Shown piece after piece: positions 1 through 64,000 of a DNA stretch of 64,000 nucleotides. The notes beneath the pieces were generated by a model. It searched no databases, was not told the DNA's origin, and saw only the letters and a list, made by a program, of their open reading frames with translations. A program made the translations under genes and the position numbers. Source of the stretch: Polyangia bacterium (GTDB taxonomy: Bacteria > Myxococcota_A > Polyangia > Fen-1088). The stretch covers positions 139,513 to 203,512 of the forward strand of contig DATATI010000091.1 of the NCBI GenBank assembly GCA_036268875.1, written 5' to 3'. The first letter of the stretch is position 1. Each line of letters opens with the position of its first letter.

Positions 1-1
1 G

Positions 2-472
2 AACGGCGTGCGCCGCTTCCTCGACCACTATGAATGGACCGCCGGGCCCGATCGGCTGAAGTTGGTCGATCGATCGGAGTTCTACGGCGTGTTCTGTCTG
101 GTTCTCTATGACGCCAAGATCAACGAACGGGTGATCGCCAAGCGCAAGATCGTCAACCCGCAGCGTTCGGCGCACGACGCGCTGGTCGAAGCGGCCACTC
201 AAAAAGAGCTCAACGATCGCGACGCCAATGACAACATCATCGACCGCATCACCGGCAAAGAGGTGAAGAAGCCGGGCGAGGAAAGCCACGGCGACATCGT
301 GGTGCCGTCACCGTCCCAGTCGTCCACCACGCCGCCGCCGGCCAAGGAGGCGGCTCCCGCCGCCGAGCCCGCGCCCGTGCCCGCGCCCGCCGCCGCGCCT
401 CCGCCTGCCAAGTCGGCGAAGAACGGCAAGGCGTCGAAGCGCAGCAATCCGCTCGACGGCCTCGATCTCTGA
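2..472 (+). CDS. Hypothetical protein, 5' end outside window
   Basis: The reading frame is open to the left edge, so the N-terminus is probably missing; the first in-window start would be a GTG at 8. The visible part has a compact N-terminal half of about 85 residues rich in aromatic and charged residues, followed by a low-complexity tail of Ala, Pro and Lys (roughly residues 95-150) that looks disordered. I do not recognise the family. It ends 184 bases before the next gene and is followed by a possible terminator. Function unknown; that it is a real gene is supported by the codon pattern and by the absence of a better frame here. Confidence 0.6.
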   Translation, partial: NGVRRFLDHYEWTAGPDRLKLVDRSEFYGVFCLVLYDAKINERVIAKRKIVNPQRSAHDALVEAATQKELNDRDANDNIIDRITGKEVKKPGEESHGDIVVPSPSQSSTTPPPAKEAAPAAEPAPVPAPAAAPPPAKSAKNGKASKRSNPLDGLDL

Positions 473-529
473 CGCGGGTTCGCGCGCGTCAACACCGCCC
501 ACCGGGGCCCAGCGCCGATCGAAGCGACC

Positions 530-556
530 AGCGTCGCGACGCTGAAACGTTTTTGC
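530..556 (+). terminator. Candidate intrinsic terminator after the first gene
   Basis: A perfect 14-base palindrome at 530-543 (AGCGTCGCGACGCT) can fold as a 5-bp stem with a CGCG loop and is followed within 6 bases by five T residues (549-554 region). It lies 58 bases after the stop codon. The T run is short and offset, so this could instead be a palindromic protein-binding site ahead of the next gene. The rest of the 473-656 gap shows only a second weak hairpin near 566-588. Confidence 0.35.
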
Positions 557-656
557 GCCGGCCGGGCACTGCCGAAGGTGGCAGCCCTGCGCCGGGCTAC
601 CACGATCAGGCGGGAGGCGACGGGGGACGTGTGGCGCTCTGGAAGGACGGCCCCTT

Positions 657-1664
657 ATGGTTTCGTTCGCCCGTGTTTTTCGTCGCGCCGGCTGCTTGGC
701 CGTGGTGCTGCTGTCGGCGGCGCCGGTCCAGGGACGTCCACCGCGGCGAGCGGTTGCCCCGGCTGACGCCGCCGCCACCGCCACCGTCACCGAGGATCGC
801 CACGCTTGCCAGACCGCGTTCATGGACGGCCGGCAGCACCTCGAGGCCGGTCGCCTGCGCGAGGCGCGCCGGTACTTCGGCGCCTGCGCCGACACGGTGT
901 GTGGCCGTTCGATCGAACGCGAGTGCGCCGCCCGTCGCGCCCAGCTTGACGCCGACATTCCTTCCCTGGTCCCCGTGCTGCTGGATCGCGCCGGCCACCC
1001 GATCGTCGACGTTCAGGTGGCCATAGACGGCGAGCCGCTGACGACGCGCCTGGGCGGCCGGGCGTTCACCGTCGATCCAGGCTTGCACGAGGTGTCGTTC
1101 GACACCGGCGCCGAAGTGGTGGCGGTCAAGGTCCTGGCCGGCCAAGGTCAGCGCAATCAATTGGTGAGCGTTTCGATCGGGCGCGGGGTTGGCAAGCAGG
1201 CCTCACTGGCGGTGCTGCCCGCCGACAGCGACACCGAAGCCGACGCGGACGCCGACGCCGGCGATGCGCCGCTGGCCCCGACCGATCGCGCGGGCCGTTC
1301 GGCGCGCGCCGGCCGCGCGAAGGTTTCACTGGCAGAGACTGGTTCATCCTCGTCGCTCCCCCTTTATTTCCTGGGCGGCCTCGGCGTGGCCGGACTTCTT
1401 GGCTACGGCACGTTGGTCACCTGGGCGCGCGACGACAACCATCGGCTGCTCGATTGCGCGCCCGACTGCCCGCCGGCCAGCATCGACCACATTCGCAAGC
1501 TGTACCTCATCGCCGACGTCTCGCTGGGGGTCGGTGTGGCGGCGCTGGCCGCCACGACCTGGATCTACGTCGCCACCCGCCCGCGCCGCAAAGAGCTGGC
1601 GTATTCGCTGGATATGCGCCTCACCCCGTCGGGCGCGTTCGCCTCCGTGGGAGGCCGATTTTGA
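657..1664 (+). CDS. Membrane protein with signal peptide and PEGA-like domain
   Basis: The 335-residue product begins with a signal-like hydrophobic stretch (residues 10-25). A Cys-containing helical segment (about 45-95) resembles a single TPR-like unit. A beta-rich segment (about 103-175) has the layout of PEGA-type surface domains (VQVAIDGEPL, then DPGLHEVSF). Two predicted membrane helices lie at about 235-258 and 283-306. This architecture is familiar from myxobacterial proteins of unknown role; I infer an envelope location. Its TGA overlaps the TTG start of the next gene, so the two are probably translationally coupled. No catalytic motif is seen. Confidence 0.65.
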   Translation: MVSFARVFRRAGCLAVVLLSAAPVQGRPPRRAVAPADAAATATVTEDRHACQTAFMDGRQHLEAGRLREARRYFGACADTVCGRSIERECAARRAQLDADIPSLVPVLLDRAGHPIVDVQVAIDGEPLTTRLGGRAFTVDPGLHEVSFDTGAEVVAVKVLAGQGQRNQLVSVSIGRGVGKQASLAVLPADSDTEADADADAGDAPLAPTDRAGRSARAGRAKVSLAETGSSSSLPLYFLGGLGVAGLLGYGTLVTWARDDNHRLLDCAPDCPPASIDHIRKLYLIADVSLGVGVAALAATTWIYVATRPRRKELAYSLDMRLTPSGAFASVGGRF

Positions 1665-2260
1665 TCGGCGCCCGGCCACCCTCATCTCCGCTCAGGCTGG
1701 CCCTTCTGCTGTCGATGGTCATCGCTGGTTGTTATCAACCGGTGGACGCCGGAGCCGCGAAGGGCGGTGTCTCGCTGGCCCCGGCGGGCGCCGCCGGTTC
1801 GGGCGGCCACACCGTGGCCCTGGACACCCCGCCCATCGAACTTGATGAGCAGGGGAACACCACCACCGATCCGTGCGAGGCGACGCGCACCGAGTCGCAG
1901 GACATCCTGACGAACTATTGTGCACGCTGCCATGGCGGGGCCAGCGCCGGCGCGCACCAGGGCCAGCCGCCGTTCGATTACGTCCTGGACGCGGCGAAGC
2001 TGAAGACCGCCGTGTCGGCAACGGTGAAGGATCCCGTCACCATGCAGCCGGTGCGCTTTCTTCTGCCGGGGGCGCCGGCGCGTTCGCGCTTGTACGTGCG
2101 CGTGGCCAGCGGCGAGATGCCGCCGCCCGACATCGTCGGTCTGCCGAGCATCCCGCGGCCCACCATCAGCGATCTGTCGGTCCTTTACGAATGGATCGCC
2201 CGCTGCGCCGGCCCCGACCCGCTGGCCGCCGGCGCCACCACCGGAGCGACGGCCCAATGA
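1661..2260 (+). CDS. Lipoprotein with one c-type haem motif
   Basis: I chose the TTG at 1661 because it gives a lipoprotein signal with a lipobox (VIAGC, Cys24) and sits about 8 bases after GGGAGG; the ATG at 1715 would delete the signal. The mature 175-residue protein has one CxxCH (CARCH, residues 87-91) and the MPPP motif near 150, as in small mono-haem cytochromes that supply an axial Met. It overlaps the genes on both sides by 4 bases (TTGA and ATGA). It is probably an envelope-anchored electron carrier working with the next product. Partner and substrate are unknown. Confidence 0.7.
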   Translation: MIGARPPSSPLRLALLLSMVIAGCYQPVDAGAAKGGVSLAPAGAAGSGGHTVALDTPPIELDEQGNTTTDPCEATRTESQDILTNYCARCHGGASAGAHQGQPPFDYVLDAAKLKTAVSATVKDPVTMQPVRFLLPGAPARSRLYVRVASGEMPPPDIVGLPSIPRPTISDLSVLYEWIARCAGPDPLAAGATTGATAQ

Positions 2261-3777
2261 GCGCTTCGGCGCGCGCGTTGTCCTCGATCATCGCGCTGGC
2301 GTTGGCCCTGTCCACCGGCGCTTGTACCGATCCCACCGGCTTCGACACCCGCGCCGTCGAATCGGCCACCCAGCAAGAAGAGATCTGCGCCGCCAGCAGC
2401 GAATGGCTGCCGAACACGCCGCCGGTCAGTCTGTTCAAACCTGTCGCCCATCCCGCCACCGAATGCCCGTTCTACCGCGGCGGCTGGCAGAATTTCTTGC
2501 TGGCCACCCAGCCCGACGCTCAGGGCCGCCCCGCCTTGCAGGCCTACGCCACCGTCGACGATCTGTTCACCAGCGCCACGCCGCACGCCCAGCGGGACAC
2601 CGCGGCGCGCGCCTGGCTGGGCGACATCAAACAGGCCGGCGGCCGCCAGATCCTGATCGACGGCAACGGCCACAGCATTTACTACGGTATCCACGTCAAC
2701 CAGGGCTTCGCTGATTTCATCAACGCCAACAACCTGAAGACCGCCGATCAGGTGAAGAACGCCAACCCAAATCTGTTTTTCCCGGCCGGGGTGGTCGAAT
2801 TCAAATCCGCCTGGCAGGAAGTTCCCGACGGCGATCCATCGTTGGACAATTACATCAGCACCAAGGCCTGGGTCCCGCACCTGCGCGCCGACAGCGGTCG
2901 GATCATCGAAGACAAGAATGCTCCGCGCCTGGTCACCGTGCGCTTGCTGGCCCTGCACGTGGTCTTCACCTTGCCCGGCCACCCCGAGTTCATCTGGTCG
3001 ACGTTCGAACACAGCGCTGGCACGCCCGATCTGACCGCCGCCGATGGTCAGCGAGACGTGGCGCCGGTGCACCCGGGCGGCGTCAATCCGTCGCTGACCG
3101 ATCCCAACAACCAGAACGACACCACCGTGATCAGCATGAGCGATCACATCCTTTATCAGGCCGGCGTCACCGCCCAGGCCGGCAACCAACCGATCGCCGA
3201 GGCGACGCTGGCGGCGGGGTTCAACGAGGCGACGCAGACCTTCGGCGCGCGGACGTCGATCTACCGGATGTTTCCTGGGTCGAAATCGAACACCACCGAT
3301 CCAGACAACGCCATCACCTCCCTGAACTTCAATGTCGAGACCCTCTTCGCTCAGGCCCAGGCCGCCGGTCGTCTGCCGGCCAACGACAAGCGCGGGCACT
3401 ACCGTCTGGTGGGCGCCGTGTGGATGGACAAGCCGGCGTACTTCGGCCACGACTCGCCCCTGCAAAACGATCTCTCCAGCCCGTTCGTCGCCTCTGTCGG
3501 ACAGACCAAGTTCGAGCAAGACATCCGCGACAACGGTTCAGACAGCGCGTATTCGATCCTGGCCGGCGAGGATCGCCTGTCCAGCACGGCCATGGAGTCC
3601 TTCACCCAGGCCCCCGACGCCTTCCCCAACTGTTTCAGTTGCCACAACACGCAGGCGATCACCGCCAAGGGCGTCTCAGCCGACCGCGACAGCCAGGGCA
3701 CGGTCCTGATTTCGCCGAAGCTGCTGAACGTCAGCCACGTGCTGTCGCAGTTCCTCCTGGAAGAAAGCGGCCTTTAG
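2257..3777 (+). CDS. Large lipoprotein with C-terminal haem motif
   Basis: The 506-residue product starts at the ATG overlapping the previous stop. It has a lipobox (LSTGAC, Cys23) and a single CxxCH near the C-terminus (CFSCH, residues 459-463). In the middle are segments FPAGVVEFKSAW and IWSTFEHSAGTPD; as I remember it, similar paired segments mark a family of uncharacterised cytochrome-like proteins in proteobacteria. No known catalytic motif is evident. It is the last gene of a three-gene coupled set with the PEGA-like protein and the small haem lipoprotein, so the three probably act together at the envelope in a redox role. The next gene is convergent. Confidence 0.7.
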   Translation: MSASARALSSIIALALALSTGACTDPTGFDTRAVESATQQEEICAASSEWLPNTPPVSLFKPVAHPATECPFYRGGWQNFLLATQPDAQGRPALQAYATVDDLFTSATPHAQRDTAARAWLGDIKQAGGRQILIDGNGHSIYYGIHVNQGFADFINANNLKTADQVKNANPNLFFPAGVVEFKSAWQEVPDGDPSLDNYISTKAWVPHLRADSGRIIEDKNAPRLVTVRLLALHVVFTLPGHPEFIWSTFEHSAGTPDLTAADGQRDVAPVHPGGVNPSLTDPNNQNDTTVISMSDHILYQAGVTAQAGNQPIAEATLAAGFNEATQTFGARTSIYRMFPGSKSNTTDPDNAITSLNFNVETLFAQAQAAGRLPANDKRGHYRLVGAVWMDKPAYFGHDSPLQNDLSSPFVASVGQTKFEQDIRDNGSDSAYSILAGEDRLSSTAMESFTQAPDAFPNCFSCHNTQAITAKGVSADRDSQGTVLISPKLLNVSHVLSQFLLEESGL

Positions 3778-3795
3778 CCAGGCGCGCGGCCGGCG

Positions 3796-5439
3796 CTAGA
3801 ACGTGCCGCGGTAGCCGACGGCGGCGCCGCCGGAGAGCGCCGTCGCCGTCACCCGCGGCGCTTCTTTGTCGGGCAACAGCAGCAAGATCGCTCCGGTGGT
3901 CAGAGCGGCGCCGGCCACGCCCAGCATCACCCACGCACCGTCGTCGAGACCGCGAATCCACCCGTTACGCTGCGAAGTGCTGGTCATGCTATTGGCTGGC
4001 GAGTCGGAGTGTCCGACCAGCGCCGCCGAACCCGCGCACGCGCCGGCCAGCGCCCCCGCCAGCACGCCCAGCTCAAGCGCGGTCCGGCCCAGGCGATGCC
4101 GGCGCTGAGCGGCGGCGCTCAGCGGTGGCGGCGCGCCCATGTCGGCGGCGGATGGCAGCTGGTATTCCTGGACCGCCATGCTGTCGAAGGGATCGCGGAA
4201 CAGCAGCAGGAACGCCTCGTGTGCGGCGCCGCGGGCCCGGACGCGCGGCGCGGACGGCGCCAGCGCGGAAAGGCGAACGCGCCCGGCGCGTGCCGGTAAC
4301 GGAAATTCGCGCGGGCCGCGGTCGCCGTTCGCCGCGCCGTCGGTGCTGACCTGTTGCACGAACAGCGGACCCTCATTCGTCGGCAAGCGCAGGCGCACGG
4401 CCGGGCCCGCGCCGGGGTGCAGATCAGCCAGGCGTACGCCGCGCGCGGTTTCCACGAAGGTGTGGCCGGGCGGCGCCAGGTCCATCTCCAGCACCAGCGG
4501 ACCGTCGGGAAGATCGGCCAGCACGGTGTCGAGATCGCCGTCCGGCGGCGCGGTCGAAACCTCCGGGCGATAACGACGATTGGGGATGGCTTCGTTGGCG
4601 CGCTGGACGAATGCGGCGATCTCTCGATAGGTCACCTTGCCGTCCAGGTTCACGTCGGCGGCACCGATCATTCCGGAGCGCAACTCGTGCGAAAAAATGC
4701 CGGCCTGGAATTCGGCCCATTCGTGGGTCTGTCCGCTGGCCGAACGGGCGGTGAGAAACCCGGTGCGCGCGGGCCAGACCAGGGCGGCGTCACGGGAGAA
4801 GCCAGGCAAAAGCCGCGTGCGTTCGCCACCCGGGCCGCGATCGGCGACGAAGGCGGAGGCGTAACAGGCGTCGACCAGGACGTGGTTGTCGTCGGCGCTG
4901 GCCAACCGCAACATTTCAGCAAGGTCTTCCCGCCAGAGGCGCCCGTCTTCCAGTTGCAAAAAAGGCCGGCCGTCGGCCAGGTCGCCGTGGCCGGCGAAGA
5001 AAAAGTACAGGCGCGTGTGTCGCCCTTCAGCGTGGGCGGCGGCGATGCGCTCGCCGGCGCGCTGGAAAGCCGCCTTCATCGCCGCGCGGGTGGCCGGTCC
5101 TTGCGGGCGGGCGGCCGGAAACAGCTCGCGCGTCTCCGCGTCGGGTGTGACCAGCAAGGTGGCGTCGGCGCCCAGCATGGCCAGCGTGCGGGCGCTTTGG
5201 ATGGCGTCGTCGTCGCCAAAGCGCAGGGTCTCTTGCTCCGGCGATGGTCCGCGATTGCTGCCCACCACGATGGCCAGCGAAAGCGACCGAGGGTCCGCCG
5301 CGGCTTGGGCCGTCGCCTCCCAACCAAGGGCGGTGACGCCCACCGTTAGCGCCAGTCTAGTGACCAGCCGAACCCGCCGCGGCCAGCCCAGCCGCGTTCG
5401 ATCGGCGACATTGACACCCGGGCGACGCACCAGGCCCAT
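3796..5439 (-). CDS. Caspase-like (C14) protein with EF-hand and C-terminal membrane segments
   Basis: This 547-residue protein has a signal or anchor helix (about 25-45), then a caspase-fold domain with the His of FFFAGHGD (His151) and the Cys of VLVDACYASA (Cys192), the catalytic dyad of C14 peptidases. An EF-hand loop follows (Asp262, Asn264, Asp266, Lys268, Thr270, Glu273), suggesting calcium control. The C-terminal third is beta-rich and ends with two hydrophobic helices (about 448-475 and 488-512). Known bacterial caspase homologues cleave after basic residues or act in stress and defence; which applies here is unknown. It is monocistronic and converges on the haem-lipoprotein genes. 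Confidence 0.8.
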   Translation of the reverse strand: MGLVRRPGVNVADRTRLGWPRRVRLVTRLALTVGVTALGWEATAQAAADPRSLSLAIVVGSNRGPSPEQETLRFGDDDAIQSARTLAMLGADATLLVTPDAETRELFPAARPQGPATRAAMKAAFQRAGERIAAAHAEGRHTRLYFFFAGHGDLADGRPFLQLEDGRLWREDLAEMLRLASADDNHVLVDACYASAFVADRGPGGERTRLLPGFSRDAALVWPARTGFLTARSASGQTHEWAEFQAGIFSHELRSGMIGAADVNLDGKVTYREIAAFVQRANEAIPNRRYRPEVSTAPPDGDLDTVLADLPDGPLVLEMDLAPPGHTFVETARGVRLADLHPGAGPAVRLRLPTNEGPLFVQQVSTDGAANGDRGPREFPLPARAGRVRLSALAPSAPRVRARGAAHEAFLLLFRDPFDSMAVQEYQLPSAADMGAPPPLSAAAQRRHRLGRTALELGVLAGALAGACAGSAALVGHSDSPANSMTSTSQRNGWIRGLDDGAWVMLGVAGAALTTGAILLLLPDKEAPRVTATALSGGAAVGYRGTF

Positions 5440-5535
5440 AGTCTACGTCGAATCAGGCTGTGCGGATTGACGACGATCTGCCGGTTCCGAGTCGGTCGGA
5501 CGCGAAAAGACCTAGCCCATGCTAAAAGCCGGCAG

Positions 5536-5793
5536 ATGAAATACGTCGAGGAACGCGAGTTCACCTTGCGCTTCGCCGTCCGTTGCGAATTTCCCGACGA
5601 CTACGACGGCGACCAGGACGGTCAAGAATGGGCCCGCGCCTTCGATCCTATCGCCGCCGACGCCGTGGCAGCGGCGGTCGAGGCGGTGCGCCGTCGTCCC
5701 GGCTGGTCGGTGCGGCCCGCCAATCGCGGGCGACCCTCGACGGACGAGGTGACCTTGGTGGTCGAGCGCCTTTTGGAAAAAACAGAGTCCTAA
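5536..5793 (+). CDS. Small conserved acidic protein
   Basis: An 85-residue protein starting at an internal ATG (MKYVEEREF); an upstream TTG at 5467 would add 23 unconvincing residues. It is mixed alpha/beta with an acidic patch (FPDDYDGDQDG) and the segment PGWSVRPANRGRPSTDEVT. I have an impression of close relatives in myxobacterial genomes but know no function. It is divergent from the caspase-like gene (96-base gap) and its stop runs into the cold-shock gene's terminator. Confidence 0.6.
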   Translation: MKYVEEREFTLRFAVRCEFPDDYDGDQDGQEWARAFDPIAADAVAAAVEAVRRRPGWSVRPANRGRPSTDEVTLVVERLLEKTES

Positions 5794-5824
5794 AAAAAAC
5801 GGCCGGAGAGCATCCGACCGTTTT
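5791..5824 (-). terminator. Rho-independent terminator of the cold-shock gene
   Basis: On the minus strand an 11-bp stem with one mismatch (5796-5806 against 5814-5824, 7-base loop) is followed by eight T residues (the A run at 5792-5799 on the plus strand). It is the best intrinsic terminator in the window. The plus-strand side has only four T residues, so it may weakly stop the small gene ending at 5793 as well. Confidence 0.8.
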
Positions 5825-5872
5825 CTGGATCCGGCGGCTGGGCGAACCAACGGCCGGCTATGTGCGTGCGCC

Positions 5873-6076
5873 TTACGCCGCCTTGCGAACGTTGGCGGCC
5901 TGCAGCCCCTTCGGTCCCTCCGTGATGTCAAACTCCACCGTCTGTCCTTCGCTCAGGGAGCGAAATCCCTCACTCTGGATGGCCGTGTGATGCACGAAAA
6001 CATCCGGACCATCCTCCCGGGCGATGAACCCATACCCCTTGGCATCGTTGAACCACTTCACCTTGCCGGTTGCCAT
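5873..6076 (-). CDS. csp: Cold-shock domain protein (CspA family)
   Basis: A 67-residue single cold-shock OB-fold domain, the usual length. Both nucleic-acid-binding motifs are present: RNP1 as KGYGFIAR and RNP2 as DVFVHH, with the N-terminal VKWFN. Family members bind single-stranded RNA and DNA and act as RNA chaperones in the cytoplasm. A strong ribosome-binding site (AGGAGGG, 6 bases before the ATG), its own promoter, a structured leader and a strong terminator make this a stand-alone transcript. Whether it is cold-induced cannot be read from the sequence. Confidence 0.96.
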
Positions 6077-6113
6077 CTACTACCCTCCTACAAACGTGAG
6101 TTACCTCTGCCTT

Positions 6114-6131
6114 CTTCGGTTGCCCCCGAAG
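6114..6131 (-). promoter_or_regulatory. Leader hairpin of the cold-shock mRNA
   Basis: A 6-bp perfect stem (CTTCGG/CCGAAG, 6-base loop) lies in the untranslated leader between the promoter and the ribosome-binding site. Structured leaders are typical of cold-shock genes, but this one is short and its function is inferred only from position. Confidence 0.4.
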
Positions 6132-6141
6132 ATTGCCGCCG

Positions 6142-6169
6142 AAGTTACAGGCCGTAAAAAAACTGTCAA
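6142..6169 (-). promoter_or_regulatory. Sigma-70-type promoter for the cold-shock gene
   Basis: On the minus strand a perfect -35 (TTGACA, 6164-6169) is 16 bases from TAACTT (6142-6147). Transcription would start near 6135, giving a leader of about 60 bases. It lies just after the end of thiE on the same strand, explaining independent expression. Confidence 0.6.
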
Positions 6170-6188
6170 GTGTGTATCGACGGCCCCA

Positions 6189-6839
6189 TCAAAAACCAGA
6201 TGAAATCATGAACTGGGAGACAACATTATTCGGGTTTGTAGCGGAAAGCACCGCGCGAATGCAGGCCACGCCGACGGCCCCCGCGGCCAAACATTCCGGA
6301 AGCTTTTCTGGGCCAATGCTTCCCAGCGCCAAGACTGGCAGCGCCCCGGCGGCCTGACAGGCGGCACGCAAACCGAAAGGCCCATCCAAGCCGACAGCCG
6401 GCGTTTTTTTCGGTGTCGGGTACACAGGACTGAATACGCCGAATGTCACGTTCGGGTTTCGCTTGGCGGCGACGACTTCGTCCGGGCGATGCAGTGACAC
6501 CGCCACCGGCAGCGTGGGTGCGACAGTGAAGACGTCGGCAGCGGTGAGTGAGCGCCCGCCCAGCTGAACGCCGTCGGCGCCCACCGCCAACGCGACGTCG
6601 ACCCGGTCGTTGATGAACAATTCGGCGCCAGCGTCGGCGGTCAGCGCGCGCAGCATCCGGGCCAATGTCAGCAGTGGCCTGGCATCCAGATCTTTTTCCC
6701 GGAGCTGCACCGCCACTCGCGCCCCGGCACGGATGGCCGAGCCCGCCCCCGCCAGCGCCTCGGCGATCACCGCCGGCAACGGACGGCCCAGACAGGCGTG
6801 GCGGTCGGTGATGATGTAAAGGTGGGGCGCCCCGGTCAC
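6189..6839 (-). CDS. thiE: Thiamine-phosphate synthase ThiE
   Basis: This 216-residue TIM-barrel enzyme joins hydroxymethylpyrimidine diphosphate to thiazole phosphate, giving thiamine phosphate in the cytoplasm. Family landmarks are YIITDR at the start, [23 protein letters not shown] (pyrophosphate and Mg site), the [13 protein letters not shown] region and LALGSIGPE. The GTG start overlaps the thiS-thiG stop (GTGA), so the two are co-translated. The C-terminal segment after ACIRAVLSA is slightly unusual but short. Confidence 0.93.
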
Positions 6840-7843
6840 TCGATCAGCCCGCCCAGGGGCGACGAGGCGTTCGCGTACAGCTTGCGGGGAATCCGTCCTG
6901 CCCGAAACGCCCTGCGCCCGGCGATGACCGCATCGCGCATCGCTTCGGCCATCATCACGGCATCGCGCGCGCCAGCGATGGCGGTGTTCATCAGCACGCC
7001 GTGGCAGCCCAGCTCCATCGCCACCGCTGCGTCGGACGCTGTGCCCACGCCCGCGTCGACGATGATCGGGACCTTCGCCCGTTCCAGGATGATGCGGATG
7101 TTGTACGGGTTGCGGATGCCCAGGCCCGATCCGATCGGCGCCGCCAGCGGCATCACCGCCGCGCAGCCGACGTCTTCCAGCTTCTGCGCCAGGATTGGAT
7201 CGTCCATGCAGTAAGGCAGGACCGTGAACCCTTCCTTGACCAGGATCTTCGCCGCTTCCAGGGTGGCTGGCCCGTCGGGAAACAGGGTTTGCTGATCACC
7301 GATGACCTCCAGCTTGACCAGATCGGCCATCCCCAACTCGCGCGCCAGCCGGCAGGTCCGCACGGCTTCGTCGGCGGTGTAACAGCCGGCGGTGTTGGGC
7401 AAGAGCGTGTGGCGAGCGCGATCGACGCTGGAGAGCACGTTCGGTTTGCCAGGCGTGAAGTCCACTCGTCGCAAAGCGACCGTGACAATTTCAGCGCCCG
7501 ACCGCAGGATGGCCTCGCGCCCTTCCTCGATGGACCGATACTTTCCCGTTCCCACCAGCAGCCGCGAATGAAACGTTCTGCCGCCGATCACCAGCGGGTC
7601 GTCGTCCGCGCCCTTGTCGCGCGCCGGCCCGTCAGAGCCGCCGCCCACGAACGCAACGATCTCCAGATGGTCACCGTCGGCCAGGGCGGCCTCGGCCCAG
7701 GTGCGGCGTGGGACCACGTCCTGGTTGCGTTCGATCGCCACCCGCTGCGGGTCGATGCCCATCTCGGCGATCAGCGCCGCCACGGTGGTGCCGGCGGCGG
7801 CGGTGCGAAGCTGTCCGTTGACGGTGACGCGGAGGTCGTTCAT
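6836..7843 (-). CDS. thiG: ThiS-ThiG fusion: sulfur carrier plus thiazole synthase
   Basis: From the ATG at 7843 (a longer frame reaches 7927 but adds nothing family-like), residues 1-64 form a ThiS ubiquitin-like domain (VTVNGQLRT to EIVAFVGGG). After a 13-residue acidic linker comes a full ThiG barrel: [18 protein letters not shown], the Schiff-base Lys region VKLEVIGD, and [11 protein letters not shown]. ThiG makes thiazole phosphate from deoxyxylulose phosphate, dehydroglycine and ThiS-borne sulfur. The Gly-Gly that would carry the thiocarboxylate is internal here. No TPP riboswitch is visible in the 71-base gap to nrdR. Confidence 0.92.
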
Positions 7844-7914
7844 GAGTTGGGGGAAAGCATAGCGCAGATGACCCATGCCCTGTCCACGCGCCGTCAAGCC
7901 GAGGCGTCTCTTCG

Positions 7915-8385
7915 ATGAAGTGCCCATTCTGCGGCGCCCTGGAAGACAAGGTCGTCGACACGCGCCCGTCGGACAACGACCAGGTGATCCGGCGCCGCCG
8001 CGAGTGCATCGGCTGCAGCCGGCGCTTCACCACCTATGAACGCATCGACGAGATCCTGCCCCTGGTGATCAAGAAGGACGATCGCCGCGAGCCGTTCGAT
8101 CGGACGAAGATCCTGAGTGGGCTGAAGAAGGCGTGTTCGAAGCGGCCCGTGGCGCTGGAGACGCTGGAAGCGGCGGTCGACAAGATCGAACGCACCTTGG
8201 AGGAGTCAGGCGAAAAAGAGATTATTTCGTCGCGCATCGGCGACGCAGTGATGGCGGCCCTGCGCGATATCGACGAGGTGGCCTACGTGCGCTTCGCCTC
8301 GGTCTATCGATCGTTCCGCGACGTCAACGAACTGATGACCGAGTTGAAAAGCCTGGTCGAGACCAAAGGCGGGAGCCGGCGGTGA
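7915..8385 (+). CDS. nrdR: Transcriptional repressor NrdR
   Basis: A 156-residue protein of standard length. It has a zinc ribbon (Cys3, Cys6, Cys31, Cys34, including RRRREC and RFTTYER), then an ATP-cone (about 49-139) that senses adenine nucleotides. NrdR represses ribonucleotide reductase genes by binding NrdR boxes. It heads the nrdR-rib-nusB operon and is divergent from the thiamine genes. Its TGA overlaps the ribD GTG. Confidence 0.97.
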
Positions 8386-9563
8386 CCGGCGGGCGCCGGC
8401 CCGGGCCGCGTCCGCCGGCGGACGTGGCCGACCAGCGGTTCATGCGCCGGGCGCTGGCCCTGGCCGAACGGGGGCGGGGCAGCACGCGGCCGAACCCTGT
8501 GGTGGGCGCGCTGATCGTGCGCGCCGGGCGCGTGCTGGCGCAGGGCTATCATCGTCGGGCCGGCGCCCCGCACGCCGAGATCGAAGCGCTGACGGCGTTA
8601 CGGCGCGCGGGCGGCGACGCGCGCGGCGCCACGCTGTACGTGAACCTTGAACCGTGCTGCCACATCGGCCGCACTGGCCCCTGCAGCGAAGCGATCATCG
8701 CCGCAGGATTCGCCCGCGTCGTCGTCGCCTGCCGCGATCCCAATCCGCAGGTCGACGGGCGCGGCTTGGGGGCGTTGCGCCGGGCCGGCATCAGCGTCGA
8801 CGTCGGTTGCCTGGCGGCGGAGGCGCTGGCCGCCAATCGGGCGTTCTTCGTGTGGATCACCCGCCGCCGACCGCTGGTCACTCTGAAGGCGGCGGCGACC
8901 CTGGACGGTTTCATCGCGCCGCGGGCGCGGCCCGAACGGCGGGCGCCAGTTTGGATCACCGGCGACGACGCGCGACAGCTCGCCCATCAATTGCGCGGTC
9001 AGCATGATGCGGTGCTGGTCGGCGCGGGCACGGTGGCGGCGGACGATCCGTTGCTGACCGTGCGCCTGCCGGCTCGCAAACGAACGTTGCAGGCCCAGCC
9101 TCTGCGCGTCGTCGTCGACGGGCGGCTGCGTACGTCGCCGCGGGCGCGGGTGCTGGCTGGCAACGCCGCGGGCGCGACCACGCTGGTGGTGGGCGCAGTG
9201 GGCGCGCCGCCGGCGCGGGCGCGAAGGTTGGCGCGCGCCGGGGCAACCGTGGCGCTGCTGCCGGCGCGCGCCGGTCGCGTGCCCTTGCTGGCTCTTTTGC
9301 GCTGGCTGGCCGCGCGCGACATTCAATCCGTCCTGGTGGAGGGCGGCGCCGACGTGCTGGGCGCCTTCATCGACGCCCGCCTGGTCGATCGGGTGGCGAT
9401 TTTCATCGCGCCGCGCCTCCTGGGCGGAGGCATTCCGCTGGCGGCGGGCGCGGGCGCGGCGGTCGCCGACAGCCTGCGCCTGGGGCCGATCGCGGTGCGC
9501 TCCGTCGGAGACGATCTCTTACTGACCGCCGACGTCCTCCCGCGCGCCCCAGGCGGACGGTAG
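8382..9563 (+). CDS. ribD: Bifunctional riboflavin deaminase/reductase RibD
   Basis: A 393-residue protein from a GTG that overlaps nrdR. The N-terminal deaminase domain has HAE (His64, Glu66) and [11 protein letters not shown] (zinc ligands Cys92 and Cys101). The C-terminal half (from about 155) is the NADPH-dependent reductase, with TLDGFIA and [20 protein letters not shown]. It carries out two consecutive steps of riboflavin synthesis on the pyrimidine intermediate. The usual PCSHxGRTPPC reads [11 protein letters not shown] here, a conservative variation. Confidence 0.95.
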
Positions 9564-9569
9564 CCTGGG

Positions 9570-9578
9570 TGCTATAAT
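9570..9578 (+). promoter_or_regulatory. Extended -10 promoter ahead of ribE
   Basis: A perfect TATAAT at 9573-9578 is preceded by TG one base upstream (TGC-TATAAT), the extended -10 configuration that can work without a -35; none is visible. In DNA this GC-rich a perfect hexamer between ribD and ribE is unlikely to be accidental. It would start transcription near 9585, giving ribE and the downstream genes an internal promoter. Confidence 0.5.
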
Positions 9579-9587
9579 GGTCCTCCA

Positions 9588-9609
9588 TTCGCCGGGAAAT
9601 CGCGGCGAA
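9588..9609 (+). promoter_or_regulatory. Leader hairpin upstream of ribE
   Basis: A perfect 7-bp stem (TTCGCCG/CGGCGAA, 8-base loop) followed by further A residues lies 13 bases before the ribE ATG, where a ribosome-binding site would be expected. It could modulate ribE translation or stabilise a processed 5' end. It does not resemble the FMN (RFN) riboswitch. Confidence 0.4.
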
Positions 9610-9622
9610 AAACCCAGCAATC

Positions 9623-10295
9623 ATGTTCACCGGAATCATCGAGGCGACCGGCCTGGTCGCGGCCTTCGATCGCCAGCCGGCGGGCGGTGTGCGGCTGGCG
9701 GTGACCACCACCCTGCCGGTGCACGAGTTGCCGCTCGGCGCCAGCATCGCCGTCGACGGCGTGTGCCTGACCGTGATCGAACGCGGTCCCGGTCGATTCG
9801 CCGCTGACTTAGGTCCCGAGACTTTGGCCTGCACGACGCTGGACGCGCTTTTCATCGGGGCGCGGGTTCATCTCGAACGGCCGCTGCGGCTCGGCGACGC
9901 GCTGGGCGGGCACCTGGTCGCCGGGCACGTCGACGGCGTGGGGACCATCGTGGCGCGCCGGCCGCTGGGAGACGCGCTGCAGTTGCAGTTGACGGCGCCG
10001 GCCGCGGTGGCGCCCACGTTGGTGCCGAAGGGATCGATCACCGTCGACGGCGTCAGCCTGACGGTGAACAAGGTCGACAGCGATCAATTTTCTGTCACGC
10101 TGATTCCGCACACGCTGGCGGTGACGACGTTGGGGGGAAAAATGGAAGGGGCGCGGGTGAACCTGGAAGGCGATCTGATCGGCAAGCACGTCGACCGACT
10201 GGTCCGGGCGCGGCTGAAGGCGACCGCCGCCGCCAGCGACGAAACCAAGGATGATCCCGCGCGCGAAGGTTTGTCGCTGGAGACGTTGAGGAAGC

Positions 10296-10309
<14 letters not shown>
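9623..10309 (+). CDS. ribE: Riboflavin synthase alpha chain RibE
   Basis: A 228-residue protein with the diagnostic MFTGIIEATG start and two lumazine-binding barrel repeats (about 1-97 and 98-200), each with an SITVDGVSLTV-type or SIAVDGVCLTV-type segment. It dismutates two dimethylribityllumazine molecules into riboflavin and the pyrimidine precursor. The C-terminal 20 residues are an unconserved tail. It overlaps the next gene by 14 bases. No clear Shine-Dalgarno; a hairpin occupies that space. Confidence 0.95.
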
Positions 10310-11504
<1,195 letters not shown>

Positions 11505-11506
11505 CC

Positions 11507-12070
11507 ATGTCGAACCTGCGAGACAAATTCAGCGGCGAGATCCACGAGGGCATGCTGACCGCGCAAGGCCGGCGGTTCGCCGTGGTCGCCGCCCGCTTCA
11601 ACGATTTCATCGTCGAAAAGCTGATTGACGGCGCCCTGGACGCCCTGCGCCGCACCGGCGCCGCCGACGGCGACATCGAGATCTTTCGCTGCCCGGGGGC
11701 GATGGAGCTGCCGGGGCTGGTCCGGCGGGTGGCCGACAGTGACCGCTTCGACGGCATCATCTGCCTGGGCGCGGTGATCCGCGGGGCCACGCCGCACTTT
11801 GATCTGGTGGTCGGCGAGGCGACGGCGGGGGTGGCCCGCATCGCCGCCGACGCGCGCGCCGCGATCGCCTACGGCGTCTTGGCCTGCGAGACCATCGAAC
11901 AAGCGGTCGAGCGCGCCGGCACCAAGGCTGGCAACCGCGGCTTTGACGCGGCGATGGTGGCCTTGGAGATGGCTGATCTTTACGCGCAGATGCGCGCCTC
12001 GGCGAAGGTCGGCGGTGACGCCGACGCCGATCGCCAGGTGCCGGCTTCGATCGGCCGTCGCAGTAAGTGA
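11507..12070 (+). CDS. ribH: Lumazine synthase RibH
   Basis: The ATG is 2 bases after the ribBX stop. The 187-residue protein has substrate-binding ARFNDFI, the RCPGAMELP loop, GAVIRGATPHFDLVV with the catalytic His, and GVLACETIEQA. It condenses the ribityl pyrimidine with dihydroxybutanone phosphate, and family members form pentamers or 60-mer capsids. The last 25 residues (after YAQMRASA) are an extra charged tail relative to typical 155-residue homologues. Confidence 0.95.
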   Translation: MSNLRDKFSGEIHEGMLTAQGRRFAVVAARFNDFIVEKLIDGALDALRRTGAADGDIEIFRCPGAMELPGLVRRVADSDRFDGIICLGAVIRGATPHFDLVVGEATAGVARIAADARAAIAYGVLACETIEQAVERAGTKAGNRGFDAAMVALEMADLYAQMRASAKVGGDADADRQVPASIGRRSK

Positions 12071-12077
12071 TGCGCTG

Positions 12078-12539
12078 ATGGTTGGAACGCGCAGGAGGTC
12101 GCGCGAGGTCGCGCTGCAGATCATCCACCAGATGGATCTGTCCCCCGAGATGGACGCAGGCGCCGCCTTGCGCGCCTACTTCGACAACCTGTGGCCGGAC
12201 GCCACCGCCCACGACTGGGACGAAGGCGGCAACCTGCCGCCGTCGGTGGAGCAGCCGCTCATCGAAGAGCTGGTGCGGGGGTTCGCCCAGCACCGCGGCG
12301 AGCTGGACGAACTTTTGGCCGGGCTGTCGCGCAACTGGCGGGTGGAACGGATGTCGCCGGTGGATCGCAACGTCATTCGCCTGGGGCTTTACGAGCTGAA
12401 ATACGATCAGAGCGTGCCGATCAACGTGGTCATCAACGAAGCGATCGAGCTGGCCAAGCGTTTCGGCACCGCCGAGGGCGCAGGGTTCGTCAATGGCATG
12501 CTGGATCGGGCCGTGACCGAGCTCGGCATCCGTCCGTAG
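12078..12539 (+). CDS. nusB: Transcription antitermination factor NusB
   Basis: A 153-residue helical protein. It has the start RRRSREVALQIIHQMDLS and the C-terminal signature SPVDRNVIRLGLYEL plus NVVINEAIELAKRFG and FVNGMLD. NusB binds boxA RNA with S10 (NusE) in rRNA antitermination complexes. Its place directly after ribH is the common rib-nusB arrangement. Translation likely starts at the ATG at 12078, 7 bases after the ribH stop. Confidence 0.95.
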   Translation: MVGTRRRSREVALQIIHQMDLSPEMDAGAALRAYFDNLWPDATAHDWDEGGNLPPSVEQPLIEELVRGFAQHRGELDELLAGLSRNWRVERMSPVDRNVIRLGLYELKYDQSVPINVVINEAIELAKRFGTAEGAGFVNGMLDRAVTELGIRP

Positions 12540-12544
12540 GGGCC

Positions 12545-13066
12545 ATGCAGATCGGGTTTTTGCCGGTCGAGCTTGCCCGCTGGGACCAGGCCAAGCCGAG
12601 CGAGTTGTTGACGGTCGGTTTCTGGAGCGACGTTCGTCCCCTGCGCGGCGTCCCCGGTCTTCTGGACTGGCGCCTGTGCGGCAAGCTGTCGGCCTGGATG
12701 GCCTCCGGCAAGGTGGCCGGCACCGACGGTGAGCAGACGCTTTTTCCCAGCGGCGGCCGCCTGCCGTGGAAGCTGGTGCTGGTGGCGGGCCTGGGCCGGC
12801 GCGCCGACTTCACGGAGAAAAAATTTCGCGCCGTGGTCCATCGCATCGTCAAGACCATGCGCGGCCTCGGTCTGCAGCGCGCGGCGATGGCCTTGCCGGG
12901 GCGGGGTGAGAGCACCGGCATCCCGGCGCGGCGGGCGCTCGACTTGGTCATTCACGAAAGCGAAGAAGTCCAACCCGGGATCCTGACCGAGCTGACCGTC
13001 ATTGATGGGCCGACCGCTCAAAAAGAAATGACCGACCTTCTGCGCCAGCGCGGCATGCGCGGCTAG
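12545..13066 (+). CDS. Stand-alone leucyl-aminopeptidase N-domain-like protein
   Basis: A 173-residue protein that looks like the N-terminal macro-fold domain of M17 leucyl aminopeptidases (the KLVLVAGLGRRADFTEKKFR and RKAL-like helix pattern). The metal-binding catalytic domain is absent, since the frame ends in the normal place 19 bases before the xerD region. It begins 5 bases after nusB and so joins the rib-nusB operon. It is therefore not a peptidase; a ligand-binding or regulatory role is only a guess. Confidence 0.65.
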   Translation: MQIGFLPVELARWDQAKPSELLTVGFWSDVRPLRGVPGLLDWRLCGKLSAWMASGKVAGTDGEQTLFPSGGRLPWKLVLVAGLGRRADFTEKKFRAVVHRIVKTMRGLGLQRAAMALPGRGESTGIPARRALDLVIHESEEVQPGILTELTVIDGPTAQKEMTDLLRQRGMRG

Positions 13067-13153
13067 TGCCCCGCCACAGGGAATTTGAGAGCGTGCGCCG
13101 GGTGCGCGCGCCTCGAATTTGCGTCGGTGGCGGTTTCGGCCGACGATCGTTCG

Positions 13154-14056
13154 GTGAAGGCGACCACGTTAGACGCGGCGATTCAGCAGTTTTTGGATCA
13201 CGTCCGCGTCGAGCGGGAGCTGACACCGGCCACGGTGGCGGCGTACGGGCGCGACCTGGCCGACTTTGCGCGCTTCGTGAGCGGGCGAAAAATCACCGCG
13301 GTCGCGGCCATCAAAGGCATCGACGTGCTGGACTACCTGGCGCGCCTGACCGAGCAAAAACTTTCGGCGCGATCGCAGGCGCGGCGGCTGATCGCCTTGC
13401 GGCAGATGTTCAAGTTCCTGAAGGCGGAAAACATCTGCGCGGTAAACCCCACCGAAGACGTCGACCTGCCGCGCTTCGGGCGCAAGCTGCCGGACTTCCT
13501 CACCGTCGAGGAAGTGGATCAGTTGCTGGCCGCGCCCAACCGCACCACCGCGCGCGGGGTCCGCGACGCGGCGATGCTGGAGACGCTGTACGCCACCGGC
13601 TTGCGCGTGTCCGAGCTGGTCAAGGTGCGGCTGCGCGACATCAACTTCGACGCCGGCTACCTGATGACGTTCGGCAAGGGCCGCAAGGAACGTCTGGTCC
13701 CCATCGGTGAGGTGGCGCTGGGCGGACTGCGCAGCTACATCGAGAGCGTGCGGGCCGATTTCACCGGCGGACGGGCCATCGACGCGGTCTTTCTGACTCA
13801 CCACGGGCGGACGATGACCCGGCAGGGGTTCTGGAAGCTGCTCGGGCGCTATGCCGTCGCGGCCGGCATTCGCAAGCGCATCTCGCCGCACAAGCTGCGG
13901 CATTCGTTCGCCACGCATCTGGTGGAACGCGGCGCCGACCTGCGCGCCGTGCAGGCCATGCTGGGACACGCCGACATCGGCACGACAGAGATTTACACCC
14001 ACCTGTCCCGGCGCCACCTGCGCGCCGTGTACGACAAGTTCCACCCGCGCGCCTGA
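13154..14056 (+). CDS. xerD: Tyrosine recombinase XerD/XerC
   Basis: A 300-residue protein from a GTG, the normal XerD length; an open frame reaches a start at 13085 but the extra 23 residues are not family-like. It has an N-terminal core-binding SAM-like domain (LTPATVAAYGRDL). The catalytic residues are all present: Arg in GLRVSEL, Lys in GKGRKER, His-x-x-Arg in HKLRHSFATH, His in LGHADIGTT and Tyr in IYTHL. Xer enzymes resolve chromosome dimers at dif. The neighbours (scpA, scpB) are segregation genes, and no mobile-element genes are near. Confidence 0.93.
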   Translation: MKATTLDAAIQQFLDHVRVERELTPATVAAYGRDLADFARFVSGRKITAVAAIKGIDVLDYLARLTEQKLSARSQARRLIALRQMFKFLKAENICAVNPTEDVDLPRFGRKLPDFLTVEEVDQLLAAPNRTTARGVRDAAMLETLYATGLRVSELVKVRLRDINFDAGYLMTFGKGRKERLVPIGEVALGGLRSYIESVRADFTGGRAIDAVFLTHHGRTMTRQGFWKLLGRYAVAAGIRKRISPHKLRHSFATHLVERGADLRAVQAMLGHADIGTTEIYTHLSRRHLRAVYDKFHPRA

Positions 14057-14197
14057 CGTTGACCGGGCGCGATCGCGTCAGGTATACGAGAGCGGGCGGC
14101 GCATGCGGTGCCGCCGGGTCGCGCATTTCACCCCCATGAATTTTTCAATTGCTCAGCCACGCACGGCGCGCACCGCGCCGCTCACGAAGGGGCAGGC

Positions 14198-15082
14198 GTG
14201 AACGCCGACGCCGGCAACGCTCCCTATCGCGTGGCGCTGCCCGAGTTCGAGGGGCCGCTGGATCTGCTGCTGCACCTTTGCAAGACGCACGAGATCGAGA
14301 TCGTGAATATCCCGATCGCCTTCATCACCGAGAAGTACCTGGAGTACCTGGAAGTGATGCAGTCGATGCCGGTGGACATGGCCGCCGACTATCTGGTCAT
14401 GGCGGCGACGCTGGCCTATCTGAAATCGCGCGAGCTGGTGCCGTCGCCTGAACCACTGGAGGTGGTGCCAGAAGAAGAGGGCGAGGTTCTAGACCCGCGC
14501 GAAGAATTGATTCGCCGCTTGCTGCAGTATCAAAAGTACAAGGACGCCGCCGAGAAGCTGGGCGCGCGGCCCATCGAGGGACGCAACGTTTTTGGGCGCG
14601 GCGCCGAGCTTGAGGGTGGCGCCGAGCAAGGCCCGCTGGCCGAGCACTCGGTGTGGAAGCTGATCGAATCGTTCGGCAAGCTGCTGGACAAAGCCGGGAC
14701 CAAGCTGGCCCACCACGACGTGGTCGTCGATCGCATGTCGATCAGCGAGCGCATCAACCAGCTCATCGATCGCATCGAATCGGGCGGCGGGTCGTTTCGG
14801 TTCGACGCCTGCTTCGACCTGCAGTTGCCCGAAGACGAGCTGCGCAACCAGGTGGTGGTGACGCTGCTGGCGATTCTTGAGCTGGCGCGATTGAAGGTGA
14901 TTCGCGTGCTGGCCTCGCCCGACAGCGAGACGCTGTTCATCGCCCAGGTGCAGGGCGCGGCGCTGGCCGACGCCCGCCAGGCCGAGGTGACGTCGGCGCT
15001 GGAAGTGACCGACGAAACCAGCGACGGAGACGAAAAGTCGGAGGCAAGTCCTGCTTCCGGGGAGAAGAATGAAGAAACGTAA
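14198..15082 (+). CDS. scpA: Segregation and condensation protein ScpA
   Basis: A 294-residue kleisin. The N-terminal motif [19 protein letters not shown] and [20 protein letters not shown] bind the SMC neck; the C-terminal winged helix (about 190-265, [17 protein letters not shown]) binds the SMC head. The last 30 residues are acidic and probably disordered. The GTG start follows a purine-rich GAAGGGG. It bridges SMC with ScpB in the bacterial condensin. It overlaps scpB by 14 bases. The 141-base gap after xerD shows no obvious feature. Confidence 0.95.
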
Positions 15083-16376
15083 GAAAAAGGGCGACGCGAC
15101 CACCGGAGCGACAGGGGCCACCAGCGGAGCGGCCGACGCGGCTGGCGAAGCGGCGGACGCTCTCACGCCGGGGCCGGACAGCGGCGCCGTGGTCCAGGTG
15201 ATCGATGCGTCCGAGGAGCCCACGCAGGTGAACGACGCGCCGGTGCCCGAGGAGGCGCGCGGTCCGGAGGTCGCCAGCGATGATCCGTTGGACGTGGCCA
15301 TCGACGTGCACCTCGAAGGGCCGGCCGAGACCACTCAGCAGTCGCCGACCGAGGTGGTGATGCCGCCCATCGACGCGCCCGACGCCTGGGACGGGCCGAC
15401 GGCGGTGGCGGGGTTGGACGAGGTGGCCGCGCTGGTGGCGCGGTCGGCGCGCCCGGAGCTTGGCGAAGGGCATGCCGGCGACGAGGCCGGGACGCCGGTG
15501 GGCCAGATCGGTGAAGCGACGGCCGAGGCGACGGCCGAAAACGAATCCCCGCCGGTTGAATCAACCAGCCGGCTGGAGATGATCATCGAGAGCCTGATCT
15601 TCGCGTCGGACAAGCCGCTTGGTCTCAACGAACTGAAGCGGTTGGTGGACGAACGCGACGCCAAGAAGCTCAGCGCTGCGCTGGAGACGCTGAAGGCGCG
15701 CCATCAAGATACCGGCATTCAGCTTCTGGGCGTGGCGGGCGGCTGGCAGTTTCGCACCAATCCAGAGAACAGCCCGTGGGTGGGCAAGTTGCTGTCGGGC
15801 AAACCGGCGCGGCTGTCGCGCGCCATGCTGGAGACGTTGTCCATCGTCGCCTACCGGCAGCCGATCACCCGGCCGGAGATCGACGAGATCCGCGGCGTCG
15901 ACTGCGGTCCGGTGCTAAAGACGCTGCTGGATCGAGGGATGGTGCGGATGATCGGGAAGAAGGAAGACGTCGGTCGGCCGATCTTGTACGGCACCACGCC
16001 GGAGTTTCTGCGCACGTTCAGCTTGCGCGATCTCACCGAGCTGCCGACGCTGCGCGAGTTCCACGAGCTGGGCGTGGCGGAGATGGCCAAGGTCGACGCC
16101 GAAGCGCCGCGTCCGTCGGGCGCGGGCGCCAGCGGTGGCGCTGGCGATGCTGCGGCCGCGCCGGCTGCGGCGCCGACGGCGATGCCGCCGCCCACTGAAT
16201 TGACGGCCGCCGATCCCGACGAGGAAGACGCGCTGCTGTCCGAGCTGGAGGAAGCCACCAGCGCCGCCAGCAAGGCCAGCAAGGCACGCGAATCGGGCGA
16301 CGCGCCTCCCTCGGACGAATCAGCGGGCATCGAGTCGGCCGCACCGGCGGCGGCGTCCGAGACGCCCGAAGGCTGA
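15069..16376 (+). CDS. scpB: Segregation and condensation protein ScpB with long disordered tails
   Basis: The product is 435 residues, about twice the usual ScpB. The conserved tandem winged-helix core is near residues 160-345 ([19 protein letters not shown], then [20 protein letters not shown] and [18 protein letters not shown]). The first 155 residues start with a basic patch (KKRKKKGD) and are otherwise acidic and Ala/Gly/Pro-rich; the last 80 are Ala/Glu-rich. Both look disordered. ScpB dimers bind ScpA on SMC. The start overlaps scpA by 14 bases; a later start would shorten the tail but none is better supported. Confidence 0.93.
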
Positions 16377-16377
16377 C

Positions 16378-17100
16378 ATGCGGTTGCAACGATTCCTGGC
16401 CCAGGCCGGCGTGGCCTCGCGCCGATCGGCGGAGCAGCTCATCGCCGGCGGCTCGGTGAAGGTGAATGGCGCGTCGGTCACCGCGCCCGGCACGGTGGTC
16501 GGTCGCGACGACAAGGTGGAAGTCGACGGCCGTCGGGTCTACCCCGAACGGCCGATTTACCGCCTGATGCTGAAGCCGCGCGCCTGCCTGGCCACGCTGA
16601 AGCCGACCGCCGACCGCCCGACGCTGGCCCGATACCTGCGCGACGCCGAGCCCGGCCTGCAGGTGGTGGCGCCGCTGGATTTTCCCGCCGAGGGTCTGAT
16701 CCTGCTGACCAACGACGGCGAGCTGGCCGAACGGGTGGCCAAGCCGCGGCGCGGGCCGGGGATCCCGATGACGTATCACCTCAAGCTGCAAGGCAAGCTG
16801 ACCGACGAGGAGATCACGCGTTTGCTGCGCGGCTGGCGCTGGGAAGGCCGCTTGATCAGGCCGCAAGCGATCGATGCGCTGGCCGCCACCGACAAGAACA
16901 TGTGGCTGGAGATGGTGGTCGACGAGACCCGGCCGCGCGCCCTGAAGGCGGCGGGTGAATTGATTCGCCACACGTTGCTGAAGATCTCGCGGGTGCGTCT
17001 GGGGGGCCTGTCGTTCGAAGGTCTGCCGATGGGTGGCTGGCGCGATCTGACGAAGGTCGAAGTGGCCGATCTGCGGCGCCGCGCCGGCCTCGAAGCCTGA
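16378..17100 (+). CDS. rluB: RsuA/RluB-family 23S/16S pseudouridine synthase
   Basis: A 240-residue protein with an S4 RNA-binding domain (RLQRFLAQAGVASRRSAEQLI) and an RsuA-type catalytic domain containing LDFPAEGLILLTNDGELA with the nucleophilic Asp. The scpA-scpB-rluB order is widespread, which favours RluB over RsuA. In most members the catalytic Asp is preceded by Gly-Arg-Leu; here it is Ala-Pro-Leu. The enzyme isomerises uridine in rRNA. It starts 1 base after scpB. Confidence 0.85.
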   Translation: MRLQRFLAQAGVASRRSAEQLIAGGSVKVNGASVTAPGTVVGRDDKVEVDGRRVYPERPIYRLMLKPRACLATLKPTADRPTLARYLRDAEPGLQVVAPLDFPAEGLILLTNDGELAERVAKPRRGPGIPMTYHLKLQGKLTDEEITRLLRGWRWEGRLIRPQAIDALAATDKNMWLEMVVDETRPRALKAAGELIRHTLLKISRVRLGGLSFEGLPMGGWRDLTKVEVADLRRRAGLEA

Positions 17101-17171
17101 TGCGTCACGCGCCGGGTGCGCCGGCGGACGTTTCCTCTTCTCGGCGGGGCGGACAGTGATAAAACTTTCGC

Positions 17172-18725
17172 GTGGCTAGAATCGCACGGGCGTTGATCTC
17201 GGTTTCGGACAAGGCAGGCCTCCTCGATTTCGCGCGCGGCCTTTTGAAAGAAGGCGTGGAGATCCTGTCCACCGGGGGCACGGCGAAGGCGCTGCTGGAG
17301 GGCGGCGTGCCCGTGCGCGAGGTCAGCGAGTTCACCGGCGCGCCGGAGATTCTGGATGGCCGGGTAAAGACGCTGCACCCGCGCGTGCACGGCGGCATCC
17401 TGGGCCGCCCGACGGAAAAGCACCGGCAAGAGATGCAGCAGGCCGGCCTGGTGAACATCGATCTGGTGGTCGTCAACCTTTACCCGTTTCGTGAGACGGT
17501 GGCCCGTGGCGCCGCCTTCGACGAGGTCATCGAGAACATCGACATCGGCGGCCCGGCGATGATCCGGTCGGCGGCGAAGAACCACGAACGGGTCACCGTG
17601 GTCGTCGAACCCGCCGACTATCCCCGCGTGCTGGAGCAACTTCAAGCCGGCGGCGAGATCACGGACGGTCTGCGCTATGATCTGGCGCGCAAGGCGTTCG
17701 CCCACACCGCCGCCTATGACGGCGCGATCGCCGCCCACCTTGGCCGCCTGGCCACGCCCGACGCCGCACCGGCGGATTTTTCGGACACCATGCACCTGTC
17801 GGCGTCGCTGGTGCGCGCCTTGCGCTACGGCGAAAACCCGCACCAGAAGGCGGCGTTCTACGCGCTCGACGACGCGACCGGCCCGTCGCTGGCGCGCGCG
17901 GAGATCTTGCAAGGCAAGGAGCTGTCGTACAATAACCTGCTGGATCTGGACGCGGCGATGCGGCTGGCGGCGGAGTTTTCCCGCCCGGCGGCGGCGATCA
18001 TCAAGCACACCAATCCGTGCGGCGTGGCGGTCAGCGACGAAGGGGTGGCCCACGCCTATCGCCGCGCCCGCGAGACGGATCCGGTGTCGGCCTTCGGCGG
18101 CATCGTGGCGGTCAATCGCCCCGTCGACGCGGCGCTGGGACGCGAGCTGGCCGAGACGTTCCTTGAGTGCGTGATCGCGCCCAGCTATTCGCCCGAGGCG
18201 TTGACCACGCTGTCGTCAAAGAAGAACCTGCGCTTGCTGGCCTTCGATTTTCGCGGCGACCAATCGACTGGATTCGACCTGCGCAGCATCGCCGGTGGTT
18301 TCCTTCTGCAGACGCGCGACACGACGACGTCGGCTGCGGCTGCCGGCAAGGTGGCGTCGAAGCGCACGCCCACCGCCAGTGAGTTGCTGGATCTCGATTT
18401 CGCCTGGCGGGTGGCCAAGCACGTGAAGTCGAACGCCATCGTCTTCGCCGGCGGCGGACACACCCTGGGCATCGGGGCCGGCCAGATGTCGCGCGTGGAT
18501 TCGGTGCGCATCGCCATTTCGAAGGCGCGGTCGTCGCTGGGCGGCGCCGTGCTGGCGTCGGACGCGTTCTTTCCCTTCCGCGACGGCGTCGATGAAGCGG
18601 CGCGGGCCGGCGTCACCGCTGTCATCCAGCCGGGCGGTTCGGTGCGCGACGACGAGGTGCTGGCCGCCGCGGACGAGCACAACATGGCCGTCGTTCTCAC
18701 CGGCGAAAGACACTTCAAGCACTAG
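17172..18725 (+). CDS. purH: Bifunctional purine enzyme PurH (AICAR transformylase/IMP cyclohydrolase)
   Basis: A 517-residue protein of standard length from a GTG. The N-terminal MGS-like cyclohydrolase domain has [15 protein letters not shown] and [15 protein letters not shown]. The C-terminal transformylase has LRYGENPHQ, the catalytic [16 protein letters not shown] and the ending [17 protein letters not shown]. It performs the last two steps of IMP synthesis. It heads a purH-purD-purE group, with 4 bases to purD. Confidence 0.97.
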
Positions 18726-18729
18726 CGGT

Positions 18730-20046
18730 ATGCCGCAGGCGACAACCAAACCGGCCAGCGTGCTTCTCGTCGGTGGCGGCGGGCGGGAACACGCCCTGGC
18801 CTGGAAGCTGGCGCAAAGCCCGCGGGTGGCGCGCATCGTGGCCGCGCCCGGCAACCCGGGCATCGCGGGCGTGCCGAAGACGACCTGCCTGCCGATCAGC
18901 GCCGAGGCCGTCGCCGAGTTGACCGCCTTCGCCGTCAGCGAGCGGATCGATCTGGTGGTGTGCGGTCCCGAGTCGGCGCTGGTGGCGGGCCTGGGCGATG
19001 CCATGGGCGCCGCCGGCGTCGCCTTCTTTGGTCCGTCGCGCGCCGCCGCCGAGATCGAAGGATCGAAGGCCTATGCCAAACGGTTGATGACCGGGGCCGG
19101 CGTGCCCACCGCCGCCTTCGGTGTCTTCGATGACGTCGCCGCCGCCGAAGCGTTCATCGACCAGCAGCGCGGCGCCGTGGTGGTGAAAGCCGACGGGCTC
19201 TGCGCCGGCAAGGGCGTCATGGTCACCAGCAACGCCGCCGAGGCAAAGGCCGCCGTGCGCTTGTTGATGGCCGACCGCGCCTTCGGCGAAGCGGGCGCGC
19301 GCGTGGTGATCGAAGAACGGCTCAGCGGTCGCGAAGTGTCGATGATGGCCCTGTGCGACGGCGAGCGCTTGCAATTGCTGGCCTCGTCGGAAGACCACAA
19401 GGCGGTCGGTGACGGCGACGTCGGCCCGAATACCGGCGGCATGGGGACGTATTCACCGTCGCCGCTGGTCAGCGACGCGCAAGCCGCGCGCATCGTGGAG
19501 ACGATCTTCTTGCCGACGGTGCGGGCGCTGGCCGCCGACGGGCGGCGCTTTGTCGGCCTGCTGTACGGCGGCTTGATGCTGACCGCCGACCGCGGGCCGA
19601 TGGTGATCGAATGGAACTGTCGTTTCGGCGATCCAGAGACGCAGTCGGTGCTGATGCGTCTCGATGACGATCTGTATCCCTGGCTGCTGGGCGCGGCCAA
19701 CGGACAGCTGCCGGCGGGGGCGCTGCGCTGGCGGCCCAGCGCCGCCGTGTGCGTCGTCCTGGCGGCGGCCGGTTATCCCGGCAAGGTGCGCGGCGGCGAT
19801 GTCATCGAAGGCGTGCCGCCGCCCAGCGACGAGGTGGTGGCCTTTCACGCCGGCACGCGCCGCGCCGGTCCGGGCGATGCCACCGTGGGCGGACCGTGGC
19901 TGACCTCGGGTGGGCGGGTTCTGGGTGTCACCGGCCACGGCAGCGATCTGACGGCGGCGCGGGCCCGCGTGTACGGGGCGATCAAGCAAATTCATTTTTC
20001 CGGTATGCACTATCGAACTGACATCGGGATGCGAGGAGATCCATGA
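18730..20046 (+). CDS. purD: Phosphoribosylamine-glycine ligase PurD
   Basis: A 438-residue ATP-grasp ligase joining glycine to phosphoribosylamine in purine synthesis. Landmarks are LLVGGGGREHALAWKL at the start, GPSRAAAEIEGSKAYAK, VVKADGLCAGKGV, GPNTGGMGTYSP and EWNCRFGDPETQ. The ATG follows purH by 4 bases, and its stop overlaps purE (ATGA). Length and motifs are intact. Confidence 0.97.
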   Translation: MPQATTKPASVLLVGGGGREHALAWKLAQSPRVARIVAAPGNPGIAGVPKTTCLPISAEAVAELTAFAVSERIDLVVCGPESALVAGLGDAMGAAGVAFFGPSRAAAEIEGSKAYAKRLMTGAGVPTAAFGVFDDVAAAEAFIDQQRGAVVVKADGLCAGKGVMVTSNAAEAKAAVRLLMADRAFGEAGARVVIEERLSGREVSMMALCDGERLQLLASSEDHKAVGDGDVGPNTGGMGTYSPSPLVSDAQAARIVETIFLPTVRALAADGRRFVGLLYGGLMLTADRGPMVIEWNCRFGDPETQSVLMRLDDDLYPWLLGAANGQLPAGALRWRPSAAVCVVLAAAGYPGKVRGGDVIEGVPPPSDEVVAFHAGTRRAGPGDATVGGPWLTSGGRVLGVTGHGSDLTAARARVYGAIKQIHFSGMHYRTDIGMRGDP

Positions 20047-20555
20047 GCGACGTGGCAATCATGATGGGGTCGAAGTCCGATCTCGAGACCATGCGGCCGG
20101 CGGCGAAGATTCTGCAGTCGCTGGGCCTGTCGGTTGACGTGCGCGTGCTGTCCGCGCACCGCACGCCCGAGCACGCCGCGGCCTTCGTGCGCGAGGCGAC
20201 CGCCGGCGGAACCAAGGTCTTCATCTGCGGCGCGGGCGGCGCGGCTCACCTGGCCGGTGCCGTCGCCGCGCACACCCTGGTGCCGGTGATCGGCGTGCCC
20301 ATCGCTTCGGGCGCGTTGCAGGGCTTCGATTCGCTGCTGTCGACGGTGATGATGCCGCCGGGGATGCCGGTCGCCACGGTGGCGGTGGGCGGCGCCGAGA
20401 ACGCCGGCCTGCTGGCGGCGCAGATCATCGCGCTCGCCAATCCGACGGTGGCCAAAGCGGTCGCCGCCGAGCGCGAGTCGCGTCGCCGCAAGGTGCTGGA
20501 GAGCGACGCCGAGGTGCGCGGCGGTTTTGGCGGAGGCAAGCCCAACGCCGGCTAA
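20043..20555 (+). CDS. purE: N5-CAIR mutase PurE
   Basis: A 170-residue class I PurE with GSKSDLETM (phosphate loop), the catalytic SAHRTPE and [13 protein letters not shown]. It isomerises N5-carboxyaminoimidazole ribotide to CAIR in the cytoplasm. PurK, its usual partner, is not in this window. It is translationally coupled to purD. Confidence 0.97.
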
Positions 20556-20564
20556 GATCCCACC

Positions 20565-21170
20565 GTGGCCCACGCATTTGCTGAAGAGATCGTCTTCGCC
20601 GCCGCGGCGCTGCGGCGCGGGGAGATCGTCGCCTACCCGACGGAGACGTTCTATGGCCTGGGCGTCAACGCGCTGGATGAACTGGCGCTGGCCCGCCTGC
20701 GGCAACTGAAGGGACGCGGCGACAAGGCGATGTCGGTGCTGGTCGGCGGCGACGCGCTGGGCACCATGATCGATTCGCTGTGCAAGACCGTGCCGGTGGC
20801 GGCGCAGCGGCTGATGGACAAGTACTGGCCGGGGCCGCTGACCCTGGTGCTGCCGGCGCGGCGCGGGTTACCGTCGCCGCTGGTGGCCAACGGTTTCGTG
20901 GCGGTGCGTGAATCGCCGCACCCGACGGCGCGCGCGTTGGTGGCCGCATTCGGCGGACCGATCACCGCCACCAGCGCCAACCTGACCGGCGGCGCGCCCG
21001 CCACCACGCCGGAAGCCGTGGACGAAGTCTTCGAAGGGCGGTGCCGCGTCCTGCACGGCGGCGCCACCGCAGGCGGCGCGCCCAGCACCATCGTTCGGGT
21101 GCGCGGCAGCCGCCTGGAAATTTTGCGCAAGGGCGTGCTGCCCATCTCCGACAGCGAGCTGGAATCGTAA
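20565..21170 (+). CDS. tsaC: L-threonylcarbamoyladenylate synthase (TsaC/Sua5 family)
   Basis: A 201-residue YrdC-domain protein from a GTG. It has PTETFYGLG, the KGR nucleotide motif, YWPGPLTLVL, ITATSANLTGG and STIVRV. It makes the threonylcarbamoyl-AMP used for the t6A modification at tRNA position 37. The usual VRxPxHP loop reads VRESPHP. The length matches TsaC/YwlC without the extra Sua5 domain. It lies 9 bases after purE. Confidence 0.92.
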   Translation: MAHAFAEEIVFAAAALRRGEIVAYPTETFYGLGVNALDELALARLRQLKGRGDKAMSVLVGGDALGTMIDSLCKTVPVAAQRLMDKYWPGPLTLVLPARRGLPSPLVANGFVAVRESPHPTARALVAAFGGPITATSANLTGGAPATTPEAVDEVFEGRCRVLHGGATAGGAPSTIVRVRGSRLEILRKGVLPISDSELES

Positions 21171-21189
21171 TTTTTCAGGAGAAGCAGTC

Positions 21190-22506
21190 ATGGCCGAGAT
21201 CGCTCCATTCGCCGGATTCCGTTACGACCTTGATCGCGTCGGCGACGCCGCGCGCGTCTTGGCCCCTCCGTACGACGTCATCAGCGAGACGGAACGGCTG
21301 GGTCTAGAGGCGCGCCACGGGCAGAACGTGGTGCGCGTCGAGCTGCCGCGGGGGGAGGGCGACGGGCGATACGCCAATGCCGCCGGTCTACTGGACACCT
21401 GGATCGCCGAAGGGATCTTGCGCCAGGACAGCCAGCCGGCGTTCTACCGATACGAACAGCAATTCACCTGGCCACCGGACGGCGGACGGCGGTACGTGCG
21501 CAAAGGGTTTTTCTGCCTGCTGCGCCTCGAGCCGTTCGACGCGCGGGTGGTGCTGCCGCACGAGCAGACGCTGTCGGGGCCGAAGGAGGATCGGCGCAAG
21601 CTGCTGGCCGCCACGCGCACGCACATCTCGCAGGTGTTTGGGCTTTACCGCGATCCCGACGGCGCCACCGAAGAGCCGCTGGCCTTTGCCGAGACCGCGG
21701 CGCCGGTGCTGGACGCCACCACGCCCGACGGTTGCCGCCACCGTCTGTGGATGCTGACCGATCGCGAGCGCATCGGGCAGGTGGCGGCGGCGCTGCGCAA
21801 CCGGCAGATCCTGATCGCCGACGGCCATCACCGCTATGAAACCATGCTGAACCTGCGCGCCCAGCTGCGCCCGAAGGATCGCCCGCCCGGGCACTCGGCG
21901 GCGGATTGGGGCGCGGTGTTCCTGGCGCGCGCCGAAGATCCCGGCCTGCTGGTGCTGCCCACCCATCGCCTGGTGCGCAACCTGCCGGCGTTCGACCTCG
22001 GCGCCTTGCGCGCGGGCGCGGCGCCGGCCTTCGAGGTCAAACAGTCCGACGAGGCCGACGTCGCCGCCATCGAGGCGCGCCTGCAACGCGAGGGCGAGCG
22101 GCGCGTGACCTTCGCCGCGCGGGCCGCCGGCGAAAAGCAGACCACCTGGCTTGGTTTGAAGGACGGCGTTGATCTGTCGGCGCTGGGTTCACCGGCCCTG
22201 CGCGAACTGGACGTGACGGTGCTACACGGGGTGCTGCTGGCGCCGCTTTTGGGCGTCGACGCTTCGGCGATGGCCAATCAGGCGTACCTCGGGTACACGC
22301 ACAGCACGGCCGAGGCGCTGGCCGCTGTGTCGTCGGGCCAGGCGCAAGGCGCGTTCTTCATGAACGCCACCAAGGTCGAAGACGTCCTCCAGGTGTGCGA
22401 AGAAGGCTCGATCTTGCCGCAGAAATCGACCTATTTTCAGCCCAAGCTGGCCACCGGCTTGGTCATGAATCGGATCAACCCCGATGCTGACGTCGCCGGC
22501 GCCTGA
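21190..22506 (+). CDS. DUF1015 family protein
   Basis: A 438-residue member of the DUF1015 family: the start IAPFAGFRYD, LAPPYDVIS, YRYEQQF, the IADGHHRYETM motif (the family's best-conserved site) and FMNATKVEDVLQVCEEGSILPQKST near the C-terminus. One archaeal relative is an ADP-dependent serine kinase, but the bacterial function is generally unassigned. A good ribosome-binding site (CAGGAGAAGC) precedes the ATG. Its end overlaps the next gene by 23 bases. Confidence 0.88.
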   Translation: MAEIAPFAGFRYDLDRVGDAARVLAPPYDVISETERLGLEARHGQNVVRVELPRGEGDGRYANAAGLLDTWIAEGILRQDSQPAFYRYEQQFTWPPDGGRRYVRKGFFCLLRLEPFDARVVLPHEQTLSGPKEDRRKLLAATRTHISQVFGLYRDPDGATEEPLAFAETAAPVLDATTPDGCRHRLWMLTDRERIGQVAAALRNRQILIADGHHRYETMLNLRAQLRPKDRPPGHSAADWGAVFLARAEDPGLLVLPTHRLVRNLPAFDLGALRAGAAPAFEVKQSDEADVAAIEARLQREGERRVTFAARAAGEKQTTWLGLKDGVDLSALGSPALRELDVTVLHGVLLAPLLGVDASAMANQAYLGYTHSTAEALAAVSSGQAQGAFFMNATKVEDVLQVCEEGSILPQKSTYFQPKLATGLVMNRINPDADVAGA

Positions 22507-23248
22507 CGGTCTGGTCCCCGGTGAATACACCACCGACACGCTGTTGCGCGGTCGGATCACGCTGCTGCAGCCGGCGCGCGGGTTTCGATCCAGTCTGGAT
22601 CCGGTGTTATTGGCCGCCTTCGTGGCGCCCCCGTTTGGCCGGGTGCTCGACATCGGCTGCGGCACCGGCGCGGTGGCGTTCTTATTGATGGCCACCGACG
22701 CCGTGGCGAGCGGGGTGGGCGTCGAGCTGCAGCCACGCCTGGCGTCCTTGGCGCGGGCGGCGGCGGTCCACAACGGATTCGCGCCGCGCCTGGAGATTAT
22801 CGAGGGCGACGTGCGCGCGCTGGGCGGCCAGCGGTTGCCGCCCGGGTCGTTCGATCTGGTGGCGACCAACCCGCCATTTCGTTTGCCCAGCAGCGGCCAC
22901 ACCTCGCCGGACGGCGAGAGGGCGCGTGCCCATCACGAGATCACCTTGACCCTGGCCGAGTGGACCGCCATCGCCGCGCGGTCGGTGCACGTTGACGGCC
23001 GCGTGGCGGCGATCTTCGCCGCCGATCGCTGCGACGAATTGCGGGCGCAATTCAACGCGCACGGCCTGCACCCGACCCGGATGCGTCTGGTGCACCCGCA
23101 CGCCGATGGACCCGCCACGCGCGTGCTGATCGAGGCGCGGCCGAAGGCGATGCGCACGTTCTTCATCGAGCCGCCGCTGATCATCCACGGGGCGGGCGGG
23201 CAGCGTTTCTCCGACGAGGTCGCGCGCATGCTGGGCGAGCGGCTTTGA
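22484..23248 (+). CDS. TrmN6-like adenine N6 methyltransferase
   Basis: A 254-residue Rossmann-fold methyltransferase. Motif I is LDIGCGTGAVAFLL (SAM site), and motif IV is TNPPF, the signature of N6-adenine and glutamine methyltransferases. N-terminal TLLRGRITLLQPARGFRSSLDPVLLA matches the TrmN6/YfiC group, which methylates A37 of tRNA1Val. The target is inferred by family only. It overlaps the DUF1015 gene; the nearby tsaC also serves tRNA position 37. Confidence 0.82.
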   Translation: MLTSPAPDGLVPGEYTTDTLLRGRITLLQPARGFRSSLDPVLLAAFVAPPFGRVLDIGCGTGAVAFLLMATDAVASGVGVELQPRLASLARAAAVHNGFAPRLEIIEGDVRALGGQRLPPGSFDLVATNPPFRLPSSGHTSPDGERARAHHEITLTLAEWTAIAARSVHVDGRVAAIFAADRCDELRAQFNAHGLHPTRMRLVHPHADGPATRVLIEARPKAMRTFFIEPPLIIHGAGGQRFSDEVARMLGERL

Positions 23249-23273
23249 GCGCGGCCGGTGATAAAGTCGTCCG

Positions 23274-24311
23274 ATGCGCATCGCCCAGCTGGTCGGCGTC
23301 CGTCAGTTTCGCCTGATCGACGGAACGCCTCCGGAGCCGGCGCCGGGCGAGATCCAGGTTCAGGTGCAAGCGGTAGGCGTCTGCGGCTCCGACGTGCATT
23401 CGTATTCCGAGGGTGGCATCGGCGATACGCCGGTGCTGTATCCGACGGTGCTGGGTCACGAGCCGGCCGGCGTGGTGGCCAAGCTGGGCCCGGGCGTCTC
23501 CGGCTGGAGCGTCGGCGACCAGGCGGCATTCGAGCCGTCGCTGTTTTGCTATCACTGCCCCTATTGCCTGCGCGGCCGGCAGAACTTGTGCACCGAGATG
23601 CGGTTTCTCAGCACGCCCGGCGGCGAGCCGGGATTTTTCCGTGATCGGCTGAATTTGCCGGCGGCGAATCTGCTGGCTTTGCCCAAGCCGCTGACCGTCG
23701 TCGAAGGCGCGCTGGTCGAGCCGCTGTCGATCGCCCTGCACGCCATGAAGCTGGCCTCGCCGGTGCTGGGCGAGACCGCCGCCGTGTTCGGCGCCGGCCC
23801 GATCGGTCTTTTGACCATCGCCGCGCTGAAACTGGCCGGCGTACGTCGGGTGTGGGCCGTTGAACCTTTGGCCCACCGACGGGCGCTGGCCACCGCGCTC
23901 GGTGCCGACGCCGTGATCGATCCAGCCGTCGTCGATCCCGGCGCGACCATCGCGCGCGAGTCGGGCGGCCTGGGCGTGAGCATGGTCTATGACTGCGCCA
24001 CCAAGGCCGACACCACCGACCACAGCCTGCGCGCCGCCGCCCCGGGCGGCCGGGTGGTGTTGACCGGCATCCCCTCCGAATTGCGCGTCAGCTTCGACGT
24101 GCACCTCTGGCGACGCAAGGAACTGGCCATCTGGCAAGTGCGCCGGTCCAACGACGAGATGGCCGCCGCCCGCGATCTCCTGGCCCAGCACGGCCGGCTG
24201 TTCGCGCCGCTGGTCACCCACAACCGCTCAATCGAAGACGTGGCCGGTGCCTTCGCGCTGATCGAACATTACGACGACGGCGTCGGCAAGTTGTTGCTGC
24301 GGTTCGATTGA
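23274..24311 (+). CDS. Zinc-dependent medium-chain alcohol/polyol dehydrogenase
   Basis: A 345-residue MDR enzyme. Catalytic zinc ligands are Cys37 (VGVCGSDVH), His62-Glu63 (GHEPAG) and the later VEPLSIALHA Glu. The structural zinc site has Cys92, Cys95, Cys98 and Cys106. The NAD site is GAGPIGLL. Overall it resembles sorbitol/threonine dehydrogenases; the substrate cannot be assigned. It starts 25 bases after the methyltransferase, so it may be co-transcribed. It converges with the OmpA-type gene across 269 bases. Confidence 0.88.
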   Translation: MRIAQLVGVRQFRLIDGTPPEPAPGEIQVQVQAVGVCGSDVHSYSEGGIGDTPVLYPTVLGHEPAGVVAKLGPGVSGWSVGDQAAFEPSLFCYHCPYCLRGRQNLCTEMRFLSTPGGEPGFFRDRLNLPAANLLALPKPLTVVEGALVEPLSIALHAMKLASPVLGETAAVFGAGPIGLLTIAALKLAGVRRVWAVEPLAHRRALATALGADAVIDPAVVDPGATIARESGGLGVSMVYDCATKADTTDHSLRAAAPGGRVVLTGIPSELRVSFDVHLWRRKELAIWQVRRSNDEMAAARDLLAQHGRLFAPLVTHNRSIEDVAGAFALIEHYDDGVGKLLLRFD

Positions 24312-24580
24312 TCACCCGCTCGCGGCACGGGGGATTTGTGCCGTGCGCCGGCTACGCGTGGTCGGGTCCTGTCACTGCGTGGACGCCTTCCCAGCGGGTC
24401 CCCTCCACTCCGCGCCACCCGCCCACGCTGCGCCGGCTGGCAACAAGAGCACCGACCGTGAGTATCGAAAAGGATCCGGATCGGATCGATCGTTCAATCG
24501 TGGGCATAGGCGTAGCGACAGCGAAGCCGGCGCGCACCGCACAGCCAACCGCCAATCCGCCGCGTCCCGCCGACGACGAT
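24312..24580. other. Intergenic gap between convergent genes
   Basis: 269 bases between the convergent dehydrogenase and OmpA-type genes. A weak 6-bp hairpin (24323-24328 with 24338-24343) follows the dehydrogenase stop without a T run. I see no RNA gene, repeat or coding frame of convincing quality. Confidence 0.5.
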
Positions 24581-25465
24581 CTAGCTTTTCGGCGCCGCCG
24601 CCGCGCCGGTCACCACCGGCGGCGTCTCTTTCAGCGCGTCGTCGATGGGCGGCAGATCGTCCAGGTTCGGTACCAAGGTGATTTCGATGCGGCGATTCTT
24701 CGCCTTGTTCACGGCCGTGTCGTTGGCCGCCACCGGCGACTGATCGGCGTAGCCGGCCGCCGACAGACGCTTGGGCTCCATGCCGCTGCCGATCATGAAG
24801 TTCACCACCTCCACCGCGCGCGCCGTCGATAGATCCCAGTTCGAACGGTACTTGGCCGACTTGATCGGAATGTTGTCGGTGTGGCCGGCGACCTGAAAAT
24901 TGCGATTGGGGATGTCTTTCAGCACCACGGTCACCTGGCGAAGGGCGTCCTGGCCTTCTTTCTTCAGCTCGGTCTTGCCGGGGTCGAACAGGATCTGATC
25001 ACCCAGGCGCACGATCATCCGGTTGTCGCGTAATTCAACCTGCAGCTTGCCGGCGTCGGTCAGGCTCTTGAACTGGGCCACCAGCTTGCGGAACTGCGCC
25101 GCCCGCGCCTCGGCCAGGGCCTGCGCCTTGCGCAGCTCTTCCATGCGCTTGCGCGCCTGCTCCAGCTCGCCGCCCATGGTGCCGCGTTCGTTCTCCAGCC
25201 GGGAGACGTCCTGGCCCAGCGACTCGAGCTTCTTCGACAGCACCGAGATGCGGGCGTCGCGCGTGTCCGAGTCCTTGGCGTGGTCGTTCTTCTCTTTTTC
25301 CAGGGCGTTTTGCGTCTCGGCCAGCTTTTGCTTCTGGTCGTCGCGGTCGCGCAAGGCGGCGTTGTAGACCTCCTTGTCGACGCCGCAGGCGCCGGCGCTG
25401 AGGGCGAGAGCCAGCGCGACCGCCGGCAAGAACAGGCTGGGGGAACGGGGGATCGACGTGATCAT
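24581..25465 (-). CDS. OmpA-family lipoprotein with coiled coil
   Basis: A 294-residue lipoprotein (lipobox LSAGAC, Cys27). Residues about 30-130 form a long charged coiled coil, followed by an OmpA/MotB peptidoglycan-binding domain (about 150-275: ILFDPGKTELKKEG, VAGHTDNIPIKS, NWDLSTARAVEVVNFMI, NRRIEI). It probably tethers outer membrane to cell wall; the layout resembles flagellar-type or gliding-associated OmpA proteins, but no motility genes are close. The ATG overlaps the upstream small gene (ATGA). The C-terminal 25 residues are an Ala/Pro tail. Confidence 0.9.
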   Translation of the reverse strand: MITSIPRSPSLFLPAVALALALSAGACGVDKEVYNAALRDRDDQKQKLAETQNALEKEKNDHAKDSDTRDARISVLSKKLESLGQDVSRLENERGTMGGELEQARKRMEELRKAQALAEARAAQFRKLVAQFKSLTDAGKLQVELRDNRMIVRLGDQILFDPGKTELKKEGQDALRQVTVVLKDIPNRNFQVAGHTDNIPIKSAKYRSNWDLSTARAVEVVNFMIGSGMEPKRLSAAGYADQSPVAANDTAVNKAKNRRIEITLVPNLDDLPPIDDALKETPPVVTGAAAAPKS

Positions 25466-25758
25466 CTGATTGCTCCTTTTCCGCTGGTCCGGGTCATGGT
25501 GCGGGCGGCGCCGCCGCCGTAGACACGATCCAGGATGGCGTCCAGTTGGCGGGCGGCGATGGGATTTCCGCCGTCTTCGAAATCCCAGCCGAGCTGCGCG
25601 TTCAAGCGCGCCCGCACGGCGTCGCGCCCGTGCCCCAGGCGATGCAAGAGACCGGCGCGGTCTTCCAGCTCGCTGAGGTACATCGCCTCACGCTTGGCCT
25701 TCAGCGTGCGGGCATGCTCCGGGTTGCGCTTGGGTTCCATCCAATCGAAGGCCGGCAT
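25462..25758 (-). CDS. Small conserved protein of unknown function
   Basis: A 98-residue helical, charged protein without a signal peptide: helices around 10-35 (RTLKAKREAMYLSELEDRA) and 40-55, then a short Gly-rich stretch. I do not recognise a family. It is coupled by a 4-base overlap to the OmpA lipoprotein downstream and lies 40 bases after mazG, so all three may form one operon. Confidence 0.6.
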   Translation of the reverse strand: MPAFDWMEPKRNPEHARTLKAKREAMYLSELEDRAGLLHRLGHGRDAVRARLNAQLGWDFEDGGNPIAARQLDAILDRVYGGGAARTMTRTSGKGAIR

Positions 25759-25798
25759 GGCGGCACTGTATCTCTGTTCGTCGCGGGTGGCTGCTATT

Positions 25799-26656
25799 TC
25801 AACCCGACAACTTCGGCGATTGCAGGGACAGCTTGGCGGCCTCCCACAGGCGGTCCTGTTCCTCGGCGGACGCGTCGGCGACGGCGCGTCCTTGCGCCGC
25901 CAGCGCTTTTTCGATCTGGCCGAAACGGGCGGCGAAGCGATCGGTCGCCGCGCGCAGCGCCGATTCGGCGTCGATGTTCAGCTTGCGCGACAAGTTGGCG
26001 ACGGCCAAGAGCACGTCGCCCAGCTCATGTTCCATCGCCGCGCGATCGCCGGACTGCCACGCTTCGTCCAGCTCGCCTAGCTCTTCGTTGATCTTGGCGC
26101 GCGGGCCGGCGGCGTCGGGCCAGTCAAAGCCGACCGCGCCGGCTTTTTCGCCGGCCCGGGTGGCGCGCAGCAACGCCGGGGCGCTGCGCGGAATGCCGTC
26201 CAGGGCGCCGTGCTTTCCCTTCTCGGCCTTCTCGGTGGCTTTGAGCTTGGCCCAGTTCGCCAGGACGTCGTCGGCGTTTTTGGCCACCACCTTGCCGAAG
26301 ACGTGCGGGTGGCGGCGCACCAGCTTGGTGACGATGCCGCGGGCGACGTCGTCGATGCCGAAGGCGCCCTCGGTGTGGCGCAGCTCTGATTGGAAGACGA
26401 TCTGCAACAGCAGATCCCCCAGCTCCTCGCCATGATCGGCCACGTTGCCCGAGGCGAGGGCGTCGACCACCTCGTAGGTTTCTTCGACCAGGTAGGGGAC
26501 CAGCGTGGCCAGGGTCTGTTCGCGATCCCAGGGGCAGCCGCCGGGAGCCAGCAGGCGTTGCATCAGGCCCACCAGCTTGCTCACCTCGGCGCCGGTTTGT
26601 TTGCCGGGCAGCGGCGTCAAGTCGGGCAGGGGATTTGTCGTCGGGGGCGTGGACAC
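25799..26656 (-). CDS. mazG: Nucleoside triphosphate pyrophosphohydrolase MazG
   Basis: A 285-residue tandem-domain MazG, the usual length. The N-terminal domain has GGCPWDREQT, the metal motif EETYEVVDAL and EELGDLLLQIVF; the C-terminal domain has FDWPDAAG, KINEELGELDEA and HELGDVLLAVAN. It hydrolyses non-canonical or excess NTPs to NMPs and pyrophosphate. The GTG start is divergent from phoH across 63 bases. Confidence 0.94.
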   Translation of the reverse strand: MSTPPTTNPLPDLTPLPGKQTGAEVSKLVGLMQRLLAPGGCPWDREQTLATLVPYLVEETYEVVDALASGNVADHGEELGDLLLQIVFQSELRHTEGAFGIDDVARGIVTKLVRRHPHVFGKVVAKNADDVLANWAKLKATEKAEKGKHGALDGIPRSAPALLRATRAGEKAGAVGFDWPDAAGPRAKINEELGELDEAWQSGDRAAMEHELGDVLLAVANLSRKLNIDAESALRAATDRFAARFGQIEKALAAQGRAVADASAEEQDRLWEAAKLSLQSPKLSG

Positions 26657-26719
26657 CTCGGCCAGTCTACACGTTGAACCGGCCCATCCCGCGTGCTATC
26701 CACAACGGGAGCCGCGCAT

Positions 26720-27793
26720 TTGAGCAGCAATCGATCTACGTCCGTCACGCCCCCCGTCCCTGCCAGTCCAGTCGGTGGTGGCGCCTCGGGCGATGCCAGC
26801 ACCGGCGACGGTCCGCGGCCCATCACCGAACGCCTGGTGCTGGACGACAACCGGGTGGCGTTGGCCGTGTACGGCGAGCGCAACGCCAATTTGAAAATTG
26901 TCGAGCGTCACACCGGCGGCCAGCTTCACGCCCGCGGCAACGAACTGACCATCGTCGGCCTGCCCGACGACGTGGTCATCGCGCGGCGCCTGATCGAACA
27001 GCTTTACAGCATGGCGCGCGGCGGATCACCGATCAGCCCCGAGGACATCGGACGGGCCGCCATCGCCTTGCGCGCCGACAGCGGCGTGGATCTTCGCGAC
27101 GTCTTCAGCGACACGATCCTGGTGGCCGGCCGCGCGCGGCCGATCGCCCCCAAGGGCCTGGCGCAAAAACGTTACGTCGACGCCATCCGCGACTTTGACA
27201 TCGTCTTTGGCATCGGCCCCGCCGGTACCGGCAAGACCTATCTGGCCATGGCGCTGGCCATCCGCGCCTTGATGGAAAAACAGGTCAAACGCATCATTCT
27301 CACTCGCCCGGCGGTGGAGGCGGGCGAGCGCCTGGGCTTCCTGCCCGGCAGCATGGAAGAAAAAATCTCTCCGTATTTACGACCGCTTTACGACGCCCTT
27401 CACGACATGATGGACTTCGAAAAAGCCGATCAACTGCTGGCTCGAGGCCTGATCGAAGTGGCGCCCATCGCCTTCATGCGCGGACGCACGCTGAACGATG
27501 CCTTCGTCATCCTGGACGAGGCGCAGAACACCACCGGCGAGCAGATGAAGATGTTCTTGACCCGTCTTGGTTTCGAATCAAAGGCGGTGATCACCGGCGA
27601 CGTCACGCAGATCGATCTGCCGGACAACCGTCGTTCGGGTCTGACCGAGGCCGAGGCGCTGTTGTCGGGGATCGAGGGGATCGCCTTTCGTTATTTCACC
27701 GAGGTGGATGTGGTGCGCCACCCGCTGGTGCAGAAGATCATCAAGGCCTACGACCGCCCGCCCGGCGACCGGCCCCCCGGCGAGCGCCGCTGA
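26720..27793 (+). CDS. phoH: PhoH-family ATPase (YbeZ-like)
   Basis: I prefer the TTG at 26720, preceded at 9 bases by GGGA; a GTG at 26693 is possible. The 357-residue product has a Gly/Ser-rich N-terminal segment, a KH-like region (about 45-105), then a P-loop NTPase with [11 protein letters not shown] (Walker A) and [12 protein letters not shown] (Walker B), plus [11 protein letters not shown]. YbeZ-type PhoH proteins work with the endoribonuclease YbeY in rRNA processing, and ybeY lies two genes downstream. Confidence 0.92.
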
Positions 27794-27834
27794 ACACATC
27801 AGCTGGCCGTCCGGATCCTTGATACTCTCAGCGC

Positions 27835-29433
27835 GTGGAGGCTCCGGACGACTTTCGCGTGCTGGCGGCTCGCTTTCGCTACGAGCTGGGCGAGTTGCTG
27901 GCCACCTCGCGCGCGCTGTCCTCGGAGCGCGACATCCGCAAGCTGCTGGCGCTGATTTTGGAGAAGTGCCGCCAGGTCACCGGCGCGGATGCCGGCAGCG
28001 TGTACGTCCTGGAAGGCGAGGGGCGTCCGGCGGACAGGCGGCTGCACTTCATGTTGTCGCAGAACGATTCGCTGTCCATCGACCTGCAGGAATTCACCCT
28101 GGGCGTCGACGAGAAATCCATCGTCGGCAAGGCGGTGCTGGACGCGCAGCCGATCAACATTCCCGATCTGGCGGCGCTTTCCGAGACCGGCAAGAACCCC
28201 TGGGGCTTTCGCCACAACCGCACCTTCGACGACAAGACCGGCTACCAAACTCGATCGATGCTGACGGTGCCGATGCTGTCGGCGCAAGGCGAGGTGATCG
28301 GGGTGGTGCAGCTCATCAACCGCAAGCACCACCGCGAGCGGCGCCTGCTGGATCCGGCTGACTTCGCCAACGAAGTGGTGCCGTTCGATCAGCCGGCCGA
28401 GGAGCTGGCGCTGGCGCTGGCGTCGCAAGCGGGGCTCTCGCTGGAGAACGCCATCCTCTACGACGAGATCAAGAAGCTGTTCGAAGGCTTCGTCGACGCC
28501 AGCGTCACGGCGATCGAGTCGCGCGATCCGACCACCTCGGGCCATTCGCGGCGGGTGGCCACGCTGTCGGTGGCGCTGGCGCAGAAGGTGGACGCCACGC
28601 CGGACGGTCCGCTGCGCGACGTGCATTTCACCAGCACAGAGCTCAAACAGATCGAATACGCCGGCATGCTGCACGACTTCGGCAAGGTCGGCGTGCGCGA
28701 GAACGTGCTGGTCAAAGCGAAGAAGTTGTATGAGGCCGATCGGCACGCCATCGGCCTGCGTTTCGCGTACATCCGCAAGTCCCTGGAAGCGGACGTTGCC
28801 GAGCGCAAGCTGCGCGTGGCGCTGGAACTTTCGCGCCATCAATTCGCCGGCCGCGCCGCCGAGCTGGACGCCGATCTTCACCGCCGCCTGGCCGAACTGG
28901 ACGGCCACTGGGCCTTCATCAACCAGGTCAACGAGCCGACGCTGATGGACGAGGGCGGCGTGGCCCGGCTGGCGATGATCGCCAACGAGCGCTACCTCGA
29001 TGCCACCGGCGAGCTGCGCCCGTACCTTGAACGCGACGAGCTGGCGGCGCTGGAGGTCCGGCGCGGCAGCCTGACCGCGGTCGAACGGGTGGAGATCGAG
29101 AGCCACGTGGTGCACACGTTCAACTTCTTGAACAAGATCCCGTGGGGCAAAGAGTTGGCGGCCATCCCGCGCATCGCCGGCTCGCACCACGAATACCTGA
29201 ACGGCGCCGGCTACCCGCGCCACCTGGGCGCGCCGGACATCTGCGTGGAGACGCGCATGATGACCATCGCCGACATCTTCGACGCGCTGACGGCGTCGGA
29301 CCGCCCGTACAAGAAGGCCGTGCCGACCGATCGCGCGCTCCACATCATCGAGGCCGAGGTGAAGAACGGACGCTGCGACGCCGATCTGTTCCGCGTCTTC
29401 GTCGAGGCCGAGGTCTACAAGAAAGCCTTCTGA
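27835..29433 (+). CDS. GAF/HD-GYP phosphodiesterase with large insertion
   Basis: A 532-residue protein from a GTG. A GAF domain (about 25-205) precedes an HD-GYP domain: GHSRRVA (237 onward), the His280-Asp281 pair (HDFGKVG), the second half at IESHVVH (422), SHHEYLNGAGYP (450-461) and MTIADIFDALTASDRPYKKA. HD-GYP enzymes hydrolyse cyclic di-GMP, and the metal and GYP residues look intact. Between the two halves is a 110-residue insertion (about 300-412), absent from typical HD-GYP domains. It sits between phoH and ybeY, a place often taken by a membrane HD phosphodiesterase. Confidence 0.88.
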   Translation: MEAPDDFRVLAARFRYELGELLATSRALSSERDIRKLLALILEKCRQVTGADAGSVYVLEGEGRPADRRLHFMLSQNDSLSIDLQEFTLGVDEKSIVGKAVLDAQPINIPDLAALSETGKNPWGFRHNRTFDDKTGYQTRSMLTVPMLSAQGEVIGVVQLINRKHHRERRLLDPADFANEVVPFDQPAEELALALASQAGLSLENAILYDEIKKLFEGFVDASVTAIESRDPTTSGHSRRVATLSVALAQKVDATPDGPLRDVHFTSTELKQIEYAGMLHDFGKVGVRENVLVKAKKLYEADRHAIGLRFAYIRKSLEADVAERKLRVALELSRHQFAGRAAELDADLHRRLAELDGHWAFINQVNEPTLMDEGGVARLAMIANERYLDATGELRPYLERDELAALEVRRGSLTAVERVEIESHVVHTFNFLNKIPWGKELAAIPRIAGSHHEYLNGAGYPRHLGAPDICVETRMMTIADIFDALTASDRPYKKAVPTDRALHIIEAEVKNGRCDADLFRVFVEAEVYKKAF

Positions 29434-29435
29434 TC

Positions 29436-29894
29436 GTGGCGGTGACGACGCTGGTGCGCGGCCGGGCGACGGCCACGCTTGCGCCCGGCGATCGGCGGGC
29501 GGCGACCGCACGCTTGCGGCTGGCCTTGCGGGCGCTGCGCCGGGGCGGGGCCACCGTGACGCTGGTTTTCACCGACGACGAGGAGATCCGGTTTTTGAAC
29601 CGCACCTACCGCAAGCACGATCGCGCGACCGACGTGCTGAGCTTTCACCTGCAGCAATTGCAAGGCGAGGATGATCCGGCGGCGGCGGCGCGCGGATTCA
29701 ATCTGGGTGACATCGTCATCTCGGTGGAGACGGCGCGCCGGCGATTTCCTGGCCGCAAGCTCGGGCGCGAACTGGAGCGGCTGACGGTGCACGGCCTTTG
29801 TCACCTGTTCGGCCACGACCACCACCGACCGGTGGAGGCCAAGGCGATGTTCGCCCTGCAAAACAAGCTGCTGCGGTTGCCGACCGTCGGCTAG
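29436..29894 (+). CDS. ybeY: Endoribonuclease YbeY
   Basis: A 152-residue zinc protein with the diagnostic three-histidine motif in HGLCHLFGHDHH, and FLNRTYRKHDRATDVLSF and LGDIVIS upstream. YbeY matures 16S rRNA 3' ends and takes part in ribosome quality control. The GTG start is 2 bases after the HD-GYP stop, so the three genes phoH-HD-GYP-ybeY form one operon. Confidence 0.94.
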   Translation: MAVTTLVRGRATATLAPGDRRAATARLRLALRALRRGGATVTLVFTDDEEIRFLNRTYRKHDRATDVLSFHLQQLQGEDDPAAAARGFNLGDIVISVETARRRFPGRKLGRELERLTVHGLCHLFGHDHHRPVEAKAMFALQNKLLRLPTVG

Positions 29895-29965
29895 CGGTCG
29901 CCGTCGGAGAGACGCCGAACCGCCGAGCGCTTCTCGATTCGTGTTAAGTTGTTCGTGCCCGCGCC

Positions 29966-31642
29966 ATGAAGAAGACCTTCGCGATGCTCTCGGTGCCGGG
30001 AACATTCGTCAGCGCGGCGGCGACGCCGCCTGCAGGCCGGTTGGTGGCGAACACCGAGTTCGTGAAGGCGCTGGCTCGTCACGGCAGCTTCGATCGTTTC
30101 TGTTTTTTCATCGGCGAAAACGGCGATCACGACGAGATCGATCGCCTGGCCGCTCTCTGCGGCCTGACCGCGAGCGCGGGCGCCGATCGCTTACTGGTCC
30201 GTCACTTGCTGGATCTGCCGCGCTCGTTTGCCGACGGCGACGTCAGCGTCGTTCACCATGCCTCGCACGTCGAACGGTTTTTGGATCTGGTGTGGCTGCG
30301 CGATCGCTTCGCCTCGCCAAACCACCCGGCCATCCCGGTGACCGGACAGATTCATTCGCTCAGCTATCCCGATCTGATGAAGGATTATCTGCGCGCGCTG
30401 TTGCATCCGCCCGGGCCGCACGACGCGATCTTCTGCTCCAGCCTGGGCGGGCAGATCGTCTTGCAGCGATCGTTCGACGACGCGCGGGCGGCGTTGCAAC
30501 GGATCGGCGCCACGCCGCCGCCCGCCGCGTTCGACACGCCGCTGGTGCCGCTGGGCGTGGACGTCGATCGCATGCGCAGCGGCGATCGCGCCGCCACGCG
30601 GGCCCGCCTGCGCATCGCCGCCGACGAGATCGTCATCCTGGGTCTCGGCCGCTTCAGCGAGTACGACAAGATGGATCTGTTTCCGCTGCTGCAGATCTTT
30701 CAAGGCGTGGCCGCCCAGCATCCGCCCGGCGCGCCGCCCGTGCGCCTGCTGCTGGCGGGCGCGCGCCAGGGCACCCAGACGCCAAAGATGGTCGAGCTGT
30801 GGGCGCAAGCGTTGGGCGTGTCCGCCGCCGTCACCTTGCACGTGGATTTTCCCGAGGCGGAAAAGCCTGATCTGCTGGCGGCGTCGGATGTCTTCGTCTC
30901 GCCCTGCGACAACCTGCAAGAGACGTTCGGCCTGTCGGTGATCGAGGCGATGGCCGCCGGGCTGCCGGTGGTGGTGTCGGACTTCGACGGCTACAAAGAC
31001 ACGGTCTCGCCCGACGCCGGCGTGCGCGTGCCGACGCGTATGAATGTCGATCTTGATCGACTGTCGGATCTGGGATCGATCCTGTATGCCCGTCCATTGC
31101 ACCTGCTGCTCGGTCAGTCGGTCGAGGTGGATCTGCCGACGTTCACGCACGCCCTGGTCACGTTGTGCGCCGACGGCGACCGGCGGGCGCTCCTCGGCGC
31201 CGGGGCGGCGGCGCGGGCGCGCCGGCTTTACGATTGGAAACCGGTCGTGCACGAATATGAAGCCGTGTGGCATGCGCTGGGCGCGGCGCCGTTCGTCCCG
31301 CGCCCCGGGACGCCGCCTCATCACCCAGCCGGCCTGCGCTTCGGTTCGGTGTTCGCCCACTACCCAACGGAGAGCATCGATGACAGTCGGGTGGTCCGCC
31401 GGACCAAGCTCAGCCGCGTGCTATGTGGGAAGGAGAACGGATATTTCGTCTATCCGGAATTGCGCCACGTGTTCTCCGGCAGCGAGGTGCTGGTGGCGCT
31501 GGCCGCCGCCGAGTCGCCGACGCCCCTTGGACAGGTGATCGCCGCCGCCTCCGGACGCTGGCCGCCTGACGAGGGCTGGCGGGCGAAGGCGCTGGTGACC
31601 TGGTTGCTCAAGCACGGCCTCTTGGCCACCGTCACGCTTTAA
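29966..31642 (+). CDS. GT4-like glycosyltransferase
   Basis: A 558-residue cytoplasmic-looking protein. Its C-terminal Rossmann domain (about 205-430) has the GT4 pattern: VILGLGRFSEYDKMDLF, LLLAGARQG, LAASDVFVSPCDNLQETFGLSVIEAMAAG and GLPVVVSDFDGYKD. The N-terminal half lacks a clear acceptor domain signature. A further 110 residues after the GT domain (about 445-558) are unassigned. Donor and product are unknown. It is separated from ybeY by 71 bases. Confidence 0.8.
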   Translation: MKKTFAMLSVPGTFVSAAATPPAGRLVANTEFVKALARHGSFDRFCFFIGENGDHDEIDRLAALCGLTASAGADRLLVRHLLDLPRSFADGDVSVVHHASHVERFLDLVWLRDRFASPNHPAIPVTGQIHSLSYPDLMKDYLRALLHPPGPHDAIFCSSLGGQIVLQRSFDDARAALQRIGATPPPAAFDTPLVPLGVDVDRMRSGDRAATRARLRIAADEIVILGLGRFSEYDKMDLFPLLQIFQGVAAQHPPGAPPVRLLLAGARQGTQTPKMVELWAQALGVSAAVTLHVDFPEAEKPDLLAASDVFVSPCDNLQETFGLSVIEAMAAGLPVVVSDFDGYKDTVSPDAGVRVPTRMNVDLDRLSDLGSILYARPLHLLLGQSVEVDLPTFTHALVTLCADGDRRALLGAGAAARARRLYDWKPVVHEYEAVWHALGAAPFVPRPGTPPHHPAGLRFGSVFAHYPTESIDDSRVVRRTKLSRVLCGKENGYFVYPELRHVFSGSEVLVALAAAESPTPLGQVIAAASGRWPPDEGWRAKALVTWLLKHGLLATVTL

Positions 31643-31752
31643 GCCAGCGGCTCGATCGTTTCAGGAATCCGCCTGGCGCGCTTTGCTGGGGCCGAGCCTG
31701 GTGCTTTTGTCCCCAGCCTCGTGTTAGGGTTCGGCCGTTGCCCTTGGGCCCC

Positions 31753-32652
31753 ATGTTGCGCGCTTTTTTGCGGTCCTTGGTGGCCATAGCTCTGACCGCG
31801 GCGCCGGCCGTGGCGGGCGGCAGTCACGAACCGGGCCCCGGCGCCAGTCCCGGTCCCAGTCCGACCGCTGGGCCGGCGGTGGTCTACATCTGGTACGCCG
31901 ATGGCAGCCCGGCCCCCTCGGAGAGCGCCTGCGCCGGCAAGCTGCCGCCTGCCTATTCATGCACCTTCGGCGTCGACATCGACGACTGCAAGCACCAGGT
32001 GCAAGCGTACCTGGACGACTGGTACGCCGATCTGAACGTCGTCTTCACCTATAACAAACCGACCAGCGGACAATTCTTCACGGTGATCGTCACCGCCTTG
32101 GGCGGCGACTGGTGCAACCCGGGGTATGACCAGCGGGTGGGCGGCGTGGCGCCGATCTCGTGCGAACGCATTTTAGACGACGGCACCTGCTATGCGTTCC
32201 AGTGCGGCCACGACTCGAAGACGTGCGCCACCATCATCTCCCAGGAGCAGGCCCATCTTGTCGGCCTGGAACATACCAGCAGTCCGACCGATGCGATGTA
32301 CGTCTACGTCTCGTCCACCAGCGATGGCTTCGAAGACAAAGAGAATCCGGTGGCGAACAGCGTTTGTAACCGGATCACCCAGAACTCGTTTCAGGCCATG
32401 CGCGATCGGCTGGGGTTGTGGCCGGGCGGCATGAAGCCGGATCCGTTCCTCGACACCGTCAAAGGAACGCTGCCGGCGGTGGCCGTCTATCCGGGCGAGC
32501 TGCAGGGATCAGCCTACGGCTGCGCGATCGCCGGCGGAGACAGCGCCGGGCTCAACGACGGGTCGTCCGATGGCGGGCGGTTTCTGGTGGCGATCGTCGC
32601 GCTGGCGCTGCTGAGCGGACGCCGGCGCGCCGGTCGTTTCGACGCTCGTTGA
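31753..32652 (+). CDS. Secreted Cys-rich protein with altered metzincin motif
   Basis: I use the ATG at 31753; a TTG at 31738 adds 5 residues. The product (299 residues) has a signal peptide ending near AVAGG, ten cysteines (likely disulfides) and, at about residues 164-174, QEQAHLVGLEH. This aligns with the metzincin zinc motif HExxHxxGxxH but has Gln in place of the first His; SPTDAMY follows where a Met-turn might lie. The C-terminus has GG, a hydrophobic helix and RRR, as in GlyGly-CTERM or MYXO-CTERM sorting signals, though the MYXO cysteine is missing. Activity is uncertain. Confidence 0.65.
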   Translation: MLRAFLRSLVAIALTAAPAVAGGSHEPGPGASPGPSPTAGPAVVYIWYADGSPAPSESACAGKLPPAYSCTFGVDIDDCKHQVQAYLDDWYADLNVVFTYNKPTSGQFFTVIVTALGGDWCNPGYDQRVGGVAPISCERILDDGTCYAFQCGHDSKTCATIISQEQAHLVGLEHTSSPTDAMYVYVSSTSDGFEDKENPVANSVCNRITQNSFQAMRDRLGLWPGGMKPDPFLDTVKGTLPAVAVYPGELQGSAYGCAIAGGDSAGLNDGSSDGGRFLVAIVALALLSGRRRAGRFDAR

Positions 32653-32752
32653 TCGCGCGCTTTCGGACGCGTTCGGATCCGGTGTCCCACCTCTCGGCAC
32701 CTCGCGCGACGTTCATGGCGCAGACGATTCGAAACGCGCGACAACACAGGTC

Positions 32753-32782
32753 TTGACGTCACATCAAAGCTGCGCCTATATG
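32753..32782 (+). promoter_or_regulatory. Promoter of the act-cta operon
   Basis: TTGACG (32753-32758) is separated by 18 bases from TATATG (32777-32782). The expected start site near 32789 leaves only about 8 untranslated bases before the actA ATG, and GAGG abuts the ATG directly, so the mRNA may be nearly leaderless. No other promoter-like site is seen in the following 12.6 kb of overlapping genes. Confidence 0.55.
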
Positions 32783-32796
32783 CTGCGCCAACGAGG

Positions 32797-33443
32797 ATGA
32801 ATCCTCTCTTTCGGCCTAGGCACAACACACTCGCAAACGTCTCCCTTTTCGTGCTCGCGGCGGGCGCGCTGGGAACGGTGGGCGGGTTGCTTCTTTACGT
32901 CCGGACCCCTTACGCCCGCGGGATGCAGGATCCGATCGAACAGCCGATCCAGTTCGACCATCGGCACCACACCCGTGACGAAGGCATCGACTGTCGGTAC
33001 TGCCACAACACCGTCGACAGATCCCCGCACGCCAGCATTCCCCCGACGCAACTTTGTCTCAACTGCCACTCGCAGGTGTGGAACAAGAGCCCGCTCCTGG
33101 AACCGGTGCGGCAAAGCTTCTTCGAGAACAAGCCCCTCGAATGGCGGCGCGTCTACAAGGTTCCCGAGTTCGTTTATTTCAACCACGCCATCCATGTGAA
33201 CAAGGGCGTCGGTTGCGTCAGCTGTCACGGGCGCGTTGATCAGCAGGCGGCGGTGGAAAAGTCGACCACGCTGACGATGGGTTTCTGTCTCGACTGCCAC
33301 CGCAACCCCGAGCCCAACCTGCGGCCGGTCGAGGAAGTGACGAACATGGCATGGAAGCCCGAGGGTGATCCCGACGAGGAAGGGCGCATGCTCGCCGCAA
33401 AAAACGAGATCCACACCCGGACCAGCTGCACCACGTGTCACCG

Positions 33444-33447
<4 letters not shown>
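32797..33447 (+). CDS. actA: Alternative complex III subunit ActA (pentahaem cytochrome c)
   Basis: A 216-residue protein with one N-terminal membrane helix (about 13-35) and five CxxCH haem sites at residues 66, 87, 140, 164 and 211. Five haems is the known ActA number. ActA lies on the periplasmic face and carries electrons from ActB towards ActE and the oxidase. Its stop overlaps the actB start (ATGA). First gene of the act-cta operon. Confidence 0.93.
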
Positions 33448-36536
<3,089 letters not shown>

Positions 36537-36538
36537 CC

Positions 36539-37948
36539 ATGGCCGCGCCGAATATGGTCAACCTGTCCCGCGACCCGCTGGAGCCGCGCGTCCTCATCGA
36601 GGGCAAGCAGACCGACGCTTCGCTGAACGACAGCCTGCTCCAGCACGTCTGGCGGGGCGCTGGCCGCGGCTGGTGGGCGTGCTTCTCGGTGGCGCTGGCG
36701 TTGCTGGGATTGCTGGTCGTCGCCATCACCTGGACGCTTTACAAAGGCATCGGGGCCTGGGGAAACAACATCCCGGTCGGATGGGCCTTCGGCATCATCA
36801 ACTTCGTCTGGTGGATCGGTATCGGCCACGCCGGTACGCTGATCTCCGCCATTCTCCTTCTGTTGCAGCAGCAGTGGCGCACGTCGATCAATCGTTTCGC
36901 CGAGGCGATGACGTTGTTCGCGGTCATCTGCGCGCTGCTCTTCCCGCTGCTGCACACCGGGCGCCCGTGGTTCGCGGCGTACTGGCTCATGCCGTATCCC
37001 AGCGTTCAAAAGATCTGGCCGCAGTTCAAAAGCCCGCTGACCTGGGACGTCTTCGCTGTCTCGACGTACTTCACAATCTCGTTGCTGTTCTGGTTCCTGG
37101 GTCTCGTGCCCGACCTGGCGTCGCTGCGGGATTCGTCGAAGAGCCCGATCAAGCGCCGCATCTATGGCCTGGTGGCCATGGGCTGGCGCGGGTCGGGCCG
37201 TCACTGGGCCGAGTACAAATGGGCCTATCTGCTGCTGGCCGGTCTGTCGACCCCGCTGGTGCTGTCGGTGCACACCATCGTGTCCTTCGACTTCGCGGTG
37301 TCGGTGCTGCCGGGGTGGCACACCACCATCTTCCCGCCGTACTTCGTCGCCGGCGCCGTCTTCTCGGGCTTCGCCATGGTGGCGACGTGGATGATCCCGG
37401 CGCGGCACTTCCTGGGCCTCAAGCACGTCGTGACCGTCCGGCACATGGAGAACATGTGCAAGGTGATGCTGGCGACCGGAATGATGGTGGCCTACGGCTA
37501 CGCGATGGAGCACTTCATTGCCTGGTACAGCGGCAATGAATACGAGTTCGGACAGTTCTTCCGTGTTCGCCAGCACGGCCCGATGGCGCCCGTCTACTGG
37601 ACGATGATTTTCTGCAATGTGCTGGTGCCGCAGATCTTCTGGTTCAAACGCGCGCGCACGCACATGGCTGTCATCTGGGGGGCGTCGATCCTGATCAACG
37701 TCGGTATGTGGTGCGAGCGCTTCACCATCATCGTCACCTCTTTGCACCGCGACTTTATCCCGTCGAGTTGGAAGAACTACGCACCGACTTGGGTGGACAT
37801 CAGCTTGTTCCTGGGGACCATCGGGCTCTTCTCCACGCTGTTTCTGCTGTTCCTCAAGTTCATCCCCGCAGTGGCGGTCACCGAGGTGAAGGAGCTGCGG
37901 CACGAGAACGAGCACAAGGAGCAAGTCGCCGCTGAGGGGGCGCACTGA
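36539..37948 (+). CDS. actC: Alternative complex III subunit ActC (NrfD-like quinol-binding protein)
   Basis: A 469-residue integral membrane protein with about ten hydrophobic helices in the NrfD/PsrC pattern ([20 protein letters not shown]). In ACIII the quinol site is in ActC. It starts 2 bases after actB, and its stop shares one base with the actD start (TGATG). Topology counts are by eye. Confidence 0.92.
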
Positions 37949-38511
37949 TGAGCGCCGGGCACGAAGGAAGCGGCTTTGTCCCGCGCCGGTTCGTGGTTGG
38001 TCAATTCGCCACCACCGACGCCTTGCTGGAGGGCACCAAGCAGGTGCGGGCCCGGGGTCACAAGAACCTGGACACGCACACTCCGTACCCGGTGCACGGT
38101 CTGGAAGAGGCGATCGGCCTCAAGCGCGCGAAGATCCCGACCATCGTTTTGATGGGCGCGATAGCCGGCGCCTTCATCGCCTACAGCCTGATCTACTACT
38201 GCAACGTGTTCGACTGGCCGATGAACGTCGGCAACCGGCCGCCGCACGGCCCGCCGGCGAACATCCCGATCACATTCGAGCTGGCGGTGCTGATCGGCGG
38301 AACGTCGTCGTTCTTCGGTTTCTTTGCCCTGGCGGGCCTGCCCAAGCCATATCACCCGATCTTCCAGTCGGAGACGTTCGCGAGCGCCTCCATCGACGGA
38401 TTCTTTCTTTCTGTCGAGGTGCCGGCGGAAGTGACGCCGGAGAAGGTGGCCGACGACGTGCGGGGCGCCGGCGGAACCGGCGTGGAGATCATCGAGGAGC
38501 TGGAACGATGA
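37948..38511 (+). CDS. actD: Alternative complex III subunit ActD (DUF3341)
   Basis: A 187-residue protein. The N-terminal soluble domain has HTPYPVHGLEEAIGLKR, the hallmark of DUF3341; two membrane helices follow (about 66-88 and 108-130), and YHPIFQSETFASASIDGFFL lies near the C-terminus. ActD is a scaffold subunit without cofactors. It overlaps the actE start by 4 bases. Confidence 0.92.
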   Translation: MSAGHEGSGFVPRRFVVGQFATTDALLEGTKQVRARGHKNLDTHTPYPVHGLEEAIGLKRAKIPTIVLMGAIAGAFIAYSLIYYCNVFDWPMNVGNRPPHGPPANIPITFELAVLIGGTSSFFGFFALAGLPKPYHPIFQSETFASASIDGFFLSVEVPAEVTPEKVADDVRGAGGTGVEIIEELER

Positions 38512-39193
38512 GGCGGGGCGCTTCCACCGCCCTGGTCACCGCCTTGTTGACGACGGCGGCGACGCTGTCGCCGCTGCTTTCCGGCTGCGACGAGAACCTC
38601 CTCGACCCGATGGCCGACCGCCAGCCGAAGGTGAAGCCGTACAAGGAAAGCGCCTTCTGGGACGACGGCCTGTCGATGCGCGCGCCGCCCGAGGGCACGG
38701 TGCCGCGCGAGCGCTCGCGCCTGGGCCTGCTGCTGACGGCCGGGCACACGCCCGAGGCTGGGCCGTATTCGCTGAACGGCGAGGCGGTCAACGCCGGTTT
38801 CGCCCCCGCCATCCCCTTGTCGGTGAACGCCAAGCTGCTGGCCCTGGGACGCAAGCGGTTCGACATCACCTGCGCCACCTGTCACGGTCCGCTGGGCGAC
38901 GGCGACAGCATCGTCGCGCGGCAGATGGCCCTCCGTCCGCCGCCGTCGCTGCACAAATATTCCGACCGCGCGCCCGGCTACATCTATGAGGTCATCAGCA
39001 AAGGCTTCGGCCTGATGGCTTCCTACGCCGCCGAACTGACCATCGAAGAGCGCTGGGCGGTCGTGGCGTACGTGCGCGCCTTGCAGCTGAGCCAGAACGT
39101 TTCTGTCGACGCCGTTCCCGCCGACGTGCGGGCGCGGTTGCAGGCGCTGCCGCAAGGGGTGTCTGCCCCAGCGCCGGCCCACAAGGAGATCCC

Positions 39194-39197
<4 letters not shown>
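38508..39197 (+). CDS. actE: Alternative complex III subunit ActE (mono-haem lipoprotein cytochrome c)
   Basis: A 229-residue lipoprotein (lipobox LLSGC, Cys27) with one CxxCH (CATCH, residues 122-126) and a plausible axial Met in GFGLMASY. ActE is the likely electron exit to the oxidase or to a soluble cytochrome. It overlaps actD and actF by 4 bases each, so stoichiometric expression is likely. Confidence 0.92.
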
Positions 39198-40407
<1,210 letters not shown>

Positions 40408-40411
<4 letters not shown>

Positions 40412-40857
40412 ACGGGAAACAACCATCTGGTCACGGGGCGCACCCGCCGGCGTCCAGCGCTCATCAGAACGAAGATCAGATCGACTTCACCAAGGTCATC
40501 GTGGTCGGCGTGGTCTCGCTGGTGGCGTTCGGCTTGTGCACGCTCTGGGCGGTGAAGATCCTCGACGGCGAACGCGGCCGCCTGCAAGACGAGCACGGCG
40601 AGAGCCGCAAGGCCACCGAGGTCGGCAAGGACGAGATCGGCATCGTCGACCAGGTGCCGTTCGAGGTCGACCATCGGCTGGAAAAATGGCGACAGGCCCA
40701 CATCGATGCCTTGAACGGCTACGGCTGGGTCGATCGCGGGCGCGGCGTGGTCCACATCCCGATCGACAAGGCGATGGAACAGATCGCCGCGGGTGCGGCG
40801 CCGCCGGCTCCGCTTTTGCCAGCGCCGACGACTGTGCCGGCCGGAGGTGGACGATGA
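40408..40857 (+). CDS. Small single-pass membrane protein in act-cta operon
   Basis: A 149-residue protein with a His-rich N-terminus, one membrane helix (about 28-49: VIVVGVVSLVAFGLCTLWAV), a charged middle domain (DHRLEKWRQAHIDALNGYGW) and a Pro/Ala tail. No cofactor motif. It overlaps actF and the SCO gene by 4 bases. It may be an accessory or assembly subunit linking ACIII with the oxidase, in the place other act clusters have small extra subunits; I cannot assign it further. Confidence 0.75.
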
Positions 40858-41699
40858 GCCGCCGATTGGCGCTGGTTCCACTGCTGTTGCTGTCGGCGCG
40901 CGTGGCGTCGGCGGCTGACAAGTCCAGCGAGGTGGTCTTTCCACAGGGCAGCGAGCAGCCGCTGGCCGCCTTGGAGAACATCGACGTCATCGAGCACCTG
41001 GGCGAGCGCGTGCCCGCTGGCCTGTCGTTCACCGACACCACCGGCAAGGCGGTGGCGTTCGACAACTTTCTTTTCCAGGGCAAGCCACTGCTGGTGACGC
41101 TGGGCTATCACCGCTGTCCGATGCTGTGCAGCCTGGTGCTGGACGGCCTGGTGAAGTCGATGAAGACCTCCGGGATGAAACTGGGCAAGGACTTCACCGC
41201 GGTGTCGATCAGCATCGATCCCAACGAAGATCCCAAGGCCGCCGCCGAGCAACAGCGTCGCATCTTGAACGGCGTCGCGCCCGGTCTGGCGCCGAGCGAC
41301 TGGCCCTTCTTGATGGGCACCGCCGCCGCCAGCGACGCCATGGCCAAGGCCGTCGGCTTTGGATACAAATACGACCCGCAGAGCAAGCAGTTCGCCCACG
41401 AGGCGGTGGCCTTCGTGCTGACGCCGGAGGGCCGGGTGTCGCGCTACCTGTACGGCGTCGATGTGCTACCGCGTGACTTCAAGCTGGCGATGGTCGAGGC
41501 GGGCGGCGGCCGGGTGGGGACGTCGTTCGACAAGGTGGTGTTGTCCTGTTTCCGCTATGACCCCGTCAGCCGACGGTACGCGCCCTTCGTCATAGGGTTC
41601 ATGCGCGTCGGCGCCGGGTTGGTGTTCCTAGCGCTGGCCGGCTTGTTGACGGTGCTCTGGCGCAAGGAGATCGCGATGAGGAAAAGGAGGGCGGCATGA
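40854..41699 (+). CDS. SCO1/SenC-type copper chaperone
   Basis: A 281-residue protein with a signal peptide, a thioredoxin-like SCO domain and copper ligands Cys-x3-Cys in HRCPMLC plus the His of QFAHEAV. Unusually for SCO, a membrane helix lies near the C-terminus (about 248-272, FMRVGAGLVFLALAGLLTVL). SCO proteins deliver copper to the CuA site of cytochrome oxidase subunit II, which is encoded by the very next gene (4-base overlap). Confidence 0.9.
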   Translation: MSRRLALVPLLLLSARVASAADKSSEVVFPQGSEQPLAALENIDVIEHLGERVPAGLSFTDTTGKAVAFDNFLFQGKPLLVTLGYHRCPMLCSLVLDGLVKSMKTSGMKLGKDFTAVSISIDPNEDPKAAAEQQRRILNGVAPGLAPSDWPFLMGTAAASDAMAKAVGFGYKYDPQSKQFAHEAVAFVLTPEGRVSRYLYGVDVLPRDFKLAMVEAGGGRVGTSFDKVVLSCFRYDPVSRRYAPFVIGFMRVGAGLVFLALAGLLTVLWRKEIAMRKRRAA

Positions 41700-42742
41700 A
41701 CGATCTGATGCGCCGCTTGCTCTTTCTGCCGGTTCAGGCCTCGACGTTCGCCAAGCCGGTCGACTATCTGCACTACTTCGTCATCACGGTGACGATGCTG
41801 GTCTCCGTCGGCGTCGGCATCACGGCCTTCGCCTTCTTCTTCAAGTTCCGCGAACGCAAGGCCCGCCAGTCGACCCCGCTGGTCATCCCCAGCGTGAAGT
41901 TCGAAGTGGTGATCATCGGTGTGCCGCTGTTCTTCTTCTTCCTGTGGTTCGTCCAGGGCTACAAGGACTACATCTGGTACACCAGCCCGCCGGCGAACAC
42001 GATGGACGTGTACGTGATGGCGAAAAAGTGGATGTGGAAGTTCGCCTATCCCGACGGTCCGAACGCCATCGGCACGCTGCACGTCCCGGCCAACCGCCCG
42101 GTGCGCTTGCTGATGACCAGCCGCGACGTCATCCATTCGTTTTACGTGCCGGACTTCCGTATCAAACAAGACGTGCTGCCGGGGCGGTACACCGAGACCT
42201 GGTTCGAAGCGGTCAAGCCCGGCCGCTACCAGGTTTTGTGCGCCGAATATTGTGGCACCTGGCACTCGCAGATGTGGGGCGAGATCGTCGTGATGTCCGG
42301 CCCCGACTTCGACAACTGGATGGCCGACCAGAAGAACGGCCTGGCAGAGCGCGTGGACACCGGCGGAGACGACGGCGGCAACTTCCGCGGCAGCCTGGTC
42401 GATTACGGGCGGCGCATCGCCACCTCGCAAGGGTGTTTCAAGTGCCACACCATCGACGGTCAGCCGCACATCGGACCGACCTGGCTGGATCTCTACAAAC
42501 GCAAAGAGACGTTGGAGTCTGGCGAGACGGTGATTGCCGACGAAGGGTATCTGACTGAATCGATGATCGATCCCCGCGCCAAGGTGGTGAAGGGATTCAA
42601 ACCCGTCATGCCGACCTTCAAGGGCCGACTGGCAGCCCCCGAGGCGGCCGCGCTGGTCGAGTTCATCAAGTCGCTGCGCACCGCCAACCTCGAGAACGCT
42701 CCCTCTAAGGAACCAGTTTATGAGCCAGTCCAACGACGCTGA
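41696..42742 (+). CDS. ctaC: Cytochrome c oxidase subunit II with fused cytochrome c (caa3 type)
   Basis: A 348-residue protein: two N-terminal membrane helices (about 25-50 and 70-93), a cupredoxin CuA domain with ligands His147, Cys182, Cys186, His190 and Met193, then a C-terminal cytochrome c domain (CFKCH, 247-251, with MPTF Met305). The fusion defines the caa3 class. It receives electrons at the attached haem and passes them to CuA and subunit I. It overlaps ctaD by 23 bases. Confidence 0.95.
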   Translation: MNDLMRRLLFLPVQASTFAKPVDYLHYFVITVTMLVSVGVGITAFAFFFKFRERKARQSTPLVIPSVKFEVVIIGVPLFFFFLWFVQGYKDYIWYTSPPANTMDVYVMAKKWMWKFAYPDGPNAIGTLHVPANRPVRLLMTSRDVIHSFYVPDFRIKQDVLPGRYTETWFEAVKPGRYQVLCAEYCGTWHSQMWGEIVVMSGPDFDNWMADQKNGLAERVDTGGDDGGNFRGSLVDYGRRIATSQGCFKCHTIDGQPHIGPTWLDLYKRKETLESGETVIADEGYLTESMIDPRAKVVKGFKPVMPTFKGRLAAPEAAALVEFIKSLRTANLENAPSKEPVYEPVQRR

Positions 42743-44357
42743 GCCGGTCTACCCAGCCGTCAACTACCTGAACGCCGATCGGGGCGTTTGGTCGTGGTTG
42801 ACGACGGTGGACCACAAGCGCATCGGGATCATGTACCTGGTCTCCGTGCTGCTGGCGTTCCTGCTGGGCGGCATCTTCGCGATGCTGATACGCATCGAGC
42901 ACCTCACGCCCGATCCCACCATCATGAGCGCGAACACCTATAACCGGATGTTCACGCTGCACGGGGTGGTGATGATCTTCATGTTCATGATCCCGGCCAT
43001 CCCCGGCGTGTTCGGCAACTTCTGCCTGCCGCTCATGCTGGGCGCAAAGGACGTCGCGTTTCCCAGGTTGAATCTTTTGTCGCTGTATCTGTACTGGAGC
43101 GGCGCCGCCCTGGCGTTGTGGGGCATGATCAGCGGCGGCACCGACACCGGCTGGACGTTCTATGCGCCGTACAGCACCACCACCCCGATGACGGTGTTCC
43201 CGGTGCTTTTGGGTGTGTTCGTGATGGGGTTCTCGTCGATCGCCACCGGCTTGAACTTCATCGTCACCACCCACACGCTGCGCGCACCGGGTATGACCTG
43301 GATGCGCGTGCCGCTGTTCGTGTGGGCCATCTACGCCACCAGCATCATCCAGGTGCTGGCCACGCCGGTGATCGGCTTGACGGTGTTATTGGTCGGCATT
43401 GAACGCATCGGCGGCTTCGGCCTGTTCGACGCCACCCGGGGCGGTGATCCGGTGCTGTTCCAGCACATGTTCTGGTTCTACTCGCACCCGGCGGTCTACA
43501 TCATGGTGTTGCCGGCCATGGGCGTGATGAGCGAGATCGTCGGCGCCTTCGCTCGCAAGAACGTGTTCGGCTACAAGATGATCGCCTACTCGTCGCTGGG
43601 GATCGCCTTCGTCGGCTTCTTTGCCTGGGGCCACCACATGTTCGTGTCGGGGCAGTCGGTGCTGGACAACGGCGCCTTCGCTTCGATCTCGATGCTGGTG
43701 GGCGTGTTCACCGCCATCAAGGTCTTCAACTGGGTGGCCACGCTGTACAAGGGATCGATCTCGGTGAAGACGCCGATGGTCTACGCCTGCGGCTTTCTTT
43801 TCTTCCTGGTGTTCGGCGGCATGACCGGCATCGCAGTGGCCACCGTGTCACTGGACGTGCACTGGCACGACACGTACTTCGTCGTTGCCCACTTTCACTT
43901 CATCATGGTCGGCGCCGTCATCATGTCGTTCCTGATGGCGCTGCACTACTGGTTCCCGAAGATGTTCGGGCGCATGTACAACGAAGGGTGGGGCATGGTC
44001 GCCGCGTCCTTCATCGTGCTCGGCTTCAACGCCACCTTCATTCCGCAGTTTCTGCTGGGCAACGCCGGCATGCCCAGGCGCTATTACATGTACCCCGAAC
44101 GCTTCACCGCGCTGAACGTGGCCTCGACCGCCGGGTCGTCGCTGCTGGCCTTCGGTTTCTTGATCATCGTCGTGTACATGAGCTACGCCCTGGTACGCGG
44201 GCCCATCGCCGGTTCGAACCCGTGGGACTCGCGCGGCTACGAATGGGACACGCCGTCGCCGCCACCCAAACACAACTTCGACGTGACACCCGTGATCACC
44301 GTCGACCCGCACTCGTATCAGAACCCGGGAGAGGAGGTGGAGCATGTCATCGTCTGA
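42720..44357 (+). CDS. ctaD: Cytochrome c oxidase subunit I (A2-type haem-copper oxidase)
   Basis: A 545-residue catalytic subunit with about 12 membrane helices. Haem a ligands are His81 and His393, haem a3 ligand His391, and CuB ligands His256, His305 and His306, with the crosslinked Tyr260. The D-channel Glu of A1 oxidases is absent; the sequence FWFYSHPAVYIMVLP has the Tyr-Ser pair typical of A2 oxidases. It pumps protons while reducing oxygen to water. A good ribosome-binding site (AAGGA) lies inside ctaC. Confidence 0.96.
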   Translation: MSQSNDAEPVYPAVNYLNADRGVWSWLTTVDHKRIGIMYLVSVLLAFLLGGIFAMLIRIEHLTPDPTIMSANTYNRMFTLHGVVMIFMFMIPAIPGVFGNFCLPLMLGAKDVAFPRLNLLSLYLYWSGAALALWGMISGGTDTGWTFYAPYSTTTPMTVFPVLLGVFVMGFSSIATGLNFIVTTHTLRAPGMTWMRVPLFVWAIYATSIIQVLATPVIGLTVLLVGIERIGGFGLFDATRGGDPVLFQHMFWFYSHPAVYIMVLPAMGVMSEIVGAFARKNVFGYKMIAYSSLGIAFVGFFAWGHHMFVSGQSVLDNGAFASISMLVGVFTAIKVFNWVATLYKGSISVKTPMVYACGFLFFLVFGGMTGIAVATVSLDVHWHDTYFVVAHFHFIMVGAVIMSFLMALHYWFPKMFGRMYNEGWGMVAASFIVLGFNATFIPQFLLGNAGMPRRYYMYPERFTALNVASTAGSSLLAFGFLIIVVYMSYALVRGPIAGSNPWDSRGYEWDTPSPPPKHNFDVTPVITVDPHSYQNPGEEVEHVIV

Positions 44358-45012
44358 CGCGCACGCCGCCGCCGGGCAACACGCCCACAACCCCAATCTG
44401 GCCCATCACTTCGAGACCATCGAGAAGCAAGACCACGCCGTCCGTCTGGGCATGTGGCTGTTTCTCGGAACCGAAGTCTTATTGTTCGCCGGGCTTTTCC
44501 TGGGCTACACCGTCTACCGCCATTTCTATCACCACGTCTTCCACGAGTGCTCGCGCACTCTGGATCTGTCGCTGGGGACGCTGAATACCATCGTCCTCAT
44601 CACCAGCAGCTTCACGGTGGCGCTGGGTTTTCACGCCATCAAGCAAGGCAAGAACAAGACTTGCGCGGCGCTGCTGGCCGTGACGATCGTTTTCGCTCTG
44701 ACGTTCTTGGCGGTGAAGGGCGTGGAGTATCACCACAAGTTCCAAGAGGGGGCGCTGCCCGGCAAGTGGTATCACTTCGCCGAGATCCCGGACATGCACG
44801 CCAACCTTTTCTACACCGTGTACTTCCTGACCACCGGCCTGCACGCCTTCCACGTCATCGTCGGCATGAGTATCCTGGCCTGGCTCATGGTGCGGGTGAT
44901 CAAGGGCAGATACTCGGCGTCTTATTACGTACCGGTCGAGCTGGGCGGCCTTTACTGGCACTTGGTCGATCTAGTGTGGATCTTCCTCTTTCCGTTGCTC
45001 TATCTCATCTAG
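44344..45012 (+). CDS. ctaE: Cytochrome c oxidase subunit III
   Basis: A 222-residue protein with five predicted membrane helices, shorter than the seven-helix mitochondrial form and usual for bacterial caa3 enzymes. Motifs are MWLFLGTEVLLFAGLF, GVEYHHKF, TGLHAFHVIVG and YWHLVDLVWIFLFPLLYL. It overlaps ctaD by 14 bases. It stabilises subunit I and proton uptake. Confidence 0.94.
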   Translation: MSSSDAHAAAGQHAHNPNLAHHFETIEKQDHAVRLGMWLFLGTEVLLFAGLFLGYTVYRHFYHHVFHECSRTLDLSLGTLNTIVLITSSFTVALGFHAIKQGKNKTCAALLAVTIVFALTFLAVKGVEYHHKFQEGALPGKWYHFAEIPDMHANLFYTVYFLTTGLHAFHVIVGMSILAWLMVRVIKGRYSASYYVPVELGGLYWHLVDLVWIFLFPLLYLI

Positions 45013-45024
45013 CTGGAGAATCGC

Positions 45025-45429
45025 GTGGCCACCACCAACCAACCACCCACCTCGGAAGCGGAAGCGCAGGCCGCGCACGCGCACCACGGGCCGGGGCGCT
45101 ACTTCCTCATCTGGGCGCTGCTGCTTGGTTTCACCGTCACCACGGTGATCACCGGCCGCATGGACCTGGGTGCGGTGAACCTGCCGCTGGCGCTGGCCAT
45201 CGCCAGCATCAAGGCCACGCTGGTGGTGCTGTTCTTCATGCACCTCTCCGAATCGCACGGCGTGAACCGGCTGGTTTTCGTCGTCTCGATTCTGTTCGTC
45301 CTGGTGCTTATGGCGGGTGTCTTCGGCGATCTGCTGACCCGCTTCCCGCTGTCGCTGCCCAGCAGCGGCCTGCCCACCACCGAAGGCCCCGAGATCGCCG
45401 TTCCGCTGCCGCACGTCCCGGCGCCGTAG
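45025..45429 (+). CDS. ctaF: Cytochrome c oxidase subunit IV (CtaF)
   Basis: A 134-residue protein with three hydrophobic helices (about 30-48, 53-78 and 87-110) and the family segment NLPLALAIASIKATLVVLFF. It is a small accessory subunit of bacterial oxidases. It begins 12 bases after ctaE from a GTG with a purine-rich leader (CTGGAGAA). Last gene of the operon; it converges on bfr with a 1-base gap and no visible terminator. Confidence 0.88.
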   Translation: MATTNQPPTSEAEAQAAHAHHGPGRYFLIWALLLGFTVTTVITGRMDLGAVNLPLALAIASIKATLVVLFFMHLSESHGVNRLVFVVSILFVLVLMAGVFGDLLTRFPLSLPSSGLPTTEGPEIAVPLPHVPAP

Positions 45430-45430
45430 T

Positions 45431-45901
45431 CTATTCAGTGATCTGCTGGGCCAGGTACTGCGCTTCGCCGACCTGCGACAGCAACGTCAGCTGCGCCTCC
45501 AACCAGTCGACGTGATCCTCTTCGGCCTTCAGGATGTCCTCAAGCAGGTCGCGGCTGCCGTTGTCACCGATGCTGCGGCACAGTTCAATAAACTGATTCA
45601 GCTTCGGCACCGCCACTCGCTCGACCTCCAGGTCCAGCTTCAGCTGCTCGGGGACGGTCTGCCCGATGTTGATCTTGCCCAGACGCTGGACGTTGGGCAC
45701 GCCGTCCAGAAACAACACGCGCTGGATGAGACGATCGGCGTGCTTCATCTCGTCGATGGACTCGGCCTTGATCTTCTCGCACAGGCGCTGGTAGCCCCAG
45801 TTGCCGCACATCCGGGCGTGGATGAAGTACTGGTTGATGGCGGTCAGCTCGCCGGTGAGGATCTCGTTCAGGGCGTCGATGACTTCCGGTTTACCTTTCA
45901 T
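45431..45901 (-). CDS. bfr: Bacterioferritin
   Basis: A 156-residue four-helix ferritin of standard length. All ferroxidase ligands are at the canonical positions (Glu18, Glu51, His54, Glu94, Glu127, His130), and the haem ligand Met52 is present. Twenty-four subunits store iron as a mineral core. It is divergent from bfd, its release partner. AAGGAG lies 13 bases before the ATG, a rather long spacing. Confidence 0.97.
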
Positions 45902-46010
45902 GGGCGGCCCGCTGCTCCTTGGCGAAGGGTAGGGCGCGCATCATACCTGTGGTGCCCGATGGGCCCAATCATCTTCGCGTCAAACGCGTCGGGCCAGCGG
46001 GGAGAAACCG

Positions 46011-46055
46011 TTGACATCGGCGGCGCCGCCTGATATTGATATTGATGTTGATGTT
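46011..46055 (+). promoter_or_regulatory. bfd promoter overlapping a GATATT-type hexamer array
   Basis: TTGACA (46011-46016) is 17 bases from TATTGA (46034-46039). The -10 lies within four near-identical hexamers (TGATAT, TGATAT, TGATGT, TGATGT; 46031-46054), starkly AT-rich against the surrounding GC. Ferric uptake regulator (Fur) sites are arrays of NATWAT-type hexamers, so an iron-responsive operator over the bfd promoter is plausible. The match to the classical Fur box is partial. Confidence 0.5.
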
Positions 46056-46106
46056 CAACTTCACTTTGGCCCTGGCCCCCACGATCGCCGCTCGCCGGGG
46101 TAACCC

Positions 46107-46361
46107 TTGATCGTCTGCGTGTGCCGTGCCGTTTGTGATCGCCGCCTGCGCGCTCTGGCCGCCGACGGGCATCAGTCGCTGGGGGCCATCGCCGCCGCCT
46201 GCGGCGCGGGCGAGGACTGCGGCACCTGTCAGCCCGACATCGAACAGATCATCACGGAGACGGCGCTGGTCCGCGCTTCCCGTGGCAGCGGCGGCTACAA
46301 GGATCCAGCCGCCGAGCCCGCCCGAATCACCGCCGCCACGCGCGTTCGCACCGCCGCCTAG
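46107..46361 (+). CDS. bfd: Bacterioferritin-associated ferredoxin
   Basis: An 84-residue protein from a TTG. Cys4 and Cys6 (CVC) and Cys38 and Cys41 (CGTC) give the Bfd [2Fe-2S] pattern. Bfd binds bacterioferritin and reduces its core to release iron. The last 28 residues are an extra tail beyond the 55-65-residue core. It is divergent from bfr across 205 bases that contain the hexamer array. Confidence 0.9.
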   Translation: MIVCVCRAVCDRRLRALAADGHQSLGAIAAACGAGEDCGTCQPDIEQIITETALVRASRGSGGYKDPAAEPARITAATRVRTAA

Positions 46362-46415
46362 GTTGGTTCTCCGCGCCGCCGCTGCCTGGTTCGCCTATCG
46401 GATCTTCCCCGACGC

Positions 46416-46940
46416 TCAGTGGACGATCAGATCATCGCGCCGGTTCTTGGCGTAGGCGTCTTCGTCGTGGCCAGGGTACTTCGGGCGCTGGGAGCCATAG
46501 CTGGCGGTGCGGATGCGTTTCTTCGGCACGCCCATCTCCACCAGGTAGGTCTTGGCGGCTTCGGCACGATGCTGGCCGAGGGCCAGGTTGTACTCGACGG
46601 TGCCCAGCGCATCGCAGTTGCCTTCGATGGCGATCTTCGCGGTGGCGTCTTTCTCTTTCAGATCGGTCGCCACCTTGGCCAGCGTGTCGCGCGCGTCTTC
46701 GCGCAGCGTCGAAGAATCGAAATCGAAGAAGATCGCCCCGGGATTGTCATCGGCCACCGTCGTCGGTGTCTCGGGCGGCAGCGGATCGGGTTCTTTCTGG
46801 GTCTCGTGCGAGGCGGGCCTCGGTTTGGGTTCGTCGCTGTCGGCAGCGACTTTTGGCGGTCGGCTCTGCTCGTGCGAGCAGCCCACGGCCAAAGCCAGTC
46901 CGAAAAGCCAACCCAGATTGCGTGACCACGGTGGTGTCAT
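46416..46940 (-). CDS. pal: Pal-like OmpA-family lipoprotein
   Basis: The ATG at 46940 follows AAAGGAGA and gives a 174-residue lipoprotein (LAVGC, Cys21); a longer frame exists but lacks this signal layout. A Pro/Glu/Lys-rich linker is followed by an OmpA domain (about 75-174) with FFDFDSSTLRED, IEGNCDALGTVEYNLALGQ and KNRRDDLIVH. Pal proteins anchor the outer membrane to peptidoglycan with the Tol system; the usual EGHCDERGT reads EGNCDALGT here. tol genes are not in the window. A possible promoter (TTGATT, 17 bases, TATTCG) is at 46984-47012. Confidence 0.85.
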   Translation of the reverse strand: MTPPWSRNLGWLFGLALAVGCSHEQSRPPKVAADSDEPKPRPASHETQKEPDPLPPETPTTVADDNPGAIFFDFDSSTLREDARDTLAKVATDLKEKDATAKIAIEGNCDALGTVEYNLALGQHRAEAAKTYLVEMGVPKKRIRTASYGSQRPKYPGHDEDAYAKNRRDDLIVH

Positions 46941-47108
46941 GCGGCACGTCTCCTTTCCTGGCCCATCGGGGCGAGACGATCGACGAATACCGCACGTGCC
47001 GACCTTAATCAACGGTCGTCCAACCGTCGTCCGCCATTTTCCTCAGCGACGCAGTCCGCCCTCGTCAATTCTGGGGGTTGGGGAACAGCGGCCAAAAACG
47101 CGGCTGGA

Positions 47109-47981
47109 TCAACTCTTGACGGCGCCCGCGGTCAGTCCGCCCACCATGTAACGCTTGACCGCGTAATAGATGGCTGCTGGCGGCAACGCGTAGATGAAGC
47201 CGGTGGCCATCAGGATCTCCCAAGGCGAATCATCGGCGGCCAAGAAATTTCCCAGGGCCACGCCCAGCGTGATGTCGGTTTCCTTGGACAGCAGCAGGAA
47301 CGCGTAGAGGTATTCATTCCACGCCAGCAGCAGCGCGTACGTTCCCACCGCCACCAACGACGGCATCATCAGCGGCAGATAGATCAGGCGGAAAAGCTGC
47401 AGCGTCGTCGCGCCGTCGATGCGGGCCGATTCGTCCAGCTCGTACGGCAGCTTGTCCGAGGCCTGCTTGAGCACCCAGATGGCGTACGGCGTGGCGATGG
47501 TGACCATGGCCAGGATCAGCGACCACTGATGATTGATTAAGCCGTAGGCGCCCATGGTCTTGTAGATCGGAATGGCCAAAAAGGCCGCTGGGATGAGATA
47601 GGTGAAGAGGGCAAAGTTCATCACCAGGCCACCGCCCTTGGCGCGCAGGCGACTGATGGCGAAGGCCGCGGTGGTGGCGACGAACAATGTCACCAGGCCG
47701 GTGGTGACGGCGATGAACAGCGAGTTCCAGAGCTGCCGCCAGAAGTGAGACAGGTAATAGTGCTGTTGCATGAAGACGATGCGGAAGTTCTGCAACGTCG
47801 GGTGATCGGGCCACATCTTGCCGCCCAGCGCCGATTCCTTCGGTGAAATGGCGAAGAGAAAAAGGTGATAGATCGGCGCGATGGTCCACAAGAAGACCGG
47901 GATGCCGATCAGCAGCAGCTTGGCGTCGGTGCCCAGCGTCCGCAGCGAATAACCGTTTTGGGGGCCGTTTTGAGGCGCCAT
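47109..47981 (-). CDS. Carbohydrate ABC transporter permease (MalG type)
   Basis: A 290-residue inner-membrane protein with six helices and the EAA coupling loop ELDESARIDGATTLQLFRLI. The ATG at 47981 shares one base with the upstream permease stop. It forms the channel with the MalF-type partner. No ATPase gene is nearby, so a shared MsmK/UgpC-type ATPase from elsewhere is likely. Confidence 0.9.
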   Translation of the reverse strand: MAPQNGPQNGYSLRTLGTDAKLLLIGIPVFLWTIAPIYHLFLFAISPKESALGGKMWPDHPTLQNFRIVFMQQHYYLSHFWRQLWNSLFIAVTTGLVTLFVATTAAFAISRLRAKGGGLVMNFALFTYLIPAAFLAIPIYKTMGAYGLINHQWSLILAMVTIATPYAIWVLKQASDKLPYELDESARIDGATTLQLFRLIYLPLMMPSLVAVGTYALLLAWNEYLYAFLLLSKETDITLGVALGNFLAADDSPWEILMATGFIYALPPAAIYYAVKRYMVGGLTAGAVKS

Positions 47982-48859
47982 TACTTCGCCAGCCTTTTGG
48001 TCATGAAGTAGACCAGCGGGATCACCAACGGCAACGCGCACACCACAGACGCCATCGACATGCCGACCTCATCCAGACGCAGGTAACGAATGCCCAGCGT
48101 CGACAGCACGTGGGTCAGATCGCCAGGGCCGCCGCCGGTCAGAAGGTAGATGCTGTTAAAGTCACCCAGGGTCCAGATCATCGAGAGAATGGTGCAGGTG
48201 ATGTACAGCGTCTTCATCGACGCCCAGGTAATGAAGCGGAACTTCTGCCACTCGGACGCGCCGTCGACGGCAGCGGCTTCGTAAAGCTCGTCGGGAATGG
48301 CCAGGCGGCCGGAGATCAAGATCAGCGTCCAGAAGGGCAGCGATTTCCAGATGTGGACGGTGATGCCCAGCGACAGGGCCAGCGTCGGATTGTTCAGCCA
48401 GTTCGGGCCGTCCTGCTGGGTGAGGCGAAAGATGATCGAATTGATGAGGCCCCACTCCGGGTTCAGCATGAATCGGAACGAGAGCAGGGTGGGGATGGAC
48501 GGCACTGCCCAGGGCAGGATGAACAACACCGACAGGGCCTTGATCCAGGGTCGCTTCTGCACGAAGAACCCGGACAGCATCAGCGCGATGGCCATCTTGA
48601 CGTTGATGCCGATGACCAGGAAGACCAGCGTGTTGACCACTGCGCGGCTGAAGACCGGATCCTCGAACAGCCGGATGTAACTTTGCGGCTGGCGCGCCAG
48701 GTAAAGGCCAAAGCAGACCGGAAAGATCACGAAGACGGCGAAGACCAGCACGTAAGGCGCCAGGAAAAGCATGCCCCACAGCTGCACGGAGGACAGGCGG
48801 GCCTTCGCCGGGACGTAGGCCGCGACTGGTTTTTGATCAGCAGGCGCGAAGGTGGACAT
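47981..48859 (-). CDS. Carbohydrate ABC transporter permease (MalF type)
   Basis: A 292-residue inner-membrane protein with six helices and the EAA loop YEAAAVDGASEWQKFRFITW. It pairs with the MalG-type permease downstream. It lies 88 bases downstream of the binding-protein gene, and that gap holds a strong hairpin, so the permeases are probably expressed below the binding protein. The substrate is likely a sugar, by family only. Confidence 0.9.
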   Translation of the reverse strand: MSTFAPADQKPVAAYVPAKARLSSVQLWGMLFLAPYVLVFAVFVIFPVCFGLYLARQPQSYIRLFEDPVFSRAVVNTLVFLVIGINVKMAIALMLSGFFVQKRPWIKALSVLFILPWAVPSIPTLLSFRFMLNPEWGLINSIIFRLTQQDGPNWLNNPTLALSLGITVHIWKSLPFWTLILISGRLAIPDELYEAAAVDGASEWQKFRFITWASMKTLYITCTILSMIWTLGDFNSIYLLTGGGPGDLTHVLSTLGIRYLRLDEVGMSMASVVCALPLVIPLVYFMTKRLAK

Positions 48860-48873
48860 GGGGGCAAATCATA

Positions 48874-48911
48874 CGCTGGCTATTCCTCTGGAGGACCAGG
48901 AATAGCCAGCG
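48874..48911 (-). promoter_or_regulatory. Intra-operon hairpin between binding-protein and permease genes
   Basis: A perfect 14-bp inverted repeat (48874-48887 with 48898-48911, 10-base loop) lies between the binding-protein stop and the permease start. The minus-strand side is not followed by a T run (it reads TATGATTT), so it is more likely an mRNA-stabilising or partial-termination element than a full terminator, as described for malE-malF intergenic hairpins. Confidence 0.7.
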
Positions 48912-48947
48912 TTGAACCGATCTATTTTGGTTTTGCCGGGGAACGGC

Positions 48948-50330
48948 CTAGTTGCCGGCCACGGTCTTGATGCGCGCGATCATCTCGTCGACGGCCTTCT
49001 CGACCGGCTCGTTGTCGTTGAGGATACGGCTCATGCACTTGGCCCAGACGTTCTCGTTGTTGAGGATGGTGAACTTGTAGTTCTTGGTGAACTCGAAGGT
49101 CACGGTGCCGGCCTTGAACTGTTCCAGCACCGTGCGGCGGTGCGGGTCGGTGGTCCAGAAGGTGCTGGCCTCGCCGGCCTTGGTGACGGGGAACCAGCGG
49201 CCGAGCGAGCCCTCGACATACGGTCCCAGATTCTCCGGCTGCATCAAGAAGGCCACGAACTCCTTCGCCTGCTTCTTGTTCTTGGCCGCTTCGAACACCA
49301 CGCCCGTCTTCACGGCCGCGCGGTAGATCATCTTCGAGCCGTCAGGGCGGTGCGGGAAAACGGTGGTGACGATGTTCTCCTCGTAGTTCTTCTTGGCGAT
49401 GGCGCGTTGATCGGCGGGCAGGGCGGCGTTGTTCATGTCGTCCAGCCACTTGGCGGCGATGGAGATGGTGGCGTTGTCGGTCGAGATGATGGTCTTGTTG
49501 TGGAAGGCCACGTTGTTGTCCGGATCCTTCCAGGCCGTCGACGAGGGCGGGGTGCAGCCGCGGGTACGGAAGTTGGTGAAGTCCTTCATCGCGGCGATCA
49601 TGGCGGCGCGGTTCTTCGGCTCGCCGACCACGATCTTGCCGCTGTCGTCGACGATCTTGGCGCCCCAGGCATCCGCCCAGGTGAGGAACGAATAGAACGA
49701 ATCCGTTCCCTCGACGCCCATCGGCTGGCCGACGCCGAAGGTGCGCTTGCCGGTCTTGGCGCGATAAGCGGGCTGAACCTTGTCACACCAGAAGTCCCAG
49801 TAAGCCTTCCACTGGGTCGGGAGGTCCGACTCTTTGAAGCCGGCTTCGCCCAGCATGTCCTTCCAGTATTGAAAGTGCATGGTCTGCTGCTTGACCGGGA
49901 AGGCGTAATAGGCGCGCTTCTTGGTCTTCTCGTTCAAAAGGTGCGTGGTCTCGATGGTGTTCTTCAGGAACTTGTCTTTCATCGGGGCCAAGATGGCGCT
50001 GAGATCTTCCAGCTTGCCGTCGGCCGCCCACTTACCCGTGGTTTGAAAGTCGAAGACGTCGGAGTACGCAACGTCGGGAGGCGTGCCCGATTCCAGCGCG
50101 GCGACCGTCTTTGCCACCATGTCGCTGACCGGATATTGCGACAGATCGACTTTGACGCCGGTCTTCGCTTCGAACTTTTTGATCGTCGCAAACAACGCGT
50201 CGTCTTCGGCCTTGTAAAAGCCTTTGACCCACCAGACCGTGAGTTTCTCTTCCGCAGCCGCGGGGACGGCCGCCGACGTGATCGCCAGTAGCAATGCAAA
50301 CGATGCGCATAGCCTTAAAACCGAGTTCAT
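48948..50330 (-). CDS. ABC sugar-binding protein (family 1)
   Basis: A 460-residue protein. Two adjacent ATGs follow GGAGG; the second (50330) has the better spacing. Signal peptide to about residue 26, then a two-lobed type-1 binding protein (KLTVWWVKGFYKAEDDALFATIKKFEAKTG, VAYSDVFDFQ, NKKQAKEFVAFLMQPENL). It captures substrate in the periplasm for the two permeases. The ligand is unknown; many family members bind oligosaccharides. It is preceded by a sigma-70-like promoter. Confidence 0.9.
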   Translation of the reverse strand: MNSVLRLCASFALLLAITSAAVPAAAEEKLTVWWVKGFYKAEDDALFATIKKFEAKTGVKVDLSQYPVSDMVAKTVAALESGTPPDVAYSDVFDFQTTGKWAADGKLEDLSAILAPMKDKFLKNTIETTHLLNEKTKKRAYYAFPVKQQTMHFQYWKDMLGEAGFKESDLPTQWKAYWDFWCDKVQPAYRAKTGKRTFGVGQPMGVEGTDSFYSFLTWADAWGAKIVDDSGKIVVGEPKNRAAMIAAMKDFTNFRTRGCTPPSSTAWKDPDNNVAFHNKTIISTDNATISIAAKWLDDMNNAALPADQRAIAKKNYEENIVTTVFPHRPDGSKMIYRAAVKTGVVFEAAKNKKQAKEFVAFLMQPENLGPYVEGSLGRWFPVTKAGEASTFWTTDPHRRTVLEQFKAGTVTFEFTKNYKFTILNNENVWAKCMSRILNDNEPVEKAVDEMIARIKTVAGN

Positions 50331-50391
50331 CATGTCCTCCAGTTGGGCGGTGGGCCGTCGACGAGCCGAGGACGGCAGGTGAAGCGGCGCC

Positions 50392-50420
50392 AGAGTAGGG
50401 ACTCGGTTTGGGGATGTCAA
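50392..50420 (-). promoter_or_regulatory. Promoter of the ABC importer operon
   Basis: On the minus strand a perfect TTGACA (50415-50420) is 17 bases from TACTCT (50392-50397). The start site would be near 50385, about 55 bases before the binding-protein ATG. The spacing and -35 are consensus; the -10 matches in three of six positions. Confidence 0.55.
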
Positions 50421-50432
50421 CAGAGACGTGCA

Positions 50433-50455
50433 TGGTCCCGACCCGTAAGGGACCA
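50433..50455. promoter_or_regulatory. Dyad TGGTCCC-N9-GGGACCA upstream of the importer promoter
   Basis: A perfect 7-bp inverted repeat (50433-50439 and 50449-50455) begins 13 bases upstream of the -35 of the importer promoter. The position suits an operator, or it could be part of a terminator for the LarA-like gene 150 bases away, but no T run follows. Either reading is inference. The remainder of the 50331-50605 gap shows nothing else clear. Confidence 0.4.
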
Positions 50456-50605
50456 CGCAAAATCTCGCGACAGACTTCGTTAAGAATGGCGACGAAAGGC
50501 GGCTGTCTGTCTATTTTTTCAACGGGGCCGGTAAGTGTGTCGTTACCCCATTTGGTTCGGAAACATCTCCGTCATTGTGGTTCGACCAGTTGCAAGGTCG
50601 CCGGT

Positions 50606-51853
50606 CTAAAGCGGCGTCAGGTTGCCGTCACCGTCGAACATCAGCTCGTGGGCCTTGCCGCTGACCTCCAGATTGGACCCAGTATTCCCCATGCCATTGG
50701 GGAAACACCCGGGCGACATCTGAAGGCGATCGACGGACAGCGTGTCGCGGATGCGCACCAGGCGCACCTGCCGTGGATCGGTGGCGGGCAGCGTGGCCAG
50801 CGCGCGGGTCAAGACCTCGCGATCGTTGTCGAAGTACATCGGGATCTTGGGGGCGCGAAAGGCCAGCGAGGTCAATGCATTCATATAGGTCGCTTCGCGA
50901 TCCATGGCCCGCACCAGACGGCTGGTGGTGAAATCGGCCAGACCCACGCCCACTGCGTTGCCGTGGGTCTCGGCGGTCAGCTCGCGCACGAACAAGCGAT
51001 GAACGATGGGCACGCCCGGCGCATCCGGTTCGGTCGAATCAGCCGACCTGCGCCCGATGACATTGGGATCCATGCCCACGCCGCTGATGTTCTTGCCGAT
51101 GGCGTCGACGATCAGCAGATCGATCTCCGCCACCGGCAGCCGGGGCATGAACGACCAGGCCTCTTTCAATAGCGCCGGCTCCCGCTTGAACAATTCATCG
51201 GCGCGCAGGACCTCGACCTTGGCCAGGCTGTGGTGTTGATTCTCCAGCAGGGCCACGCCGCCCAAAAACTTTCCCGTTCGCAGCTTGGCTTGCAGGACGG
51301 TTTCCACCACGCGCGGAAAGCCCAGCCGATCGGCGGCGCTGTGAAAAGCCGCGGCGCCTTCGCGCTTGCCCAGGCCCACGGCGATCATCTTCACCACGCC
51401 GCTTTCCACCGGCCCGCGAAAGCGGGTGTGCGGTTTGACCCGGCTGATGACGATGATGCCATCGGCGCGCGCCGCCTCGCTGGCCAGGTGTACCGGCACG
51501 CCGTCTTCGGTGGTGGCGCACAGGTCGACGTCCATCGACGCTCGCACCGGCACGCCCAGCGCGCGTTCGGTGATGCCATATTCGGCCAGCAAGCCCGTCT
51601 GCCCTTCGGCGGTGGCGCCGCCGTGACTGCCCATGGCCGGGACGATGAATGGCTTGCCGCCGTCGGCGCGCACCCTTTCGATGACCGCGCGCACCACCTC
51701 TTCGAGGCGCGAAATGCCACGGCTGCCCACCGCCAGCGCGATGCTCGCGCCAGGGGCGATCGCGAACGGCCAGCGTACGGCCAGGGCGGCAGGAATGTCC
51801 ACCGGTGGCGACGACGGAAATCGCTGCCGTACCTGAAAAACCTGGGGAAACAT
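50606..51853 (-). CDS. LarA-like (DUF2088) protein
   Basis: A 415-residue protein resembling the N-terminal domain of nickel-dependent lactate racemases and related DUF2088 proteins: VPAMGSHGGATAEGQ, RVKPHTRFRGPVESGVVKMIAVGLGK (with His and Lys in positions like those that hold the LarA cofactor) and DAIGKNISGVGMDPNVIG. Its reaction is not assignable; members may be isomerases of hydroxy acids or sugar acids. Its ATG start is 78 bases from the divergent rmlC. It precedes the ABC importer, which has its own promoter. Confidence 0.75.
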   Translation of the reverse strand: MFPQVFQVRQRFPSSPPVDIPAALAVRWPFAIAPGASIALAVGSRGISRLEEVVRAVIERVRADGGKPFIVPAMGSHGGATAEGQTGLLAEYGITERALGVPVRASMDVDLCATTEDGVPVHLASEAARADGIIVISRVKPHTRFRGPVESGVVKMIAVGLGKREGAAAFHSAADRLGFPRVVETVLQAKLRTGKFLGGVALLENQHHSLAKVEVLRADELFKREPALLKEAWSFMPRLPVAEIDLLIVDAIGKNISGVGMDPNVIGRRSADSTEPDAPGVPIVHRLFVRELTAETHGNAVGVGLADFTTSRLVRAMDREATYMNALTSLAFRAPKIPMYFDNDREVLTRALATLPATDPRQVRLVRIRDTLSVDRLQMSPGCFPNGMGNTGSNLEVSGKAHELMFDGDGNLTPL

Positions 51854-51931
51854 TCAAGGTGAGGCTACTCCGTTGATGGTGGCAGCGAAAGGTCGGACGC
51901 CGGCAGGCCCTTGAAGTGATAGAAATGCCGC

Positions 51932-52471
51932 ATGACCAGCCCCGCGCTGCCGTCGAATCAGATCGACGGCGTGTTTCACATTCCGCTGCGCACCTTCCGC
52001 GACGACCGCGGGTATTTCTACGAAAGCTACCGGCGGACCTGGCTGCCGGCCGCGCGCGAGATGATCCAGGGAAACTCGTCGTTCTCGCATGCCGGCGTGC
52101 TGCGCGGTCTGCACTACCATCTCAAGCAGGCCGATCTGTGGACGGTGCCGGTGGGCGTGGTGCGGGCCGGACTGTTCGATTTTCGCCCCTCCTCGCCGAC
52201 CTTCGGTCGCAGCGAGCTGGTCGAGATGGGCGAGACCAACCCCATCGGCCTTTACATCCCGCGGGGCGTGGCGCACGGCTTCTACGTGGTGAAGGACGCC
52301 TTCATGAGCTACCTCGTCGACGAGTACTACGACAACAGCGACGAGCTGGGCATCCGCTGGGATGATCCCGCGCTGAGGCTGGACTGGGGTGCCACGGCGC
52401 CGATCATCTCGCGCCGCGATCAAGAAAACCCGCTGGCCAGCGCCGTGCCGCTCGACCGCCGCCCCCGCTGA
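51932..52471 (+). CDS. rmlC: RmlC-like dTDP-sugar epimerase
   Basis: A 179-residue cupin with RDDRGYFYESY, GVLRGLHYH (the catalytic His of RmlC), IPRGVAHGFYV and YYDNSDELGIRWDDP. This fits dTDP-4-keto-6-deoxyglucose 3,5-epimerase; some differences (LHYH rather than LHYQ, and a changed strand after it) leave room for a related epimerase or isomerase. It converges on rmlA-rmlB, which make its presumed substrate. Confidence 0.82.
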   Translation: MTSPALPSNQIDGVFHIPLRTFRDDRGYFYESYRRTWLPAAREMIQGNSSFSHAGVLRGLHYHLKQADLWTVPVGVVRAGLFDFRPSSPTFGRSELVEMGETNPIGLYIPRGVAHGFYVVKDAFMSYLVDEYYDNSDELGIRWDDPALRLDWGATAPIISRRDQENPLASAVPLDRRPR

Positions 52472-52477
52472 CGGTGC

Positions 52478-52514
52478 GCTCAGCCGCCGATCAGACGCTC
52501 AGTCGCCGATCAGA
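52478..52514. repeat. Tandem 18-base duplication at the rmlA 3' end
   Basis: Two 18-base copies with period 19 (52478-52495 and 52497-52514) differ at one position. The second contains the rmlA stop codon and last sense codons. The first lies in the gap between convergent rmlC and rmlA, as if the gene end had been duplicated. Confidence 0.7.
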
Positions 52515-53221
52515 TCGTTGGCGTGCTTCAGCGATTCGAAGGTGCCGGCGTCGGTCCACCAGCCGGGCAGGGTGGCGTAGGTCAGATCGCCGCGGGCGAT
52601 ATACGCGTTATTGACGTCGGTGATCTCCAGCTCCCCGCGCGCCGACGGTTTAAGGCTGGTGATCACGTCGAACACCGCCTCGTCGTAAAAATAGATGCCA
52701 GTGACGGCCAGCGCGCTGGGCGGGTTCTTCGGTTTTTCGATGATGCTGGTGACGCGCGCGCCTTCGGTGACGGCCACGCCGTAGCGTCCGGGATCGGGCA
52801 CTTCCTTCACCAGGATCTTGGCCCCGCTTTTCTGGGCCCGAAATTCATCGGCGAAGGGAGCGATGGGCGCCTCGAAGATGTTGTCGCCCAGGATCACCGC
52901 CAGCCGCCCGCCGCGTCCGAACCGTTTGGCCAGGCCCAGCGCCTGGGCGATGCCGCCCGCCTCGTCCTGCACGCGGTAGGTGAACTCGCAGCCGAAATCT
53001 TTTCCGCTGCCGAGCAGGCGCACGACGTCGCCCATGTGGTCGGTGCCGGTGACGATCAAGATCTCGCGGATGCCGGCGCCCACCAGCTTGCGCACCGGGT
53101 GAAACATCATCGGCTCGCGCCCGACGGGCAGAAGGTGCTTGTTGGTCACCTTGGTCAGGGGGAAGAGCCGCGAGCCGGTGCCACCGGCCAGCACCACCCC
53201 ACGCAACGTATCGCCGGTCAT
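52499..53221 (-). CDS. rmlA: Glucose-1-phosphate thymidylyltransferase (RmlA-like)
   Basis: A 240-residue nucleotidyltransferase with VVLAGGTGSRLFPLT, NKHLLPV, ILGDNIFE and EKPKNPPSALAVTGIYFYD. It lacks the C-terminal extension of the 290-residue RmlA and so is the short type. It makes dTDP-glucose. Its ATG overlaps the rmlB stop (rmlB is upstream). Confidence 0.9.
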   Translation of the reverse strand: MTGDTLRGVVLAGGTGSRLFPLTKVTNKHLLPVGREPMMFHPVRKLVGAGIREILIVTGTDHMGDVVRLLGSGKDFGCEFTYRVQDEAGGIAQALGLAKRFGRGGRLAVILGDNIFEAPIAPFADEFRAQKSGAKILVKEVPDPGRYGVAVTEGARVTSIIEKPKNPPSALAVTGIYFYDEAVFDVITSLKPSARGELEITDVNNAYIARGDLTYATLPGWWTDAGTFESLKHANDLIGD

Positions 53222-54297
53222 TGTGCCGCGCCTTCCCGGCGCAGCCGCGCGCCGTATTGTTGTTCGTAGTAATCACGGTAGCTGCCGGAGCGCACGCGCT
53301 GGCACCAGCCGTCGCTGCTTGAATTGGCGCGGTACCAGGCCACCGTCTCGCGCAGGCCGCTCTCGAAGGCGTGGCGCGGCCGCCAGCCCAGCTCGCCGCG
53401 TGCCTTGCTGGCGTCCATGGCATAGCGGCGATCGTGGCCGGGGCGATCCGGCACGTAGCGGATCAACGTTGGCGGGGCGCCCACCGCGGCCAGGATGGCC
53501 CGCACCACGTCGATGTTGGGGCGTTCGTTCTCGGCGCCGAAGTTATAGACCTGGCCGCTGCCGCCGCCGAGCAGGGCCGCATCGATTGCTGCGCAGTGAT
53601 CCTCGACGTGGATCCAGTCGCGCACCTGCATCCCGTCGCCGTACACCGGCAGCGGGCGGCCTTCGCAGGCGTTGAGGATCATGAGCGGGATCAGTTTCTC
53701 GGGGAATTGATAGGGCCCGTAGTTGTTCGAGCAGCGGGTGATCACCGTGTCCAGACCGTGCGTGTGGTGAAAGGCCATCACCAGATGATCAGCCGACGCC
53801 TTGCTGGCCGAGTAGGGGCTGCGGGGATCCATCGGCGTGCTCTCGCTGAAGGCGCCCTCCGGGCCAAGCGAGCCGTAAACCTCGTCGGTGGAGACCTGCA
53901 CGAAACGTTTGACGCCCGTGGCGCGCGCCGCCTCCAGCAGGCGCAGGGTGCCGATCACGTTGGTGTCCAGGAACGGCTCGGCCGAAATGATGCTGCGATC
54001 GACGTGGCTCTCGGCGGCGAAGTTGATGACCGCGTCGATGTGGTGCTGCTTGAAGAGGGCGGCCATGCGCTCGCCGTCGCGGATGTCGGCCTTGACGAAG
54101 ACGTGGCCGGGATCGGTCTCCAGCGCGGCCAGGTTCTCCAGATTGCCGGCATAGGTGAGAGCGTCGACGTTGATCAACCGGCCCGCCGGGCGCGAGGCCC
54201 GCAGCAGGCGCGCGTAACAGGAACCGATAAACCCGGCGCCGCCGGTGATCAACAGATTGGCATTTTCGAGATCGGGGCCAGACGAAGGGCTCGACAT
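53218..54297 (-). CDS. rmlB: dTDP-glucose 4,6-dehydratase RmlB
   Basis: A 359-residue SDR from the ATG at 54297. It has TGGAGFIGS (NAD), NFAAESHVDRSI, STDEVYG, YSASKASADH (Tyr and Lys of the catalytic motif) and RCSNNYGPYQFPEKLIP. It converts dTDP-glucose to the 4-keto-6-deoxy sugar. The C-terminal segment YRDYYEQQYG matches the family. With rmlA and rmlC this gives part of the dTDP-deoxysugar pathway; the rmlD reductase is not in the window. Confidence 0.94.
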   Translation of the reverse strand: MSSPSSGPDLENANLLITGGAGFIGSCYARLLRASRPAGRLINVDALTYAGNLENLAALETDPGHVFVKADIRDGERMAALFKQHHIDAVINFAAESHVDRSIISAEPFLDTNVIGTLRLLEAARATGVKRFVQVSTDEVYGSLGPEGAFSESTPMDPRSPYSASKASADHLVMAFHHTHGLDTVITRCSNNYGPYQFPEKLIPLMILNACEGRPLPVYGDGMQVRDWIHVEDHCAAIDAALLGGGSGQVYNFGAENERPNIDVVRAILAAVGAPPTLIRYVPDRPGHDRRYAMDASKARGELGWRPRHAFESGLRETVAWYRANSSSDGWCQRVRSGSYRDYYEQQYGARLRREGAAQ

Positions 54298-54346
54298 CCA
54301 GCCCACCACAATAACCGATCGCACCAGGCAGACGAAACGCCAGCCG

Positions 54347-55633
54347 CTAGGGCGCCGGCTTGTCGACGGGCAGCGCCGTCGCAGGCAAAGCGACGGTGAC
54401 CAGGCCCGGCGTCATCTCCAGGCCCGGCTCCTTGGGATAAGGCGGCGCGAACAGAAAACGCAGGTGGGTGCCGCCGCCGCGCAACGGATAGATCCAGATC
54501 TCGCGGAAACCAGGGACCGTCGAACGATAGTGTCCGGCCGGCGCCACCGCGCGGGCGGCGGGCAGGTTGACGGCCAGGCCTACCGGCGCCGACAAAGGGT
54601 ACTGGCGCGCGCGCGCGAACGAGCCGCGCACGGCGATGGTGGCGCGCTGCCGATCGGGCATGGAAAAGAACTGCGGCCGATCGACGGTGACGGCCGGCGC
54701 CACCGGAACGATCTCTGGTCTGGTGATAACCGTGGCCGCGGCCGGCCTGGCGCCGGCGGCGGTCGGCGCGGCGGAAGGCGAGGCGGAGGCCGGCACCGTC
54801 CATTGATGCCGCCAGGGTGGCGCGTAAAGCGCGATGGCCGCTCCTGCTCCGCCCAGCAGCACCACCGCGACCGCCGTCAGCCAACCCTTGGTCTTGCGGT
54901 CGCGCTGCTGCCCGGCCAACTCGGCGGGGGTGCGGCGCCGATCGCCTGTCACTTCGGTGGTCTCGGGGCGGGTGTCCTCGGCGATCAGAATCTCCGGCGC
55001 CGGCGTGCTGGGGTGTCGATCGAATTCGCTTTCGGCGGCGGACTCTGCAGACGCGTTGCCGGCCATGCGGACGGCGATGCGCAGGCGCGGCACGCCGTCC
55101 GGCGCCAGCGGTTCCAGGCGCAGCCCTTTGACCAACGCGCGCGTGATCACCGGCGCGCTGGGCGAAGCCGCCAGCTCGATGGGGGCGTCCACGCTGAGAA
55201 ACGGCAGCGGCACGTTCAGGTAATAACCGTCCTCACTGAGCCGGGCGCTGCCGCGAAACATCCAGGTGGTTCCGCCCACCCGCACCGCCAGCTGCTGAGC
55301 ATCATCTGTTTGCCCCAGCACCAGATCGCGCAGCGCCGCCAGATCGGCCGGCGACAGATCAACGAAGACGATGCCCAGGCCGGTGCTGCTGGGTGACAGC
55401 GGCTGCACGCGCACCACCCGTCCGCGCAAGGTCTTGCTGCCTGCCGGCAGCGACACGTCGCAGACGATGGCCGTGCCCACCGGGTAGGGCAGCGGCGTGT
55501 CCACCAGGATCCCGCGCGGCGACAAGTTCAGCGATTGCCCGACCACCTGCCGCGTTTCACCGTCGGGCATCACCTTGACCGGTGCCCGATAGTGCACGCG
55601 CGGCTCTAATCTCTGTTCAGACCACCCGCCCAT
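54347..55633 (-). CDS. PilZ protein with membrane helix and AMIN-like periplasmic domain
   Basis: A 428-residue protein. A PilZ domain (about 1-105) has the cyclic di-GMP residues RLEPR (8-12) and NLSPRG (36-41). A second PilZ-like segment without the binding motif follows (about 112-190). After a disordered stretch come a membrane helix (251-270), a Pro/Ala linker and a C-terminal beta-rich domain (about 315-412: YPLSAPVGLAVNLP, then GFREIWIYPL) reminiscent of AMIN domains. I infer that it transmits a cytoplasmic cyclic di-GMP signal to the envelope. The AMIN assignment is by eye. Confidence 0.75.
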   Translation of the reverse strand: MGGWSEQRLEPRVHYRAPVKVMPDGETRQVVGQSLNLSPRGILVDTPLPYPVGTAIVCDVSLPAGSKTLRGRVVRVQPLSPSSTGLGIVFVDLSPADLAALRDLVLGQTDDAQQLAVRVGGTTWMFRGSARLSEDGYYLNVPLPFLSVDAPIELAASPSAPVITRALVKGLRLEPLAPDGVPRLRIAVRMAGNASAESAAESEFDRHPSTPAPEILIAEDTRPETTEVTGDRRRTPAELAGQQRDRKTKGWLTAVAVVLLGGAGAAIALYAPPWRHQWTVPASASPSAAPTAAGARPAAATVITRPEIVPVAPAVTVDRPQFFSMPDRQRATIAVRGSFARARQYPLSAPVGLAVNLPAARAVAPAGHYRSTVPGFREIWIYPLRGGGTHLRFLFAPPYPKEPGLEMTPGLVTVALPATALPVDKPAP

Positions 55634-55701
55634 ACCTGCGGCCAGTCTAGCGACGCTGATCGGGATGGCAAGTTACAAGACGACGAAGATGACAGAGCCC
55701 G

Positions 55702-56892
55702 TCAAGCGGCGGGCGGGGTGTTCGCCGTGACCGCTGCCGCCAGCGGACGGTTGCGCTCGAGGGGGAGGCTGATCGTGATGGTGGTGCCTTGGTTTTTTTC
55801 GCTGGTCAGATCAACGGTGCCGCCATGCGCGTGCACCAGCTGTTCGACGATCCACAGGCCCAGGCCGAAGCCACCGTAATTTTCTTTGGGGGCGACCCGA
55901 GAAAATTTGTGGAACAAACCGGCTCGTTCTTCGCTGGACAGGCCGATGCCCTGATCGCGCACCGACAGCGTGGCGGTGTTTCCGGATCGGCGCACCGACA
56001 GCATCACCGGCTTGCCGGCGCCGAACTTCAGCGCGTTCGACAGAAGATTGCTGATCACGGTGTCCAGGCGCACCGGATCCCACCAGCCGATCGCCTCGTC
56101 CATGGTTTCAAGCTCCAGCGTGCAGCCGGAGTCGTCCATCAGATCGCGGGAGCGCTCGACGACGCCAAGCACGACCTGGCTTAGATCCAGTCGATCGGGG
56201 ACCAGCCGCAACGGTTCGGACGACAACATGGTCACGTCCAGCAAGCGATCGACCATGGTCGAGATGCGATCAAGCTGGCTGTCCAGACGACGTATCTTGC
56301 GCGCGTCGTTGGCGGTGGTCGCCGCGTTGGCGCCGCCGTTGCCGTTGGTCTGGCTGTGGCTGCGGGCCAGGCTGTCAAGCTGCAGGCGCATCGCCGTCAG
56401 CGGCGTGCGCAGCTCGTGCGAGGCGATGATGAGGAAGTCGTCGCGCACTTGCAGGGCGATCTGCAGCGCGCCCAGCAAGCGCTCGCGTTCTTTCTCCGCC
56501 TCGCGGCGGGCGCGTCGGGTCTCGGCTTCGACCAGCTCGCGCTCGATGGCGGCGCCGAGCCGGGTGAGTTTGTTCTTCGAGAAGAAATCCTGCGCGCCGG
56601 CCTTCATCGCCACCACGGCGGCCTCTTCGCCCAGGATCCCCGAAACGATGATCACGGGCGTGTCCGGGTCGGCGCCGCGGATGATGGCCAACGCCTCGGG
56701 CGCGCCGAAGCCGGGCATGTGGTAATCGCAGAGGATCAGCTGCCATGGCTCCGCCAGGGCGGCGCAGAGGTCATGGGCGCTGGCCACCTGTTTCCAGGAC
56801 GGTTCAAAGCCGGCGCTGCGCAGGCGCAGGATGACCAGGTCGCGATCGTCCTCCGAGTCCTCGACCAGCAAAACTTTCAGCGGCGTGGCCAC
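55702..56892 (-). CDS. REC-domain histidine kinase
   Basis: A 396-residue soluble protein from a GTG at 56892 (longer frame to 56973, less likely). An N-terminal receiver (VLLVEDSEDDRD, phosphoacceptor Asp in LILCDYHMPGF, Lys in FSKNK) is followed by HisKA (IIASHELRTPLTAM) and HATPase (NLLSNALKFG, RDQGIGL, GGFGLGLWIV). Such receiver-first kinases act within phosphorelays as orphan or branched sensors. No partner regulator is adjacent; it shares strand with the PilZ gene, 69 bases away. Confidence 0.9.
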   Translation of the reverse strand: MATPLKVLLVEDSEDDRDLVILRLRSAGFEPSWKQVASAHDLCAALAEPWQLILCDYHMPGFGAPEALAIIRGADPDTPVIIVSGILGEEAAVVAMKAGAQDFFSKNKLTRLGAAIERELVEAETRRARREAEKERERLLGALQIALQVRDDFLIIASHELRTPLTAMRLQLDSLARSHSQTNGNGGANAATTANDARKIRRLDSQLDRISTMVDRLLDVTMLSSEPLRLVPDRLDLSQVVLGVVERSRDLMDDSGCTLELETMDEAIGWWDPVRLDTVISNLLSNALKFGAGKPVMLSVRRSGNTATLSVRDQGIGLSSEERAGLFHKFSRVAPKENYGGFGLGLWIVEQLVHAHGGTVDLTSEKNQGTTITISLPLERNRPLAAAVTANTPPAA

Positions 56893-57045
56893 GATTATTT
56901 TTAAGTCTCCCACAGGGTCCGTCAGGGGGGGCAGTGGGCATTTAATCGTCAGGCAAACCCCGCGCTGACGCAAGGCCCACTACCCCTGATTTCCCAGTCG
57001 CTGGGCGAACTGGCGTGACCGTCGGCGAAGCCGCAGAATCGCCGC

Positions 57046-58389
57046 GTGCCGCCGTCATTGCTGGGGCTGTCGCTGTCGCCGCCAAGTTCGTTGATCTATG
57101 CCCGCGCCCAGATGGGCATCTCGCTTGGCTTTCACATCGTCTTTGCTGCCGTTGGCGTGGCGTTGCCGGCGCTGATGGTCATCGCCGATGTGCTGCACGC
57201 GCGCACCGGCGACGCCACCTACCTTCAACTGTCAAGACGTCTGGCCAAAGGCACCAGCATCTTGTTCGCCGTGGGCGCGGTGTCGGGGACGGTCCTGTCG
57301 TTCGAGCTTGGCCTGCTGTGGCCGCGCTTCATGGGCACCTTCGGTGAAGCCATCGGTTTGCCGTTCGCCCTGGAGGGCTTCGCGTTCTTCACCGAGGCGA
57401 TCTTTCTCGGTATCTATCTTTATGGGCGGGGCAAGGTCTCGCCCCGGCTGCACCTGGCGGCGGGGATCGCGGTGGCGATCAGCGGGGCGGCGTCGGCCTT
57501 CTTCGTGACGCTGGTGAACGCGTTCATGAACAACCCGGCCGGCGTGGCGATGGACGGCGGCAAGCTGACGTTCGATCCGCTGGCGGCGATGTTCAGCCCG
57601 TCGTGGGCGTACCAGGCGGTGCACGTCCTCATCGCGTCGTACCAGGCGACCGCCTGGGCGATGGTGGGCATTCACGCGCTGTTCTTGCTGCGCGATCCGC
57701 GGCGGGCGCTGCACCGCAAGGCCTTGCGGGTGGCGTTGCCGGTGGCGTGTCTGACAGCGCTGCTGCAACCGCTGTCCGGCGATCGTTCGGCCAAGCACGT
57801 GGCGCAGGCGCAGCCGCTGAAGCTGGCGGCGCTGGAGGCGCACCTGCACAGCGCGCCGGGCGCCGATCTGCACGTCGGAGGCTGGCCTGATCTGGCGACG
57901 GGCGAATTTCACGGCGCCATCGCCATCCCGCACGGCCTGTCGTTTCTCGCCTTCGGCGATATCCACGCGTCGGTGACCGGCCTCGAGGCGTTTCCCCGCG
58001 ACGAATGGCCGCCGGTGCTGGCGGTGCGCACCGCGTTCCAGGTGATGGTGGGGGCCGGCTCGGCGCTGGCGGCGCTGGCGCTGGCGGTGTTGGTTTGGCT
58101 TCTGCGCAAGCGGCGCCTGCCCGACGGGCGGCCGTGGTTGATCGCCTTGGCGCTCGCCGGTCCGCTGGGCTTCGTCAGCCTGGAAGCGGGCTGGCTGGTC
58201 ACCGAATGGGGCCGCCAGCCATGGATCGTCCGCGGCGTGATGCGCACGTCGGAAGCTCTGACCAGCTTTCCTTATCAAGCGGCGCCGTTCTGGTTGTTCG
58301 GGGTGGTGTACGCGTTGCTGGGCGTGGCGGTGGCGTACCTGCTGGCGCGCCAGCTTGTGTACGCCCACCGAGCGTCGGAGCGAGCGTGA
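57046..58389 (+). CDS. cydA: Cytochrome bd-type quinol oxidase subunit I (CIO type)
   Basis: A 447-residue protein with about nine membrane helices. Landmarks are RAQMGISLGFHIVFA (haem ligand His), FGEAIGLPFALEGFAFFTEA, GDRSAKHVAQAQPLKLAALE (quinol region) and TEWGRQPW. The Q-loop is short, which with the length marks the cyanide-insensitive oxidase group rather than E. coli-like CydA. It reduces oxygen with quinol electrons without pumping. The GTG start is 153 bases from the divergent kinase gene. Confidence 0.92.
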   Translation: MPPSLLGLSLSPPSSLIYARAQMGISLGFHIVFAAVGVALPALMVIADVLHARTGDATYLQLSRRLAKGTSILFAVGAVSGTVLSFELGLLWPRFMGTFGEAIGLPFALEGFAFFTEAIFLGIYLYGRGKVSPRLHLAAGIAVAISGAASAFFVTLVNAFMNNPAGVAMDGGKLTFDPLAAMFSPSWAYQAVHVLIASYQATAWAMVGIHALFLLRDPRRALHRKALRVALPVACLTALLQPLSGDRSAKHVAQAQPLKLAALEAHLHSAPGADLHVGGWPDLATGEFHGAIAIPHGLSFLAFGDIHASVTGLEAFPRDEWPPVLAVRTAFQVMVGAGSALAALALAVLVWLLRKRRLPDGRPWLIALALAGPLGFVSLEAGWLVTEWGRQPWIVRGVMRTSEALTSFPYQAAPFWLFGVVYALLGVAVAYLLARQLVYAHRASERA

Positions 58390-59417
58390 ACGCCGCACCC
58401 ATCAGCGGCGTCTCCTGGCTGCTGGCGGGAGTTATCTTCGTCGCCCTTTGTCTTTATTTCCTGCTGGGCGGCGCGGACTTTGGCGGCGGGGTCTGGGATC
58501 TGCTGGCGCGCGGACCGCGGGCGGCCGCGCAGCGACGAGCGGTGGAGGCGGCCATCGGGCCCATCTGGGAGGCCAACCACGTCTGGTTGATCCTGGTGGT
58601 GGTGGTCTTTTTCACGGGTTTTCCTCCGGCGTTCGCCGCCATCTCGGTGGCCCTGCACGTGCCGCTGACGTTGTTCGTGGTGGGCGTGGTGCTGCGCGGG
58701 TCGGCGTTCGCCTTTCGCGCCTCTGATACCGAGGGCGACGTCCAGCAACGCCGCTGGGGTTTGATTTTTTCCAGCGCCAGCACCATCGCGCCGGTGCTGC
58801 TGGGGATGATGGTGGGCGCGCTTTGTTCAGGGCGCATCCGCATCAGCGACGGGATCGTCACGGGCTCGTTCTTCACGCCATGGCTGGCTCCGTTCCCGCT
58901 GGCGGTGGGTTTGTTCGCCCTGGCCTTGTGCGCGTTTCTGGCGGCGACCTATCTGACGGTCGAAGTAACGGATGAAGATCTGCGCGAGGACTTTCGCCGG
59001 CGCGCGCTGGGGGCGGGCCTGGTCGTGGGCGTGCTGGCGCTGGCGGCGTTCGCCTTGAGCGGCCAGGGCGGACCGCGGGTGCGCCAGGCGCTGATGCTGC
59101 GGCGCTGGAGCTGGCCCTTTCATGCCCTCACCGCGACGGCGGCAGTGACCGCGCTGGCGGCGCTGCGGGCGCGGCGCTACCGGCTGGCGCGTGCCGCGGT
59201 GGTGGCGCAGACGGTGCTGATCCTGCTTGGCTGGGGGCTGTCGCAGTTTCCGTTCGTGGTGGTCCCCGATCTGACGTTGATGGCGGCCGCGTCGTCGGCG
59301 CGCGCGCAGCGGTTGCTGCTGATCGTGCTGCTCGCCGGTCTGCCGGTGCTGGTGCCCAGCCTGATCGTATTGTTCCGGGTGTTCAAGGCGCCGGCGCCGC
59401 GGGCGCCGCCACCCTGA
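58386..59417 (+). CDS. cydB: Cytochrome bd-type quinol oxidase subunit II
   Basis: A 343-residue membrane protein with eight or nine helices and the CydB features LGGADFGGGVWDLLA, GPIWEANHVWLI and PVLLGMMVGAL. Its GTG overlaps the cydA stop (GTGA). It supports subunit I structurally. No small CydX-like frame is evident after it; the next gene is convergent 6 bases away. Confidence 0.92.
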   Translation: MNAAPISGVSWLLAGVIFVALCLYFLLGGADFGGGVWDLLARGPRAAAQRRAVEAAIGPIWEANHVWLILVVVVFFTGFPPAFAAISVALHVPLTLFVVGVVLRGSAFAFRASDTEGDVQQRRWGLIFSSASTIAPVLLGMMVGALCSGRIRISDGIVTGSFFTPWLAPFPLAVGLFALALCAFLAATYLTVEVTDEDLREDFRRRALGAGLVVGVLALAAFALSGQGGPRVRQALMLRRWSWPFHALTATAAVTALAALRARRYRLARAAVVAQTVLILLGWGLSQFPFVVVPDLTLMAAASSARAQRLLLIVLLAGLPVLVPSLIVLFRVFKAPAPRAPPP

Positions 59418-59423
59418 CGACGC

Positions 59424-59936
59424 TCAGGGCCGGGTCATGCGGGCGATGCGCGCGGCGTGGGCAGGGAAGCGCGCCGCCAGTTCGGGCCCCGCCGCCAGAT
59501 CGAAGTCGGCGAAATCGAAACCGGGCGCGACGGTGCAGCCGAACAAACAATGTGACGCCGAAGCCGACGGATCGAGCTCAACCGCGAACCAGGTGCCGGC
59601 GCCGATCACCAGCTGCGGGCGTTCGCCGGCGCGCAGGTTCAAACCGAGACGCCTCACCTCGCCGCCGCCACCGTCGCGCAGCAGCAGCACCTCCAGCGGC
59701 CCGCCTTCGTACAGGTGAAACAGCTCGTCCGAGCGCAATCGGTGCAGGTACGTGGTCGGCTGTTCGCGCGTGACCAAAAAATAGATCGCCGTGCTGGCCG
59801 CCCGCGGCGACCGATGCGGCAGCCCGTTCAACATCAGTGGCGCGCGGTAGGTCTCGACGAAGAAGCCACGTTCGGGGTGGGCAGCCAACCCCAACGCGGC
59901 GATGATCTCGGCGGCGCGATTTATCGTGGCGGACAT
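59424..59936 (-). CDS. DUF985 cupin protein
   Basis: A 170-residue single cupin with GLAAHPERGFFVETYR, STAIYFLVTRE, WHRL-like YLHRLRSDELFHLYEGGPLEVLLL and CTVAPGFDFADFDLA, the DUF985 signature. Metal binding is plausible, but no function is established. It is convergent with cydB and 49 bases downstream of the ABC exporter on the same strand. Confidence 0.88.
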   Translation of the reverse strand: MSATINRAAEIIAALGLAAHPERGFFVETYRAPLMLNGLPHRSPRAASTAIYFLVTREQPTTYLHRLRSDELFHLYEGGPLEVLLLRDGGGGEVRRLGLNLRAGERPQLVIGAGTWFAVELDPSASASHCLFGCTVAPGFDFADFDLAAGPELAARFPAHAARIARMTRP

Positions 59937-59985
59937 CAGGGGATGCTAGTCGGTTTGGGAGCCTTTGTGGTTGCAGACAAACCCG

Positions 59986-61851
59986 TTACGCGCCTTCCGC
60001 CAGCTTGCCGTGCAACCGTCGATAGGCCCCTTCGAGCGCCATTAACTCGGCGTGCGTGCCGCGCTCGACGATGCGGCCGCCGTCGATCACCAGCACCTGA
60101 TCGGCGTGCTCGATGGTGCTCAGGCGATGGGCGACGACGAAGCTGGTGCGCCCGGCCAGCAGCTTGGCCAGAGCGCGCTGCAGTCGTCGTTCGGTCAGGC
60201 GGTCGACTGCGCTGGTGGCTTCGTCCAGCATCAGCAAGCGTGGGTTGGCCAGCATGGCGCGCGTGAAGCACACGATCTGCCGCTGCCCGGCGGACAGGGC
60301 GCTGCCGCGCTCGCCGACCTGGGTCAGCCAGCCTTGGGGCAGCCGCTCGATCACGTCCAGCACCCCCAGCTTTCGCGCCGCCTCCGCCACGTCGGCGTCG
60401 GACGCTTCCGGTCGGGTCAGGCGCACGTTGTCGATAACCGTTCCGGTAAAGAGAAAATTGCTCTGCAGGACGTTGCCCATCTGCCGCCGCAGTGACGTGC
60501 CGGTGACTTCGCGCAGATCGATGCCATCGATGCGGATCTCGCCGGCGGTGGGCAGGTGCACCTTGGCGATCAGCGACAGGATGGTGCTCTTGCCGCTGCC
60601 GGTGGGGCCGACCAGCGCCACGGTCTGGTCCGGCTCGGCGGTGAGATCCACGTCGTGCAACACCGGGCGCGCCGGATCGTAGGCGAACGAGACGCCTCGC
60701 AATGTCACTCGTCCCTCGATGAGCGGAATGTTGCGCGCGGCGGGGGCGTCGACCGGCGGCAGGTGCGTGTCAAGCAGCGAAAAGACGCGCTCTGCGCCGG
60801 CCATCGCCGTTAGCGCCTGGTTGTATTGATTGCCGAGGATCGGAATGGGGCTGAAAAAGAAATTCGCCAGGAAGAAAAACTGCACCATGGCTTCCAGCCG
60901 GATGTGCCCGCCCAGCGCCTGATAGCCGCCGACGATCAACGCCAGCGAAAGAAACAACTGCCCGTTCAATTCCAGCAGCGGCAACAGCAGCGCCGAACTG
61001 CGCGTGGCCCGCATGTTGTATTCGCCGTGGTCGGCCACCAGCGTGGCGAACATCTCGGCGTTCACCGCCGTGCGCGCGTACGCCTGGGTCACGCGCACGC
61101 CGGCGATCGATTCGGCGACGGTGGCGGTGACGCGCGAGAAGCTCTCTTGCAGGGCGCGGTAGGCTCGCACCATGCGGCTTTGAAAGTGGCGGACCACCAC
61201 GCTCAGCGTCGGCACCATCACCGCCACCACCAGGAACAGCAGCCAGTCGTAATAAAGCATGAACGCCGCCGCGAGGATCATGCCGCCCAGCTGGACCGAG
61301 CTGACGAACACCACCTCCTGAATGCCGACCCGCACCGCTTCCAGATCCGAGGTGACCCGGCTGATCAGCCGGCCAGTCTGCGTGCCCTGGAAAAAACTCA
61401 TCGGCTGCGCCAGCACGTGGCGGTAACAGGCGGCCCGCATGTCGTGCAGCACGCTTTCGCCCAGCTCCAGCGCCAGGCGCGCCCGGTAGCGAAACACAAA
61501 GGCTGTGCTCAGCGCCAGCGCCGCCAGCGCCACCACGCCCGACACCAGGCCCCAGCGATCGTGGTGGGCGATCGGGCCGCTGATCACCGCCGCCGTTCCC
61601 CAGCCGACCAGCGGCAGCTGGGCCGCGCGCGCCAGCACCAGCAGCGACAGGATGTTGCGTTTGCGGGCGTACGGCACGGTGAAGGCGAACAGTCGGTGCG
61701 CCAGGCGCCGATCGATCGGCCGCTGCGTGGGGCCGGCGCCTTCCCCGCGCAACGGCATGTGCACGATGGCGTGGCTGCCGGTGATGCGATCGCGGACCAC
61801 GCCGTCGTCGCGCGTGCGTTCGTGGGTTTTGCTCGTGCGCGCGGCCTTCAA
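59986..61851 (-). CDS. ABC exporter half-transporter, consensus Walker B
   Basis: A 621-residue half-exporter: six membrane helices (about 55-345) then an ATPase with LVGPTGSGKSTILS, a Q-loop, signature LSAGQRQI, Walker B LLMLDEATSAVD and the switch His in VVAHRLST. The Walker B Glu is intact but the signature has Ala for the first Gly. The TTG start overlaps the partner's stop (TTGA). With the next gene it probably forms a heterodimeric lipid or drug exporter. Confidence 0.9.
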   Translation of the reverse strand: MKAARTSKTHERTRDDGVVRDRITGSHAIVHMPLRGEGAGPTQRPIDRRLAHRLFAFTVPYARKRNILSLLVLARAAQLPLVGWGTAAVISGPIAHHDRWGLVSGVVALAALALSTAFVFRYRARLALELGESVLHDMRAACYRHVLAQPMSFFQGTQTGRLISRVTSDLEAVRVGIQEVVFVSSVQLGGMILAAAFMLYYDWLLFLVVAVMVPTLSVVVRHFQSRMVRAYRALQESFSRVTATVAESIAGVRVTQAYARTAVNAEMFATLVADHGEYNMRATRSSALLLPLLELNGQLFLSLALIVGGYQALGGHIRLEAMVQFFFLANFFFSPIPILGNQYNQALTAMAGAERVFSLLDTHLPPVDAPAARNIPLIEGRVTLRGVSFAYDPARPVLHDVDLTAEPDQTVALVGPTGSGKSTILSLIAKVHLPTAGEIRIDGIDLREVTGTSLRRQMGNVLQSNFLFTGTVIDNVRLTRPEASDADVAEAARKLGVLDVIERLPQGWLTQVGERGSALSAGQRQIVCFTRAMLANPRLLMLDEATSAVDRLTERRLQRALAKLLAGRTSFVVAHRLSTIEHADQVLVIDGGRIVERGTHAELMALEGAYRRLHGKLAEGA

Positions 61852-63704
61852 ATGATCCCTCCGCTGACACCGGTCGCGGCGGCGGGCGGGGCGGCATCGG
61901 GGTGGTGTTCGTCGCCGCCTTCGCCCAGCAGCGCCAGCAAGCGGCCGCCCTGGCGCGCGGCCAGCTCGGCGTAGGTGCCGCGCTCGACGATGCGGCCACC
62001 GTCGAGGATCAGAATGATGTCCGCCCGCTGCAGCAAGGGTGGGGCGTGGGTGGCGACGAAGGTGGTGCGGCCGGACATGGTGACCGAAAGCGCGGCCCAG
62101 ATGTCGCGCGCCGTCTCGGCGTCGACGGCGGCGGTGGGATCGTCCATCAACAAGATGCGCGGCTGCCGCAGGAGGGCGCGCGCCATGGCCAGTCGCTGCC
62201 GCTGCCCGCCGGAAAGGTTGGCGCCCGCTTCGCTGAGGACGGTGTCATAGCCCTGCGGCAGCGCGCGCACGAAGCCGTCGGCGCCGGCGGTGCAGGCGGC
62301 GCGCTCGACCGCCTCGCGCGGGGCGTCTGGTTGGCCGAAGGCGATGTTGGCGGCGATGGTGTGGCTGAAAAGAAAGCTGTCCTGAAAGACCACCCCGATC
62401 TGCCGGCGCAGTTGATCGATGTCCAGCGCGCGCAGGTCGATGCCGTCGACGCGGACGCAGCCGTTGGTGGGATCGTGAAAGCGCGGGATCAAACTCAGCA
62501 GCGTGCTCTTGCCGGAACCGGCCGCGCCCAGCAGCGCCACGCAGGTCCCCGGCCGAACGTCGAGATCGATCGCTTCCAGCGCCGCCCGGCGGCCCTGTCC
62601 GTAAGCGAACGTGACGTTGTCAAAGTGCACGGCGCCTGCCATGGCCGGCAAGGCTTGCGGTGCCGGCGGGCTTTCGATCTCGATCGGCGCGTCCAGCACC
62701 TCGAACACGCGGCGGGCGCCAATCAAGCTTTCCTGCAGCGTATTGATGACGGTCGCCATGTTCGTCACCTGGGTCGAGAACTGCTGCAGCAAACCGGCGA
62801 ACACCACCAGATCGCCCAGCGACAGCGCCTGCCGGAATACCAGGGTCCCGCCGTAAGCCATAAGCACGATGATGTTCACGTGCGTGAGCAGGCCGATGGT
62901 CGGCGAAAACAGGCTGATCTGCTGGAAGATCTTCTGCTGGCCGTCGCGGACCTTGCGGTTGCGGCGATTGAGATCGGCTTCAAGAATCTCTTCCGCGGCG
63001 AACCGGCGCACCACCGCCATGCCCTGAATGCTCTCCGACATGCGCAGGACCAGGTCGTCCATCTGCGCCCGGTTGACGGCGTACGCCGGCTGCACGCGCC
63101 GGGAGAAGAACATCGTCACGGCGATCAGAAACGGCGTGCTGGCCAGGCACGACAAGGTCAGGGCCACGTTGTGCCGGAGCATGTAACCGAGGTACAGGCC
63201 CAGCGACAGCAGCATGATCAGGCTTTGAATCAACACTGCGTCGACGAACGACCGCACTGCCTGCACGTCGCTGGTGGTGCGGTTCAAAAGGGCGCCGCTG
63301 GCGTTGGCGTCGAAAAAGCGAAAGGCCAGGCGCTGCATCTTCGCGTACACCTGAGAACGCAACGTCGGGACGATCTCGCCCTGGACCAGGCGGTTGACGC
63401 CGACGGCGTAGTGATAGTTGAAGAACGCGCGCATCCCGGCGGCGATCAGCGCCAGACCGCCCAGCAGCGCCACGACCAAGATCGGCGACGTGCCGGCCGG
63501 CGGCCGCAGACCAAGCGGCCAGCGCGGCGCCGGCGCGTTCGCGTCCAGCGTGTGGCGAACCACATCGATGGAGAGCCCGCCCAGCGCCAGGCCGGCCATG
63601 CCCAGCAACAGCAAAGCCACCTGCAGGCCCAGCGCGCTCAGACACTCGCGGCGGTAACTCCAGGCCAGGCGCCAAAGCCGTCGCAGCACGTGTGCGGTGG
63701 ACAT
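61848..63704 (-). CDS. ABC exporter half-transporter, degenerate Walker B
   Basis: A 618-residue half-exporter from the ATG at 63704 (a TTG at 63728 adds 8 residues). After six helices the ATPase has LLGAAGSGKSTLLS, canonical signature LSGGQRQR and Walker B ILLMDDPTAAVD, where Asp replaces the catalytic Glu; the switch His is in VATHAPP. The changes complement those of its overlapping partner, indicating an asymmetric heterodimer with one weak ATP site. Substrate unknown. Confidence 0.9.
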   Translation of the reverse strand: MSTAHVLRRLWRLAWSYRRECLSALGLQVALLLLGMAGLALGGLSIDVVRHTLDANAPAPRWPLGLRPPAGTSPILVVALLGGLALIAAGMRAFFNYHYAVGVNRLVQGEIVPTLRSQVYAKMQRLAFRFFDANASGALLNRTTSDVQAVRSFVDAVLIQSLIMLLSLGLYLGYMLRHNVALTLSCLASTPFLIAVTMFFSRRVQPAYAVNRAQMDDLVLRMSESIQGMAVVRRFAAEEILEADLNRRNRKVRDGQQKIFQQISLFSPTIGLLTHVNIIVLMAYGGTLVFRQALSLGDLVVFAGLLQQFSTQVTNMATVINTLQESLIGARRVFEVLDAPIEIESPPAPQALPAMAGAVHFDNVTFAYGQGRRAALEAIDLDVRPGTCVALLGAAGSGKSTLLSLIPRFHDPTNGCVRVDGIDLRALDIDQLRRQIGVVFQDSFLFSHTIAANIAFGQPDAPREAVERAACTAGADGFVRALPQGYDTVLSEAGANLSGGQRQRLAMARALLRQPRILLMDDPTAAVDAETARDIWAALSVTMSGRTTFVATHAPPLLQRADIILILDGGRIVERGTYAELAARQGGRLLALLGEGGDEHHPDAAPPAAATGVSGGII

Positions 63705-63776
63705 CGGCGATGCTGGCACGGCCACCAAGAATAGCAGGTTGACCGGTCGCTCCGTGGCCCGTTATGGTGCGGCCCC

Positions 63777-64000
63777 ATGCGCCGTACGCGTCTGGCCGTC
63801 GTCTGCTTTGGGGTCATTGGCATGACTGCAACGTTCGCTTTGGCCGGGGAGCGCAAGGACGTCCCCGACAAATACAAATGGAACCTGGCGGATCTGTATC
63901 CGTCGGAGGCGGTGTGGACCAAGGCCAAGGACGAGCTCAGCCAGCGTCTGCCGGAGCTGGCCAAGTTTCGCGGCCACCTGGGCAAGTCGCCGAAAGAGAT
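63777..64000 (+). CDS. Oligoendopeptidase F-like (M3) protein, 3' end outside window
   Basis: The first 74 residues: a signal peptide (MRRTRLAVVCFGVIGMTATFALAG) followed by VPDKYKWNLADLYPSEAVWTK, the typical N-terminus of PepF-type M3 peptidases. The zinc HExxH site is beyond the window. The signal peptide suggests a secreted or periplasmic form, whereas classic PepF is cytoplasmic. Divergent from the ABC exporter. Confidence 0.78.
   Translation, partial: MRRTRLAVVCFGVIGMTATFALAGERKDVPDKYKWNLADLYPSEAVWTKAKDELSQRLPELAKFRGHLGKSPKE

Follow-up and report, generated by a model that had tools for sequence, protein, structure and literature searches.

A metzincin-like protein family, probably mainly of myxobacteria, in which glutamine is the commonest sampled residue at the place of the first zinc-binding histidine

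The window, that is, the whole 64 kb stretch of DNA analyzed here, carries on its forward strand (31753..32652) a coding sequence for a metzincin-like protein of the QExxH type, with 299 residues and a stop codon. No internal stop interrupts this frame, and a TTG codon at 31738 offers an alternative possible start. Inspection of the translation by eye suggested the following layout: a signal peptide, a Gly/Pro-rich linker, a domain of approximately 185 residues and a tail. The putative signal peptide (approximately residues 1-21; 31753..31815, +) was recognized by its Arg-containing start, hydrophobic core and AxA sequence. The predicted metzincin catalytic domain (approximately residues 38-221; 31864..32415, +) was delimited by the range aligned to acutolysin A (VIA-align 2), and the block means of the predicted model lay between pLDDT 73 and 97 over residues 41-230. 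Within this domain lies the active-site motif QEQAHLVGLEH (residues 164-174; 32242..32274, +), comprising Gln164 at the place of the first His, Glu165, Ala167, His168, Gly171 and His174, which is the single occurrence of xExxHxxGxxH in the six frames of the window. The three-His pattern HExxHxxGxxH of metzincins is absent since the first His is missing, and the QExxHxxGxxH pattern of VMP3-like enzymes is present. Moreover, the alignment identified Asp180-Ala-Met182 (32290..32298, +) as the Met-turn Met, eight residues past His174, preceded at two residues by an Asp. The alignment also identified Cys137 (32161..32163, +) and Cys205 (32365..32367, +), each conserved in 99% of the Gln-type homologues, which probably form a disulfide in the window protein; they belong to a set of ten cysteines at residues 60, 70, 79, 121, 137, 146, 151, 158, 205 and 257. 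The sorting-type C-terminal tail (32518..32649, +), read from the translation, consists of Gly-Cys257, a linker, a hydrophobic stretch at residues 277-287 and Arg290-292, and it ends in GG-RFLVAIVALALLSG-RRR. These features bear out the first-pass annotation, which had noted that the motif keeps the Glu, two His and the Gly without the first ligand, and that the protein combines ten cysteines with a GG-helix-RRR tail.

The genes around this locus (window 26693-40411) were housekeeping-like by Pfam (PhoH, a GAF/HD protein, YbeY, a GT4 glycosyltransferase and a multihaem cytochrome), followed by genes that by eye resemble an alternative complex III operon. The flanking genes that were tried were absent from the other loci examined and from nine longer loci of near homologues; therefore, gene order offered no functional clue. 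A Gln-type paralogue in the same genome (L031:5403-9578) and relatives in genera g2 and g4 (L042, L043, L044 and L046) have common neighbours, a Ser/Thr kinase with DUF4388 and an unknown protein encoded on the opposite strand, which the window gene does not have.

The window protein was matched by Pfam to Peptidase_M10 at E 0.028 and 14.7 bits, which is under the curated cut-off of 24; no Ig domain was matched in this short protein, and an NCBIfam scan with E up to 10 returned fragilysin only (E 0.08). Searched by itself against PDB sequences, the window protein gave only one weak match, lysozyme M (E 1.2), and the family profile found matrix metalloproteinases (MMPs) and their relatives (best E 1.3e-5). 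The AlphaFold2 model, for which the window protein was combined with 13 relatives, contained 135 residues at pLDDT 90 or above, and its stretches below 50 (residues 1-38, 235-243 and 245-299) corresponded to the signal, linker and tail. Foldseek matched this model to MMP-1 among solved structures (E 3.5e-5). The best VIA-align entry was acutolysin A (Z 11.3, rmsd 3.2 over 143 residues), further entries included archaemetzincin (Z 10.9) and fragilysin (Z 10.4), and the 50 entries listed (Z 9.6-11.3) were venom metalloproteinases, ADAM/ADAMTS proteins, archaemetzincins, fragilysins or like peptidases. The catalytic domain is thus predicted to adopt a metzincin fold around the motif. The earlier annotation had proposed such a fold and had named its absence as the ground for giving the proposal up; because the solved-structure matches were metzincins, the proposal stands on the model and on both structural searches.

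Matches to the window protein at E ≤ 0.001 were found in 31 of 59 genomes, its own genome counted, and the nine nearest homologues, the gene itself aside, were 39-51% identical. The family profile matched 117 of 192 genomes of the class at E ≤ 1e-5 and 30 of 282 genomes of a phylum sample at 1e-8, class members included. At the DNA level, the pattern QExAHxxGL[DE]H, which misses any Gln member that departs from it at position 4, 9 or 10, was present in 65 of the 192 class genomes, with up to 12 matches in one genome (G030), and in nine of the 282 phylum genomes, seven of which are class members with family matches; the control read backwards gave 0 in all rows. Two pattern matches, in G281 and G123, concern genomes for which the phylum profile search gave no family match, and G123 had no match in the class search either. 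The Gln-type sequences came from class groups f1, f5, f6, f9, f12, f16, f20, f23 and f24, from five named records and from one broken f46 sequence (L162) outside the class. Thirteen named loci were found with a Gln-only alignment and, being Gln-type by construction, are uninformative on frequency; by title they belong to Myxococcota or Myxococcales (6), Polyangia (3), Proteobacteria (2), a plain "bacterium" (1) and Enhygromyxa salina SWB007 (1). The Gln type is therefore present in a named strain of Enhygromyxa, a genus of the Nannocystaceae (Myxococcota, Polyangia), and group f6 is probably Nannocystaceae. To judge from the named relatives, the family would be mainly one of the window's class, the myxobacteria (Polyangia). 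No relative was found when the single window protein was searched against the genome contig collection, and no match when one Gln-type member was searched against the plasmid collection.

The longer members that were read begin with an N-terminal leader and the metzincin domain, followed in many cases by a bacterial Ig domain, then by a linker rich in Ser, Thr and Gly and by a tail of MYXO-CTERM type. In 39 members scanned with Pfam, Peptidase_M10 was matched at E ≤ 0.1 in 34 and Big_7 in 21 of the 39 trimmed segments. A third, short match in the window's own genome (L033; G000 contig 80, 98970-99101; 42% over 43 residues) lies in an open frame of 135 codons that does not contain the motif and may be what is left of a gene. 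Among the open-access papers listed by the literature searches, no report of a bacterial QExxH metzincin was found.

Textbooks define the metzincins by their three-His site, and an enzyme that has lost one of the ligands is normally taken to be dead. In the present study, the residue at the first-ligand place was Gln in 130, His in 57, Met in seven, Lys in one and Leu in one of 196 distinct homologues (268 alignment rows minus 67 duplicate or contained rows and five short rows); this set was picked by score and diversity, and the Gln and His counts are therefore not frequencies in nature. In answer to the earlier question whether Gln is fixed among homologues, Gln proved to be the commonest state (130/196), although not a fixed one, as His, Met and Lys also occur. 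The observation is right and larger than first described; Gln recurs across the family and is not peculiar to one protein. Sequencing error was ruled out as its source because 64 of the 107 genomes or records sampled have Gln here. His and Gln forms both occur among close relatives within family f1, and copies of both types were found together in seven of the 107 genomes or records, which form an incomplete sample. The seven Met-type homologues (L152, L153, L154, L209, L239, L241 and L251), six of which read MExAHxxGLDH, all retain the Glu, both His and the Met-turn Met. A lone Lys occurs in L026 (G002 contig 1, family f1; KEVAHAFGLDH).

For comparison, the NCBIfam model NF041905 (MXAN_2677/2678 myxosortase-dependent metalloproteases) by its name likewise covers myxobacterial metzincins with sorting tails, and it weakly matches the Gln-type members L049-L052. 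Unlike the present family, the 13 distinct genes recovered by the NF041905 search (15 instances at 14 loci) were all HExGH; two of the loci re-fetch L254 and L255, and one further pattern match was an out-of-frame artefact. As all 39 searched genomes remained under the 250-bit cut-off of the model, these 13 genes are kin of that group, not members. Since all of them are HExGH, Gln characterises this family, not the metzincins of these organisms generally.

The distribution of the His and non-His states was followed on an unrooted tree of 193 rows from which the motif columns 134-139 had been left out. The best tree contained 17 changes between His and non-His, at least seven of which were forced by supported branches. 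These changes speak against a single origin of Gln, but their direction is unreadable without a root. Within family f1 alone, one clade of the seven tested Gln members was compatible with the data (p-AU 0.153). The f1 tree placed the window protein together with three His-type proteins from genus g5 (support 94/87), and this group adjoined a Gln group containing the paralogue at G000 contig 14. If this placement is right, either Gln had more than one origin or g5 reverted to His; such a reversion in g5 is suggested.

The change at motif position 1 was accompanied by a change at position 4. Gly was found at position 4 in 54 of the 57 His-type sequences (Ala in L008, L022 and L166), and the 130 Gln-type sequences had Ala in 112, Gly in 10, Ser in seven and Thr in one; non-His sequences with Gly were L102, L104, L112, L177, L183, L185, L209, L223, L235 and L243 and two broken rows. 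Seven independent pairs were compared on supported branches of the tree; on average, position 4 scored as Gly or not tracked position 1 in 5.7 of them and ran opposite in 0.0 (median p of the sign test 0.031, range 0.016-0.375). When eight long rows and columns 130-146 were omitted, the agreement was 6.4 of 7, with 0.0 opposite (median p 0.031, range 0.016-0.125). When majority residues were scored, the value for position 4 was 5.1 of 7, and no other column with raw p < 1e-3 exceeded 3.4. This coupling rests on only seven pairs, and position 4 was picked post hoc from the alignment.

The remainder of the site was strongly conserved in the Gln-type sequences. The Glu was present in 128, the second His in 129 and the third His in 129 of 130, with all three in 128, and these residues are within the nine most conserved columns. 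The Met-turn Met was retained in 116 and occurred together with the other three in 114. Moreover, dN/dS ranged from 0.05 to 0.37 in 29 close, non-independent Gln-Gln pairs (median 0.158), from 0.06 to 0.22 in four His-His pairs and was 0.09 in one Met-Met pair; by these ratios, close Gln pairs are under purifying selection. As to the earlier alternative of an inactive protein or a different ligand set, the retention of the Glu and both His in 128 of 130 sequences, the purifying selection and the position-4 coupling together favour a maintained altered site over decay.

The earlier proposal of a secreted surface protein held in part. The protein looks secreted, and both visual inspection and a simple pattern indicate a sorting-type C-terminus, although the MYXO-CTERM model (TIGR03901, 20-bit cut-off) did not match its tail in the NCBIfam scan with E up to 10. 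Of 175 candidates in its own genome, 150 were scored, and this tail was not among the 27 TIGR03901 places listed there; 12 places exceeded the cut-off, one of them in the frame of a Gln-type paralogue (22.5 bits). In 14 control genomes, six had matches and none was over the cut-off, and the relative L051 exceeded it at 22.2 bits. By a simple pattern of Cys, hydrophobic stretch and Arg, applied without a control, a tail was found in 35 of 37 Gln-type sequences, the window protein included, in 17 of 34 His-type and in none of two others; it was found in one of seven Met-type homologues, so that six of the seven were without it. For this count, 116 of the 196 rows, 93 of them Gln-type, were set aside because their available sequence does not reach the C-terminus. 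MrtX is described (PMC11980579) as cutting MYXO-CTERM proteins at a conserved Cys and anchoring them at the surface. The window tail resembles these MrtX substrates in its Cys, transmembrane stretch and Arg-rich end; unlike MYXO-CTERM proteins, it has a long spacer between Cys and helix and is unmatched by TIGR03901. Only one MrtX-like CPBP protease was found in the window's own genome, at 151 bits against a cut-off of 180, and four of the 14 control genomes also had matches below the cut-off, so that the support from this protease is weak. It is thus plausible that the window protein would be anchored at the surface.

The reading that we favour, with a probability of roughly 0.55, is that the protein is a working, probably surface-anchored peptidase whose metal site consists of two His plus Gln, or plus water. 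Metal binding, activity, the role of Gln and anchoring are all deduced here from sequence. His168 and His174 would hold the metal, Glu165 would activate water, and Gln164 would either bind weakly through its amide oxygen or leave the place to water. Gln is a poor zinc ligand, and the occurrence of Met or Lys at this place (8/196) suggests that the side chain need not bind metal at all. The replacement of Gly by Ala at position 4 may re-pack the helix around a side chain other than His. The signal peptide would export the protein, and a myxosortase-type enzyme might then cleave it and lipid-anchor it at Cys257 on the cell surface. Matrixins (PF00413, Peptidase_M10; MMPs, karilysin and fragilysin) share with the family the fold and ExxHxxGxxH with a Met-turn; unlike them, the family has Gln for the first His, a pair of conserved Cys and, following the Met-turn, a Gln-Asn/Asp-Ser element.

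For Gln at this place, a single biochemical precedent was found, by analogy, in VMP3 of the alga Volvox carteri, an extracellular QExxHxxGxxH protein that is described as a functional enzyme with a preference for copper (Heitzer and Hallmann 2002, as relayed in PMC7717551). The VMPs share an M11 domain according to PMC4378016; none of the 20 Pfam families to which the 39 scanned members gave matches (E ≤ 0.1) was M11. On the strength of this likeness, the Gln type possibly prefers copper. Furthermore, PMC7717551 reports simulations in which the H197Q change of MMP8 fits without backbone change and stabilises a Cu(II) site, draws no conclusion for Zn, and says that experiments on this Gln change in MMPs do not exist. 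A survey of substituted zincins (PMC3650047) found Arg, Lys and Glu over-represented as replacements and considered that the biochemistry may partly survive some of the substitutions.

The main rival, which we rank behind a working peptidase while regarding it as a serious contender, is a pseudopeptidase that hydrolyses no peptide and acts as a binding or decoy module at the surface, its His pair and Glu holding a structural or weak metal or shaping the groove. The loss of the first His, with Lys and Met tolerated there as well, points this way, as does the replacement of the Met-turn Met in 14 of 130 Gln-type sequences (Leu in 12) against none of 57 His-type sequences. The joint occurrence of His and Gln copies would also resemble an enzyme with its decoy, although in a minority of genomes of an incomplete sample. 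Metzincin pseudoenzymes are known among the ADAMs, and a published table (PMC11266112) contains seven with Gln at the first-ligand place (ADAM2, 11, 18, 22, 23 and 32, and unc-71), three of which (ADAM22, 23 and 32) have Ala at position 4. Because Gln with Ala also occurs in these dead proteins, the coupling would reflect helix re-packing on loss of the His ligand and is not in itself a sign of activity. All seven tabulated proteins, however, have lost the catalytic Glu and often further ligands, which the present family keeps almost without exception (Glu in 128, each His in 129 of 130) despite deep divergence. The suggested return from Gln to His in g5 would likewise be easier with a working site, but a single f1 Gln clade is compatible with the data, as noted above. 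A working peptidase with an altered metal site is thus still preferred to a pseudopeptidase.

A conventional zinc peptidase whose third ligand is now supplied by a different residue (a further His, Asp or Cys) is improbable in our judgement. The Gln-type sequences of f6 have two extra His at columns 118 and 172, the second present in 31 of the 32 sequences with the first, as possible extra metal ligands; 78 of the 130 Gln-type sequences, the window protein among them, have neither. In the alignment columns, no ligand-type residue was near-universal in non-His and rare in His sequences, and outside the motif no His, Cys, Glu, Tyr or Met combined presence in half or more of the non-His sequences with a frequency lower by 25 points or more in the His sequences. 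The columns that passed this filter were Asp at 71, 165, 198, 211, 227 and 228 and Asn at 26, 111 and 183, of which only Asn at column 183 was near-universal (0.92 in non-His versus 0.46 in His sequences). Asp was commoner in non-His sequences at column 165, the window Asp195 (0.68 versus 0.30), and at column 71 (0.57 versus 0.19), and Asp180 was found in 123 of 130 Gln-type and 42 of 57 His-type sequences. On the tree, however, these residues barely follow the switch: Asp180 in 1.1 of 7 pairs, column 165 in 2.1, column 71 in 2.2 versus 1.2 opposite, and columns 71, 165 and 183 all within 2.1-2.2. Three candidates that raw counts had seemed to link to Gln, namely Asp180, Asn211 and the acidic residue that precedes His174, were rejected since they do not track the switch along the tree.

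Least probable of all is a non-peptidase site, for example copper held by two His and Gln or Met for redox chemistry, for which speak the alternation of Gln and Met at one place, Met being a common copper ligand, and the description of VMP3 as copper-favouring, whereas the general-base Glu is nearly always kept in the metzincin fold and no further conserved copper ligand was seen.

In conclusion, the protein belongs to a known kind, the metzincins, and what is new is a family variant in which Gln is the commonest residue at the first-ligand place in the sample. Ligand loss is usually taken to mean a dead enzyme, and here a large and constrained family keeps nearly all else of its site. Because His and Gln forms occur in close relatives and seven of 107 genomes or records hold both, the function and the metal of a two-His metzincin are directly testable here. 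More tentatively, and with clear doubt on our part, the family may represent a bacterial metzincin radiation built on a two-His site whose first residue is neutral (mostly Gln, Met in certain members), possibly using copper and toggling with the three-His zinc site through a two-residue switch between His/Gly and Gln/Ala. If that were true, this radiation would be a natural record of repeated switching of metal site or metal preference within one enzyme family.
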